Source of the DNA: Solicoccozyma terricola
Lineage: Eukaryota; Basidiomycota; Tremellomycetes; Filobasidiales; Piskurozymaceae
Direction: 5' to 3'
Assembly: GCA_001600875.1 (NCBI GenBank)
Contig: BCLD01000014.1
Coordinates: forward strand, 1-64,000
Length of the DNA: 64,000 nucleotides
Made by a program: the position numbers and the translations under genes. Every line of letters begins with the position of its first letter. The stretch's first letter is position 1. Shown in pieces: positions 1-64,000 of the stretch. The notes beneath the pieces were generated by a model. That model saw only the letters and a program-made list of their open reading frames with translations, was not told the DNA's origin and did not search any database.

Positions 1-95
1 CCTAACCCTAACCCTAACCCTAACCCTAACCCTAACCCTAACCCTAACCCTAACCCTAACCCTAACCCTAACCCTAACCCTAACCCTAACCCTAA
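1..95. repeat. Telomeric repeat array (CCCTAA)n
   Basis: About 16 uninterrupted copies of the hexamer CCCTAA run from the first base to position 95. The C-rich strand reads 5' to 3' from the end inward, as expected for the left end of a chromosome with TTAGGG telomeres. The array stops sharply at a unique sequence. The true array is probably longer and clipped by assembly. Confidence 0.97.
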
Positions 96-1024
96 AGACG
101 CAGAGGGTAACATCGTCAGTACAAAGTGAGGCTGGTAGTGAAGGGATCCCTCAGGTGCCACATGTTAAGAGGGATGGACTGCAATCTCTCAATAAGCAAC
201 AATAGTGTCAAGCGCAACTATTGGCTAGAATGTTGTCTTTCTTAGTATAAATATGGGTATACAAAGTTATCATATTATTGCTCAATACAAGTTCTTGGGA
301 TGAATTCGAGCGTTCTCTTCGAATCTAATACCCCCTCCAGTCCAGCGCTACCTTCTAGTGGATCCTAGCGGATCCTGTGACCATTTAGAAGGGTCTTGTG
401 ACCACCTATGGTTCGAATATTTCCTAAAAGACACAAGAACAGTTGAAATTTGATGATTCATCATCATTCGTCATCATTTTCGTACGAAGGAACCATGTTG
501 TTCAAATTTGGTTCATGTCAGATAGTCGAGGTCACGTAGAAGTATTTTGCGGTCACTTATATCAGACATGTTGGTGGTTTACATCAACATTTATGAACAA
601 GGGGTAAATGTGCACTCACGTATAGGAGAGTTGCATTCTCTCCTATAGTAACACATCACAGTTTGAGTGGTTTGATGAGGAAAGTCCACGTAAACTATTT
701 GAGCGTCCATTTGGGGTGTTTAAAGCTGCCCGTAAATTCTCGCGTTTTGACCCCCAAATAAGAAAGTTCATTCGCGGCCAAAAATGTAACTTGGAAACCC
801 CCTATTGATGTCCGTCTATGTCCGCTTTGGTGGTGAATATCTAAACTGTGACCGTGGTGGTGTCCGAGTAAAGGACCTCCCTTAGGGGCTCCCTTGACGT
901 CATCGGGCTTGGCGACCTGTTTGGGGGGTCCGAATTCCCCCCTGGGTTGCGGCCGCGCATCCTAAGCCCGAAGATAGAGTAAAGGCTACAAGATTACAGC
1001 TCGACACATGTAGAGACATCACGA
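96..1024. other. Subtelomeric spacer without recognisable gene
   Basis: About 930 bases of moderately AT-rich sequence lie between the telomere and the first gene. I see no convincing coding frame, no transposon ends and no tRNA. The only structured element is a short perfect inverted repeat at 621-647. No Y'-like helicase or satellite array is visible. Confidence 0.6.
621..647. repeat. Perfect 10-bp inverted repeat (hairpin)
   Basis: TATAGGAGAG is followed after 7 bases by its exact reverse complement CTCTCCTATA. It lies about 530 bp inside the telomere array with no gene close enough to make it a terminator. Its function is unknown. Confidence 0.6.
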
Positions 1025-2416
1025 CTACTTCACAGCTTCGACCTCACGACCATTGCGTTCCTTCTTCTGCAACTCTAGTACGACGTCCAGAGCAGTACCA
1101 TGCAGCGCAATCCTCTCTCGTTCAAATGCATGACCGAGGTCATCATTCGACTCTAAAAGCTGCACCCCGCCTGGTCCTTGCGGTCGGTCATAACCATTCC
1201 GCTTCTCGTGATCTTTCATCGCCTGTTCGCCTTCCAGATAGATACTCTTGACTGTATCGGGACTCAGGCCCTTTGCTTTGGCGTCAGCAAGCAAGCGAGC
1301 TAGTTCTGCCTCAGCTTTGCCTCGCTTGAACGCTGCGGTACGCGGGAAGTATGTCTAGGAGGGACAAAACATTAAAATGAATTCTGAAATAATTCAGGGG
1401 GACATTTGACTCACTTCTCTGCTACGAGTGGGTTTGAATTCCGGAATAGAATCTCGACCCATGGCACGGAGGATGACTTGCTCGGCGAGAGTCTGTGGGT
1501 GTTTGTCAGAAAGGCACGTTCGTTGGAGAATAACGAGACGACATGCCACTCACGTAGTCTTCTCCCGCCGGCCTGTTGAGATTGAAAGGCTTGTTCATAT
1601 TCAAATGAGGATTCGTGATGACTCGTGCATAATGGAGATGGTTAAGGCCAGCAGAGTGGGGTAACAGGCCATGGGTGATGAAGGTATCCCCAGCTTTAGC
1701 AACGATCTGAGAAAACTTGCTGCATGCTTTGATGTGGTTGTATAAATACGACATTGGTGGGTCGACGCCCTCCGGATGCCGTAGGAGGTATTCACATATC
1801 CCCTTGATACCATCTTCACAGACCCAGGTGCCGCCGCCTCCCTCGGGGATATCAGTGAAGCAATGAATGATGGTGAGGGCGTTCCCCGAGCTGTCGAGGA
1901 ACATTCGATACCAGTCGTCGTCGGTGTGCCAGCCTGTGAGGTCTTGAGGACGGGGATCGTCCGTTGATTTGAGTTCTTCGTTGCCAAAGTTGCAAATGAA
2001 TTGGTCGCCATGATATCGTTCTCGAGTCTGTTGAGCGATCCAGTGAGCTTTACAGCTGTTACCGATATCAAATATTCTCTCACCTCATCGACGTTCTCTT
2101 CGCCCCCCACAATCTCGCACATGGCTTTCCACGCATCAGGACAAAACTTGTACGCCTCCACCTCTCTGTGACGAGGCATCTTGAGGTACGTCTCTTTCCA
2201 GGTAGACTTGTCATCCTTGTCCCATCCAAGTCTGGTCCAGAAATTTTCCATCCATCCGTTCAGGTACTTGGGATCGATAGCACCAGGGATTTTGAGCCAT
2301 CCATGTTCTACAAAGAACTCTTGTTGCTCTGCGCTATACAATGTTATTTAAAGAAAACGTATTAGAGGCAAATCTTTTGAAGACCTACCTTTGGTCAAGA
2401 ATTTGTAGTCTACCAT
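1025..2416 (-). CDS. Phytanoyl-CoA dioxygenase (PhyH) family protein
   Basis: The spliced product has about 350 residues and matches the PhyH branch of Fe(II)/2-oxoglutarate dioxygenases, which hydroxylate small organic or acyl substrates. The start is the ATG at 2416: a short first exon (MVDYKFLTK) joins, with a GTAGGT donor, to EQQEFFVEHGWLKIPGA. An intron follows ENVDE, after which the core reads YHGDQFICNF, then WHTDDDW, which carries the HxD iron motif. The distal histidine probably lies in THGLLPHSAGLNH. Two further introns precede a charged C-terminal segment ending at 1025. No signal peptide or peroxisomal targeting tripeptide is evident. It is the gene nearest the telomere. Family assignment is firm; the substrate is unknown. 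Confidence 0.85.
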
Positions 2417-4106
2417 GTCGTCAGGATGTAATGAATGTTATCGTAGGGGTGTCAGGGTGTCAGGGTGTCGTGGGACCCCATTTACCCCACTTTATGTGGG
2501 CCGTCCTTTTCAGACCATCGTCAGGCATCCGACCTCGGCGTTGGACGTTGCGTCACGGCGAATCGGACCGGAAACCGGTCTCGACCGCGAATATTCTTGC
2601 AACAACTAGCGGGTTACGCATGTGACCACCGAAGACTCCTCCGATCCCATCGAACGTTGGAGGTGGATTTGGTGGATTATTATCACTCCGTGGGAGGGAG
2701 AACTTCGGCATATATCGGCTAACCATGGCGGTTCTATTATTGTATCTCATCGCACGCGAGATACTTAGAGTCGTGCGAGACTGTGCAATGACCTGGGAGT
2801 CCTTGGCTAAAAGACAAGAGCCAGCGTTTCTTCTCATGGTCACGCTCGTGCTCATTCATAGTTTGGCCCGAGCTTGCCAGCTGAAGCCACTTCAAGGCCC
2901 CACCGTGACTTACGTGGCCAGTATTAGTAGGTACAGCCAAGCAGAGGTCAAATTCCGCTATATCATATCTACAAGCAACTGGTCTTGTAAGCAGGGGAAA
3001 TCTAAAAAAAACTGAGCTTGAAGAGATTGACCTCTTAATAGACCGGATCGCGCAATGGGAATCTTACATCCAGAATAGAAGGTTGTCGGGATGGTAGGGT
3101 GGATGGTTAGGGCATTCGGAACGAAATGCAGGATATAGTCAGGTAGACGTAACCCCCATCAGATTAATTTGCTATTTTGTTCGTTGGTTATGAACGGGTT
3201 ATTGCTTTTCTGGATAAGGCATATCATGGCAAAGTCTGAAATCAACATTTGCAGGACCCTGATCATAGTCATCAACTGATCGGACGAGGATTGCCCAAGT
3301 CAAATACATCAAAAGGGTACCCATCGGAAACGATAAGCACGCGACACCCCTAATCTTCGCCCGCATTCAACGAAGATTGCGCTGGCTGTCGAGATCGCAA
3401 CCCCGATCGCTAATGCTTTCGAGATTGTCGCTGTCAAAGTCGTTGATGCTGATAATCGCTGTCCAGATCACGTTGGAGTATCAAGTGTATGCCGAGTAAC
3501 AAAATGGAGACGTAAGGGGAAAGTACCTCTGCATTGACCTCGCTCGAATCCAACCGTCTCGCTGTCCCCGTCTTGAGCTTTTTACTGCTTTGCCACTGCC
3601 AGCTGCCCTGCATCGAGTATTTCCTCGACTGCTCTGATCCCAATAACCCACCACGTCTTAGTCATTCCACAGCCTCGCACCGCAACATCGTCACATGACG
3701 ATCAAGCCAGCGGACGTCTTCCCAATTGGAATTCGATTTTGAAAAAACGATTCGGGTTCGCCTTGTGACATTGCGCTTGGCGGTGTCGAAAGCGCTTCCC
3801 CATGACATCCGTTAACGGTGAAGAACTGATACGTGGATGCTTCAAGATGATTCCTATAAACATATATACCCGAACCGCATCCGTCACTGGGTCACGAGCT
3901 CTCAACACCGGATGAAATAAAGACGTAGCAAGTAGGTGTGCACGGTATGGATATATATTTCATGGGCGGAAATGGGTTGAGGGCCGGACCCCCCGCCTAC
4001 ATCTCGCAAACTCGATACCCGCAGTCAAATAACCCTTGTTCGTAGTACCAAGCAGACTTTTGTTGGCGACTCTCTAACCCCTGCAATACGCCCTCATCCG
4101 CAGGAA
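2417..4106. other. Intergenic region, no supported gene
   Basis: This 1.7-kb spacer separates two divergently transcribed genes. Short open frames occur on both strands, but none shows a recognisable domain, consistent splice sites or a convincing start, and I do not call them. Promoters of the dioxygenase (minus) and the cupin (plus) must lie here. Confidence 0.5.
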
Positions 4107-4529
4107 ATGCCCTCATCAATCATCATCCCCAACTCGGCCGACGCCAATGCTCCCACTCACAAGGCCACCGGCATGCTAAAAGGCGGCTCTTTCACTGGCG
4201 ACGTTTATGCAAACATGATCCACGTCACCAAGGACCAATCCGTTCATCTAGTCAATATGACATTCTGTCCAGGTTCACGAACAAACTGGCACACACACGT
4301 GGAAGGTGGATTCTTATATGTCCTTAGTGGGTCAGGGTGGGTTTGTGACAGGGGCAGCGAGCCCAAGAAGCTCAGGACGGGAGACACAGCGTGGATCGAA
4401 CCTGGGACGACACATTGGCATGGAGCCGAGGAAGGATCGATGATAACGAGTGTTGCTGCAGCATTTGGAGAGACCAAGTGGTTGGAAGAGGTGACAGATG
4501 ATGAATATGCCAAGGCCAAGGGCAAGTGA
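4107..4529 (+). CDS. Small cupin-domain protein
   Basis: This is an intron-less 140-residue protein made almost entirely of one cupin barrel. Motif 1 is seen as PGSRTNWHTHVEGG, with two metal-binding histidines, and motif 2 as GDTAWIEPGTTHWHGA, with the third histidine. The C-terminus KWLEEVTDDEY is typical of single-domain cupins related to bacterial manganese hydroxynitrile-lyase-like and carboxymuconolactone-associated cupins. Such proteins are cytosolic metalloproteins with varied chemistry, so I assign a fold and not a reaction. It converges with the carboxylesterase gene, leaving about 200 bp between the stops. Confidence 0.9.
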   Translation: MPSSIIIPNSADANAPTHKATGMLKGGSFTGDVYANMIHVTKDQSVHLVNMTFCPGSRTNWHTHVEGGFLYVLSGSGWVCDRGSEPKKLRTGDTAWIEPGTTHWHGAEEGSMITSVAAAFGETKWLEEVTDDEYAKAKGK

Positions 4530-4737
4530 TGGGATTTTCGCGAATCGAGATCGACGGAAGGAGCTGCAAGACCGGGCTGGCGATGGCGTATAGTCCTTTG
4601 TACAAATGTCCCGCGACCATTTCCGCGCAAGACCAAATTGTTTATATATCAAATTGTTTATATGTCATGTTTCAGATTATTAGGACGATCCCCTCCATGT
4701 CTTCACTTATTCGTAACGGTGACATTTATCAACGACA

Positions 4738-6984
4738 CTAGTCGTTGTTGCTCGACGACTTGGACGTTGAGGACGCGGATGCGATCGTTGGTCCGCTCGT
4801 GCTCGTTGCGGTGGTGTTCTAGGCGAGTCAGTCCGGTGGCGACAACCGCCACAATCGCGACCGCTCACAGGTGTTGTTCCTAGTGCAATCTCGGTCAAAA
4901 AGTCGAATTGAGGGCTTCGGTAGGTGTCGTCGATGGAGTACGATGCATTGCGTCTCAAAAACACCATCGCTTGTTGGGACATTGCGTAACTAGGCCAGTT
5001 CAAGCTGACGGCTATTTCGAGAGGTCAGCTATCGGTGAGTACCCATTCCGGTAAAGTACGACTCACCGGTACCCTCGTTGGGATCTCCGGTGTTGACGTA
5101 GTTGATCAAGAAGGTCTGCATCATCTCAGACAACGCCGCCGTGTCTGGTCGGTACCCCAAGGGGTTTCTAGCTGTCCTGTTTAGTACTCCCATGAACTAG
5201 CGGATAGACGTCGTCAGAGGGGTTCCGCGAAGTCGATTCCTCCCAGCTCACGTATGGAACCTCTGCCAAATGATATGCCCCCATCTCGATCGATGAATTG
5301 TCCGGGACTTGCCAGAACCTGTAGCTCCAAGTGGGAGCAACCGCACTATGCGCCTTGCTAAACAATCGAGTACCGGCTGTGACAGCATCGGTGTAGAGGG
5401 AGAAGACGCTGTGGTGGTGGCCGTCAGTTGAACCGAAACAGACTACGGCCATTGACTTACCGCTTATCCTGCAAGCCAGTAGACGCAGTACCATCTCCGG
5501 TGTTGTGAGGGCTTCCATCGGCAGGATCATCCGGCCACAGTGCTCCAAACTCCTGGATGGTGGCATTGCTGACACCAAAATTCGCCCAGGTTGTGGATAC
5601 GACTGATAGAAATTGTGCGTTCGTGTTGGTTCCTACAGGAGCGCCGATTCCAGCTGCAACGAAATGGACGTGAGCGCAGTGACGCAATGACAATCCACCC
5701 TCCCTCACATGTCCCTTCGTCCTGATTGGACCCAAAAACGGCGCATCGCTTGACAAATTTGCCATCGTGGATAAGTTGAGGTATGGGGCTTGGATGATAT
5801 CGCCATCGGGCACGATAGAAGGAGCGAACCCGGTGGTAACGGATGAGTTGTAATAGGCCGCGTAGGGAAGGGCACGGAGGCAGTCCAGGGTGTCAGTGGC
5901 ATTGCCACAACCCGTTGCGTTGACGACTAAGGGGGGCGGCGGAGGGTAAGTCGATGGCGGCAATGCGTGACGAAATGGACTCACATTTGTTCCAACCAGG
6001 AGTCGCGGTACTGAGGCTGGCGTTTTGATTAAGGAAGACGCCGGAATCGACATGCGACGCCCTGAACAGACCGTCGTCCCGGCCACCATACGCGGTCATG
6101 TGAACTGTGCAGCTCTGACCTCCAGCAGACTGACCCCAGATCGTGACCGCGCTGGGATCACCGCCAAAGTAGTAGATATTTTCCTGAACCCAGTGAAGAG
6201 CGAGTCGCTGGGGTATCAATGCTGGTTAGCGATGGGCATGCATTGCAGGGACCATGGCTACACACCTGATCCCGAATCCCAAGGTTCAAGATTCCCTCTT
6301 CGGCAGCTTGTTGTCCGGCTGGGAAGCCAAACGCGTTGAGTCTGTAGTTGATGGATGCAAAGATCTGAAGGGTAAACCATATCAGCGACAAAACCCATGT
6401 CGTTGGGGAGGCACGACCTCACAAAAGGCTGTCCCATCTCAACCGACCGTTGAACCAGGTAGCTGCCGTTGTACCGGGGATCCTGAGCAGTCCCCTGGGT
6501 AAAGCCACCACCAAATATCCAGAACAAGACGGGCAAATTGGCACCTGCATCGACGCCGCTCGGACGAATGATGTTGATGTTCAAGCAGTCTTCGTTCAGC
6601 ACGTAGTTCTGCGAGTAGCTTGCGTTCGGTGTCGAACTGATACCGACACCCGGACAGACATTTCCCCATTTCGTAGCATCATGAGTACCTGTCCAGGAGA
6701 CGTTGAGAGATTGAGGCTGTCTCAAGCGCTGTAGAAAGCGGGGAGTCAGTCGCTGCGGCGAACTCTTCATTCTGCAGGCTCACCAGCGATCCCACGGGCG
6801 GTTGGGCATACGGAATACCGAGAAACACCTCACTCCCAAGCCCCGGTTGAGTAGCTCCGACGTATGATCCATTGAACACCTTCACGGTCGGAGAGTCATC
6901 TCGAGGAGCAAGGGAGGGTGCAGCTCCTGCGACACAGGCAACCGCTGCAGAAAATGACACGGTAAAGATGGTTGATAACCTCAT
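4738..6984 (-). CDS. Secreted type-B carboxylesterase/lipase
   Basis: A multi-exon gene encodes a protein of about 560 residues in the carboxylesterase type-B (COesterase) family. The start MRLSTIFTVSFSAAVACVAG is a clear signal peptide. It is followed by FLGIPYAQPPVGSLRL (joined across an intron), the oxyanion-hole segment FGGGFTQG and the nucleophile motif GQSAGG, where the family norm is GESAG. YHLAEVPYV probably carries the catalytic histidine. Splicing a last intron gives a Ser/Thr-rich tail ending in SKSSSNND at 4738. The protein should hydrolyse esters or lipids outside the cell. At least seven introns are needed, each with GT-AG borders. Confidence in the family is high, in the exact exons moderate. 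Confidence 0.88.
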
Positions 6985-8148
6985 TTCGAGATGAGCTTGT
7001 GGGGCGCAGAATACTTCCCGACAGATGGGACCCCACTTAGTGACCTGCATTTTATGCCATTCCATAGGACGCCACGGGTCAACTTCTATTCCGGCTGTTC
7101 CCGGCATCTCGGCGACGTGCGACTGTAAAATAGTTCGTCCGATGCATACCTGCTAGACCTCACCACAGTCGACCATCACTGGATGTTCCATGCAAGTGTG
7201 CCTGGACGTTGCTCTGGCTGTGTGGCGAACCGGCGAACGCCGATTCCAACCCCACACCGGAGAATGGGTTCTACCTAGCGTTGTTGAGATCTCCATGCCA
7301 ACTGGAATGGACTTGATGTGCCCGAAGGTGGACGAAGGTGGACGCTGGTGGATACAGCACTGGGATGCTCGCATGCCAACGGATTCCGAGGAATTGTCGC
7401 TACCGGCCAACTCGCGCAATTCCGGGAAACCTCTCAAGGCGTGCATTCACTCCGTGTACGAAGCGTAGACCGGACGTTCGACGAGCCAGTCAATTGATCC
7501 AACTTGAACCTCCACTGCTCCAGATCCTTTCCCAGGTACACGACGATTGGGACCGGTCGCTGGGGTATCCGACGTCGAATGCTCTGATGTCTGCAATGAT
7601 CGAGGAGGTCAACGAGAAAAGCTCCTTCACGCCGCCCCACAACTCACCATCAATCTCCTTTACCTTATCATGCCTCAGATATATGATGGCATGAATTTCC
7701 AGCTCGTCACAACGTCCACACCCACCTGATGACGATTCGCCGTATCGATACTGACTGCTACTGCTGCCACAAACGCATCCAGAGGTTTGAATGCCTTGTC
7801 TTTAGTCATATCATATCTTCGATGCAGGAACTTGAGAGATCGCACTGGACAGATTGCAACGTCGTGGTTATCTCGCATTTGCGCGGCGGTGGAGGTGTTG
7901 ACATGGAGCAGAGGCTCCAACTCGGCGAGCTCTCTCTGTGACAGCAAGACATCCCGATGAAATACAGTTTCGCTGAGATGGTGCAATATAGGACATCGAC
8001 GGTGCGATAGCATACACCGCTTCAACGAGTAGTGATTAGAGCCTCCACACACGTCTTTTCGGCCACTCAACTATTTCGCTACATATCATACGAAAAGAAT
8101 CGCCCCGTTCACACCGCACCTTGCATTATCTGTGCCCACTCGGCGATC
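6985..8148. other. Intergenic region with unresolved reading frames
   Basis: About 1.16 kb lies between the carboxylesterase start and the end of the next minus-strand gene. Several frames of 60-130 codons overlap on both strands. The one at 7675-8070 (minus) has a protein-like composition but no domain I recognise and no clear splice partners. It may hold gene debris. A short direct repeat GAAGGTGGAC occurs twice at about 7325-7345. Confidence 0.4.
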
Positions 8149-9097
8149 TCACCACCATGGCACATCCACACCCATCCTCCTGGCCGCCAGATCCACCAGA
8201 AGCCTCGAATACAACACGTGGAAGGCCATCGACACGTTCTGCACCATTGACAGACCGCGTAGGTTTGGGGTGGTTGGAGGGCGGTGGGTGCTTAGAGGAC
8301 GGTCGTTCTCTGTGCCAGGCGATGTTCCCGCTGGTTCTACCATGAGATGGGTGGAGAATGTGCATCGGAGGTGGTCTGGGTGGGACGGTGAGGGTGGAAG
8401 AGGCCGGGTGGAAAAGGAATGGTAGCCGCCGAGGAGACTCCGATGGGTAGATGAGGAGGATTTACTGGGTTTGAGCCACCAGCTGACGACGACGGGCCCT
8501 GATATCGAGCTTGTGTCAGAGATGCCGGTGTTAATGGCATACGAGGGTATATGAGGGTGCATGTCGTGGGCCTCGACGATGAACTGTGGGTGGGTAGCAC
8601 ATCAGACCGCGCAATCGCTCCAGCATCCGTACGAGGCATACCAGATTGCCCACCAACCCTGTCCCAGGCCGGAAATCATTCTCCTCGATGGCCGGACAAA
8701 CGTACGAGCCTTGCCGGAATGCGAATGGCCCTATACCAAGCCCAATGAGAGCTTGCATGATCCTCTTCTCCAGGACCAGCGGCCATGATCCCCAAAAGGC
8801 CCTTGCAAAGGTTACGACCGGTTCCACCTCGACCTCCCGCGTCTTTCCGCCGTGTTGCTGTTGTCGGAATGCCGTCCTCGGAATGTCGACATGCCATGCA
8901 TCGCTCGCCTGGTATGGTCTCCATGGCTCGCCCGAGGCGGGGTCCATTCCGACAGCAGGTTTGTCAGATCGTTGTGCGACGTCAAGATGTTGTGGAACTG
9001 GTGTGGTCGGATAAAGGCGAGCGAGACGACGGTGTTGTTGGTAAAGCACGAGGAAGGGTATGGTGGAACATGTCAAGAGGATGTAAGACCGTGACAT
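8149..9097 (-). CDS. Conserved fungal protein of unknown function, N-terminal membrane anchor
   Basis: I do not recognise a named domain. Starting at the ATG at 9097 (MSRSYILLTCSTIPFLVLYQ), the protein has one N-terminal hydrophobic segment, then HRRLARLYPTTPVP and a soluble region with ARAFWGSWPLVLEKRIMQAL. One intron with a GTATGC donor, spliced after VGNL, restores the frame to FIVEAHDMHPHIPSY and continues to VVSWWLKP and a C-terminal helix SRLLVDLAARRMG. Length is about 280 residues. An upstream in-frame ATG at 9154 is an alternative start. The pattern fits a small single-pass protein facing the cytosol or an organelle lumen. Confidence 0.65.
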
Positions 9098-9696
9098 TGC
9101 AGGGAATGGGAGGGTAGTGAAGTTGATGTTGAACGTACGAACCAACACTTTCATTCGGCCAACTTTGCGATAAGGGCCGAGCGGCCATCGGTATGTAACG
9201 GCATGTAACGGGGTTTCGCCACCGTCGGCAGTTGTCTCCCAACGCACCCATGTGGGACTGGGACTGGCTAGGTAGCCACCACTTTGCATTTGCCATTCCC
9301 AAGGCATATCCCTACCACGTTCTGGCAGTCGACAAGGACCACAGAGATCGCCATCAAGTCCGCACACTACGGCCGATTGCTTTGAAATGCATCCTATGCC
9401 GGCCTGTCATCGCCCACGGCTCCCTGCCGAACATCGAATGGTCCTGTACACCTTACTCCCGTCCACCGGCCTTCCCGCTGCTCCGACTTGAGAAGGTGTT
9501 TGTCTAGCAAATAGACGTGTCGAATACAACCAATCATAACAGGTAGATGTGAGGCAAGCCGGGCTAAAAGCTGTCTGATCCCACATCTCTGAATGTGCAC
9601 ACCTGATGTCAACATTCCTCCCGCTACCAACAAATAGACCATGATATCTACTCGCGACTTGCATAGTGGGTGCGATTACCTAGGGCGCAATCCTGA
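9098..9696. other. Spacer between two minus-strand genes
   Basis: About 600 bases separate the start of the unknown membrane-anchored gene from the stop of the lactonase gene. I see no supportable gene, repeat or RNA here. It should contain the promoter of the former and the 3' untranslated region of the latter. Confidence 0.45.
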
Positions 9697-10964
9697 TCAC
9701 TTCCCAAACCGATGCCTTTCTACCCCCTTCACCCCTAGTCCCTTGACGACAAACAGGTCTCCACCCTGTGTCCTATCCTTCCTTCCACTCAGGTTAGAGT
9801 TTGCCGACGTGACGTAGAGATCGTTCATGTTCGGCCCTGTTGGCGGAGTCAGCGGGAGACCCCTCCCTCATCGTAACGCAACATCACCCACCGCCAAACA
9901 CGCAACAAGTCATATTCCACGCATTTGGAAACTCGATCACCATGTCTACTTGCCCTCCCGGTGTGAGGCGTATCACCTTGCCACCCTGCCACCTGGCCGA
10001 CCAGACGTGGTCGTGACCGTCCATACAGAGACCATCGGGATATCCCCATTGATCGACGTCCAAGTGGGAGAACACCTGGCGATTGGTCATTGCTCCGGTT
10101 GTCTGGAGGCATGATTAGCGTCCAACTCAAACACGCAACCCCGTCAAACTCACTACGTCGTAATCGAAGCGAAAGATTGTCGCTATCCAGCTGTCCGTAA
10201 AGTACCTGAAAATAACTTCCGTCTCAGCAACGAACCTGCCATCGTGAGCTACGAACTCACATGCTCTTCCCATCCATCGTCCAACCCATCCCATTCGTGC
10301 AGGTCACATTCTCCAGCATCGTCTTGACCTCCCCACCCTCCTCCAAACTATACAGCGTCCCAACGACATCGCCGATTTTGAACCCCATCGTCCCAGCCAA
10401 GAATCTCCCAGTAGGATCACATGCACCTTCGTTGAACCTGTTCGTCCCTTCTCGTAATGAGCTTTTCAGATAGGGTGTCAGGTTGCTGCTGGTGGCGCTA
10501 GTGCAAGTTGGGGGAAAAGGAAGTGAGGGCAGGATTTCAATGGCATGTTCGGTGGTGGCGATGAACTGAGGTCGTCAATGTCAGCTCGTATTCACCCTGC
10601 CCTACATCCTGCCTACCACTGACTCACCCCTTGAGCGACCCCCTTCCTCAACGCAATCGACGAAACCTTTCCTGGAAACGTTTCAAATCCATAGACCCCG
10701 GTTGATGGCTCGTACGTGTAGACTTTCCGGGACTCGATGTCGACAAAGTATAGTCTTTGATTCGACGGATCCTGCTCAAGTTCCAGTTATGTGCGACGCT
10801 ACGTTTCAAATTGGCAGCCAATGCTCACCCAGACGCAACCTGAAGCAAATAGTAGGTCAACCTCGGCTCACTCATCAACCGCACGAATAGCCTCCTCACC
10901 TTCACCCAGAGTACAGCGCGTTCTCAAGACAGGTTCAGAGACGATCACAACCATCTGGACGACT
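9697..10964 (-). CDS. SMP-30/gluconolactonase/regucalcin family lactonase
   Basis: The spliced protein (about 310 residues) is a six-bladed beta-propeller of the SMP-30/SGL family, metal-dependent hydrolases that open sugar lactones. Visible blades and motifs include LGEGCVWDP near the N-terminus, RLYFVDIESRKVYTYEP, NRFNEGACDPTGRFLAGTMG with the metal-site asparagine, CTNGMGWTMDGKSMYFTDSW, GYPDGLCMDGHDHVWSARW and the closing VFGGPNMNDLYVTSA. The N-terminal motif is split over three exons, one only 11 nt long (10829-10839). The start is the ATG at 10964 and the stop TGA is at 9697. In sugar catabolism such a lactonase follows an NAD-dependent dehydrogenase, which suits the SDR, transporter and TIM-barrel genes nearby. 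Confidence 0.9.
10829..10839 (-). other. 11-nt micro-exon of the lactonase gene
   Basis: GTTGCGTCTGG is bounded by a TTCAG acceptor and a GTGAGC donor. It joins GAA-G to GAT, giving the conserved LGEGCVWDP. Omitting it loses the family motif and the reading frame. Confidence 0.8.
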
Positions 10965-11202
10965 AGATGTTTCCTTGTTTCAGGATCTCTTCGAATTTGG
11001 CCCGCTCAAGATATATGAAGACGGGGGAAGGCCGACAAGCCATCAGACAAAAGCCGTGCGTCCGTTCTTTGATACATCCGTTGCTCGGCTTTAACTGTGA
11101 CAAAGGAGCGATCTCCGGGCAGCAGATCCGATACTCGCTCCTACCGGTCCGCAAAGTTGGCACTTCGATTGTGAACATAATTTTGGCACGGTCTCCACGA
11201 CC

Positions 11203-11375
11203 GGGCAAATTCACCCATCTGCGTGGCAAACAGTGAAGCGAACATGACCTTGAAACGGACTGGCAAATTCCCCCTCTCTGTGTGGCACACAGTGAAGCGA
11301 ACATGACTTTGAAACGGACTGGCAAACGCCCCCCCCCCCCCCCTCTGCGTGGCAATCAGTGAAGCGAACAAACAG
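11203..11375. repeat. Short tandem repeat, unit about 60 bp, 2.5 copies
   Basis: Units begin near 11221, 11280 and 11347 and share GTGGCA..CAGTGAAGCGAACA and TTGAAACGGACTGGCAAA. The second unit is lengthened by a run of about 14 C residues. The repeat lies in the 10965-11460 spacer between the lactonase start and the monooxygenase stop, where no gene is visible. Confidence 0.75.
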
Positions 11376-11460
11376 ACCAATGTATGGATTTTAAAAATGA
11401 CAGTATTTACATCTATCTACACCTTCCTCGTCCCAATGTCCAATTCTGCTCCTCCTCCTC

Positions 11461-13771
11461 CTACACCTCATAAGAACTCGGGGCCACTCCCTCCAACATT
11501 GCCTTGATACGCAGAGCAGTCCTCTTCGAGTGGTAACGGCCGTGCTGGAGGGTACCGACCATGATCCAGAAGTTGGGGACGCCCGTGCTACGCCAAGCTC
11601 CGTTGAGTTCCCCCTCCTTGTCCATACCCCAGATCGGCTTGCAACGGCTAGCAACTTGGTCTCCCAGAGTGCGGCGAACAGAGTCAATGGTGTTGGAGAA
11701 CCCTGTGGCGCAGACCACGAGATCATATTCCTGCTCCCGGTCGCCGTTCAATACGACCTTGTCCTTGGTAAAGCTGAGGCACACACCGTCAGCCTCCCGT
11801 CGTTTTGCAGATGCACCGCGCACTCACTGATCAATATATCCCTGCTCGACTTTTATCTTTCCGTTGATTATCTGATCGCACGCTCCGGCATCAAAGTAAA
11901 ACCCTCCATTCCTTGTATACCCAAGTGTCTGAACACCAGTCTCCCTTTGACCGAGCCACGTCTGGAAACCCTTTGCCTCCATCGCCTCGATCAACGGTTT
12001 GTCGAGCTCGGCGAGAGTTTTCGTCAAACGTCGACCAAGTTCTTCTGCCGGGCCGACAGGCATACTGTATGCGATTCGGTCTGCGACATCGAGGTTTGGT
12101 CGAGTGGGATCAGGCATGTACAGACCGCCGATAATCTGTAGATCACGCGAGTCAGCGTTGGCCCCCCCACCCCTGTCCCTCGGCACTCACTCTCGGAACA
12201 CTATGAGTCAAGCTCATGATGTAGGTCGGCGATCGCTGAAGAATGGTGACGTCGATATCTCGTCGAGCAAAGTCGTACGCTGTATCGAACCCGGAAGACG
12301 AAGTGCCGACAACCAAGACCTTTTTCCCAACCCATTCCCTCGCAGAATCATGCTCAGTTGAATGCCTGACGACGCCACTGAAGTCCTCCATACCAGGAAT
12401 CTTTGGCATCATCGGCACTCCAGCCAGAGACGTAGCCATAACGACGTGTTTGGGAGCCAACGTCCTCTCAGTACCTCCGCGGCTGATACCAACCTTCCAC
12501 TCCCCGGTCACTCTGTCTTGTTCCGCTGTGGTCACGTTTGCATCACACCAGTAAGGGAGCTCGAGAGATTCTGCGTAATATTCGAGCCAGTTTCCTAGCT
12601 TGGCGGCGGGAGTATAGACCGGCCAATGCTCTGGGTAAGGCATGTAAGGCAGGTGGTCTGGGGGGGACGTCAGGAAGGCCCAAGCGACAACAAGGAACTA
12701 GTTCGCTCACCAGCCCAATGAGGAAAGTGCAAGGATAACGCCTCGTAACGATTCCTCCAGTTATCCCCGATCCGCTTATTCCTCTCGATGATGAGGGTAG
12801 ACACGCCGAGGGCTTGAAGACGTGCTGCCATCATGAGTCCGCTGCGAGATTTCGGCGATTAAGCTACATCCCATCCCGAAATCGCCACCGACTCGCCACT
12901 CACTTGTGACCACCACCGACAATCAAAACCTCTGGATCCCTGTCATTGTAGGAGACATCCTCTGCTCTCTGATTCGCCCAGGACAATGACCCCGTCATGT
13001 GTCCGTCCCTGTTAGGCAGCTCCGGGAACCCCTTGAGGCCTTCAATTACCGTATGCAAGGTCCACGCTTTGACACCCTGTTGGGTTGGGATCAGATTGAC
13101 CACCCCGCTGGCATGGGCGACGGCTGTTTCGAAAGAAAAGTGCGCTTGGACGAATGCCAGGTCATGGTATGGGCTCTCGACCTTTGGGGCAGGGTCGATG
13201 AGCTTGAAGTTGGAGGCTGCTGTACGAGGGAGGAGATCCTGTAGTGGCCAACCGGCGGTCAGGAGACGATTGGAGCAGAAGCGGGGGCCTAAACTGCTCA
13301 CCTTGGCGGCGATCGCAATCCTGTCGCGGCCGTTGAAAGTCCTGTACTCCCAAGTAACGGCGATCTTGTCTCTCCAGACACCTGAGGGGGGAGAAAGCAA
13401 TGAGCCTGCAGTTCCTACACCCCGGCTGCCTACCGGAACCCACCGTCTACCAAGAACAAGCTTGTAAACTTTTCACCATCAGAAGACTCGGCAGCTTCAG
13501 TGAAGGCGTCGAGCCATGCGGTTGCGATCGATCTCGCATCGCTCGAGTCATCGAGCTTGACGCCGTATTTGTCGATTGTGGGCAGTTCAACCGGATGCTC
13601 GAACTCGTACATGTAATCATCTGCAACGCCCTTGCGTTCTGGTGAGGCCGGTAGTCCGGCAGGCGCAGAGATCACCTTGCTGGTCGGAACATGACCGGCA
13701 GAGGTAAGATCCGTGTTCTTGGAGCCAAGGGGATCGAGAATACCACGTGCTTGTTGAAGAAGGACGGTCAT
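11461..13771 (-). CDS. Flavin-containing monooxygenase with N-terminal NTF2-like domain
   Basis: A multi-exon gene encodes a protein of about 620 residues. Residues about 60-170 look like an NTF2/SnoaL-type domain (IATAWLDAFTEA, VWRDKIAVTWEYRTFNGRD). The frame there requires splicing at GAC-G/GTGGGT. Next come the FAD-binding Rossmann motif VLIVGGGHNGLMMAARL (joined across an intron), IGDNWRNRYEALSLH with the following HFPHWADHLPY region, the second nucleotide-binding motif VLVVGTSSSGFDTAYDFA and the late flavoprotein motif DLVVCATGFSNT. This layout is typical of fungal class-B monooxygenases of the FMO/Baeyer-Villiger type, which use NADPH and O2. The start is the ATG at 13771 and the stop is at 11461. 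It is divergent from the TIM-barrel gene, sharing a promoter of about 430 bp. Confidence 0.9.
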
Positions 13772-14116
13772 CGTGAGGCGAATGAAGGATAGTTGGCTGC
13801 GGATAGATGATTAAGGATTGTGGAGGAAAAGGGCTTAATCATTTCTGACCATCTGTATATTTATCAAGTGGCCTTCGCTCCGAGCTAACAAAGCATAGAA
13901 TACGTTGCTGACCGGCAACATGGCGGGACGCGGATTTGTGAACACGGAGATTGGATCGTCCACACGGAGATATGAAAAAAAAAAAAAGCCGATCGGATTT
14001 TACCCAGATAATAATCTATAGCCGTGTCTCGTGAAGATCGGACGACGGGTTAGTGCGCGGTACGGATCTAAGCAATCGGACCGGTATTGGAAGCCCGGAA
14101 TGGTTTCTGGCATCCC

Positions 14117-14130
14117 TATATAATATTATA
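14117..14130 (+). promoter_or_regulatory. TATA-like element upstream of the TIM-barrel gene
   Basis: TATATAATATTATA lies about 75 bp before the ATG at 14205, in the 13772-14204 divergent promoter. A 14-base A run occurs near 13975. Sequence and spacing suit a fungal TATA box. There is no transcription-start evidence. Confidence 0.45.
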
Positions 14131-14204
14131 ATCCTCCCCTGCAGCCGCAGAATGTTACCTACCGTCCCATCAGACCTCACAGCAACCCCTACCACCTACC
14201 TACC

Positions 14205-15603
14205 ATGACTATTCCAACCCCCATCACCGCTGAAAGCCTCTCCGGCGTCAAGGTTGCCTTCGCCACCCCGTCGCTCGGCATGCATGCCAACCACACTCTG
14301 GAGAAGAAGTTCGCAGCGATGCAGGAAGCTGGTTACAAGTATGCCGAAATGGGATTCGGCAATTATATGGCTTGGGTGAGGAGTCTAGAGCCGGATCTGT
14401 GAGTGACCCCGTGGCTTAGTCGCGAGGGAGTGTGCGCTGATGCCTTGCACCCTCAGTCCCGCCTCTACCTGCCCCCCTCTCTACATCCGTGACGACGAGC
14501 CCGATCCATCCGATGAAAAGATCTGGGCAGCTCTTTACAGGCATGCCGACGACCTGAAGTCGTTGGCCGCTTCACATGGCCTCGAGGTCATCATTCTGCA
14601 GCCGATGAGCCAGTATGAAGGCTGGGTCGAGGGCAGTCATCGATCGCACTGGGTCAGAGAAAAGGCAAAGAGGTGGTTGCCGCTGTGCTCAAAACTGGGA
14701 GTCACGTATCTTCAGGTGCGCACGCCGTGTAGACCTCCCGGGCAGTTCTTGTATTGATATTGTTGTTCCCTCCAGCTCGGAACCAACGACCAACCCGATG
14801 CAGATGCGCCCCAGCAGAAGCTTGTGGAAGATCTGACCTTTATCGCGGAACTGGGTTCGCAGCAAACTCCACCTGTCAAAATCTCTTATGAGCCATGGTG
14901 CTTCTCTACCAGGATATCGGACTGGGAGGGCTGTTGGGAGGCTGTCAAGGCGTCGGTGAGTGATTGAGTGTGCCGTAAGTTACTGGACCCGGCCTGAACA
15001 TATACCCCCTTCAGGGCCACCCCAACCTTGGCCTCTGCATAGACACCGCTCACATCGCATTGGCTCCCAACTATGGCTTCGACCCTATGACCGGCAAAGG
15101 TTACGGCGAGAAAGCGTTTCAAGCTGAGCTGTCTCGCATCCGCGCCGTCCCTGGAGACAAGATTCATTTTTACGAAATCTCGGATGTCATCCTACCCTCG
15201 CCTCCGTTGATGCAAGGCAGCAAATTCGACGAGTACCACCGGAATGAAATCAAGGCTGGCACCGACCGAACTTTGTTTACGTGGAGTATATGTGGAAGAT
15301 GCATCCCATTGGTAGGTAAAGATGCCGGTCAAGACGTCCATAGTCCTGAAGATATGGGAGCTGCGAGGTGCATCGAAGTAACAAAGGCGGTTTTCGACAC
15401 TGGATTCAGGGGTGAGTTTTTGTCCTCGCCCGAGTGGTTTACTGTTTACAACATGACGCTAATGCGATACTCCTACAGGTCCGTGTTCCTTCGAGGTCTT
15501 TGAACAGCAGTATATGAACGTAGATGACCCCTCGGTGCCTTTAAGGTACGCAAAAGCTGGACAACAATCCAAAGACAAGTTGTTCGCCGCTCTTGTCAAC
15601 TAG
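14205..15603 (+). CDS. Sugar phosphate isomerase/epimerase-like TIM-barrel protein
   Basis: Five exons encode about 360 residues of the xylose-isomerase-like TIM-barrel (AP endonuclease 2) superfamily. Visible strands include VKVAFATPSLGMHANHT, GYKYAEMGFGNY, LEVIILQPMSQYEGW, GVTYLQLGTN, VKISYEPWCFS, NLGLCIDTAHIAL and KIHFYEISDV. These carry the Glu, Asp, His and Glu residues that usually bind the metal. The last exon reads GPCSFEVFEQQYMNVDDPS and ends at the TAG at 15601-15603. Members include inosose dehydratase, hydroxypyruvate isomerase and 3-dehydroshikimate dehydratase, and the exact reaction cannot be read from sequence. The nearby inositol-type transporter makes a cyclitol or sugar pathway plausible. 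It is transcribed away from the flavin monooxygenase. Confidence 0.85.
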
Positions 15604-15879
15604 GATAGGTGTATATGTAATTTGGGAAGATCGTGATTTGGTTGCTTTGCTCGTCTCTCCGTGCCTTGAAGTGACGTCATCCGTTCCTGAGTTCCGGCCA
15701 TCGATTCGTACAACATCGCCCCGATTGGCAACCCACTCGACACGAAAGATGATTACACGTTGAAAAAGCATGCGGGTAGTAACGGGTGAGGAAGGCGCTT
15801 GTTCGCTGCCTATTCTCGCCTTCGTTCAAAGTACGGTCGGATCTCCATGTGTTTTAGCGAATTTGCGGTCCTGAACGTG

Positions 15880-16340
15880 CTGGTCGTCGAGTTCAAGTAA
15901 AATTAATCGCAAGCCGATGATGCACGAAAACAAAGGAGCCATGAGCATCCCCACCATTTCTCGCTCCAGCCATGGGGCATTAAAAGCGCTCGACCAAATG
16001 TCATCGCAGACTTTTGAAGCACAAGGAGAAGGGACCACGACCATCGCCACCGGCCGTCGAGTTCCAAGCAAATAATGTCGCAGAAATATGTCATAGCAAA
16101 TGTCGCAAATTCATAACCAATGTCATAGGAAACCTATCAGGTACAAGGGCAAGGAACCACGACCACTTGCACCAATTTCTCGCTCGAGAGCGCTGGGATT
16201 GAACCGGCTCGTTGGTCCAGTTCCAAGCAAATTTCATCGCGAACCTATGAAAGTACAAGGACCACGGGAACACCGGCACCACCACCACCACCACCAATCC
16301 TCACTCGAGAGCGGGGGCATTGGAACGAGCTGGAATGGAA
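15880..16340. repeat. Degenerate tandem repeat, about 130-170 bp period
   Basis: Phrases recur in the same order: GTCGAGTTC(C)AAG with A-rich flank near 15887, 16056 and 16216; a (GGA)ACCACGACCA.CNCCAC segment near 16030, 16155 and 16260; and a TCTCGCTC(GAGAGCG) segment near 15958, 16172 and 16300. Divergence is high. The array fills most of the 15604-16404 spacer between convergent genes, which otherwise holds nothing recognisable. It ends in a CAC trinucleotide run near 16275. Confidence 0.55.
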
Positions 16341-16404
16341 GAAGATGCAATGTCAATACGTTGGTACAACCAGCGGCCGCCCTACATGGGCCATGCGCCC
16401 AGAC

Positions 16405-17515
16405 TCACGATCTGTTGGACCTCCCCAGTTCGAGATGCAAGACCACTTGCCATCGATTCGAAGCTACGAAGGAGCGAGGTCCATCAGCCTCCTGCCAGAG
16501 TATACGTCTAAGCCCGGTTCTCCTCACATCAATCGCGTTCACCATCGAGTTCTCGAGCAAGAACATGACACCGTGAACAATCTCTTCAGGTTCGGCAGCA
16601 CGTCTAGGGAAGATTGCGGCGGCGTCGAGCTCAGACACCATGTAGGGCAAACGATCACCCATCATCTTGGATGCGACAGCCGAAGGGGATACGGAGCAGA
16701 CTCGAATTCCAGAGGGACCGAGGAAATCGGCGGCGCCGGTCGTGATACCCAATACAGCGGCTGCGAAAATGACAACAGTAAGAACATGATCGACCGAGTG
16801 GGTCTACCATCGACTCACTCTTTGTAGGTCCGTAGGTCAAACATCTCGCGGGGACGGGGTTGGCAACGGCCGACGCAAAGTTGACGATACATCCACGCTC
16901 CTCCTTAACTCGCTCGTGGAAAGCACCTTCATTCGGGTACTGAGAGTTGATGGCGTCCGAGACGCAAGCATCCACGACGAAGGTTCCAAACACATTGACC
17001 TTCATAATGTCGAGGAAATCCTAAGGGGATGACATGTCTCAGACCTTGATCAATGTCACGTTTACCATCCACTCACCTGGCAGGAATCAGTCATATATTG
17101 AGTCCACTTTCGGCTACGGGAAATAGCAGCGCAATGGACACCGCCAAACAGGCTTCCCTTGGGAATCACCTCCAAAGCCGCCTTGCATGCGGCGGTGCAA
17201 GCTGCAATGTCTGAGATGTCTGTCTTGAAGTAGAAAGCCCTGTCCTTGGAGTAGCCGGCGACAATCTCTTTGCCCTTTTCCTCTGAAACAACATCAAAGA
17301 CCTGGTAGCGATCATCGGTGAGTTTTGGTATTTCCACAGGAGGTACCCGAAACTCACGACAGCGATTCCGCCACTGTTGATGATCGCACGAGCAACTCCA
17401 CCACCGAGCGCACCGCAACCACCGGTAACAATGAATGCTGTGGTTAAAGGCTGGGTCAGTGTCGGGCAGGCATGAATGTGCCCAGGCGAGACCTACAACG
17501 GTCGGCAATCTTCAT
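16405..17515 (-). CDS. Short-chain dehydrogenase/reductase, HSD10-like
   Basis: Exons starting at the ATG at 17515 encode about 300 residues. Splicing gives MKIADRSFIVTGGCGALGG, the TGxxxGxG cofactor loop, then VVFDVVSEEKG with an acidic residue after beta-2 that favours NAD. VHCAAISR stands where NAG is usual. The active-site YGPTK supplies Tyr and Lys, and GPSGIRVCSVSPSAV follows. The layout best matches type-II 3-hydroxyacyl-CoA dehydrogenases (HSD10). A last intron after NAID gives the tail EADGPRSFVASNRWQ. The protein should be a soluble NAD-dependent alcohol oxidase, perhaps oxidising a sugar or acyl substrate with the neighbouring enzymes. It is divergent from the transporter. Confidence 0.85.
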
Positions 17516-17903
17516 ATTGAACGTGTAAGAAAAAGGTGAGGTGAGTTGGATTTTGGGCAGGTTGGATTATGTGGACACGAAAGAGCTCCTGGAGGGCAAA
17601 AGCATTCGAGCTGCGTTTTATACGCTCCTCACCACCCCTTCATCTCTTGTTTGGGCCGGACCACTTGAGCGTTGGGCACCGCTTCTCCGACCAACATCTG
17701 GTGGATTATTCCTTCGATGGGCCGGCTTTGGCACACACTCGGGTTTGTCTGTAGCCGGCCTCGGATTTACAGACATCGGTTGTCGACGGAGCACCTGCGC
17801 AAGATCCGAGGCCGATCGGGTTTAAGAAAAGTCCAGTAGGAAGCTGGTTGGCATCCATCATCCTCACATCCACTCGGGTGCCTTGCTTAGCTGACACAGT
17901 TTG

Positions 17904-17910
17904 TATAAAA
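17904..17910 (+). promoter_or_regulatory. TATA box candidate of the transporter gene
   Basis: TATAAAA lies 97 bp before the ATG at 18007, inside the 491-bp divergent region (17516-18006) shared with the SDR. Position and sequence suit a TATA element. The rest of this spacer shows nothing I recognise. Confidence 0.45.
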
Positions 17911-18006
17911 ATGGCAAACAGTCAATGAAAGTTTGAGGAAAGTTCTCGCATCTCAATCAGCGGGGCACATTTTACCTCTCAAGCCACACTCACGACTACA
18001 CAAACC

Positions 18007-20091
18007 ATGTCTGACAATAACAAGACAGAAGATGCAAAGGTCGATGCGATCCATGTCGAGGATGTCTCTCCGAGTGTCCTCAGCCAAATCGATCACCGGG
18101 CGTTGATCGTCGTGAGTGTTGAGACCGTGTAAAAAGATCTTCAATCGGCTAACTTTCGCACTGGCCCTGGCAGAATGAAAACTTGGTCCGAGCAGAGGCA
18201 GAAGACAAAGTCACACCATATCTTGTCTTTTTGATTGCAATTGTAGGTGTAGTCTTCCGTGTCCTGTGAAGCGGTGATTGGGCGTTGACCAACCATCTCG
18301 TTGCGGACAGGCTGCGATTGCGGGATTCTTATTCGGGTACGACACCGGCATCATAGGTGCTGCTCTACCTCTTGTGGGCACGGATTTAGGCCACAAGTTG
18401 TCGATCCAAGAGCAGGAAATCATCACTGCGAGTACGACCATCGGAGCCATTTTCGGTGCTCTTGGTCTCGGATTCTTGGCCGATAAGATTGGGAGAAAGT
18501 GGTCCATGACCATCGCGGATATTTTGCAAGTACAAACTCCCCTCCCTGATATCTGTATCATCCACTAACGGTGACAGGACCCACAGCTTTACCATCGGCG
18601 CAATCCTCATGGCGTCGTCCTACTCGGTCGCCCAGATCATCGTTGGCCGTCTAGTCCTCGGTGTCGGAGTCGGTGGTGCAGCAGTCATTGCTCCGCTATA
18701 GTAAGCATCTGCATGACCATGTCATTCTTCAGAGGCTGACACCCCATGTGCAGTATTGCGGAACTGGCCCCAACTGCCGTTCGAGGGCGATGTGTCGGAA
18801 CAAAGTGAGTGTTGGGTGGCGGGTCGCCGCAGACGTCCTCTGAGCGTTTCTCTCGCAGCGCCTTCTTCATTCCATTCGGTCAGGTCGTGGCGAGCGCTAT
18901 CGGCGCCGGGTTTCAAAACGTACAGCACGGATGGAGAATCCTTTGTATGTGGCGCTACCTAGCCTTTCATAGTATATGCGCTGACCCAACGCCTTCCCCA
19001 CAGTCGCCTTGGGTGTCATCCCGTCCATCGTTCAACTCTGCCTCATGCACTGGCTCCCAGAGTCTCCTCGAGTCATGGTATCTCGTGGTCAACGCGACGA
19101 AGCCACGGTCGTGCTCCGCAAAATATACAAGCATGCCACCGAGGAAGTAATCCAGCTGAAGCTCAGAGTCATCGATGCCAACGTTCTGGAAAGCACCAAG
19201 CTCCACCGCGAGTTCAACTTTTGGCAACGCATGAAGATCATGTGGAATCACAAGCCTTATCGTAGAGCCATCATCGCAGTCTGTGGTATCCAGGCGTGAG
19301 TGTGCACCCTAATCACTCGAATACTAGTACTTACCCCACCCCTCATCAGATTCGGTCAACTCACCGGCTACAACTCTTTACTCTACTATGCTGGCGAAAT
19401 TTTCAGTCAGCTCAACTTCAAGAACCCGCTCGCTGCCGGCCTCATCATCTCCGGTGGGAACGCCCTCTTCGTGCTCATCGGCATGTCCGTCGTTGACAAG
19501 GTCGGACGAAGACGTCTTCTCCTGCTCGCCGTACCATTCCTGATCATTGGTCAAGTTTGGGCCTCCATCACATTCCACTTTCTCACCAAGAATACTGGCG
19601 GCAGACTCGTTGCAGGCGCCGTTTACGACTCGACCTTGGCTGGGATGCTCCTCGGTGCCATCGTCATGTTCGTCATCTTTTTTGGTCTCTCCCTGTCTCA
19701 TATCATCTGGTATCAATCCGAGTTCTTGGCACTCGAGATTCGAGCTGCCGGGAGCGCTCTCGCTACGACATCGTGTTGGCTAGCCAACCTGGTCATTGCT
19801 GTTTCGTATCTGTCGCTGTTACAGTGAGTGAATCTCGGCCCTTGGTTGAATGGGATATTGAACGTAAATCATACCTCCTCCAGGAAACTCACACCATCTG
19901 GTACCTACGCCCTCTACGCCGGTTTCTGCATTGTCGGTTACATCTTTGCTGTCTTCTGCTACCCAGAAACCAAGGGTATCTCAGTCGACGAGACAGCCGA
20001 GATCTTCGCAGATGGTTGGGGTATCCAGAAGAGTGCCGACATGCGCCGAGAGAAGATCGCTCTCGCCAAGGAGATGCACAGTCAGGCATGA
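18007..20091 (+). CDS. MFS sugar transporter, myo-inositol (Itr-like) type
   Basis: A multi-exon gene encodes about 540 residues with 12 membrane segments. Hallmarks are AGFLFGYDTGIIGAALP, the loop 2-3 motif GFLADKIGRK, APLYIAELAPTAVRGR, WLPESPR, the central loop with REFNFWQRMKIMWNHKPYRR, FGQLTGYNSLLYYAGEIF, the second GR motif DKVGRRRLL and CYPETKGIS. The region around QSEFLALEIRAAGSALATT and LTPSGTYALYAGFC is closest to fungal proton/myo-inositol symporters rather than hexose carriers. The cytosolic N-terminus is short and acidic. It lies between the SDR and the Zn2Cys6 regulator, with which it converges, and probably imports the substrate handled by the surrounding enzymes. Confidence 0.88.
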
Positions 20092-20498
20092 GAGCACACG
20101 GAGGTCACGCAGATGCAAGTCGAAAGGTTTCTTTTTCCGAGATGAAATTGAGAGGATGTATGATAGTTTCATACAAATGTTTTTGGTATTGTTGCTCCAA
20201 TGCACCCCTGTTGTCTTGAAATAAATACTATGCCGTGACCGGGAAAACTTTATTACCTAGTTTCGCGTCACTACTACAATACATGCTATCGAAACGACGC
20301 ATCCTCAATATAGAGTTCCTGAGCACGCATCGCCTAATCCGCACCTGAATAACACCTTCTTCACCCCGACTGAAACCACCCTGACTGTAAACCCCAGCCA
20401 GCCAGCATCTCCAGATCGAGTGGCTGTTGCAGCTGCTGCATGGTTGAGCTCGCAAAGGAGCCGGACGGCTGTGATGCTGCTGATCAGTTTCCGGAAGG

Positions 20499-23400
20499 TC
20501 ATTTCAGGTGTTTAGAACTGACCATCCCGAGGAACGCATCCGAATCAAAGAGCGCGCTCATCGCTGCTTCATTCTCTGCATCGACCCCCTGGGGGTATGC
20601 CTTGTGAGGATATGATTAGCAGATTCGACGTCTTCGACATCGCAGAGTGCGGCTTACCGGATTGCCACTTCCCATCATCCATGCATCCTCAGGGTAGGTT
20701 TCGCGGGACATCATCTGCGTTATGCCGACCTGCTGCATAAACAAGATCAGGCATGTAATACCAACCCCTTCCCATCTACACCCACAGATGACGGCCCTGC
20801 ATTCGACCCCGGGTCCGAAGTAGGAGATACTTGCACAGGGTGACCCTTGATATTCGGAATGGAGACGCCTCGCTCGTGGAAACCCGATTTGAGTCTCCGA
20901 ACAAGCCTCGTCGTCCAACCGATCATCGCCAGTTGTTCATCTTCCTCCCCAGTACCTTCGTTGGATGACAGTATTGATGGGGCGTATCCAAACATCTCTG
21001 CCATCTGCGAGCCCATGGGATCTCCAGCTGGATCTTTACCAGTCAATCGCGCCTCTGCTGTACGCTGCAGCCTCACCACCGATGCAAGGTTGTTTCGAGG
21101 ACGACTACCCGGTGGAGTCGAGGAGAACATTGTCACCACTGATTGAAGTTCACCCATAGCAAACGGAGATAGGATGCAGGTCGGTGACATGGTGATAAGA
21201 GAGCTGAGACAAACGGCGGCAGTAAAAGTGTGGTACCAAAAGTTCCAGTGGCGTATGATGACTGCGGGATAGAGCGAGTATAAAGATCGGGTGATGGCAA
21301 TCGTGCTAATACCGCGGTGTCAGTATGGTTGACTGCGCAGGGATATCGGGAGGTAGGCTCACGCGATACATCGCTCGAAAACTGCAATGAGGGATGACGC
21401 AAACTTGCTGAGCATCGGGTCGCCGGAAGATTGACATATCGCACGAGTAAAGTATGGCCTTTGCAGGAAAATGATAGCCTCGGAAATGTTTAGCGCCAGC
21501 ATGTGTTGCTGTTCGGGACTGAGTGATCAGACCAAGTAGGAGGATGAACCAGCCGCTGACGCTCACCTGGAAGGTCAGCTTGAAATCCCTTTTCTTTACC
21601 TCGGGTGTCTCTCGTAACGTATCGTCGGGTTTGCGGCTGAGGTCAATGAGGACCATCCATGCGGGTCTACAACGTATATAGAACGGCAACTGTCGTTCAA
21701 ATTCACAGCTTTGGAGGGGAGCCATTATCAGTCAAGCATCAGGAGGTTGAAAGAGGAATAACAAACATTTCTTTGAATAATGCATCCACCTTTGAGTGCG
21801 ACGGCCGCTGAACCTTCATCACCTGATGGAGAACTCTGCACATAGATGGTCAGCCTGCGGGCCCGTAGTCTATGGCTACACGAATTGTACCCACGAACTG
21901 GAAAGCTGAGCCAATTTGAACTTCAGCGTCTTGAATCCCTCTAATCCGTTTGGTCCATCTTCATCTGCCGGGAATTGGGTATCGATATAATCGGGATGAA
22001 GTGAAGATGGCCTCGAGAAGCAGTTGGCCTGAAAAGGATGTCAGCGGTCGGAACCCTCGCAAAGGAGACGCGACGCACTTGAAAAACGTCCGCACACTGG
22101 CACTCCCAAAACACACGTCTTCGCTCCTCGATGACCGAGTCGCTCAAGCCCCAACCCGATCCATCTCGATGCATTCCCATCTGCGATTTTCATTGAGTGA
22201 ATTCCTGGGTAGTGATAAGAGATGAGACGGCACCCACAGCTTCGATCATCCTCATCGATAGTCCCCAGAGTGGCCACGACGAGTCACCCCGAGGATCGGT
22301 GCACAGGAAGAAGTGTGCCATAAGATGCTGCGCCGAAGTGTCAGTTGGACAACTACCAAACATTGAGGCCACTCACCAGCGCCTGGACAGCCCTCAGCGT
22401 ACTCTTCGTCAGGAACCTTCCAATAGACAAGCACTGCTGAGCCAGCGCAATGTAGTGATTACCAGTCGCGTCACCGAGAGGCAGCTCCAGATTTAGTTGT
22501 GTTCCCATAGCAAGCACCGCGAAGAATACCGCCAGCGTATGTGGGTTGACAGTAGTCGTGGGTTCTTGCTCCAAGCCATTCCGTGACCGTGCTGTTTTAT
22601 AAATCGCTTCCTTGTCAGCGTTGAATGCTGGTCGCGCGATAACGTTGTAACTGGAAAAAAAAAAAGGAAGAGCAGATGTTAAGCTGTGCGTCTTTGAGCA
22701 TCCAAGGAAACAATGACTCGCTTCCATGAGAAATGACGATAGTAGCAGTCGATCAGAGCCTGAGCATCGTCTTCATCCGGCACCTGCTGCCATATGGCCT
22801 CGTACGCAGACAACGCATCCGCTGCGGGCATGTTGAATGGGAACATGTCGGCAGACTTGGCCTGTCCCATAGAAGGCAGCGGATACGGTGCTGGAGGGTT
22901 TGTCTGACCGACGGCCTCCGCTCCTTTCGGTAGAGCATGGAACGGGGTTGGGAGTTCGGCATCGTCGGGCTGCGCGGGGTAGATTTAATTCACCTGGCTC
23001 ATATCCAACCTGTCGCTACGCTCACCTCCTGTAACCATTCACTACCACCGGTGGGACCGATGTATCTCGCCCGCCCGTCCTCGCCGATCGTAAGCGTACC
23101 TCTACCGTGCGTATCATCTTCATCAGAGTAAGATCTTTCGTCCGCATCGCTGGTACGTCGCTCAGGGAATGTCGTGGCGAAAGAAACGTGTGGGCCGGCC
23201 GAGGTACTTGTCTCTGAGCGCTGTTGTGCTATCATATCTGAGACTATGCCACCGCCTCCAGATTCACGTATCGATGAGGTAGTTGGCAGAGGTATACCCA
23301 ATGCAGAGTCTTGTTTTGGCGTTGTTGGTGCTACAACAACGGAAGGGTCAATGTTGTATGAGCGGTTTCTTTGGTAGACATGCTCCGTAAGACCGTTCCC

Positions 23401-24105
23401 GTCTTGCTGCAGGTGCTGCTCTAGATCTTCATTGAGCCAGTCGTGAGAGGGGGAAGAAACGGTAGTGATGGTTGGAGGTGAAACCGACCCGTGCCGATTT
23501 GGCTTTGTCCGTCTGTAGAAAGGGGAATGGTGGGTACTAGTCGTGGCTTCCCCTAATGGTCGATCAAACTCACCCAGACTTTGAATTGAGTTCGTTATAG
23601 CTGCAGCTTCCTTCTCGCTTACCCTTGATGCAGTGGTCACAGGGCACTGCACCGCAAAGAACGGTTTAGCTTCTCGACAAAGCTTCTTCACAAGGCTGGC
23701 CCTGAACCCTGACGCTCACCCTGACGATCACACTTGGTTTTCAACCTGCGGCAAGCTGTACCAAGACAACCTACGATCAGACTTTCTACGCAGCAAGCAA
23801 GCGCGGAACGACAATCCCTCACGTTCACAATTGTACGTCTTTCTCTGCCGTTTCGGCTTGCTCAGCAGTGTTTGGGAATCCGTAGCGGTGTTTTCCGGCT
23901 CTGATATCGGCCGTTTGGCGTTTGCTCTCACGGAGACGTGCTGCGTGTCCGTTTGTCGTTCCCTGCGATGCTCGACGGGCTGTTGTGGCGGCTGCTCGCG
24001 GGATGCCAAAAGCAGGTTACTGATCGCCGTCGCCGCCGAAGGATGGCCTTGGCCGTTGGCTGGCCTTGCATAGGCGGCTGCATCGCGGGACCCAATGCCA
24101 GACAT
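20499..24105 (-). CDS. Zn(II)2Cys6 transcription factor with fungal-specific domain
   Basis: This long multi-exon gene encodes a protein of roughly 900 residues. After a Gln/Ser-rich N-terminus, splicing of two introns rebuilds a complete binuclear zinc cluster: C-EP-C-RRLKTK-C-DRQVP-C-DH-C-IKGKREGS-C, preceded by the basic KPKRQRKTY. A long low-complexity linker leads to GRARYIGPTGGSEWLQE, the usual lead-in to the fungal-specific (Fungal_trans) domain. That domain shows LAVFFAVLAMGTQLN, a SIGRFL helix, LWGLSMRMIEAVGMGMHRDG and RRRVFWECQCADVFQ. The C-terminus is acidic (DAENEAAMSALFDSDAF). It is probably a pathway-specific activator of the adjacent transporter and hydrolase genes. It lies head-to-tail downstream of the GH35 gene and converges with the transporter. 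Confidence 0.9.
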
Positions 24106-24396
24106 CTTCGTGTAACGACTATGCAGGAAGACGACGCTGCAAGTCCGGCGAGAGGCTGGTTCGCTGGTTGTCGACTGCTGCTTGCTCTCTGGTAAAGCCG
24201 TCGAGATTGGGGCTCCCCGCCCGCCCCCGCCGCGCTGACTAATAATGACGTGTCATCGTCTGGGGGATAGCGTCCCGTACTACCGTAGGGATAACAGTTG
24301 TGAATGCAATTCCACCTCAGCGACCTTTCACCTGAGCGGCAAAAGGGCTGGCAGTTAACACTCATTACTGCTCATGCATGTCATCTGCATAACCAT

Positions 24397-26151
24397 CTAT
24401 ACAGCGTAAACCGAGCACTCTGTGATCCTCGTAGAAGCCCGAATGAACATCTCGACGCAGTAGTCACCCATATCTACTTCCCGGCTCGGCATGACAACGT
24501 TGGAGCCCTGTCTTGTCTCATCCCCTCCCCACATCCTTCCATTCCTCATCTCTCCCGTCTCACTGACCTCCTTTTCGTACACTGACAGGATCCCGGTGAA
24601 GACGGCCGAGGCATCGGTGGAAGTAAAAGTCACCTGGAAACCTTCTCCTATGAACAAGAAACCTTCAGGCGCGGTCTGGATGATTATTCCATAACCCGGA
24701 GAAGGATGTCCGGGGACGGACGCTCGCTCGATCAAAAGCTTCCATGACCCCATTTGCACGGTCTTGGCCGGCGAGGGATCCCTTTCAGTGGGCTCATATC
24801 GGTCAAAGAAGAACCCATGCATGGGCTTTCCTTCCCTTCGAGCTGACAGTATTGACTCTGACACCTGTGCCAGAAGAGCAAAGTGTGATGTAAAGGGATT
24901 CCCCTGCTCGGCGGTGTCGATAGCAAATGGAGAAGTACCTAGCGCCTGGTGGGTCCCGATCGCAGCCCAAATGCGTATAGCACCAAACTCGTCCCTCCGT
25001 TGTTCGGGAATGAAGAGTGGCTGGTTGCGATGCCTCCACTGTCTGCATGACCTCTCGTAATTGGTCGTATAGATGTCGGGAGACAAAAAGTCCAGCGACG
25101 GAGCGAAAATCTGATAGATATCCAAAACGGTTTCCACTGGGCCCCCAGAGGGGTAATCACCCGGCACTTCCCCCCCGGAGCCTCCGCCTGTACGTTTTTC
25201 GTCGCCTGCACCTTCTTCAGCTTCGACACGCATCCAGGCATTCAAATAGTGAGGGATCGGGTAGACTGCTTTCCCGGCCTTTGCCACCTCCTCAATGTAA
25301 CATGCGTAATGGTACGCCATGAAGATTTCGTCCACTTGTTTGCCTGACCCGAATGCTTCTTGCCAATTCATTCCGGCGTGCGGCTTGGCCCTCCTGAAAT
25401 AACTCAAGTTCTTCTTTAGGTACTCGTTAAGAGCGCCTTCTTCCCTTTGTAAACCCTCCAACAGCTTCTTGGGCACAGGCGAAGAGTACCGCGCTTCAGC
25501 CTCCGGACTGCGGTCTCTTGAATCTCGCAACAACCCGGGCTCGTTCTCCACCTGCACCATGATGACCGTCTGCTTTTCTCCATCAAAATGTCTCAAAAAG
25601 GACATGAGTTGAGCAAAGGCTTTGGCATCCGCTGCCTCTGCCCTTCCATGGAAGAGGGACAGGACGTTGGCTGTGACAGGGTCTCCATCTTCCGTGTTAA
25701 TCATCGCTCGAGGGAATCGTTTGATGTCGGTCTTTACCCAGGCGGGGACGTAGGATGACACGCCTGAAAAGGAATCGAGGCCGGGATCGGGTACTCCGTC
25801 AGATCGTCGTACTCCGTCAGGAAGAGCCATGTACTCACCGTTTTTAAACGACCCAAACCACAAAACCACCAGCCTCAAATCATGTTCCCTTGCTCCTACA
25901 ATCACCTTTTGTAGCTCGGAAAAGTCGTATTTACCCTCGATTGGCTCCACCTGTTCCCAACTAACGCTCCCGAGGACGGTATTCAAGTTCATCGCCTTGA
26001 GCTTGGCCCATACGGTATCCATATATACCGCCGAGGACATTGAGGAATTCTGCAGCTCACCGGGTCTCATGAGGAATGGTTTCCCATCGACGATAAGTTG
26101 GGTAACGCCGTTGGGAAGACGCTCGAGGCGTGGAATTCGAGAAACGGTCAT
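24397..26151 (-). CDS. GH35/GH42-fold beta-galactosidase-like glycoside hydrolase
   Basis: A single exon encodes 584 residues, unusual among the intron-rich neighbours. The TIM-barrel catalytic domain has PFLMRPGELQNSS and NLNTVLGSVSWEQVEPIEG (a conserved W-E). VQVENEPG holds the likely acid/base glutamate, and FIPEQRRDE the likely nucleophile. The C-terminal third (ESILSARREGKPMHGFFFD to the end) resembles the DUF5597 domain found with this GH35 subgroup. No signal peptide is present, so it probably acts in the cytosol on imported oligosaccharides. The intron-free structure may reflect horizontal transfer from bacteria, where this subgroup is common, but I have no comparison to prove it. Confidence 0.88.
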   Translation of the reverse strand: MTVSRIPRLERLPNGVTQLIVDGKPFLMRPGELQNSSMSSAVYMDTVWAKLKAMNLNTVLGSVSWEQVEPIEGKYDFSELQKVIVGAREHDLRLVVLWFGSFKNGEYMALPDGVRRSDGVPDPGLDSFSGVSSYVPAWVKTDIKRFPRAMINTEDGDPVTANVLSLFHGRAEAADAKAFAQLMSFLRHFDGEKQTVIMVQVENEPGLLRDSRDRSPEAEARYSSPVPKKLLEGLQREEGALNEYLKKNLSYFRRAKPHAGMNWQEAFGSGKQVDEIFMAYHYACYIEEVAKAGKAVYPIPHYLNAWMRVEAEEGAGDEKRTGGGSGGEVPGDYPSGGPVETVLDIYQIFAPSLDFLSPDIYTTNYERSCRQWRHRNQPLFIPEQRRDEFGAIRIWAAIGTHQALGTSPFAIDTAEQGNPFTSHFALLAQVSESILSARREGKPMHGFFFDRYEPTERDPSPAKTVQMGSWKLLIERASVPGHPSPGYGIIIQTAPEGFLFIGEGFQVTFTSTDASAVFTGILSVYEKEVSETGEMRNGRMWGGDETRQGSNVVMPSREVDMGDYCVEMFIRASTRITECSVYAV

Positions 26152-27628
26152 GACGTGGGTGCTATGAAGGAGGAGAGGAGACGTCGGGGTTGGGTAGGTA
26201 TACGTTCGATGGAGATCCGGGGTTGTCAGGAGGGGTCATGGTTGGTCAAATGAAAACGGTGCAGCGTTCCAGTCGGAGTATTTGCGGGAAACCAAATAGC
26301 CACTGCGGATCTCGGAACGATCTCGGGTTGGGCGGACGCCGGATTCGTCACCAAATGTCGGACCTGGTAAGTCGTCGTCTCAGCAGTAAGATGGGTCAGA
26401 GGATTGTTGAGGTCTGGAATCGTGGAGAGAGGTTTCGTGTCATGTCTCATGCTACCTAGGTTGACATGCCTATCCTGCCATTCATCTTCCCTATCATCAC
26501 CGCGCGATCCTCGCGATCAGCCCCTCTGGCCACGTCCTCACCACCAACTTCCTAACCTCGTCCATCGCCAAAATCTCCACGTTGAGAGGGAGAGGGACTC
26601 AGCCAGAACTCAATCGGCGCTGGTGCCGTGCGAAGCAGGCTCTGCGTGCCAGGCTCTCCTGTGACAAAAGACGGCGATGACGAGAGCCACGATGACCCCC
26701 AGCGGGATCCAGCGATACTTGCGTTTCCCATACAGCGGGTTGGCCTGGATGATCGACATGCGCTTGAACGGGAAGCAGATTCCTCCACTAGAGGATCACC
26801 AAGGTGACAGAGTAGACGCACTTACCGGTGTTATTGGAATGCGTAAAACCGAGCTGGCGAGAGGCCACCGGATTAATCGCCGAACGCGAAGAACAGGGAG
26901 CTGGCGGTAATCTCAGCGCAACTCCCACATGTATAGAAAGAGCATGCCATGAGCGTCGATTATTCCCATAACCTCGTTGAAACCGTAGATCTGTGCGTTT
27001 TCTTTCAGGTTGATGAGGTGGTCCTCGTGATTGCGCGGAGGACAGTGCCACGCGGAAGGCTAACCTTGTGGCCTGGAGAGCAACCGAGTGGAGTGATCGA
27101 GGGAACGGACGATGGCGCATCTCTTCCGACCTCTGGTTCGGTGCCCACTTTTTAAACCGATCGAATGGACAACAGAGATGACGATCAGACGGATCGCTCG
27201 CGTTTCTTCCAGCGACAAGCACGAACAATGTGATCATCGAATCATTTGAAGTCTCCAGGGATACCTCGATCATTGCTATTCGAGCAGGCTAGCACCTACT
27301 GGGGAGCATAGTGATCACCTTTTCTTGCGAACCCTTATTCGCATTATTCTATTCGAGTGGGCGCTCAATCCAAGCAACCGGCTAATTCTCGTCACTCGAA
27401 TATTATTTTCCGGCAGCTTATCCCAGGTCTTGTTTATTGGTAATGTGGATTTGTCCACCTGAACGAGGGTCATCGTGTGGGTCGTACAAGGGCCCATGTA
27501 CAGCCCGCACGCCGTCCACGTGAGATACCATGAGCGGTGCGCCAGGACACGACTTTGGAGCGATGGCGCCAGGAACGAAGTCAGAGGTTGAGAGTGGGAG
27601 GGAGACCATCACTTTTTCCCCGGCGACA
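26152..27628. other. Intergenic region with scattered coding-like fragments
   Basis: Several minus-strand stretches look coding but do not join into a gene. One at 26226-26450 includes STIPDLNNPLTHLTAETTTY. One near 26600-26760 contains a membrane-helix-like stretch WIPLGVIVALVIAVF. One near 26930-27050 reads NLKENAQIYGFNEVMGII before a stop. One at 27418-27612 includes LMVSHVDGVRAVHGP. I recognise no family. Decayed genes are the simplest explanation, given the broken GrpB gene beside them. Confidence 0.4.
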
Positions 27629-28124
27629 TCAAGTTAACCTTGGCAACCTTGCCAAATCGCTCAGGATAAGTATCTTCCGCTGGATGTCGTTCGTTGCCAG
27701 CGAATAGTATCCAATGTTCATACGGTTTTCCGTCGCGAGATCCCCTTGTCTATCGAATACTCCTCCACGAGATGGGGGTATTTGAGCAAGACCTACTGAA
27801 TCGTGCCTCCGTGCGTTATACCGCAACGACATTCCCGTCAATGCCTCTTGGTTCTGGGTTTGTGGGCATACCCGTTGAAAGAGAGTGCTGCCGCAGCCGC
27901 GGGAATGTTCGGGTGCGTACCACAATGTCCACACCCATGATGGGATAGAAAGCGAGACCTGGGACTGATGTGCTTCCTACATGGTCAATGCTGGGGATGG
28001 GAATATCGGCGAGTGCGGCTGATAGCTATGCGTTGATGCGCTCGAAAGACCTTGCCCATGATGAAGAATCATGGTCGCAAACGGTAACCCGCAAAACTTG
28101 ATGCGCGAAGGTGGACGTTGACAT
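27629..28124 (-). pseudogene. Broken GrpB/UPF0157 family gene
   Basis: From an ATG at 28124 one frame reads VTVCDHDSSSWARSFERIN, then meets an in-frame TAG at 28026-28028. It continues with PSIDHVGSTSVPGLAFYPIM and GVDIVV, the GrpB signature (HVGSTSVPGL, then D-V-V). After RTRTF the homology moves to another frame (SFNGYAHKP), stops, and resumes in two further frames as KYPHLVEEYS and TENRMNIGYYSLATNDIQRKILILSDL, matching the family C-terminus. One stop and at least two frameshifts in about 165 codons, without intron borders to explain them, indicate a pseudogene. Family members are nucleotidyltransferase-fold proteins of poorly defined role. Confidence 0.75.
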
Positions 28125-28809
28125 TGGCGTTCAGCTTTCAGAGCATCCCGACGTCAGAGCGAGTACCAGGTGAAACTGTTGCTGTCAACTGTTCCAGAGT
28201 TGTCCCCAAGGATATGAAGCCGTGTAGCATGCGGCGGCAAGACTCGGAGACCGCGATGGAATCAACAAACGACCCGAGTCCCTGGGCGGCGCCACTTGAC
28301 AAGATTTACGGCTCATTCTCAGCCCGACCGCACCGGTATGCCGTGGTGGAATGGGACATTCACAAACCATATTTTTTGTTTGTTTGTGATAGATCAGTGC
28401 CCTCTCCGGATGGTCGGCGTCGCCAAGCGCTGATTAGGGAAAGGCCTGTGATGTAATCGATCGCTCCGCCGCCGGGCCGGGAAAGGTAACGCTCATCTGC
28501 GGGGTATGATTGTTGCGAGGATCGTCGCCAAGACGGGGGTCGGTCCGGGGCAGCGAGGCGTGGGGCCAGGGAATCGGAGGCATAAAGTCTTAGTAACGCC
28601 GTGTCGATTGTATCCCTGTCCACGGACCGAGTTAAGCGACCGTTTGCTATTTATCCAGTTGCCAAGCCCCGTCGCCAACCGGTCGGCGAAACAAATAGCC
28701 CATTGATCTAATTCTAAAAGGTACTTATTCCCCGCAACTGAGGAGCCCAGATTGCCCCGCAACCCGCAACCCGCAACTCCCATTCCCCTCACGCCCACGC
28801 CCAACCAGC
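28125..28809. other. Spacer upstream of the Dal5-family carrier
   Basis: About 690 bases lie between the GrpB remnant and the transporter start. I see no gene. Just before the ATG at 28810 is a pyrimidine-rich run with repeated CCCGCAAC (28755-28780), probably the 5' untranslated region. Confidence 0.4.
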
Positions 28810-31083
28810 ATGGCCACACCAATCACCCCACCAGAGGCAGACAGCAAGGTCGATTTCCAACACGAGGAGAAGATCGAACAGCATTATGTCGACACCGATA
28901 TCGATAGCCATCATCAGGTCGAAGTTGCAGCCGAGATCCTCCGTCAAGCAGGTAACATCGAGTACACGGAGGCGGAAGACAAGGCGGTCTTGAGGAAGAT
29001 TGACATCTGGGTCGTCAGTGAGTGCAGGGTTGGTCGTCCTCCTCGTTGGTGTCCTATGCTGACTCGACGTTCATCAAGCCCCCATGGTCATCATCTACAT
29101 CCTGCAACAGATGGTGAGTACCGCGTGGTGACTACTCGATGGCGAAAACCATGCTGACCCGAGCGCGTTTCCTTCCATTAGGACAAGTCTGCCGTCGGTT
29201 ACTCGTCCATTCTGGGTATCATCCCCTCACTCAAGCTCGTTGGAACCGAATACAGGTGGGTCCTTTCCCATTCTTCAAATCGCCTGGCCAATGAACTCAC
29301 ATTCGCTACCACAGCTGGCTCGCCTCGGTCGTCTACTTTGCACAGTTGATAGTTCAACCCCTCAGTTCATATGTCCTCGTGAGGTACTCTGTCAGGAATT
29401 GGTTATGTTTCAACATGCTTTGTGAGTGGTAGAGTCTCGCCTGAGGTTGCGAAACAACCCGTCTGACCGGGTTATCATCTCAGGTTGGGGCATCGTCGTC
29501 ATCTGCACACCCATCGCACACAACTTTACAGGTATGCTCATCGTTCGATTCCTTCTCGGTGCTTTCGAAGCCACGTTGGCACCCGCCTTCATCGCTATCG
29601 TCCAACAAACCTGGAGGAGACGTGAGCAGACTTGGAGGACTGTTGCATGGAACGTTTCCAACAGTATCGCAGGAATGGTGAGTTGCGAGCTCATCAACGA
29701 TATAGTACCCCCGTCTGACACTGCAACCAAACCCCTCAGATTGGTCCGCTCCTCGCATACGGTGTCGGCAAAGGAGCTGCAAGCGTCGGAACCATCGCCC
29801 CTTGGAGAGCAGTCTTTCTCCTCCTCGGCGCCATGACGATTGTAGCAGTTCCCGTTGTCTGGTACATGATGCCCGACTCTTTGGTCACCGCAAAGTTTTT
29901 GAACGAGAGGGAGCGTGTGATTGCTCTTGAGCGACTCCGGTGAGTGTGTTGAGGTTATCCCCGTCGTCCCTCCCGCCCACAACTTACGCCCGAACATGCC
30001 GCCAGTGACAACAACATGGGTTCCGGTTCAACGACCGTTTGGGACTGGGGACAGGCGAAAGAAGCTGTATTGGACCCCAAGACTTGGGGTTGGGCACTCA
30101 TGCTGTTCTGCTGTGCTTTCCCGTCTGGAGGGTGAGTTTGATGGGAGGATACAAGGAGGCCACAGAGATTGACCCGTACGATTTCCACAGTCTCGCCGCC
30201 TTTTCCGGTCTCCTCATCGCTGGTGTGAGTTTTTGAACCTGAAAACATCACTTCGTGCCCTCACTGACATGCCTTCCCTCCCTCCAGCTCGGTTTCACAA
30301 ACTTCACGGCCTTGGCGCTCACCATCCCACCTGCCGCTCTCGGATTGATCTTCTTGTTGACCGCCACCTTTATCACCAACAAGATCAAGTTGCGTTTCCC
30401 AGTCATTGCCGTCCTCACCCTCTTCCCTATCGGAGGCGCTCTCGCTCTCCGATTCACCCCGGTACACATGGTCAACGCTCGTCTCGGTTGTTTCTACATC
30501 GCATATGCGTATGCTGCGTGAGTACATCTGGCGGAAGCGCGTCCGTTACCTTGCCTGATGTTAAACCCCCACTGCAGCCTCCAACCCTCCGTCTACGCAT
30601 GGGCCGCCATCAACCAAGCTGGTAAAACAAAGCAGAGGGTCACGACCGCTATCATGTTCGTTGCTTCATGTGTCGGCAATGTGAGTCTGTCTCCTCTCGG
30701 GTCCCGCCACCACCACCAACACTAATTGCCACCTTCTCCTTACCCAGATTGGAGGTCCATTCGTTTACCGAGTACAGGACAAACCTCACTACTACCTCGG
30801 TATCGAGGTCGACATCGGTTGCTGGGCTCTCCTCCTGTGCACAACCGTTGTCATGGCTTGGCACATGCGCCGCCTCAACAAGAAGAACGAACATCGACGT
30901 GAGGCTCTTGGACGAGTCGGCGCACGACTCGACACTTCGATCATGACACTCAAAGAAGCCAACGCCTACACTGAGCAGTTGCACAAGGACATGGTGGAGT
31001 CTGGTCACACCGAAAAGCTCAATGCCAACGCATTCGACGACTTGACTGATTTGCAGAACCCAGACTTCCACTTTGCCATGTAA
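28810..31083 (+). CDS. MFS transporter, Dal5/anion:cation symporter family
   Basis: About ten exons encode roughly 520 residues. After a polar N-terminus comes RKIDIWVV, then IIYILQQMDKSAVGYSSILG, typical of the allantoate permease family. Further marks are WLASVVYFAQLIVQPLSSYVL, CWGIVVICTPIAHNF, the signature RFLLGAFEATLAPAFI, GMIGPLLAYGVG, WRAVFLLLGAMTIV and MPDSLVTAKFLNERER before the central loop. The C-terminal half has WAAINQAGKTKQRVTTAIMF and ends in a cytosolic tail. Relatives carry allantoate, nicotinate, pantothenate, biotin or other carboxylates; the substrate here is unknown. It converges with the GH31 gene across 395 bp in which I see no feature. Confidence 0.88.
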
Positions 31084-31478
31084 TCGGACGTACTAGTAAT
31101 TGTGAACTCGAACAGATCTGTAGGGTGTATGATCGAGGTGGACTAGAATCAATCGTATTGCTGTCGCGATCATCGGTCTCCTTATAGAGCAACCAAATCT
31201 GCGTCGCCCGTCCATGCCGCGGCCTTCCTCGTCGCAAATATCATCTCACGAACGGTACAGCGAAGTGGCCGACGCCAGCTACTTTGCTGGAGCCCAAGGT
31301 TTCGGTGGATGCAGGTCTAGAGGAATAAATGAATTGGCAAGGAACCAAACCCCGTCACGAGGTGAAGTTCCCTTGCACTCTGTAATGCAAGGCGGCGAGA
31401 ACATCTGCTTGGTCTGCGACAAGCTCTCGTCGAGTGATGTTGACACGATATCCGTCGCTCAAATGCTACCGCTATACA

Positions 31479-34400
31479 TCAAACTACACTAATCTTCCAA
31501 GCCTTCCTACCGTTCCTATCCATGGTTTCCGAGGCATCGAGTACTTTCCTGTCATCTCCCGCTGGCAGCACGACCCACAACGTTCTTCCCCAGGCTACCT
31601 CGAATTCGCGCTTGATAAACTTGGCTTGTACTGCAACGCCTTCACTCTGCACGCTGTATTCCACGCTGACGACAGTAGTACGTGGAACGCGGGAAGCACC
31701 GTCGTCCTCGATCCAACTTCCTCCCCCACTCCAAGAGTCAAGAACGTCCGCCGTGGGTGGGAAGATTTCGATACCGCGCCAATCATCGAGACCAACGACG
31801 CCCCCTTGCTCGATGAGCTTCACTTCAACACCGTCCACCGCAGTCCTAGCCAGTCCGGTCTTGGCGGTGACGGTGGCGATATCCCGACCGATGGGAAGCA
31901 CCGTACCTGCTCGAGCGAAGAAGGCGAATTCCTCCAATGGAACTTCAATCTCAGCCCATGTGCCGGCAACATACGACTCCTTGCGGTCCGCAGAGACACG
32001 GATGTAAGGTGTCTTGTCCTTCGAGCCGGCTTTGGGGAAGTAGACCCGTTTCCTCGTCTGTCCAGCCGAATAAGCCCCAGCAACGAGCAGTCTTCCAGTC
32101 CCAAGCCAATAATCGAATCCATTCAAGACTTCCTCGGTGTAAAGATTGAGGTCAGAGGAGAATTCGCCATGACCGAGCCACGAGTTGGGTGGTTCAGCCA
32201 GTAGATGTGATTCCCAGTTGAGTGCGTTGCTGATGGCCAGTTGTGAGCATCTTGTGACGTGAAGGCAGGAGCAATTCACTCACAAGTATGGCAGCAATTC
32301 GTATCTTCGCTTGATTGTTCTACGGATGATGGGCGTGACTTCGGGGTACTGTGTGCGTGGGTGTCAGCGAAGGTAAACCACGGACAGAGATATGTAAAAC
32401 CTCACCATCCAGGGAAGGTTCGTAGCGGCGGCCCCTGACGGATCATCCTTGTTCGGCTTGAAGCTATGGATGCAGAACCTCGAATTCGTGCAACCAAATT
32501 GAACCCATCGTACGAATAACTCTGGTGTCGGTAAAGGTCCAGCAAACCCGCCCACATCTGAGCCATAGGACTGTCAAGAACAGCGTCAATCATCGAACGC
32601 TCGTTTACCGCCAAAAATCCTCGCAACCCACCTGCATCAACGAGATACCCGCATTCAAGCCCATCGCCACGCTGCCTTGCAAGGTTTTCCAGCTAGTGTA
32701 CTGTATCACAGAAAGGCAATTAAATGGTGAAGGTGAAAGGCTGTGAAGGGATCATGAACTGACATTGTCACCACTCCACGTAGACGCAGCGTAACGGAAG
32801 GTACCGACATTCCCAGAACGTGTCAGGACAAAAGGTCGCCTGTCGGGCCTCGACTCTACACAGGAGTCGTGGCTGGAGGCGCACGCAATAATGGTCAGTT
32901 TTTTAAACTTGGGAGGTAAAGAGTCACCACTCACCTCGTCTTGGCCATGAGCTGGGTCTAGAAGATTTGCGATGCCCCACGAATCAGCGCCTGCTGCCTA
33001 CAAGGTTTGATTTCCCGCGCCACTCACGTTGTACATCCTCCCTAGCAATCCCACGTTCACCTCGCCGGATACGACATTCTGCGTCCTACTCTTTTGATCG
33101 TAAGCAGGAATGTACATGTCGTTGTGTAGCAGATACTCGTTGTTGTCGCTGCGGTCAGGGAGGGAACGTGGCATGTTAGCAGTCGAGCAGCGACCGAGAA
33201 GTTGCGGCCGACCTACTTCCACATCGCATCACACCCCAACGCAACCAACGACTTGACACCTTCGGACCACCAAGCTCTTCCCTCCGGATGAGTCATATCA
33301 GCCCAACTTCCTTTTTCGGACTCGCCAATACCAGCGGACCAGATAGGGGTGGTGACCGCGGCGTTGCCATGGAATGGGTTTTTGAACAGAGCTCCTGCCT
33401 TTTCCAAGCGAGCGTAGTGCGGGTGGGTGGAGAGGAGGTCTGGAGGGAGTAGGGGTCAATGGCTGAGTGTCGATCCGTAGACGAGGGCGATACCTACATG
33501 GCTTGATATTTGGACACAATTTGATGCCAGCCTCATGGAACTTTGCCGTCATGGCTGCGAAATCCGGGTACCGTTTCCTGTACTCCGACGTCAGAATCCG
33601 CGTCGCTCACACGTTCGGGGTGCGTGGAGCTCACTTGTTCATGGTGAAAACATATCGCTTGCCATCCTCTTCACCTGCTGTATACCCAGAGGACAAATGC
33701 ATCGCGGAGCAAGGGATATCATGCTCCTTGCAAGATTCCGGCCATCCTTCGAGCAGGTGTTGAGCGGGAGGTTGGTCCTGTGAAAGCAAGGGAACGATTC
33801 AATGGACTAGTTCGGGCGACGAGACCCTCACGCATACTCACGCTTTCACCAAGACCCATCCCACTTGCCAAGTATCCCAACCAGTCACGGGGTACAAGTA
33901 AAGGCTTGCCAACCAGCTCGGAGAACGCTCTCACGAGGTCTCTTAGACCGCCTGCTGATGAAGCCAGCTTCTTGTCGATCGACGTCCTCTCCACATGATA
34001 CTCATCACTTGGAGTACTGTCACTCCCAGCTCCTCGCCTTTCCAAGATGATGAGCTCCTCGAGACCTCCCCAATCTTGCGAATATCGGGAAAAGTAACCT
34101 TGAGGGTCAGAGCGCTTGTGGTGGATATCCCAGGTGCCATCGGAATTGCTAGTGTGGTAGTTTGCGTATGAAGACGGCTGGATGGTGAGGTCCGACTGAC
34201 TTTTAGACTGATAAGGTGTGGTCAAGGTGATCAAGAATGGCGTATGTTTGTAAAGCTGCGTGTTGGAGAACCAGACATCGCGGCGATGGTCAACTTGTGG
34301 AAACCGGCTCGCTGATGTTTTCGGCACTCACCGGATCCGTCTGATAGGCATCGTATGCCGCCGCGTCGGTCCCAGTAATCTCAAAGAGCCTTCCGGTCAA

Positions 34401-34926
34401 GTCTATCGGGGAGGAACCAAGTCAGTTGGTGCCCCCTTGGTAAGGGTGTGCCTCAACACATACCCATCGGTGCGGCCTTCTCCCCCAATCCGACATGCAG
34501 CGCGCCTTCGACCAATCGATCATATCGTGTGACACCATGTTCGCTGAGAACATAACCCCGCCTCGGAAGGGTTCCAAAGACCATCCGTTGCTCTTTCTCT
34601 CCGGGCAAGTCCTCCCAAACTTGCAACTCGATGTCGCTCTTGTACGTGAGGATGACCTTCCTCCCGTCTGCCAAGCTGAATCGGATCTTTTTCTGCGCAT
34701 CATCTCGTTGAATCTCACTTGGGAATCCGATAGCATCGACTGGGTGAACGAGGTTGTCGTGCGGCGGCAATGGTCTATCGGGTCCGGTCAACGTGGTACG
34801 CAGGATGGAAGGCGAGATCAGGGACAGCCTGTAGGTATACCCTTCATCGTTTGTCAAGCTGATCACACTCTTCGGCGTGTCAGACCCAACGTCCAGCTTG
34901 AAGTTCTCGAGAAGTCGTTCGAACAT
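31479..34926 (-). CDS. GH31 family alpha-glycosidase
   Basis: A long multi-exon gene starting at MFERLLENFKLDVG (ATG at 34926) encodes roughly 950-1,000 residues. An N-terminal beta-sandwich (YRLSLISPSILRTTLTGP) leads into the TIM barrel, with SGYTAGEEDGKRYVFTMN and KLCPNIKPYL. CDAMWNDNNEY contains the nucleophile aspartate of the GH31 W-x-D-x-N-E signature, FVLTRSGNVGTFRYA and STWSGDN carry the arginine and acid/base aspartate, and FGCTNSRFCIH follows. The C-terminal sandwich ends AWKISVV at 31479. No signal peptide or ER-retention tail is visible, so a cytosolic alpha-glucosidase or alpha-xylosidase is most likely. With the GH35 enzyme it suggests breakdown of imported plant or microbial oligosaccharides. 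It is divergent from the pirin gene. Confidence 0.9.
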
Positions 34927-35502
34927 TGTTGTCGAATGGTGGGGTAGGTGGGGTGGTGGGAAGCAGGATGAGCCCCCGGATTCAGAGATTGGCAAGTTAA
35001 AAGGCCCTTTGGAGCACCGCACCGCACCGCCGAGCGGTGAAACTGTCGGCTGCGGGTGATCGGTCCGACCACGGGCTGCCAAGCCCGTAGATGGCGACGA
35101 TCCGGGTGCAATTCACGCGTTACAAATATGGCTCTACGAACGTGTTCGGTATCATTGCACCGAAACGCCGAGTGAGCATTTGCATTTTACCCGAACTCCG
35201 ACCGGGATCACGACGACGACAACTTTCTCTTGCAGTTCAGGTTGGCAACGTCAATCGTGGACAAGGGGAGAGTGACGTCTCTTTCCCTGTTGGCCTCCAG
35301 AATGATGACATGGACATAATTTGTCCCCTCTCCCCCGCCCGAACATATGACCAGATACCTGGAAGACGTGTGGTCGGTACTGCTGTAGGCGTAGCTGTAG
35401 TTGTCGATCAAATAATCGGCGATGGTATTGTCTCGCCCTCCAACGTCCAATATGGGATATCTCTCGACAGTCCGTACAACACGAGGGTTATGTAGTGGGA
35501 CC

Positions 35503-35530
35503 CACGTGACCTGCAAGACATTGACACGTG
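35503..35530. promoter_or_regulatory. Paired CACGTG E-boxes in the GH31/pirin promoter
   Basis: CACGTG occurs at 35503-35508 (as CCCACGTGAC) and 35525-35530, 22 bp start to start, about 170 bp before the pirin ATG in the 34927-35700 divergent spacer. Such sites bind bHLH factors in fungi. A six-base site is expected about 16 times in a window this size, so only the pairing and position are suggestive. The rest of the spacer shows no gene. Confidence 0.35.
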
Positions 35531-35700
35531 ATACTTGTTTACAAATGCTTGCCACGCGACCACAGCTGGGAAATATTAGTCATAGCGACCAGGATACCAT
35601 CTACAGGGATAGCATCCACAAAAAGGAAGGGTCATCTCTCACCACCAACACCTCACATCCCCTCGCCACACAACACATCACATCACAACAACTCGCAACA

Positions 35701-37593
35701 ATGACAAGCACCATCTCTCGCTCAGTCGTCAAGGCAGTCTTCGCAGTCAGTTTTTTGGCCAGGCAAATAAACCAGCCGAAATCGGTGTGAGCTGACGGGT
35801 GCATATGTTATGCAGGTCGAGCAGGCTGAAGGAGCAGGTGCAAGAGTTAGGAGGAGTATAGGGTCGATGAGTCTGAGGAATCTAAGTGAGTGAGAAAATC
35901 TCATCGTCCGTGAGGACACGATGGGGTCAGGAAAACTACGCCAGCAGGGCGTTTTGGAGCCGGGTGGCATCTCCCAACGCTCACTGCCTTGCCCCTCCTC
36001 ATCCAGCTCCCTTCCTAATGCTCGACCACTTCAAGTGAGTCCCCTCTTTCCTTTCATAGTATCAACCATCCTCCGTCTGATCATACTCTCCTTCATTCGA
36101 TGTCCACCCCTTTTTTCCGTCCAGTGTCGGCCCAGGAGCTGGATTCCCAGATCACCCTCACCGTGGACAAAGTGAGTCACGATGTCGACCTCTGGGTGTG
36201 CTTGCGTGGCAGGTACTGACGAGAGGATGATAGCGACCGTCACGTACATGTTGGAAGGGTGCGTCGTCCGTTCCGCCCCTGGATGAAACCCCCGTCCGTA
36301 GAATGTCGTGTTGATTATCGCTGTCCACCCTTTATTTAGAAAATTCGAACACGAAGACTTTGTCGGACATCGAGGCATGTAAGTGTCCGACCAGTCCCGT
36401 CGGCTCTTTTACCCAGAACCACTTTTCTTTTTTGGCAAATCGGACGGCTGACGGCCATGTTCCCGGGGTCTCACAGTATTGGACCGGGTGATTTACAGTG
36501 GATGACTGCAGGTCGAGGTATAATGCATGCGGAAGTAAGTCCTCGACTGGTTCTGGGAATAGCCAGAGCGAGCGAGTGATAGGTGGCTGATCTTGACCGT
36601 CCATCTAAATCCCCTGTCTCCTCCACCCCGTCCACCTCGCAACCTACCGCCGCTTCCAGATGCCCCTACACGAACCCGGAATGCCCAACCCACAAGGTCT
36701 TCAACTTTGGGTAGACCTTCCAGCGCACCTGAAGGGCGTGGAACCGAGCTATCAGGAGAAAAAGGCTTCAGAGTGGGTATTTCTTTCCGTTTCTACGACG
36801 ATCTGAAAGCCCGAATGACACGCCATAGCTAATGAGACGATGTCGGGCAGGATCACCACGGTGCACCCCAGTGAAGATACGGAGATTGTCGTCATATCTG
36901 GCGAGTCGCATGGTGAAAAGGTGACCCTTCACGCCCCCCATCCCCCTCTTGCAAATCTCTGAACGTCTGTACGTAAAACATCCAGGGCCCCGTTCGACCA
37001 CTAGGTGGATGCTGGTACTTTGACTTCAAGCTCAAGAAGAAGGGAGCGAAAGTCTGGCAGCCACTGCCGGAAGGTTGGACGAGCTTTATATACTGTCAGT
37101 CAGACTGAATGGGTTCGTGGACATTGCCTGCGCTGACATGAACCCTTGCGTGTCAGTACTCTCTGGCTCTCTGATAGTATCCGACGGACCACCTCAAAAA
37201 CCCTTCAATACCCTAGTCCTCTCGGCTGAAAAGGGAGAGGACGGCGTATGGCTTACGTCGGACTCGGAGGAAGAAGAGACAAGAGGTGTGTTGATCGCCG
37301 GTGAACCGCTGGATCAACCGGTTGTCCAGGTGAGGGTGTGGTGTGGTGGGTGCAAGTCATGGCGGAATTATCGGCTGAATGTGACCTTTGTGATTGCAGC
37401 ATGGCCCTTTCGTTGTGACGAGTAAGGAGGAAGTCCGACAAGCAATCTTGGACTGTACGTATCGAGCTGTCTCAGACAACAACTGCAATCACTGACGAAG
37501 AAAAACACCCCCGTCACAGTCCAGGGCGCCAAGAATGGCTTCGAGAAAGCCAAGTCGTGGAAGAGCGTCATTGGGGCGCCCCTCAGACGATGA
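35701..37593 (+). CDS. Pirin family protein (bicupin)
   Basis: About ten short exons encode some 320 residues. After MTSTISRSVVKAVFAVEQAEG comes RSIGSMSLRNLSPFLMLDHF, then the pirin N-terminal cupin signature FPDHPHRGQSTVTYMLEG, with HEDFVGHRGIIGPGDLQWM and TAGRGIMHAEMP providing the metal-binding histidines and glutamate. MPNPQGLQLWVDLP, the conserved post-cupin segment, follows. The second cupin spans roughly LSGSLIVSDGPP to GEPLDQPVVQHGPFVV, and the protein ends KSVIGAPLRR. Pirins are Fe-binding proteins linked to transcription control, and some have quercetin dioxygenase activity, so both nuclear and cytosolic roles are possible. Exon borders are inferred from frame and GT-AG signals. A 459-bp spacer (37594-38052) with no visible feature follows. 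Confidence 0.88.
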
Positions 37594-38052
37594 GATCGTG
37601 GGATTGGTGTGCGAGATACTCCAGGCCACGTCTAGTCAGGAGTTCGTCGTCGAGGAGATTCAGATGAGACACATATATTTAGAAACTGTTCAGTGGATGC
37701 GAAGGCCCCTCAAAGTGACGTCTCTCGCCGCCATCCTCAGCCTACAACGTCGAAGTAACATCCTAACACAGAAACTCCATGAAAAGCGAATAGCATTACC
37801 AACATGACCTCTTGAGCAGGATCGGAAGCTGGATAACGTCTCGCTTGTATCCGGGCGTAACGTCCTTAGATCCGCATTTGAAAACAGTATGAAACGCTGC
37901 AAGGATCGTTTGGAACATCCTTCCCCGCCCTGTACCATCACCTTCGTTGTGAGACCCGGTCCATCTCCTTTGTCAGCATTGTCAACACTGGTGGTCCGAC
38001 AACTTGCCAAGGACTTTCTCCTCCAGTTGTTCGCCACTCTCTGGCGCCACCA

Positions 38053-38992
38053 ATGCCATCCCGTACTCCGACCACCACCCACCCTCGCACTGTGCTGATC
38101 ACCGGCTGCTCGCCCTCTTCTCTCGGTGAAAGCCTTGCGCTCGCATTCCATGCCCTCCCCAATACCAAGGTCTACGCCACCGCGCGGTCGGTGGACAAGC
38201 TCTCCTCGTTGGCGACAGGAGGTATCGCTACACTGGCGCTGGATGTCACCAAGCCGGAGACTATCGCCGTAGCGGCAAACCAAGTCGAGGAGGATAACGA
38301 CGGCCGCGGACTAGATATCCTCGTCAACTGTTCCGGGGTTGGCTACACGATGCCACTTCTTGATGTGGACATCTCGGTAGCGAGAGAGACGTTCGAGGTT
38401 AATTTCTTTGGAGTGATATCAGCAGTCCAGGGGTTCTCTCCTCTACTGATCAAGGCAAGAGGGACTATCATCAACATCTCCTCTATCGCTGGTGAACTCT
38501 CTCCGCCATGGCAAACGATGTACAACGCCTCGAAGGCGGCGCTGAATTCGATGAGCGACGGGTTGAGGGTGGAACTCGACCCGTTTGGAGTCACGGTCAT
38601 TACAGTGATCGCGGGAGGTCTGGTGACAGGGTTTGTGGGCAACAGGCCACCAGTGTTGTTGCCGGTAGGGAGCTTGTACAAGCCCATCGAGGAGGAGATC
38701 ATGAAGGATCCGCAGGAAGCAATGTCTGTGAAGATGCATGATCCTGCCGAGTTTGCTAGACGAGTCGTAGCGAATGCCGTGAACGTACGGCCGAGTACGT
38801 GGTGGTGGGGTGGAGCTCTAAGCACCACGGTGTGGGTGGTGGTCACGTTTCTCTGGCATGGAGCGACGGTATGTCGGGGAGATCGTATTGTTGCAAATAT
38901 CGGTAACTGACTGACTGTCGATGCATCTCGAATAGGATGGGATATTCATCAGAAATTCGGGATTGGGAAGATTAAAGCGGATCCTGGGATGA
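38053..38992 (+). CDS. Short-chain dehydrogenase/reductase (Ayr1-like)
   Basis: One long exon and a short last exon encode about 295 residues. The cofactor loop is VLITGCSPSSLGESLALAF, followed by TARSVDKLSSL with an arginine that favours NADPH. LDILVNCSGVGYTMP, the active-site serine in INISSIAGE and the catalytic YNASKAALNSMSDGLRVEL are all present. The layout resembles fungal 1-acyldihydroxyacetone-phosphate reductases and related lipid SDRs. Near the C-terminus WWWGGALSTTVWVVVTFLW could anchor the protein in a membrane, again as in Ayr1. An intron with a GTATGT donor joins GAT to DGIFIRNSGLGRLKRILG, ending at TGA 38990. Substrate assignment is tentative. The following spacer (38993-39428) contains nothing I can support. 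Confidence 0.85.
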
Positions 38993-39428
38993 GGGAGGAG
39001 GGGTTAAGAGGGACAGTATCGCGCAAGACTCATACACACTGAGCTGTTCGCGGAGAAACTGCCCCAGTGATGCCCTAGGACAGTCAGTGGCTACTAGCAG
39101 AAATGTCGACGACGTCGCTGAAACCACGCGTCTGACCCTTTTGATCGGCGCAAAGAACACCTTCATTCTAGGGGCAAAGGATATGGTCTTTGTCGGGGAT
39201 GCACCGGTGCTGTTGCAACTAGCGATGTAAACCATGCTGGCGAAAATGCAAAGAATACATGCAGTGAATGAGACGACGTTAAATGATGACATGAAAAAGC
39301 TTCGTTAAGGCATGCGAATGCACGAGATCTGTACGATGGATGGCGTTTCAGTTCCCAACCTCTCGTGGGGCTTTCTGCGAACCAGACTCACCGGGTTGAG
39401 AAACCATCCCTGAGTGTTTTCCACAAAA

Positions 39429-40239
39429 TCACCATCCCACCTCTCCATCCACATACTCCTCCACCCTCACCCCTATCTCTCCTACCTTCTTCCTCAAGAC
39501 ATGCCTCTCCAGCGTGTATAATTCGTAACTCGTTGAAGCCAACTTCATTGCCTTGATATGCTCTGGTCCTCCGATAGCTGCTCGAGCGTGTTTCCGACTT
39601 TGCCAAATGCAAGTAGCGAGGTTGATCTGGGGAGGAGGGTTGGCGTGTAACAAGTCGTTAGGACGCGCTATTAAATCACCCTGCCAACCCCCACGTTTGT
39701 ACTCACCCCAGTCACAGGATCTGGAACGCCATACCAGTACATCAACAACCCGCCATGTCGTATCGCCTCCGCATGTGCCTTTGCATCGGCTTCATAGAGT
39801 AACCGATCGATTGTCCCTGTCCTTTGATTCCGTTTCGATCGGAAGACGACGCAGTACCTGAGTGAAAGGGAGTGGGGATAGGAAGACGTCAGCGGGAGGG
39901 CGCAAACACATGGGTGATACGCCTACGAAGTACTCACCACTCTCTTTCCACCCCAACTTCCAGTCTCAGATGGTCCCAATTGAACGCCTCCGCATACGGC
40001 AGCTCTGCGTAGTCTGTCGACACGGGATGAAATCCGTGCAACGCCTTATGCAGGGAGAGGGACGCAGGGTCTACGGAACCCTGTGGCAATTGCGGTGCTT
40101 CTGGAGAGTACGGAGTTGTTGTTGCGGTGGGTAGCGAGGATAGGAGTGGCGGGAGGTAGAAGGTGGGTGTTAACCGACTGACTAAGCTTTCGGCGACGGG
40201 AAGCTCATGTGGGTTGGATGAAGCGATGGAAATGACCAT
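39429..40239 (-). CDS. UPF0643 family protein
   Basis: Three or four exons encode about 220 residues. The N-terminal half is proline-rich (LTPTFYLPPLLSSLPTATTT). It is followed by AEAFNWDHLRLEVGVEREWY, VVFRSKRN, an Asp/Glu-rich helix (LYEADAKAHAEAIRHGGLL) and the most conserved part, MYWYGVPDPVTG plus NLATCIWQSRKHARAAIGGP. The end, SYELYTLERHVLRKK, leads to a terminal GEVGW. This order matches the fungal UPF0643 group, small soluble proteins of unknown role that some classifiers relate to N-acyltransferase folds. The start is the ATG at 40239. It is unrelated in function to the surrounding catabolic genes as far as I can tell. Confidence 0.8.
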
Positions 40240-40927
40240 GGTTGTAATGGTTGTAGACGATGGCAGTGATGAAGAAGTGCACACTGGCCATCCCAGTCCC
40301 CCCTACACAGCGCCATCCTTGTATGGCTCGTCGCTGTACAACTATTCTACCAGCACCCTCCGTTTGTCTGCGAAGATAGGGCGGGGATGGAAAGACGATT
40401 GCGTCAAAACTTCTCGCAATCCCGCACGTGGATCACGCCATGCGATAAGGTAATCAATGGAGTGTTTCCAACACAGTGCAGTGTAACAGCACGCACTTGT
40501 GCGAGCGGCTCGCTGTAGTGCGGGACAGGGGGAAGGGAGTACCACTGCTCTTCCTTTGTTGTATGCAGCAGTGGAACTGTGACAGTGATCCTGAGACACG
40601 CGGGTGGCGAATGGGGCGCGAGGCAGCGGCCGACATCTACCAGAACCCCTATAATATCGATATGATATCATATCCGGCTATAGAGTGGACCAAGTAGAGT
40701 TGTGCTGTCTAGGTACCCCGGAACCATACACTGTATCCGGATGCTTGTCTCGATACAGATTTCAGAGAAGCGACGGAATCCTCTGCTATACCTGCTTCCC
40801 CAGTCTTCCCACGTGAGACGGCTAATCTTATGCGTTCCCAGTGTCCATAGCAAAGCCCATCTTTACCATAGCATTCACGCCGAATTACTGGTAGGTATAA
40901 CCCCACCCCTCGACCCCAAATGCCCCC
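40240..40927. other. Spacer before the orphan zinc-cluster fragment
   Basis: About 690 bases without a convincing gene. It should contain the UPF0643 promoter. If the following zinc-cluster gene is intact, its first exon must be here, but I find no ATG exon with a usable donor. Confidence 0.4.
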
Positions 40928-41258
40928 TTGTCCAGTAGATCAAGCAGGCCCATCACTCGGACTAGAACCGGCTGCTTGGTGTGTCGCAGTAGGAAGGTCA
41001 AATGTGACGACGGCAAGCCGCATTGCGGAAACTGCATCAAGCATGCTGCAATGGTGAGTAGCGCCCTCGCTGTCATTCGTATCTCACCTGTCGGCTTCCG
41101 AACCTGTTGTCTCATCGTTCTGTTGAAATTTTAACTTTCGGGCTGAATGTTTGGTGGAGCAGGAGGCAGACATCCTTGCGATATGCAACAAGCAAAAGGC
41201 GTCTCACCTGGTCATCAATACAGATGAATCACAATGCCCTTACACCGGGGAAAAGTAG
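40928..41258 (+). pseudogene. Truncated Zn(II)2Cys6 DNA-binding fragment
   Basis: The frame reads RTRTGCLVCRSRKVKCDDG, then KPHCGNCIKHAAM, which holds five of the six zinc-cluster cysteines in correct spacing. A GTGAGT donor follows immediately. Joining to an acceptor at 41162 gives only 31 more codons (EADILAIC..TGEK) before TAG at 41256, so the sixth cysteine is 14 residues away instead of the usual 7-9 and no activation domain remains. There is no in-frame ATG: the frame opens after a TAA at 40898. It is either a decayed regulator or the middle exon of an unusual gene. It is divergent from UPF0643 and about 360 bp from the permease stop; that spacer (41259-41618) holds no other feature. 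Confidence 0.6.
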
Positions 41259-41618
41259 CTTGTAAGCCATAGAATGTAGGCGGCGCGAACTCACGATGAC
41301 AACGTTTCTTGTTGTTTACGTGTCTTTGGGAGTTGTATATGGTATTTTCCCAGGCCCCGTTCACGGTGTCCGCGCTCTGAAACAGCAGATGTGGAAGCTT
41401 TTTCGCCCAATGTCATTTCATCTCATCGACGTGCTCATCATTCTAACCCGCCGGGTAGCACCCGGCGATACAACCCTGGAAGGCAATCCAAACCACACAA
41501 CCAACCTATCCTCACATGATGAAAGAGCACTATAACCTAGCAGAGGTCTATAACGACAACGCCAACCACCTAATAACCACGAATCTTTTTTGTCAAACAC
41601 CACATAAACCCCCCGTTC

Positions 41619-43436
41619 TCACATCAACCAACTCCAGAACTTTTCGACCCAGTTACGTGGTACTGGTTCGTCGTAACAATCTGCCTCGATCTTGTCTATG
41701 CCAGAGACAAAGTCCATTTCGTGAGCGCGGACGAATTTTGTGCGCTTGATGAGCTTGAAGGCGATGAAGAGGATGGGCTGTGAGAGTATGCGGGCGTTTG
41801 ATAGTCAGCCTCTTGCAAGTTCGGCGACGCACTGCCCCGTAGCGATCAATACTCACGAAGAGGAATACAGGAAGGTAATTTGTGATAAAGTCGGCGGCGA
41901 ACGTAGTCTCGGTGGCAAGGAAGACGTTCCATCCAGAGAAGATGAGGATGATGGTGATCATGACGATGGCATACCAGGCTGCTGCTGCACCCTTGTTCGC
42001 GAAAGACTTGTAAGGGAGAGTCGAACGGGAGATACCTTGCACCTTCATTCCCTTGTGGAATCGGATGTAAAGGAAACAGATACCCCACCAGGTGAGAAGA
42101 CCGGCGGCGGCGGTAAGGTTGGCAAAGTATCCAAAGACCTGGNGGGGGGGGGGGGGGCGACGTGGTTGTCAGTGAAATGTTTACTCGGGGCAAAATGCCA
42201 CGACCACCTTCCGACCGATACTCACGGTTCCAGCGGTAGACTGCAAGGACATGTAAGCGAGACCACCGAACAAGCCACAGAAGATGACGGCGACCCATGG
42301 TGTACCCTTCTTGTTAACGCGGCTGAAGATTGCTGGTGCACGACGGGTGATGGAGAGACCGTAGAGTGCTCTGGACGATGTGTACAAGTCGGACGAGGCG
42401 GCGGACCATGCAGAAGCTGCGAACGCAATTATCAATCAACGTCAGTCAAAAGGCGTACTTCGCAACAGGGCCAACCTCCACACTCACTCAACAAACACGC
42501 GTTGATGATCGATGGCAACGCCTTGATACCGGACCGCTTGATGGCGATAACGAAAGGTGAACCCGCAGCGTTGTGGGAAGAGAGACCGAGGGATGGGTAG
42601 TTTGAAGGAACGAGTAAACCGATGACGAGGACACCACAGATGTAGAACAACAAGATCCTAATGTAAACTCGCTTGATTGCTCGGGGGAGATTACGACGGG
42701 GGTTCTTGGTCTCTCCAGCGGCGATGGCGACGATCTCGGTACCGATGTATGAGAAGGCGGCTTGTGTGAGGACGGCCCAGAATCCGAGGAATCGACCGAG
42801 GGCTCCGGGGATGTCAGCGTATTGAACGAACGGTCCTGGGTTCTATGGCGGGGAAGAGGGGGGGGGGGGGGGAGGACGTCAGTGATCGCTGGCGCCAAGT
42901 CTGTCTGAGACACGCCGCGCCGCCGCCTGGACTCACCCTCCAGAATTCGAAACCGTGAGCGGTGTGATCGGGACCACCTCCGGCGGTGATGATGATACCG
43001 AGAATAATGAGACCGACGATTGTGAGTACTTTGATTGACGCAAACCAAAACTCGCACTCTCCGTAAACACCCGCTCCTGCAAAGTTGATTGCAAAGACGA
43101 CGACGAGACAGATAGAGATCCAAAGTGCGTTGTTGATGGCTTTGTTCCAGTAGTTGATGAGGACGGCAGCGGCAGACAGTTCGGCGGGGAGGATGATGGT
43201 CCAGTTGTACCACTGTTGTTGGGGGGGGGGGGGGCGGGTCAGATCAGAAGGCCCGGCGCGCGCGGGGAACGCATACACGCCATCCATCACAACTCACGTA
43301 GTTCCATCCGAGAGTGAACGAGAATGCAGGGTCAACGAATCGATCGGCAAGTCTGATGTGACCACCCTGAATTGGTAGGTATGCGACCATCTCTCCGAGG
43401 GAGACCATGACACAGAAGCAGATTGATCTTTGGGAA

Positions 43437-43487
<51 letters not shown>

Positions 43488-43841
43488 CATATCAGCATCT
43501 ATCGCCGTATTCTCTCGCCACCCAGGCCAGGCCCTCATGCCACGCCACGCCACGCCACCCCCCACTCACCCAACGACGGAATAACCAAGCAAGAGACCGA
43601 GTGGACCACCATGAGCGAGTGCACCGGCGGTACCCAAGAAGAGACCCGTTCCAATGACACCTCCTATTGAAATCATTGCAATATGCCTCGACTTGAGTTC
43701 ACGCTTCAACCCGCCTTCTTGCTGTTCATCTACCTCGTAGATGTCGGTGGCGAGGACGCCCGACTCGACAGAGACACCGATATTGGTTGGCTCATGTTTG
43801 TAGTCTGTCGGGTCGAGGTGTTTCTCGTAGTTTGTAGACAT
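41619..43841 (-). CDS. Amino-acid permease (AAT/APC family)
   Basis: About eight exons encode a 12-helix protein of roughly 540 residues. It starts MSTNYEKHLDPTDYKHEPTN. The signature ELKSRHIAMISIGGVIGTGLF follows, then GHIRLADRFVDPAFSFTLGWNY, the WYNWTIILPAELSAA helix, NFAGAGVYGECEFWFASIK, TQAAFSYIGTEIVAIAAGE, NPRRNLPRAIKRVYIRIL and SRALYGLSITRRAPAIF. It ends with a cytosolic tail, WVEKFWSWLM. This order is diagnostic for fungal plasma-membrane amino-acid permeases. The substrate cannot be read. Four of its introns contain C runs of 14 to about 49 nt (sense strand) next to the 3' splice site, seen here as G runs at 42144, 42858, 43221 and 43437. Minor assembly ambiguity occurs at 42143. Confidence 0.92.
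43437..43485 (-). repeat. 49-nt homopolymer C tract before a 3' splice site (permease)
   Basis: On the coding strand 49 C residues are followed by TTCCCAAAG and then the exon encoding ICFCVMVSLGEM. The homopolymer is the polypyrimidine tract of the intron. Length may be imprecise because of sequencing slippage. Confidence 0.8.
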
Positions 43842-46283
43842 GACTGCCCGGGTGGTTGGGGGGTGGGGGGAGGTACGAGTAGTGGATTTTTTTGGTTTGA
43901 AGAGGGGGAAAAACGGGCAAGCGTCTTGGCGACGATCGATTTGGACAAGATGGGTGACTCGTTCTTATACCCCACCCAACTCTTTCCTACCATGCTCTGT
44001 ACCCCCTACCCCCGCTCCCAGCACACCCGAGTGGTTACTCGACCCGACAGGAACACCAGCTGGGTGGTGTGTGGTGCTAAGCGGCCAATCGCTGTCTGTT
44101 CATAGATCGGGGGGGCGCAAGATCGGCTATGGGCAACGGACGGTTACCGCGTGCGTACGTGCGTTGCGGTGCGGGTGGAGCGGCGTTTAGATCGTCCCTG
44201 TGGGCCATACGCTTGGTTGGGGAATTTGAAAAGAACAGGGGCCGGCGGGAGGGGAGGGGGGGCGCGGGAGGAGAGGGGAGGAGCGAGCGGGGAGGGGGCG
44301 AGCGGGGGAGCGGGAGCAGCGGGGCACGGCGGGAGCAACCACGCTAACGAAGACCCTCCTAGCGTGACATTTCCAAAACCCCACAACGGATATAACATTG
44401 GATAGCCGCCGGGTTTGGCACGGTGAAGGTGGGCAAGCGTCGGATGGAGCGAGTGGGGGGGGATTTGTGGGGGAAGTTGGGGAGTACACCGATACGAGGT
44501 CATGTGGGTCAAGCATGGGTCCATATCCAGTCGGTCGCGGTCGCAGTCGCAGTCGCAGCAGCAGCAGCAGAGGGTCATGCAATCAAGGGGACGTTCAGAT
44601 AGCCAAAGGCAGTCTCGTGGAGTCAGCATGTAGATAGCGATAGCGATAGCCAGACTCGGGGGTTGGAGAGAACACACACGACGACGACGAGGACTGCCGT
44701 TATCTACACTCGCTCGGCTCGCATGTGGAGTGCGTTTTTTTTTGTTTTTCCAAAATGACGCTAAAGAGCGCCCCTGTGACACGGATTTCTTATTTTTGGG
44801 GAAATTATATCCCAAATCGGTTCCCTGTCTTCAGAGCACCAGTAGCCGAACGCCTTATCCACCACTCCCTCCCCGTCCTGCTCGCCTGTTGAAAACAATC
44901 CTTATCAGCGAACGAACCTTCAGATAGGGAGGAGGAGGGAGGGTTCTCCCAATGTACCTTCAGTCCGGGACTGGAAAAAGATATTCGATATTTTCACTAT
45001 CTGTAGCACTTATCATTCCCATCGCTTACGGGACGAAGAAGGGGGGGAAAAGAGGGGGGGGGGGGGNNNCAATCAAAGATTTCGTTTTGTTTTGGTATGA
45101 TAACTGATTTGGAATGTGCGTGATACACCGATTGTTTATCTTTCCATCGTCAAGCCGTTTAATACCCACCACATCCCATAATGACCTGAGAGCCGCGCGG
45201 GGGCTTGGACCATATGACCATAGTCGAGCCCGAACGTCACAGTTCAAAACTACCCAAAGGGGCAGTGAAACAGATTCGATTCCACCCGTCATGTCGATAT
45301 CCGTCTTATGGATTGGGAAGGGAAGGGGGAGGGGGATGGGAAGGGGAAGGGGGAGGGATGTGACGGAACAGTTAACAGGGTTATGGCTGCTCGAATACGG
45401 GAATACGGGAAGGGGGGGGGGAGGCGGCATCCACATCCTATACTATAATCGATTTCAGAAGCTGGCGAGACCCTGCTGCTGGAACGTGGGTTCTTTGACT
45501 GCTGTACCACTGGCGGGGNGCCCTGCAGCTCTTCCATTCCCCCCCCCCCCCTTCCCATTCAGACATGGGCAGCATATGAAAGAGGCGGGGGAACGAAATT
45601 AGCCCCATATATAGAATGAAACCGGGAGTGGATGCAAGGAATCATAATTGTAATAGAGGAGGCGGCGGGAGGACGAAGGAAGAGAAAGAGGATAATTTCC
45701 GCTGGAGGGGGGGACCGGGGGAGGCGGGAGTAGGTAGGTAGGGGGATGTTCCCGTCCGAGGTCCCCCTTGGGTTCCCTTCCCCCCCTCGCACTACGCTGC
45801 ACTGCACACAATACCTTCCGAGGGATGCTGCACCGGCAGAGTCCATTGTCATTTACGACTTGTATGTATGTCGTCACGGAAATGAAAAAAGCTGGAAAGC
45901 TTGCGGCCCTGCTAAGAGCACGAGGAAGGAAGAAGGGGTGCACAGGATGAATCCTGGATGGAGATGGATGGAGATGTATCAGTGGATGGAACAAGTTTAT
46001 CACCCGCCTCACCCCACCCTACCCCTACGAGGTCATCGAGGTGACCTGGTCTCATTCAGCAGGAGACCCCGTCACCGACCACCCAGGCAGGATCGCGGAT
46101 CGTCAACGACATTGGTTTTAATTTCCCTTTGATAACAACATCCCATACCCAACTTATAATCAACAGCATCGTATCGACCATAACCTCACCCACCCAGCAC
46201 AGGTCGACCTGGACCATACGACTCAGACTCAGACTCAGACTACCTCCCCCTCCCACCCACCCCCACCGTCGTCCGCTCGTTCC
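43842..46283. other. Long G-rich divergent spacer with microsatellites
   Basis: This 2.4-kb region lies between the permease and the Ser-rich gene. It is markedly G-rich on the plus strand, with G-tract clusters at 44240-44330 and 45305-45360 that could form G-quadruplexes. It also holds a GTCGCA/GCA run near 44540-44570, a GATAGC run near 44635, an ACTCAG run near 46225, and a poly-G with three N at 45051-45069. Long open frames here (for example 44144-44815) reflect composition and are not called genes. Confidence 0.55.
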
Positions 46284-46468
46284 NNNNNNNNNNNNNNNNN
46301 NNNNNNNNNNNNNNNNNNNNNNNNNNNNNNNNNNNNNNNNNNNNNNNNNNNNNNNNNNNNNNNNNNNNNNNNNNNNNNNNNNNNNNNNNNNNNNNNNNNN
46401 NNNNNNNNNNNNNNNNNNNNNNNNNNNNNNNNNNNNNNNNNNNNNNNNNNNNNNNNNNNNNNNNNNNN
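46284..46468. other. Assembly gap (185 N)
   Basis: A run of 185 N interrupts the sequence at the 5' part of the Ser-rich gene. Single N bases also occur at 47154, 47214, 47760, 48289, 48534, 48802, 48913 and 48926 in that gene, pointing to locally poor consensus. Confidence 0.98.
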
Positions 46469-49400
46469 CTCCATCGCTACCCTCATCACCATCTGCTACC
46501 TCCAATCCTTTTGATTCCACTCTCGTTCGACTTCGATCCGCTAATTCAACCAGATCCAACACATCACCAACGATCGATCATACATCCCCGTTATCACAGC
46601 ATCTCATCATATCACCTGATCCTTCAAGTCCTCCACCAGCATGGAAACGAAGACCAAGTCAGGTAGTTCATAGGACCAGAACGAATTCAACGGGGGTTGA
46701 GGGAAGGCCAGGAGGAGGAGGAGGAGGAGGAGGTGGGAATACGTCGCCGGATGACAGGTTCCGTGGTGGATTTGCGTCCACGTCTACCACTTCACCACCG
46801 CTATCCCCGCCATCTGCTAGCGTCATTGCACGATCAGTCTCTCAATCTAGTCAGACTCACATATCACCGACTCGAAGACAACACCTCGGACACCACCCCT
46901 CAGCAGGTCTCAGGATGACGTCCTCGGCAGAATCAGGAGTAGATAGTAGTGACGCCGGGACACATCTCATCACTCCAATCACATCGACGGAGCGTGATGA
47001 CGCCGACGACAATTTCATTCCACCTCAACCAATGTTCGGACGTACCACACCTGGATCATCCACCACTTCACTTCGATCTCTATCCGCTGGTGATCCGTAC
47101 CCCACCGGTAGACATTCCGCTGCTTATTCGATTCCAATCAATGACGGTCCGACNGAGTTACCTGATATGAGTAATCCATTCAGACAAGCGGATGAGAGAC
47201 CGTTGGATACTGTNCGTAGGATGACGAGGTTGGTGGAGAGGGATGCGAAGCGGAATTCATACATTGCTCAACAACATTATATCGGAGCAAAGGAGAAAGG
47301 TCATATTCATCCGATGACAATGAGCGGGAATGATATGATATGTGAGCGTGCAGCGGGTGTTTGGCTGGAGCCAGAATTTTTCGGGACGCTCATGCTAATC
47401 ACATCCTCCAACCTCGTCAGGGCCAACCGTACCCACCACCGCCACCCCTTTACAACCTATAATAACCGGCGATTCACCCGCCAAACGCTCAAAATCCACC
47501 CACTCACTCGTCTCCCTTAGCACTCGTAGACCCAGTCGCCATTTCCCAAAATCAACACCAGCATCTCCCATTCTCCCAAATCGACAAACCCACGACTCAA
47601 GGTCCCCATCATCCACTTTCAGTTCTTCAAAGTTCTCATCAAAAGCAAGCACTACGAATGGATCAGCATTCAACCTCGATACTGCATACCCGTCAGCGAG
47701 GGACTTTATGCTCAGTCTAGTACCAAGAGAAGGTGGATACGCTGTCGCTGCTGGATTCGNAGGCAGTGCATTCCCTACACAAACTCAAACATTTAACGGT
47801 AACGCGAGATCAGAACGAAGCTCGACAGAGAGCAGAACGGGAATGAACGAGTTTGGGAGGATGATGACGCCACAGGGGGGCAAAACAGTCGGGAGGATGA
47901 GCATGGACGCTGCGTTATTCGATGTGAGTGAAGAGACGTTTTCACGGCGCGGATTCTCAACCATTTGCTGATGGTTCGCCCCCCCCCCCCCCAGTACAAC
48001 GCCCACGGATACCGACAACCACCACCCCGCACGGGTGCTCCTCTGAAATCAACGCACTCCGGCACCTCTGATTCCAACTCCACCTCTACGTCCTACATCG
48101 AAGAATCGCTGGGATCGAATTCGTCGATGCCAAGCCCCGTCATACAGCCACCGGTGGCGGAAATCCTCACACCTATCAGCGCAAGGCCGAGTCCTTTATC
48201 ACAGGCAGTTCACATCAGTGATTCTAGTGACAATTCGAATGCTATCGGACCGCTGGATGATGATGGGCTGACGATGCGAAGAAGTAATNGCAACATGCCA
48301 ACACGCCAAGACTCTGCGGCGCTGAGAAGCTCACCAACTCAATCATCGCCGTTGGCAGCACCACCGGTTACCGACCAAGACGTGGCAGCGATCAACGCAA
48401 TCAACGTATCCATTTCCAATAAAACCAAGAAGCTCTTGGAAAAGGAGGAACGAAACCGGACTGCTGCTTTGGTCAAGAAGAGGGCGGATGAGGAAAAGGA
48501 TCAGCGTCGACAAGAAAAGTTGAGAATGGAAGANGCGAGACGCAAGGAAAAAGTGGATAAAGAAATGGCCAAGACAAAGGCCCAGCAGCAGAAGAAGGCT
48601 GCAAAGGCTGCAAAGCAAGAGGAGGAGGACCGGATAAAGGCAATTCGACGGAAACAACCTCAGACGATCTCAGCCTCGCCTGCACCTATCAGTCCTGCAG
48701 CCCCATCCGTCGGCGCCAACACCCCCACCACTGCAACCGCTGAGGTCTCGCCCAACTCACCTTCAGCACAGTCATCTGGTTCGACAGTACGAGGGCCTCC
48801 TNCAGAGGGACCGCAACAACGCCTTCAACCTACCCTTGGACGGCGAGCCAGCCTAGTTGCCATGCTGGGTAGAAGCAAGGATCCCATCACCCCACCTCGA
48901 CCGGCAGCTTCTNTGCCTGCATCCNTATCGCGTGTACGGCAGACGACGACGTCTGTAGCTCGAGATGCATCACCTACGACTTCATCGGTGAATTCGACAC
49001 TCGCCAAGCGCAAATCCAGTGTGTGGAGTGCACTCCGAAAGAGGTTGACGACTAAGACTGCTCCACCACCCCCTGTGTCTCAACCCGCCAATCCGTCCGC
49101 TGTTGTTTCAACGGGTATTCGCCCAACCGAATATTCCAGGACCACTTCTTCGGCATGTCAATCTACGGCAGATACCAGGCCTATGGTTACCGAAGCGCCA
49201 ATACTCCTCGCCGCACCGGTAAATGATCCATACACCGCTCTGGCGCCACGCGACGACCGCGGTCCCCCATCGTCTTTCAGTTTCGACGAGTCCACGTTCA
49301 ATCTTGCTCGAATGACCAGCTTGCCATCCAGCGAGACGGCGTTTTCAACCACGTCACACGACGTTACTCGCGAACGCTCAAGAGATTCCAGGGACCGACA

Positions 49401-49557
49401 AAGTTTTGGACAGGACAGGACCCGACCTTCCTTTTCGCAGCGATCCACCAACGCATCCGTTCACACTCTGCATGGTGATTCTTCCGGTCAACTTTCCCGT
49501 CCAACGAGCAATGTCGACAAGACGCTGCCCCCACTTCCGACGGATGGACAATCATAG
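46469..49557 (+). CDS. Ser/Pro/Thr-rich low-complexity protein with a charged coiled coil (5' partial)
   Basis: I do not recognise a family. At least three exons encode over 950 residues after the gap. The first part is Ser/Thr/Pro-rich with a nine-Gly run. Introns lie after NDMI (47340) and after SMDAALFD (47922), the second with a 14-C tract at its acceptor. Then come more low complexity and a strongly charged helix, from KTKKLLEKEERNRTAALVKK through MAKTKAQQQKKAAKAAKQEEE to IKAIRRKQPQ, which should form a coiled coil of about 80 residues. The tail again is Ser-rich with possible basic sites (KRKSSVWSALRKRLT) and ends TLPPLPTDGQS. The start lies in or before the gap. A cytoskeletal, polarity or signalling scaffold is possible, but that is a guess. 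Confidence 0.75.
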
Positions 49558-49758
49558 ACATTACTCCTTTTTTTTAATTAATTTGACTTTTGCACGGGTT
49601 TTACGTTGCACCTCATTTGTAAACTACTTGGCATGCAACGGCCAACGCCTCATTTCGGGCGGCAGCATAGAAGCCGACTGTGGACATTGATGCTGCAAGC
49701 CATTACAATACACGTATGTTTCAATGCATTCTCGAGCTCGAGTCTATGTGGAATGATG

Positions 49759-51460
49759 TTATGCTGTAGGCGTAGCATCTCCGTCGGTTACCGCCGCTGT
49801 TTCAGGACGAGCGTTCACGTTCTTGATCCAGGCGCCGATAGAGCCGCTGTGCGGGGGAGAACCAGTCAATGCCCGGGCCGTGCCAGATCGTGGCCCCATT
49901 TCCACACTCACAGGAATCCTTCATGCCGCAGGAACATGGCGCGCACCGTTCCCCGACTCCAGAAGCGGATGGCGTAGGAGAGCGTCGAGATGGTAGCGGC
50001 ATGTCCTCGGATAAAGCAACCACCAAAGTAGATGCGATCGAGGCCATACTTTTCTGCGTTCATGTAGCTGTGGGGGGGAAGAAACCGTCAGGGGCAAACA
50101 CATCACACAAGATATCCCGATCAACGTACGCAATCTGACCGATGTTATTGCTAACAGCGTAGAGCAGACTTCGACTGATGTCCTCTTGTCTAAAGTTCTT
50201 CCTCCTCTCTGCTGAATTCGCTCCAGCTCCCTTCTTGAACACTTTTCCAAATGAAGATGCGATCGTTGACGACTTGAGACCGACCTTTGAATAGTCGGCT
50301 CCGTAGATGTCACCAACTAGCATATCGACTACCGAATTATCTCCCTTTTCAGAGAGTGCAAGCATTTCTGCGGGGCGAGCAACAAGCGGGACATCTTCAG
50401 GATCGCGCGAATCTCCCTCCAAACCCACAACCCTCCCCCGACCCCCACTCACCATCAAAACTATTGGCATCTGTCATCAAGCTGAGCAGCCCCCACAATG
50501 TCCCACCACCTACACTCGTCCCGCTGACACGCTCAAAACTCCCATCCTCGTCTACTTTGACGATAGAAACGCCACTTCCGATGTTGACCAGCAAGCAAGG
50601 GAATTGAGGCGTCCCGGATGTGTCGAATGTGACTTGGTACATTGGAGGATCAGGAGACGGACGTGGTAGCGCTTTCCTATCATGATCTTCCGACGATTCC
50701 GACGATGATTCATTGTCGATACGATGTGGTGGTGCGTCTGCATCCTTGGGTGGGTGAGAAATCTCGTATACCAACTCATCCGAATACCAGAAAACCTCGT
50801 CTGGAATCGATGTGATGAACCTGAGTCCAGTGATTAGACATTCCATTTCGTCTTCTCGTGATACCTCGACTCCGAGTTCTGAACGTAGAATGTCATAATA
50901 CTTGTGTGCACCACCACCAGTTGCCATGATCTTGATTTGAGATTTCATTTGCTCTTCTGAAACGTGATTCACCGACGCCGATAAGGAAATGAGCGACTGC
51001 AAGAAGGCAATCATCTTTGGAATCTGTTCCGTTTCGAATCGAACAAAGTTGAGTACGCCTCCTGGAAAGTTGGGTGGTAGTGAACCACGACGCATGAGGG
51101 AATGTGATCTACCAGGTCGAGAATTAGATTGAAACGTTGTATGTGTCGTTGATGTGCGTTGCATGGCTTGAGTGAGAGCTTCCGCGGATGGAGGACTGGA
51201 AGGGCCCAACGCGAGCTCACGATCAGCCGACAACATTTGAGGTGTAAGAGCCCCATTGACGACGGGTAGTGATTCTGTATCACCGTTGAGGTCGGATGGT
51301 GTCGATGTGGAGAAGACGCTGCCGGCTGGATCTGTGCCGCCTTGACGAGAGGAAGATGCTTTACGTTTGATGCCTTGGACTTTGGAATGACCGGCGGGTG
51401 GGTTGGGTGAGCGGGTAAAGTAGACGACTTTGGCGAGTGAGCCACCGATCTGCAGGAACG

Positions 51461-51508
<48 letters not shown>

Positions 51509-51790
51509 GGTAAAAGGTGTCAAACGCGGTTGAGCCGGGACATCGATGGCCGGTCAAGACTCACGTCGATAGCGATATGAGACACTGGTTCGATATAGTG
51601 TGGAAGATAGATTCCACGACTATCTCGAGTCTGAAGAGGAAGGATGGTCATAAGTACTCTGCTTTGCTCTCGGGTCGGTTCGGTGCTCCACTCTACCACC
51701 CACCGACGGCGAATCTTCCATCACAATCTCCGCACCAGTGGTATCAACGACAATCCCCCTCGCCGTCGGGATTTGCACTGGTGTTGCCAT
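49759..51790 (-). CDS. CAB1: Pantothenate kinase (eukaryotic type II)
   Basis: Six or so exons encode about 540 residues catalysing the first step of coenzyme A synthesis, ATP-dependent phosphorylation of pantothenate. After MATPVQIPTARGIVVDTTGA, two introns join to HIAIDIGGSLAKVVYFTRS, the ATP-binding phosphate 1 motif of the ASKHA fold. A long Ser-rich insert follows. Then LNFVRFETEQIPKMIAFLQS, IMATGGGAHKYYDIL, DEMECLITGLRFI, PCLLVNIGSGVSIVKV, SGTSVGGGTLWGLLSLMT, DMLVGDIYGADYSKVGL and YFGGCFIRGHAATISTLSYA match fungal and animal PanK in order. The end is DGDATPTA at 49759. The intron before IGGSLAK carries a C run of about 46 nt. The Ser-rich insert is longer than in yeast Cab1 and may be regulatory. 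Confidence 0.93.
51462..51507 (-). repeat. 46-nt homopolymer C tract before a 3' splice site (pantothenate kinase)
   Basis: On the coding strand the C run is followed by GCGTTCCTGCAG and then the exon starting ATCGGTGGCTCACTC, encoding IGGSL. It thus forms the polypyrimidine tract of the intron that precedes the ATP-binding motif. Confidence 0.8.
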
Positions 51791-52699
51791 CTCGATCTGT
51801 GTTGGGAAGGTTCTCTACTTCTTGGTTCTCAACGTCTGAAGTCGGTGGTCCGTGGGGACTCTGTATAGCGAGCCGGGTGGTCTGTGGGGTACCAGCTATG
51901 GCGCTCTTGCCCACTCGTACGACCGAGTGCGATGTCGCGTAGGCAAATGACCAATCAACGCGTGGTCGACGGAGGTCGTCGGACCCAGTCCGTTGCTGGC
52001 GGGGGGAGGGGTGGATTGTGGGGAGAGGGGAGAAGGTAGCGGTGGGATGCAATGCGGGTTGTGGTTGACGGTGTGGGTGGGTGGGTTGGGGTGAGGTGAG
52101 ACGGTGACTGATGGTGGTCAAGACGAACACTGACATGGAATGGGGAAGGGAATCGGCTACATCGCTTGTTAGCGGGATTCAAAATCACGTGACAGCCACA
52201 GTTGTCCGATAGTGGTACAGCTCAGCCACAACGACAACCACAACGAGGACATCAGCATCAAGATGACCACTTCAGCAGACTACTCGCAGGGTACCAGCAG
52301 CTCACTCCGCTTCATGTCTATGCAACAACATCGTAAAAGCATGCACTTAATCCTCCAGGCCTTCTCGGTACATGCTCGTTGAACATTGCATTGGGCTCAT
52401 TTGGGCATTTCGGCATCCCACCCAGAAATGGCGTGAATCGGCAGCAGCAGCTAAATGGAGACTACTAGCTTACACACGTCTGGCGCCATGTAACCAGCAG
52501 GGATTGTCGACTCGCCTACATGAGGGTCCTATGACGATCGATTGGTTCGGCCCACGTGACCAAATGACTACATTACCGTGCCACACACCGTCACCAGTAG
52601 ATGTAGATATATATAGGTAGAGGGTAGAACAAGGTCAGATGGGAATGTCGTACCGTACCGTCCCCCTGTCGTCCTCCCGACATCCAGCATCCACACAAC
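51791..52699. promoter_or_regulatory. Divergent promoter, pantothenate kinase / decarboxylase
   Basis: This 909-bp spacer between two divergent genes contains the palindrome TCACGTGA at 52185-52192 and a second CACGTG at 52553-52558 (CCCACGTGAC, the same decamer seen before the pirin gene). These are candidate bHLH sites. Long open frames at 51955-52188 are Pro/Thr-rich and not supported as genes. Confidence 0.35.
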
Positions 52700-54107
52700 A
52701 TGGCAGATAAACGAGACCCAACTGTCCCTGAGAGCCATTACGTCCCAAGGTGAGTTTGCTGGTAATGCCCATTCGGCACCACGCCAAAGTCCTCCAACAC
52801 CTCTCACCCTCCCTCCACACCCACTACCCAACAGAACCGGCCAATGGCTCCCTCAGGATCGTCGACATCACGTCGCATGGCTGAAACGTACCGTCACACA
52901 CGTTGAAAATCATCCCAAAGAACTTCACCCAGTCCTTGTTGAATTCCAACAACTAGTCGAGAATGACACTCGCCTATGGATGCTCTTCAGTTCAATGTTC
53001 ACTGAAATCCCACACAAGAAACCATACCTTCGAGATCCCATGGAGAAGCCACAAGTTCGCAGTTTCGAACATATGCTGGAAATCCTCAATCACCTTATTG
53101 TAACGCCACCTGACTGGTCACATATCGGAGACGTCACAGGTCTAGTCGGATGTCCAATCAACGCCATCCTCGAATGGCCAATGGGAACACGAAGTGGATT
53201 CTCTGTATTCCTCGATCCAGTCGTTAATAAAATGTTCAAAAAGGTCCTCAACGTGTGGGGCGAGTTCTTGATGTCTCCAGCCTCCGCCGCCGTCCTCGAC
53301 GTAGATGACCACAGCTGGTTCGGTACCGAGGGAACAGCCGAGTTGACCAAAGTCGCCAACAACGGAGTGACATCTCATTCTCTCGTCGACATGTTCATAT
53401 GCGATCCTTCCCTCAAACATCACGGTTTCAAGAGCTGGGATGATTTTTTCACCAGGCATTTCAAGCAAGGTATGCGTCCTGTCGCTAGTCCGGAAGACGA
53501 CAATATTATCGCCAACGCCTGCGAGTCAAAAACATACAAAGTCGCACATCACGTTCACAGGAGGGAAAAGTTTTGGATCAAAGGGCAGCCGTATTCGGTG
53601 ATGGATATGCTCGCTCGTGATCCTCTAGCAGAGCAGTTTGTCGGAGGTACAATCTACCAGGCCTTTTTGTCGGCGTTATCATATCATCGATGGCACTCCC
53701 CAGTCTCTGGTACAATCAAAAAGGCATACGTGGTCGATGGCACCTACTTTTCCGAGCCACCTTATGACGATTTCGCACCGGGAGTCGGTGCCAACCCCGA
53801 TGGAGAGACCGCAAGTCAAGAGTACCTCACAGCCGTGGCAACTCGAGGCATCATCTTCATCGAAGCGGACAATCCAAAGATCGGACTCATGGCTGTAGTT
53901 CCCGTCGGTATGGTCGAGGTGTCAACCTGCGACATTACGGTGAAAGAAGGACAAAGGGTCAAGAAAGGTGACGAACTCGGAATGTTTCACTTTGGTGGTT
54001 CTACGCATTGTTTGCTGTTCCGGAAGGGCGTCGATGTGCGAGGTTTCCCAAAGCCGGGTCAGGAACATAATGTACCGGTCAGGAGTAAGTTGGCAGAGGT
54101 GGTGTGA
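52700..54107 (+). CDS. PSD-family decarboxylase, tryptophan-decarboxylase-like subgroup
   Basis: Two exons encode about 440 residues. A short first exon (MADKRDPTVPESHYVP) joins after one intron to RTGQWLPQDRRHHVAWLKRT. The N-terminal domain resembles the PSDC-associated domain of fungal PSD-like proteins (NHPKELHPVLVEFQQLVEND, LWMLFSSMFTEIP). The catalytic domain follows with FKSWDDFFTRHFK, NACESKTYKV, LSALSYHRWHSPVSGTI, GTYFSEPPY, RGIIFIEADN and GMVEVSTCDITVKEGQ. The self-cleavage region is MFHFGGSTHCLLF, with serine in GGS as pyruvoyl precursor, in place of the LGST of mitochondrial PSD. This architecture is shared with the PsiD-type aromatic amino-acid decarboxylases, so the substrate may be an amino acid and not phosphatidylserine. 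No mitochondrial presequence or membrane segment is seen. A 424-bp convergent spacer without features follows. Confidence 0.88.
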
Positions 54108-54531
54108 TCAGTCGCACATCGTGTATGTATGTAGGCTTCGTTAATGGGATGCTAGGGAACCGCGAAGTATCGCAAGCACCTGTTGTTGGGAATTGGTATT
54201 GTACGTCGCCCCGTCATCCACTTCACGTCATGCTGATCGAACGGAAATATTCGGCCTGTGGGTGTTTCTACTTGTTGTACCACAATGTGCCTACCAGGTC
54301 CATGCAGAGAAGGTGTCGCTGGCAGTGTCTTCAACAAATGTTAACTGCAATCAAGCCGCTCATTCCTACGCATTGTAGAGCATTTAAATAAATACGTCTG
54401 CCGAAGATCTATGGACTCATGTCGACATCTACGACACCAGAGTTGCCATGCTACTGACGACAATGAAATTGCCACATCCACAGCGACATCTTATTCGACC
54501 CCTGCATCTGCAGATCATCAAGTCCCTCGAT

Positions 54532-55666
54532 CTAGAGGTTCCGTCGATTATACTGGTAAAATCCCTCTCCTGTCTTCATACCCAGCTTGCCTTCCTCGAC
54601 ATACTTTCTAAGGTAATTCGCAGCATCGGGACGTAAATCCGGTCGAACAGCGAGATAATGCTCCTCGATGTCCAGTACGACATCGAGACCGATACGATCC
54701 ATGGCTTGAAACGGTCCACTTGTCGTACCGGCGATTGCACAGAGAAGCTGATCGATCTCAGCGGGCTCTGCAACTCCATCCGCGACGACGCAGATTGATT
54801 CGCGTTTGATAGCGGCCCAGATACTGTGTGTGTGCGGAGCAGTAAGTTACTGGAGGAAGGGGTAGAAGGACACCTATCGTCAACCGACCGATTCGCGATC
54901 AATCCTACAGATTCTTTCCGACTGTGTTACAAAGTGTTAATGAGGTACTCATGTGCGGGTAGACCGTCGGCGTCTAATGCTCACGCCAGAAATGGTAACA
55001 ACCCATGCTTGCCGCTCTCCTCTATCAAGAGTGGAGCGATCCGCTCGTCAGTGTCGGTAGTGGGCATGATTTCTACGGCTCTGAATGTGGGGCAAACCGT
55101 CAGCTTACGACGAGTATTGATTGAGAACCACGACTCTAACCTGCTTCCCGGTGGCATGTAGTAATGCATATTGACCAGCCTGTCCCTATTCGTAACATTC
55201 TCATACAGCTCACTCGCCATGAACGAGCTGCTGTTCGTGGCGAGAATGACATCGGCAGGCAATTCCCTATCAAGTTCTCCTAGAAGTTTGATCTTGGCTT
55301 CTCGTATCTCCGGAATACATTCAGTGACCAACCAAGCGTCCTGGAGTGCAGCCTTTCGATCGGTAAAGACGTGTAGTTGTCCAGGCTTGCCATCGGTGAC
55401 GTGACGCTGGATTGTACCTTGCAGCTCTTCGTCAATGAATGCCCTAGCATCCTCTAATGCCTTTGGATTGGAATCACTTGATGTCGAGCAGAAGGTCAGG
55501 CACTGGAAATGTTATGCACTCGCATTAACGCTTACAACAGGTGAACCCTCTCCCCTCGTGTCAGCCACATGAGAGCGATACGTCTACCGAGGGTACCAGC
55601 GCCGATAACTGCGACTAATCGGCCGCGGAGGTCTACGGGTGGTTGGTATGCAGACGAGGAGGACAT
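54532..55666 (-). CDS. 3-hydroxyacyl-CoA dehydrogenase (soluble, NAD-binding)
   Basis: Several exons encode about 320 residues. MSSSSAYQPPVDLRGRLVAV leads into the Rossmann motif VAVIGAGTLGRRIALMWLTRG. Next come AFIDEELQGTIQRH, AWLVTECIPEIREAKIKLLG, the conserved DVILATNSSSFMASEL, RLVNMHYYMPPG (with the catalytic histidine) and AVEIMPTTDTDERIAPLL. The C-terminal 3HCDH domain ends GLDVVLDIEEHYLAVRPD, then YVEEGKLGMKTGEGFYQY. The order fits fungal HADH and lambda-crystallin-like proteins that oxidise 3-hydroxyacyl-CoA or related hydroxy acids. I choose the ATG at 55666; an in-frame ATG at 55852 would add 62 basic, Ser/Arg-rich residues that could act as a presequence. No peroxisomal C-terminal tripeptide is present. 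Confidence 0.87.
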
Positions 55667-56521
55667 TCGTACTCTATGACAACCATGTCCCGGTGAAAGG
55701 GACAGCAAGGTGGTGCGTGTACGCGATGGGAGTGGGACAACAGATCTTGAAATGTAGCGAGTAGTCTGCCATCTTGAGCACGGAGCAGCAGGTCCCGCGC
55801 ACCAAGGCATAGAAGATGAACGGCGAGCCAGCCCGCTACGAGTCAGTGACATGGTCGGAAAGGCTTTAGACGTCGTTGCGAATGATCCACCTTGAAGCCG
55901 AGCAGTTGATATTCAAACCGGTTAAGTGGTGGTTTCTGTACAGGGTCTAGTGACGCGCGACACGTGGGAGTAAATTATAGAAACTGAAACAGTTTGATAG
56001 GCGGTTATCGTAGCGATCAGTGTCCTCTGCAGATCTGCCGCAAAAAACAGGTCACATAGGGCCTCGCTGAAACGTCCTGACCGTATCAGACACAGTCTGG
56101 TTGACTTTGAGTGGTATTCGGAGGAGGATAGAATAATGGCCAGGGATGACAGGCGGGATGGGATGGGATGGGATCATAACAGAAGACATTGAGGAAATGG
56201 TGTCGCCAACGTGGCCTGCGCATTACATGACAAAAATGTGGCGGAATGACACCAACGGACGCCTTATCACCTTTGCAACGCTCCCTGTATGTCAGAGGTC
56301 GTTCACTTGCCCATCGGAGATAATCCACGTCACCGGGTCAATTAACGCCGACAGCCATTCTTGCCAGCCATTCTAAGCGCATCCCCCCGCCGCGCCTTCA
56401 TTCGCCACCCTCGCTCGCTCTCGCGCTAAGCGCACGGTCACCTTTGAGCGCATATCATCCTCCAGCATCGTCCAATCCTTCTCAGCTCATCCTATCCTCT
56501 AAAAGTCCTCAAGAACTCAAT
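55667..56521. promoter_or_regulatory. Divergent promoter, hydroxyacyl-CoA dehydrogenase / RPS28
   Basis: An 855-bp spacer upstream of a ribosomal protein gene. A CACGTG site (55961-55966) and a GGGAT tandem (56152-56174) are visible. The last 150 bp before the RPS28 ATG are pyrimidine-rich, as is usual for ribosomal protein leaders. No gene is seen. Confidence 0.35.
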
Positions 56522-57527
56522 ATGGTCCGTCATGCTCCTCCGATGCGTATTTCTTGGACCGTACACTGATGTTGTCTGGTTTGCCATTTTATAGGAGAAC
56601 GTCTCAAAGCAACAGCCAGTCAAGCTCGCAAAGGTGACCAAGGTTGGTGTCTTGTGGCAGGTCGAATGTTATGGAAGGGATGATTGGGTCGAGGAGGAGG
56701 ATTCTTCGGATGGCAAAGATGCAGCGGAGGAGGATAAGGGGAAAGAAGGGACCTGGACGGGAAGAGTTGGAAGGCCGGGAGAACCCACCAAACTCCGTCG
56801 ATGCTTCCAAGCATGGCATTATATTCCGCAAGACCATCCAGGATCAGGAAATAGGACATCGCAAGCAACGTGTCTCCTGAGACGTTGCATGCCATCTTCT
56901 CTCCTTCCTTGGCCGTCTGAGGATATAGGGCAGGAAACGCAGCTTGGCGAGAAAACTCGGGAGAGTGGTTCGCCGAGTCAGGCGAGGGTTCTCTAATGAC
57001 CTCCCTTGTCACATATTTCCTCGCGCCTGCTATGCTGTTGTGACAGAGTTAACGTGTCACACTCCAACCAGAGTCGTCCCATCGCTCGATCGTGTCGTGA
57101 AGTGTCAAATCAACCAAACAACCATCACTAACTGACACTCTTTTCTTCCCCCACCAGGTCCTCGGCCGAACCGGTTCCCGTGGTGGTGTCACCCAGGTCC
57201 GTGTTGAATTCATGGATGATACTTCCCGATCCATCGTTCGAAACGTCAAGGGTCCCGTAAAGGTTGATGATATTTTGGCGTTGTTGGAGAGTGAGAGGGA
57301 GGCTCGGTGAGTGTTTTGAGGAGAGTCGTGGGAGGAACACAGGAGAAAGGAAATTCAGACGGTGGAGACTACCGGTGTTTGGAGTGCACTGTCGAAAGGA
57401 CGTTCGTCGACGACATCGTCTGGTCTCGGACTGCTGTTATTGGCTGCTACCTCCCGCATCCAACCTGCATCTTGCAACTTCATACTGACCTCCTCCCCAT
57501 CACTTCTCCCACAGTCGTCTTCGTTAA
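56522..57527 (+). CDS. RPS28: 40S ribosomal protein S28
   Basis: Four coding exons (56522-56524, 56595-56642, 57158-57306, 57515-57527) give a 70-residue protein. It reads [17 protein letters not shown], then [33 protein letters not shown] and [15 protein letters not shown], matching eukaryotic eS28 (usually 67-69 residues) to the last residue. The coding part of exon 1 is only the ATG. The last exon supplies four codons including the invariant RLR end, so a naive stop after SEREAR (TGA within the donor) would be wrong. Intron 2 is 515 nt, far above the local norm, with a CTAAC branch site near 57127. The protein binds 18S rRNA in the small-subunit head near the mRNA exit. Confidence 0.95.
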
Positions 57528-58191
57528 AACCCCGCAACCTCGTCAACTCTTCTTTTCAATCGACCGATACCTCTCCAACCGCTAGCGTAGCACAACGAGG
57601 GATTAATCGACCAGGAAGACGATTCGACATGGATTGAGGTATATTATCAGGGATAGCGGGACGGGGGGACATTCAAGCTCAGGGGATGCAGGGGAGGGCT
57701 GTGTGTTTTTTTCGCCTATGACGGTGTTGGTGGGGGATCGGGGGGATATCTCGGGACCTTGCTTTCGCCAATCTTTGTTCTTTGATAGTTTGGATGATGA
57801 ACAAAGAGCACATTTTTGAAAACCCCAGGCGTTTTACGTGCGTGTCGAGGGCGAGGTGTGTGGAATGGTACAGATCATTTTTGAGGCATTTTTATATCGA
57901 AGAATGAGATGTTTAAGAGGGATGGCAGATGATACCCCTATCATAATAGCCAGTTCGCATGGGAGATTGAACAACTGAATACATAAAACGTTATATACGT
58001 CAACGGAATCGACAGAATGTGATGGTCGTGAAAAGAAAGAAACTAATGCTACGAGGTGTAATTGTTTGCTGTGTGGTTGGTTGCGTGATCGTGCGTTGAC
58101 AGACAGATATTGACGTTGATCGATACAGAGATGAATTGACTGATTGAGGTGTGCGATGTTCGAACTGTTGCATGTGTTGGTTGCTCGCGTC
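57528..58191. other. Convergent 3' spacer, RPS28 / UBE2E-like gene
   Basis: About 660 bases between two convergent stops. No supported gene or RNA is visible. It must carry both 3' untranslated regions and poly(A) sites. Confidence 0.45.
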
Positions 58192-60839
58192 TCAATCCAC
58201 CACGATCGGTTCCGATCCATCACCCGTTCCACCTCCACTCATCCTCGTTCTCACCCTTCTCCCACCTGCACTCCCATCCGCCGGTCGTCGCACCTCGTTG
58301 TCGTTGTCGTCGTCGTCGTCGTCGATGATCTCAATCGGAGCCTCACGAGCTCCCACTGCATTTGTCGATTGTTGAATCGAAGTCGAAGCAGATCTCGATG
58401 CGTTCGACGAGGATGAAACGACACGACTTGTGCTTGAAATCGGACGAGATGGGATATCGTCGTACATCGGATAAGTGGACGCGGATCGAGATGGTGTGGC
58501 GTGTTGTGAAGCGACTTGCTCTTCGCCGGCTTTACGTTTAGCTCTTGCTTCAGTGTCCATTGCGTAGCTGTGAGAAGTGGACCGAAAAAAAAAGGAGTCG
58601 TCAACTCTGATAACCAAAACTCGCCACAACCCAGACACCACACCCACTTCACAGTCCATTCCCTCGCCAATTTATCATGCTCTGGTCTATTCGATTTAAA
58701 CAACTTGGCCACCGTCGGTTCCAACGGATCTTTCTCGTTCGGGTCTGTGAGTAGGGAGGAGAGGGAGAGCATCACTTTGAGGAGGGAAAGAGCAGGTGAC
58801 CAGTTGTTTTTGAGCGTCTGGAAGGGGGGGACATTGGATTAGGCATCGGCATCGAAGGACGGATACACGCCAACGTAGATTGTTCAACTCACGTCGAGAC
58901 CTGTCGGCGACGACGTCGGGGCATCAGCAAGCGAGACATCCACCCGACACGACGTCCTACAACTCACAGATACTCCCATCCTTGCTGACATTGCAATGAT
59001 AAACTGGCGTTTTGAATTTGAGTTTCGGTGGTGAAAAGCTGGCGAGCGGACCACAAAAAGGGTGAATACGAGAAAAGGATGAAGGGGGGAAACCGTCAGT
59101 TTTCGTGTGCTACCACCCAGCTCGATGGCCTAATTCCCGATGGTGCTCGCGGCGTTCGCTGACAAGAATATTCACTCGCGAGTGGCAGCATTGCTCGATG
59201 CTTTCGCCGAAGAATATTGCTCGTTAAGCCAGCCGAAGACAGAAAGCAGTATTGCCTCGCTGAGTTCGCCAAACAGAATATTGTTCGCTATGCTCGCGAG
59301 ACAGTCCGGCTCCCTCGGCTTGCAAAGGCAAAATGAAAAGCATTGCTCGCTATGCTCGCGCGAGAGAGTGTCGCTCGCGACACTCGCCAAAGATAGAAGA
59401 CAGTACTGCCTTGCTGCGTTCGCCGAACGCGAGAGACATTATTGCTCCCTTGGCTCGCGAAGCCAGAAGGCAGTATTGCGTCACTGCGGTCGCCAAAGAG
59501 AGTATTGTTCGCTAACTATGCTTGCGAGAGAGTATTGCTTGCTTGGCTCGCGAAGACAAAAGACAGTATTGCTCGCTATGCTCGCGAGACATTATTGCTC
59601 CCTTGGCTCGCGAACACAGAAGACAGTATTGCCTTGCTACGTTCGCCGAACGCGAGAGGCAGTAATGCTCTTGGCTTGCGAAGACAAAAAAAAAAGAGAA
59701 AGCATTGCTCGCTACATTCGCCAGAAGACAGAAGAGAGGATTACTCGCTTCGTTCGCGAAGAGACGAGACAGTATTGCTCGTTTCGCTCGCGATGACCAA
59801 AAAGACAGTATTACCTCGCTGCGTTGGCCCAACGAGAGTATTGCGAGCAATACTCGCCAAAAGACAGAAGAGAGTATTCTCGCTACGCTTGCTGACAAAA
59901 CATTGCTCTCTCGGCTCGCGAAGACAGTATTGATCGCTACGCTTGCCGAGGAAAGCATTGCTCGCAATGCTCGCGAAGAAATGAATGATCACTACGTTCG
60001 CAAGACAATTCGCGAAGAGAGTATTGCTCACTGCGTTCGTGGAAGACAGTGTTGCTCGCTTGGCTCGCAAAGACAGTATTGCTCCCTGCCTTTGCGGAAA
60101 ACAGGACTGCTCACTGTGTTTGCGGAAGACAGCATTGCTCACTTCGCTAGCGATTTCTCAGTACGTTCGCAAGACAATAGTCTTCGCTCCGCGAAGCAGA
60201 AGAGAGAAGACAGTAATGCTCGCTTCGCTCGCGAAGACAGTATTGCTCACTGCGTTCGCGGAAGAGATGAATGCTCGCTTCGCTCGCGAAGAGAGTATTG
60301 CTCACTGCGTTCGCGGAAGACATTATTGCTCGCTACGCTCGCGAGAGCTCCCTAACGGGAGCATAGTCTTCGCTCCGCGAAGACAGAAGAGATGAATGCT
60401 CGCTTCGCTCGCGAGCTCCCTACCGGGAGCCTATTCTTCGCTCCGCTCAGACCGGTATTGCTCGCTCCGCTCGCCGCTCGCCTCCACTCACGGATAATCC
60501 CCCGGCAACGTAATCCCCACCTCAAACCTCCCACCTTCATACGGACTCCCCGCTGGACCAGGCAACCAACCGGTCCAATTATAAATATTCGCTTCATCAT
60601 GAATGAGTATCATACCACCTGTATCTTCTTTACGTAGATCTGATATTTCTTTATTGATTCGTTTGATTGTTGTCTGGTGGGGTGGGGATGGGGGGGGGAG
60701 GCGGGGAGGCGGGGAGGTGGGGATAAGGAAGAGGAGGGTGGTGGGTGTGGGTGTATTAGCTAGCCGTCGTAATAAACAACCCCCGGTAGGAAAGGTGTGG
60801 AAAGGGGTCACTAGGAATCACCTTATTCGGAGGAGCCAT
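58192..60839 (-). CDS. UBE2E-like ubiquitin-conjugating enzyme (E2) with SIM-like tail
   Basis: Six exons (60839-60822, 60673-60492, 59038-58968, 58900-58893, 58817-58648, 58567-58192) encode 274 residues. Residues 1-152 are a UBC fold: TTIKRINKEISDLRKED, WTGWLPGPAGSPYEGGRFEV, PFSPPKLKFKTPVYHCN, then ICLDTLKNNWSPALSLLKV and LAREWTVNYAM. HCN instead of HPN before the catalytic Cys91, and the NRPEHDKLAREW helix, are UBE2E-class marks. The catalytic cysteine codon is split, its last two bases sitting in an 8-nt exon. The 120-residue tail is Ser-rich, with APIEIIDDDDDD (about 226-237) and a terminal PIVVD, both like SUMO-interacting motifs. Intron 2 is 1,453 nt and filled with repeats. It is divergent from Tof1. 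Confidence 0.92.
58893..58900 (-). other. 8-nt micro-exon completing the E2 active-site cysteine codon
   Basis: GTCTCGAC is flanked by a CCGACAG acceptor and a GTGAGT donor. With the T ending exon 3 it gives TGT CTC GAC, the Cys-Leu-Asp of SICLD. Flanking introns are 67 and 75 nt. Confidence 0.85.
59140..60480 (-). repeat. Intronic GC-rich quasi-palindromic repeat array 1
   Basis: This array of about 1.34 kb occupies nearly all of intron 2 of the E2 gene (59039-60491). On the plus strand variants of TTGCTCGCTTCGCTCGCGAA, spaced by GACAGTA or GACAGAAGA, recur dozens of times with period about 27-50 bp. At the donor side (60347-60384) sits a module of two hairpins: GCTCCC-TAAC-GGGAGC and GTCTTCGC-TCC-GCGAAGAC. 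A second GCTCCC-TACC-GGGAGC hairpin follows at 60415-60430. The array starts about 10 nt from the donor and ends about 100 nt from the acceptor. Long antisense open frames across it are a by-product of few stop codons. Confidence 0.85.
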
Positions 60840-61299
60840 ATTCGCCAGTCGTCCCTGAATACCCCTATCCAAAATGAACGTGAAGAGAGAGATATGTTAT
60901 ATGTTATACCCTGTTTATCGTAGTAACCCCTCACGACTCAACGCCACTACCCGGGGTGGGGATGGGAAACCAACCTGTGAAAATGACTCACCAGGACGAT
61001 GCGACGATGTGGTTGTTCTAGGTGATGCTTGTGGATGTGTGAGTGTATGAGAGGATGGGGTGGTGGTGGTGGTGGTGGTGGATGGAACGATGTGATAGCT
61101 GTTGATATATGTATACCTCCCATCCCCTCGCCTCCCCCCCTCCCTTCCCATCCCACTTTGAATATTCCGATCACGTGATTCAATCAAGACAGAGACGCGT
61201 CCACGCTCAACCAGTTGGATGGGATGGGATGGAGGTAGGTATAAGGGTATCCACCGTCCACATCCCACATCGAACACTCCCACCCCTCCCCCCACCGCC
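60840..61299. promoter_or_regulatory. Bidirectional promoter between the E2 and Tof1 genes
   Basis: 460 bp separate the two start codons. TCACGTGA at 61171-61178 is a palindromic bHLH-type site. A TGG microsatellite lies at about 61060-61083, and a GGGAT tandem near 61217-61231 recalls that before RPS28 (56152-56174). Shared control of the two genes is possible but unproven. Confidence 0.4.
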
Positions 61300-63537
61300 A
61301 TGTCATCATCCCCTCTCCCCACCATAATAGACGACATCATACCACTCGATCAATCACAATATGATATCGACCAAGATCATATCATGCTCGACGACGACGA
61401 CGGCGACGAAGAGGGGGAGGAACGCGTGGATAGGGAACATGTGTTTATGCCGGTTGTTCAGAGTTTGGTAGCGGCGTTGGGGGGATTCGAGGTGGGTGTG
61501 GGGGGGGAGCGGAGCGAGGCGAGCGGAGCGAGCATTTGTCGCGAGCGAAGAGAGCATTCGTCGCGAGAGAAGCGAGCATTCGTCTTCTGTCTTCGCGGAG
61601 CGAAGACCATGCTCCCGTCAGGGAGCTCTTCTTCCGCGAGCGAAGCGAGCAATAACTCCCTGAGCGTAGCGAAGAATATATGTCTTCTGCGAGCGAAGCG
61701 AGCAACAACTCCATGAGCGTAGCGAAGAATATATGTCTTCTGCGAGCGAAGCGAGCAATAACTCCTGAGCGTAGCGAAGAATATATCTCTCCTGCCAGCA
61801 GAGCGAGCAATAATGCTCACACTAATGCTCACACTATAGCTCGTTTCGAGCACAGCAAGGCTTATCCGTTGCGAACTTTACAACGAGCTCATCTTTGCAT
61901 AAACCTTTTTATTTCCTAAAATCCCTCGCAGGAAATAACCGATCCAACAACCGGCAACCTTACAACAATCTACCTACCTGGTGATTCCGCTCTTCCCGTA
62001 CTTCGTTCTTTGAAACGATTATGGAGAAAAGACGATACAGATGATGAAAGGACGGTTGCTCGTTGTTTTGCGAAAACGGGGTTAGCAAGGGAGTTGATTG
62101 CGTTACTTGGGGAGTGTGCCGAGAGAGGTGAAAGTGGGAGGAAGTTGGCGTTGGCAGCAGGTGTGTGGGGGTGGGGTGGGAAGGGGTGGGAAGAGGTGGT
62201 ACATCATCATCCCGCGAGGCTGATTAATTACCTACCCTCCACCATATCTCTCAATTCCAACAGCGGATCTCCTCGCTGCTCTTACATGGCCAATAGACGT
62301 CTCTGCTGAACTTAAAGAATTAGAAGATGAACCGGAAGTCGTTACGGATTATGCGAGTTTGTTGAAAAGTCAAGTCGAGTACAAAGTGAGTTGGCGGGGT
62401 GGGGTAGATGAGGAGGTTCTGCGGTCGGCGGTCGGCGGTCGGCGGCCTGCAACTGATATCCACCAACGGACGACAGGCTATGATCCTTCGTTCTTCAGAT
62501 ACAATTCGTTGTCTGATGGTACTCATGATCCCAAGTCTTGCGAAACAAAATCGGTGAGCGAGAAACCAAATTCCCCTTCACGACCCCCCCCCCCCCACCT
62601 TCCCTACAGCTTACCGTTCATCAAACACACAGCAACCGAACCGACAAAGACCGACGAATCGTCTCACTAATCCTTCATCTAATCCGTAACCTTCTCTCAA
62701 TCCGTGACCCACCATCAACCCTATCCTCAACTTCCTCCGGTCTCGAATTATCACGTCTACAATCAGAATTAATCAATCAATTAGAAATCAATGGGTTTTT
62801 AACCCTATTATTGACACTCGGTGGGATGGCAGGGAAAAGTGAATGGAATCATGTTAATGTGTTGGTTTTGGATATAATGTGGTCGATGTATAAAGGAGTA
62901 AGAGCGAGTGATTTGATAAAGGATCAAGCAAAGGTGGGTGGGGGTGGGGTGGGGTGGGGAAGGTTCGAAGTCACTCTTCCAGGTTCAGATCAACTGTTCC
63001 ACGTCTCTCCCTCGCATCACGCTGACTACCGGCCGTGGGGATGTACAGGCACCAATCGAAAACCTAACCAAGCTGTTACAAGAAGAAGATCAATACCGTA
63101 GATCAAATCAACGGAATGGTAATAGTCGACATTCGAGATTCGGGACGACAATTTCAATTCAATCTGTGAGTTGGGAAGTGAGTTAAGCCGCATACCACGT
63201 CCACTGACACATCGACGCGAACCCACGCCCCAGGGTGGAGCGAAATACGTTCTACATAAACAAAAAGCCATCTCAGCATCAGCCGCTTCAATCCTAGATG
63301 GAAATAAACGACAACGTGCTACGAACATAAAACGACAAGATGACGGTTTCATGGCAGCTGCTAGTGATTTGAGTGTCGAGGCGTTGGAGATATTGCAAGC
63401 GTTTGCGGTGAAATTCATCGATTCGTGCTTCAATGGTGAGCCCATTTTCGGGACGAAGTGCTCGACGCTCCAGCGCTCAGCGCTCCTAGATAGTAAGAGT
63501 TGACAATGCCGCCCCCCCCCCCCCCCCCCCCCCCCCG

Positions 63538-63593
<56 letters not shown>

Positions 63594-64000
63594 TAGCCTT
63601 CTTCGAGTCCATCCTCAAGGACATTAGAATGAGTCGGAGTAAAATCCGAGAAACGGACAACCTTCGAACTCTTTACCTCACACGCTTCTTCGTCGAGTAT
63701 TTCCTACTCCTCCGGACAAAGGTCATAGCCATCGCAGACAGCGAAAAGGCAGCACGAGAGGCTCGTCGAGTAGCAAAAGGGAAACAACGAGAGATGGATC
63801 CCTTCGCGATCCTGCTTGATCCCCAAACTGAAGGACCCAACGACGTGACTACCGAGGTCATTGGTCAGCCTGTAGACGAAGTGGAGACGTATCCGTTCGG
63901 CCTCATCGGTGTGATGGCTCAAGAGGATACAATTCGATGGATGCAGAGAAGGTTGACGACGTCGATAGATGGCAAGGTGAGATATGGACGGACGGTAAGG
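61300..64000 (+). CDS. TOF1: Tof1/Swi1/Timeless replication-fork protein (3' partial)
   Basis: The visible exons encode the N-terminal Timeless domain, and the gene runs past the window. An acidic start (MSSSPLPTIIDDIIPLDQSQ) leads to MPVVQSLVAALGGFE. After the repeat-filled intron it continues EITDPTTGNLTTIYLPGDSA, LPVLRSLKRLWRKDD, VARCFAKTGLARELIALLGE and LAAADLLAALTWPIDVSAEL. Then come SNRTDKDRRIVSLILHLIRN, FLTLLLTLGGMAGKSEWNHV, GGAKYVLHKQKAISASAA and FFVEYFLLLRTKVIAIADSE. LTWPID and the RNLL region are typical Timeless-family marks. With its partner Csm3/Tipin it forms the fork protection complex that restrains helicase and polymerase and mediates checkpoint signalling. At least seven introns are present, one of 441 nt holding repeats and one with an 82-nt C tract. 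A last donor occurs at about 63978. Confidence 0.9.
61505..61860 (+). repeat. Intronic GC-rich quasi-palindromic repeat array 2
   Basis: This array fills intron 1 of Tof1 (61491-61931). It is the reverse complement of array 1 on the plus strand but has the same orientation relative to transcription. At the donor side it carries the same double-hairpin module, GTCTTCGC-GGA-GCGAAGAC (61589-61607) and GCTCCC-GTCA-GGGAGC (61611-61626). Three and a half tandem units of about 53 bp follow (near 61631, 61683, 61736, 61788), each containing GCGAGCGAAGCGAGCAA and GAGCGTAGCGAAGAATATAT. About 70 nt of unrelated sequence precede the acceptor. Confidence 0.85.
63512..63593 (+). repeat. About 82-nt C tract before a 3' splice site (Tof1)
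   Basis: C residues with one G interruption at 63537 run straight into TAG, after which the exon reads CC TTC TTC GAG (FFESILKDIRM). It is the longest of the splice-site C tracts in the window. The exact length is uncertain because of homopolymer error. Confidence 0.8.

Follow-up and report, generated by a model that had tools for sequence, protein, structure and literature searches.

The E2 ubiquitin-conjugating gene of Solicoccozyma terricola carries an intron that is many times longer than its neighbours and is largely built from related short repeats, which raises the question of what made this one intron grow. We addressed it in the window, the whole 64,000-nt stretch analysed here (positions 1-64000 of contig C14), and in the genome from which it comes (23.9 Mb, 33 contigs). 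Protein comparison agrees with a placement in the Tremellomycetes: for one protein, a metagenome protein at 81% identity ranks first, followed at 67-70% by Saitozyma, Kwoniella, Papiliotrema, Tremella and Cryptotrichosporon. The E2 locus contains the following features.

59039..60491, minus strand: array-bearing intron of the E2 ubiquitin-conjugating gene, 1,453 nt, with donor GTGAGT at 60491 and acceptor CCAG at 59039
59140..60476, minus strand: E2 array of 39 units, all sense, with consensus TTCGCGAGCGAAGCGAGCAATA plus a T/C-rich linker
60492..60673, minus strand: E2 exon 5' of the array intron, ending ...LPGDYP
58968..59038, minus strand: E2 exon 3' of the array intron, reading FSPPKLKFKTPVYH...
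60347..60382, minus strand: E2 copy of a two-hairpin module, CTTCGCGGAGCGAAG plus GCTCCCGTTAGGGAGC

The intron boundaries given in the preliminary description, 59039-60491, are correct. Donor and acceptor are found on the minus strand, and removal of the intron rejoins a conserved protein without a gap (...LPGDYP/FSPPKLKF...). Pfam UQ_con spans residues 11-147 of this protein, including the array junction near residue 67, and an E2 from the PDB aligns ungapped through the same junction. A self-trained gene model calls the identical intron. Stops lie inside the translated frame and the longest open stretches of the array are 158 codons (sense) and 229 codons (antisense), so the 1,453 nt are not translatable straight through. 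Further along the same gene, an 8-nt microexon (GTCTCGAC; 58893-58900, minus strand) is required for the conserved ICLDTLK.

Intron lengths were taken from a simple home-made gene finder, which was trained on 264 kb of C14, where it predicted 79 genes and 580 introns (median length 69 nt), and was then re-run with arrays forbidden in exons; it sometimes merges adjacent genes, and protein identity was therefore weighted more. By this measure the E2 intron is indeed oversized, as had been claimed, since only 28 of the 580 model introns in the 264 kb exceed 200 nt. About 92% of it is repeat, in the form of 39 units (score >3) of ~28 nt in one orientation only, which run from intron nt 16 to nt 1352 with a median spacing of 28 nt. 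Positions scoring >11 number 30 in sense, 0 in antisense and 5 in the reversed string, with a mean of 0.015 over 200 block shuffles. At ≤3 mismatches, the window contains 19 occurrences of the 20-mer core (14 in the E2 intron, 5 in the neighbour's intron) against an expectation of 0.01. Rfam, at gathering thresholds, gave no match anywhere in the window. The repeats had been called quasi-palindromic. This is apt for the DNA (CTTCGCGAGCGAAG, CTTCGCGGAGCGAAG, GCTCCCGTTAGGGAGC) but not for the RNA, where an ordinary unit folds like shuffled sequence: z was -0.28 for the E2 unit stretch in sense and -1.41 in antisense, and -0.13 and 0.28, respectively, for a stretch of the neighbouring TOF1 array. 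The stretch with both hairpin modules, in contrast, folds better than shuffles (z -2.13).

This second array had been missed by the preliminary description. It lies in TOF1/Timeless, divergent from E2, and is sense to TOF1; the name TOF1, like RPN10, HEM1, ERG20, DAP1, URA3 and PDH-E2 below, is one that we presume from the Pfam family of the protein.

61300..61491, plus strand: first coding exon of TOF1, MSSSPLPTIIDD..., 64 codons, start assigned by eye
61492..61931, plus strand: first coding intron of TOF1/Timeless, 440 nt, start assigned by eye, holding the second array
61517..61813, plus strand: TOF1 array of 9 units, all sense to TOF1
61591-61626, plus strand: TOF1 copy of the two-hairpin module, matching the E2 module

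Only 25 nt of intron separate the first coding exon of TOF1 from its array. Arrays thus flank a shared promoter region at E2/TOF1 (window 59039-61931), as they do at ERG20/DAP1 (L053) and probably at actin/RPN10 (L037), and within these divergent pairs each array follows the sense direction of its own gene.

The two arrays belong to a family that is dispersed over the genome. Searching with the 20-mer core, as the preliminary description had proposed, returned 639 matches at ≤3 mismatches against 16 for the backward control, and GAGCGNAGCGAGCA returned 557 against 15; the core is nearly mirror-symmetric, which makes backward controls imperfect for this repeat family. The 36-nt two-hairpin module has 42 genome matches at ≤3 mismatches, on many contigs, and none in the backward control. 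An eye count of ~17 clusters on contig C1 (2.43 Mb) extrapolates roughly to ~170 loci genome-wide, and the 4 arrays in the 200 kb beside the window (of which ~21.6 kb are N) extrapolate, equally roughly, to several hundred. By extrapolation, then, the family probably comprises 170 or more loci. To judge from sequence likeness, it seems to exist outside the S. terricola genome too: the only matches to the translated sense array were two predicted metagenome proteins, P0160 (149 aa) and P0161 (223 aa), which by eye look like translated units plus the hairpin module. A scan of viral contigs gave 10 contigs with one match apiece. We found no account of such arrays in the literature searched, from which the 15-mer GCGAGCGAAGCGAGC was likewise absent.

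To describe their setting we inspected 30 repeat loci, 28 of which have readable flanks (L007 and L034 are flanked by N). The sample consisted of every array of at least two units within the 264 kb (6 in all); 6 distinct arrays from loci of the automatic 20-mer search; 11 arrays in ten regions, one per contig, picked from the 20-mer matches ignoring context; and 7 loci in six C1 regions selected for having no GTGAGT match. The HEM1 locus in the sample is a single unit, not an array. What we observe are arrays of units and hairpins in predicted early introns, in sense orientation and a few nucleotides behind the 5' splice site. Predicted introns in gene-sense orientation account for 24 of the 28 readable loci, and both splice sites are present in 23 of these; at the 24th, RPN10, the sequence piece stops before the acceptor. 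Four of the 23 (L035, L038, L050 and DAP1) were bounded by eye and later backed by Pfam. Three further loci are sense but unproven, namely an array 5' of the actin ATG, one that adjoins the start of a zinc-cluster-like gene (L052) and one with a good donor but without coding evidence (L001). The sole antisense array among the 28 (L003) lies inside a Rad51-like gene. Two others, C14:88724 and L038, were antisense in the first model and were reassigned post hoc on protein evidence as sense introns of genes on the other strand, GLTP and URA3, respectively; a search for such an opposite-strand gene at L003 found none. Even in the C1 regions chosen for lacking GTGAGT, 6 of 7 loci are sense coding introns and one is a probable leader intron.

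Protein families were identified for all 10 array-gene proteins of a first set (UQ_con, L22e, GLTP, lipoyl, MARVEL, Xpo1/IBN_N, RNase PH, GTP cyclohydrolase II, OMP decarboxylase and, slightly below cut-off, Sds3), for 4 of 9 in a second (VWA (RPN10), RGS, Timeless and, below cut-off, Rad51) and for 8 of 8 in a third (Vps36, Chs7, Cyt-b5, BCS1_N, aminotransferase, polyprenyl synthetase, NmrA, actin). In 12 genes the domain itself crosses the array junction: UQ_con, L22e, lipoyl, MARVEL, RNase PH, IBN_N, OMP decarboxylase, Sds3 (slightly below cut-off), Vps36, Chs7, polyprenyl synthetase and NmrA. The conserved genes bearing arrays include E2, TOF1, RPL22, PDH-E2, URA3, RPN10, HEM1 and ERG20. 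Moreover, the even spread over intergenic DNA that the preliminary description had named as evidence against an intron-bound family is absent for arrays, none of the 6 on the 264 kb being intergenic where intergenic DNA makes up 26%. Isolated weak matches outside arrays (score >9, 264 kb, n=15) are background-like, with 7 in exons, 4 in intergenic DNA and 4 in introns.

Within introns, the arrays lie close to the donor. In the 23 introns with both splice sites, the 5' gap from donor to array is 2-60 nt (median 16) and the 3' gap from array to acceptor 74-554 nt (median 139). Genome-wide, GTGAGT lies ≤30 nt upstream of a sense unit in 77 matches representing 74 distinct donors (backward control 2), as against 4 matches upstream of antisense units. 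The rearranged hexamer GTGGAT gave 7 matches, 4 of them with GTGAGT inside the match, and ACTCAC gave 4 with a backward control of 34, a value explained by the nearly mirror-symmetric core. A spacing of 200-230 nt from donor to unit gave 65 matches (control 4) because long arrays place later units at that range. The comparison of 77 with 4 is independent of any gene model. It therefore bears on whether the arrays could be an artefact of assembly or prediction, a collapsed repeat surrounded by false introns; the intron calls do depend on a home-made model and four introns were bounded by eye, yet conserved proteins rejoin exactly over the arrays and the donor comparison needs no such calls, so that we regard an artefact as very improbable.

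Arrays also lie mostly in early introns. All 15 array genes whose start is visible have the array intron ≤300 coding nt from the ATG, after 22-98 codons. The proportion is 18.7% among 572 introns (Fisher p 2.8e-11) and 9 of 24 among the other long introns (p 9e-5); merged gene models enlarge the offsets of ordinary introns, and the contrast is therefore somewhat overstated. Some of the 15 starts were placed by eye, and L004, L033 and L038, which have no clear start, were excluded. Outside this test, arrays follow 12 or more codons in DAP1, ~42 in ERG20, 50 in CHS7, ~69 in BCS1, 80 in HEM1 and ~104 in the NmrA-like gene, the last slightly beyond 300 nt. Long first introns are common in eukaryotes, as stated in the part of PMC2518113 available to us, and the 5' bias may hence partly reflect where long introns are tolerated. 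We rejected the idea that ordinary donors supply the seed: at the 5' end of 532 short introns there is only a slight excess of GCGAG-type words (GCGAG 26 sense versus 18 antisense).

Within introns the arrays have grown locally. The nearest relative of a unit lies in its own array for 130.2 of 243 units, where 12.7 are expected, and mean unit distance is 13.9 within and 15.1 between arrays (of 36 positions), so that much local duplication overlies an old common stock. Units are arranged head-to-tail with commonest spacings of 28 and 27 nt. Together with the 24 of 28 loci in sense introns, these relationships lend good support to the earlier suggestion of an intron-resident expanding element. 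Array edges are diffuse, which leaves no defined insertion point; the 3,365 nt beyond the detected ends contain 12 decayed sense matches and no antisense match. After the array, L031 and L035 share 57 nt at 79%, short matches which indicate that arrays contain additional common modules. In a HEM1-like gene (L051:1297-1412), a 116-nt intron contains exactly one unit, continuous with donor GTGAGC, and is possibly the starting stage of an array. Higher unit scores lie on the donor side of the E2 intron (rho -0.42 over the intron, -0.53 over the array). Beyond E2, freshness at the donor end is suggestive, and we do not claim it as general: for 12 of the 15 introns the first half outscores the last (Wilcoxon p 0.03), the permutation p for mean rho across introns is 0.08, first versus last unit gives p 0.72, and for arrays only the count is 13 of 20 (p 0.08) with rho negative in 10 of 20.

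Such growth is what would be expected of a neutral minisatellite, in which random seeds from template switching at the DNA level expand wherever they are harmless, early introns being the roomiest places and antisense or intergenic arrays being lost. The tandem, head-to-tail ~28-nt units, their degenerate variants, the local amplification and the single-unit HEM1 intron all resemble this, as do the longer first introns of many eukaryotes. Minisatellites differ from the arrays, however, in that here one related family recurs at many loci with fixed orientation and position relative to the donor. Intergenic DNA, presumably the most harmless place, holds none of the six arrays, and splice toxicity is not greater on the antisense strand. 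Indeed, splice toxicity of antisense arrays was rejected as the cause of orientation, because the 23 arrays have more acceptor-like words (YAG, 186 sense versus 148) and donor-like words (GTRNGY, 71 versus 10) on the sense strand, making sense, if anything, the riskier orientation; no splicing reason for it was found in these arrays. Chance insertion followed by tolerance would not give so regular a position and orientation, no array being proven intergenic, and we consider neutral expansion rather unlikely. Decoy 5' splice sites were rejected as well: sites scoring >5 number 34 in sense and 15 in antisense, yet simple shuffles give 35.0.

The preliminary description had also called the repeats introner-like. 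Dispersal, confinement to genes and sense orientation agree with this, as introners and introner-like elements (ILEs) are multi-copy families confined to genes and found in introns. Introners, however, are similar at both ends and supply or co-opt splice sites, whereas here tandem ~28-nt units do not form the intron ends, the donor gap varies from 2 to 60 nt and the sequences that follow the array in 16 introns have no 3' end in common (there are short local matches in 3 pairs, one of them poly-C). Judged by sequence, the arrays are not classical introners, because a common 3' intron end is missing. That an element inserted into an exon, created the intron and brought its donor, the array being its expanded body, could account for the continuity of unit and donor GTGAGC in HEM1 and for paralogues of E2 and PDH-E2 in this genome that run without a break at the matching codon. 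Paralogue gaps are uninformative for old duplications, though; splice sites and 3' ends vary among the introns, and the non-array part (5' plus 3' gap) is at least 91 nt in the 23 introns, enough for a normal intron. We therefore hold intron creation to be improbable, and insertion into existing introns more likely. Fungal introners lack target-site duplications and terminal inverted repeats (Gozashti et al. 2022, PMC9860276, in its available part), and fungal ILEs are also covered, in the part at hand, by Collemare et al. 2015 (PMC4457414). In the accessible portion of the 2022 survey, Pezizomycotina are the only fungi named among eight introner-containing groups, to which 25 further groups from aquatic partial genomes are added (PMC9860276). 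A DNA transposon or MITE would give separate copies with defined termini, in either orientation and outside genes as well; in contrast, the arrays are tandem and of varying length, with one antisense among 28 readable loci.

Unrelated loci follow one rule of sense orientation, early position and donor proximity, and in divergent pairs this rule turns with the gene; hence either copying or retention must act through transcription or the transcript. It may thus be the RNA containing the repeats that leads to their copying or retention. One form of this would be selfish spread, in which repeat RNA or cDNA of spliced introns templates new copies at donor ends without benefit to the host. The sense-only, intron-only arrays fit it, as do the two-hairpin module common to loci on many contigs (42 matches) and orientation that tracks the gene at E2/TOF1, ERG20/DAP1 and probably actin/RPN10. 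No reverse transcriptase was noticed with the arrays in inspecting these loci, and arrays sit 5' whereas cDNA copying should favour 3' parts of genes. Counted in its favour, the spread of fungal introners has been interpreted as reverse splicing (PMC9860276, available part). We regard selfish spread as less likely than not, but as the strongest of the alternatives and close in probability to retention.

Our preferred reading, to which we give a probability of about 40%, is that the repeats of the E2 intron belong to a dispersed tandem-repeat family, which colonises the donor end of early introns and is retained as an intron element. A seed would enter behind the donor of an already existing early intron, would expand by slippage, unequal exchange or gene conversion, and the expanded array would be tolerated since it is spliced out. 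Our best guess for its retention, by analogy, is that it may be a promoter-proximal intron element whose action depends on orientation, much as in intron-mediated enhancement; retention as such an early-intron signal we would place slightly ahead of transcript-coupled copying, the evidence fitting both. A little more tentatively, the family may parasitise or serve existing introns, finding early donor ends through transcription or splicing and copying itself in sense only, while neither creating introns nor employing splice sites of its own.

Two further known systems offer comparison. Eddy and Maizels reportedly described, in 2008, that human first introns carry G-quadruplex motifs at their 5' end; these motifs resemble the arrays in being strand-specific and just behind the first donor, whereas the arrays have no G skew; an R-loop cause was likewise rejected, array GC skew being 0.01. 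In intron-mediated enhancement, the signals are redundant intron motifs near the transcription start (PMC8157754, available part). The arrays are likewise promoter-proximal and sense-stranded, position being measured here from the start codon (15 of 15), and may by this analogy enhance expression. Plant enhancement signals are short motifs, whereas the arrays are long and pinned to the donor (PMC8157754, in the same part).

If the more tentative reading is right, existing early introns of housekeeping genes lengthen by a mode of growth distinct from introners and from ordinary transposon insertion. Intron growth is usually attributed to random transposon insertion; here it is restricted to a single end of early introns and a single strand, and the genes concerned are conserved. 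The probably 170 or more loci (extrapolated) would amount to a natural experiment on whether transcription or splicing can steer where new DNA settles, and they also allow one to ask whether early introns are selected for repeated signals.

Other repeats occur in the window. Long poly-C tracts (gene strand) directly precede 3' splice sites at 63512-63593, 43437-43485 and 51462-51507. The 264 kb contain 59 C/G runs of at least 10 nt, of which 23 are sense C no more than 30 nt from a predicted 3' splice site, and runs in introns are sense in 35 cases and antisense in 10; sense poly-C near acceptors means that the opposite intron end also has a strand-specific expanding repeat. A predicted 512-nt intron at 10955-11466 has its own 59-nt tandem repeat, with no match to the family core. 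Finally, positions 1-95 are a telomere-type (CCTAAC)n repeat, so that the contig end at which the window starts is probably also the end of a chromosome.
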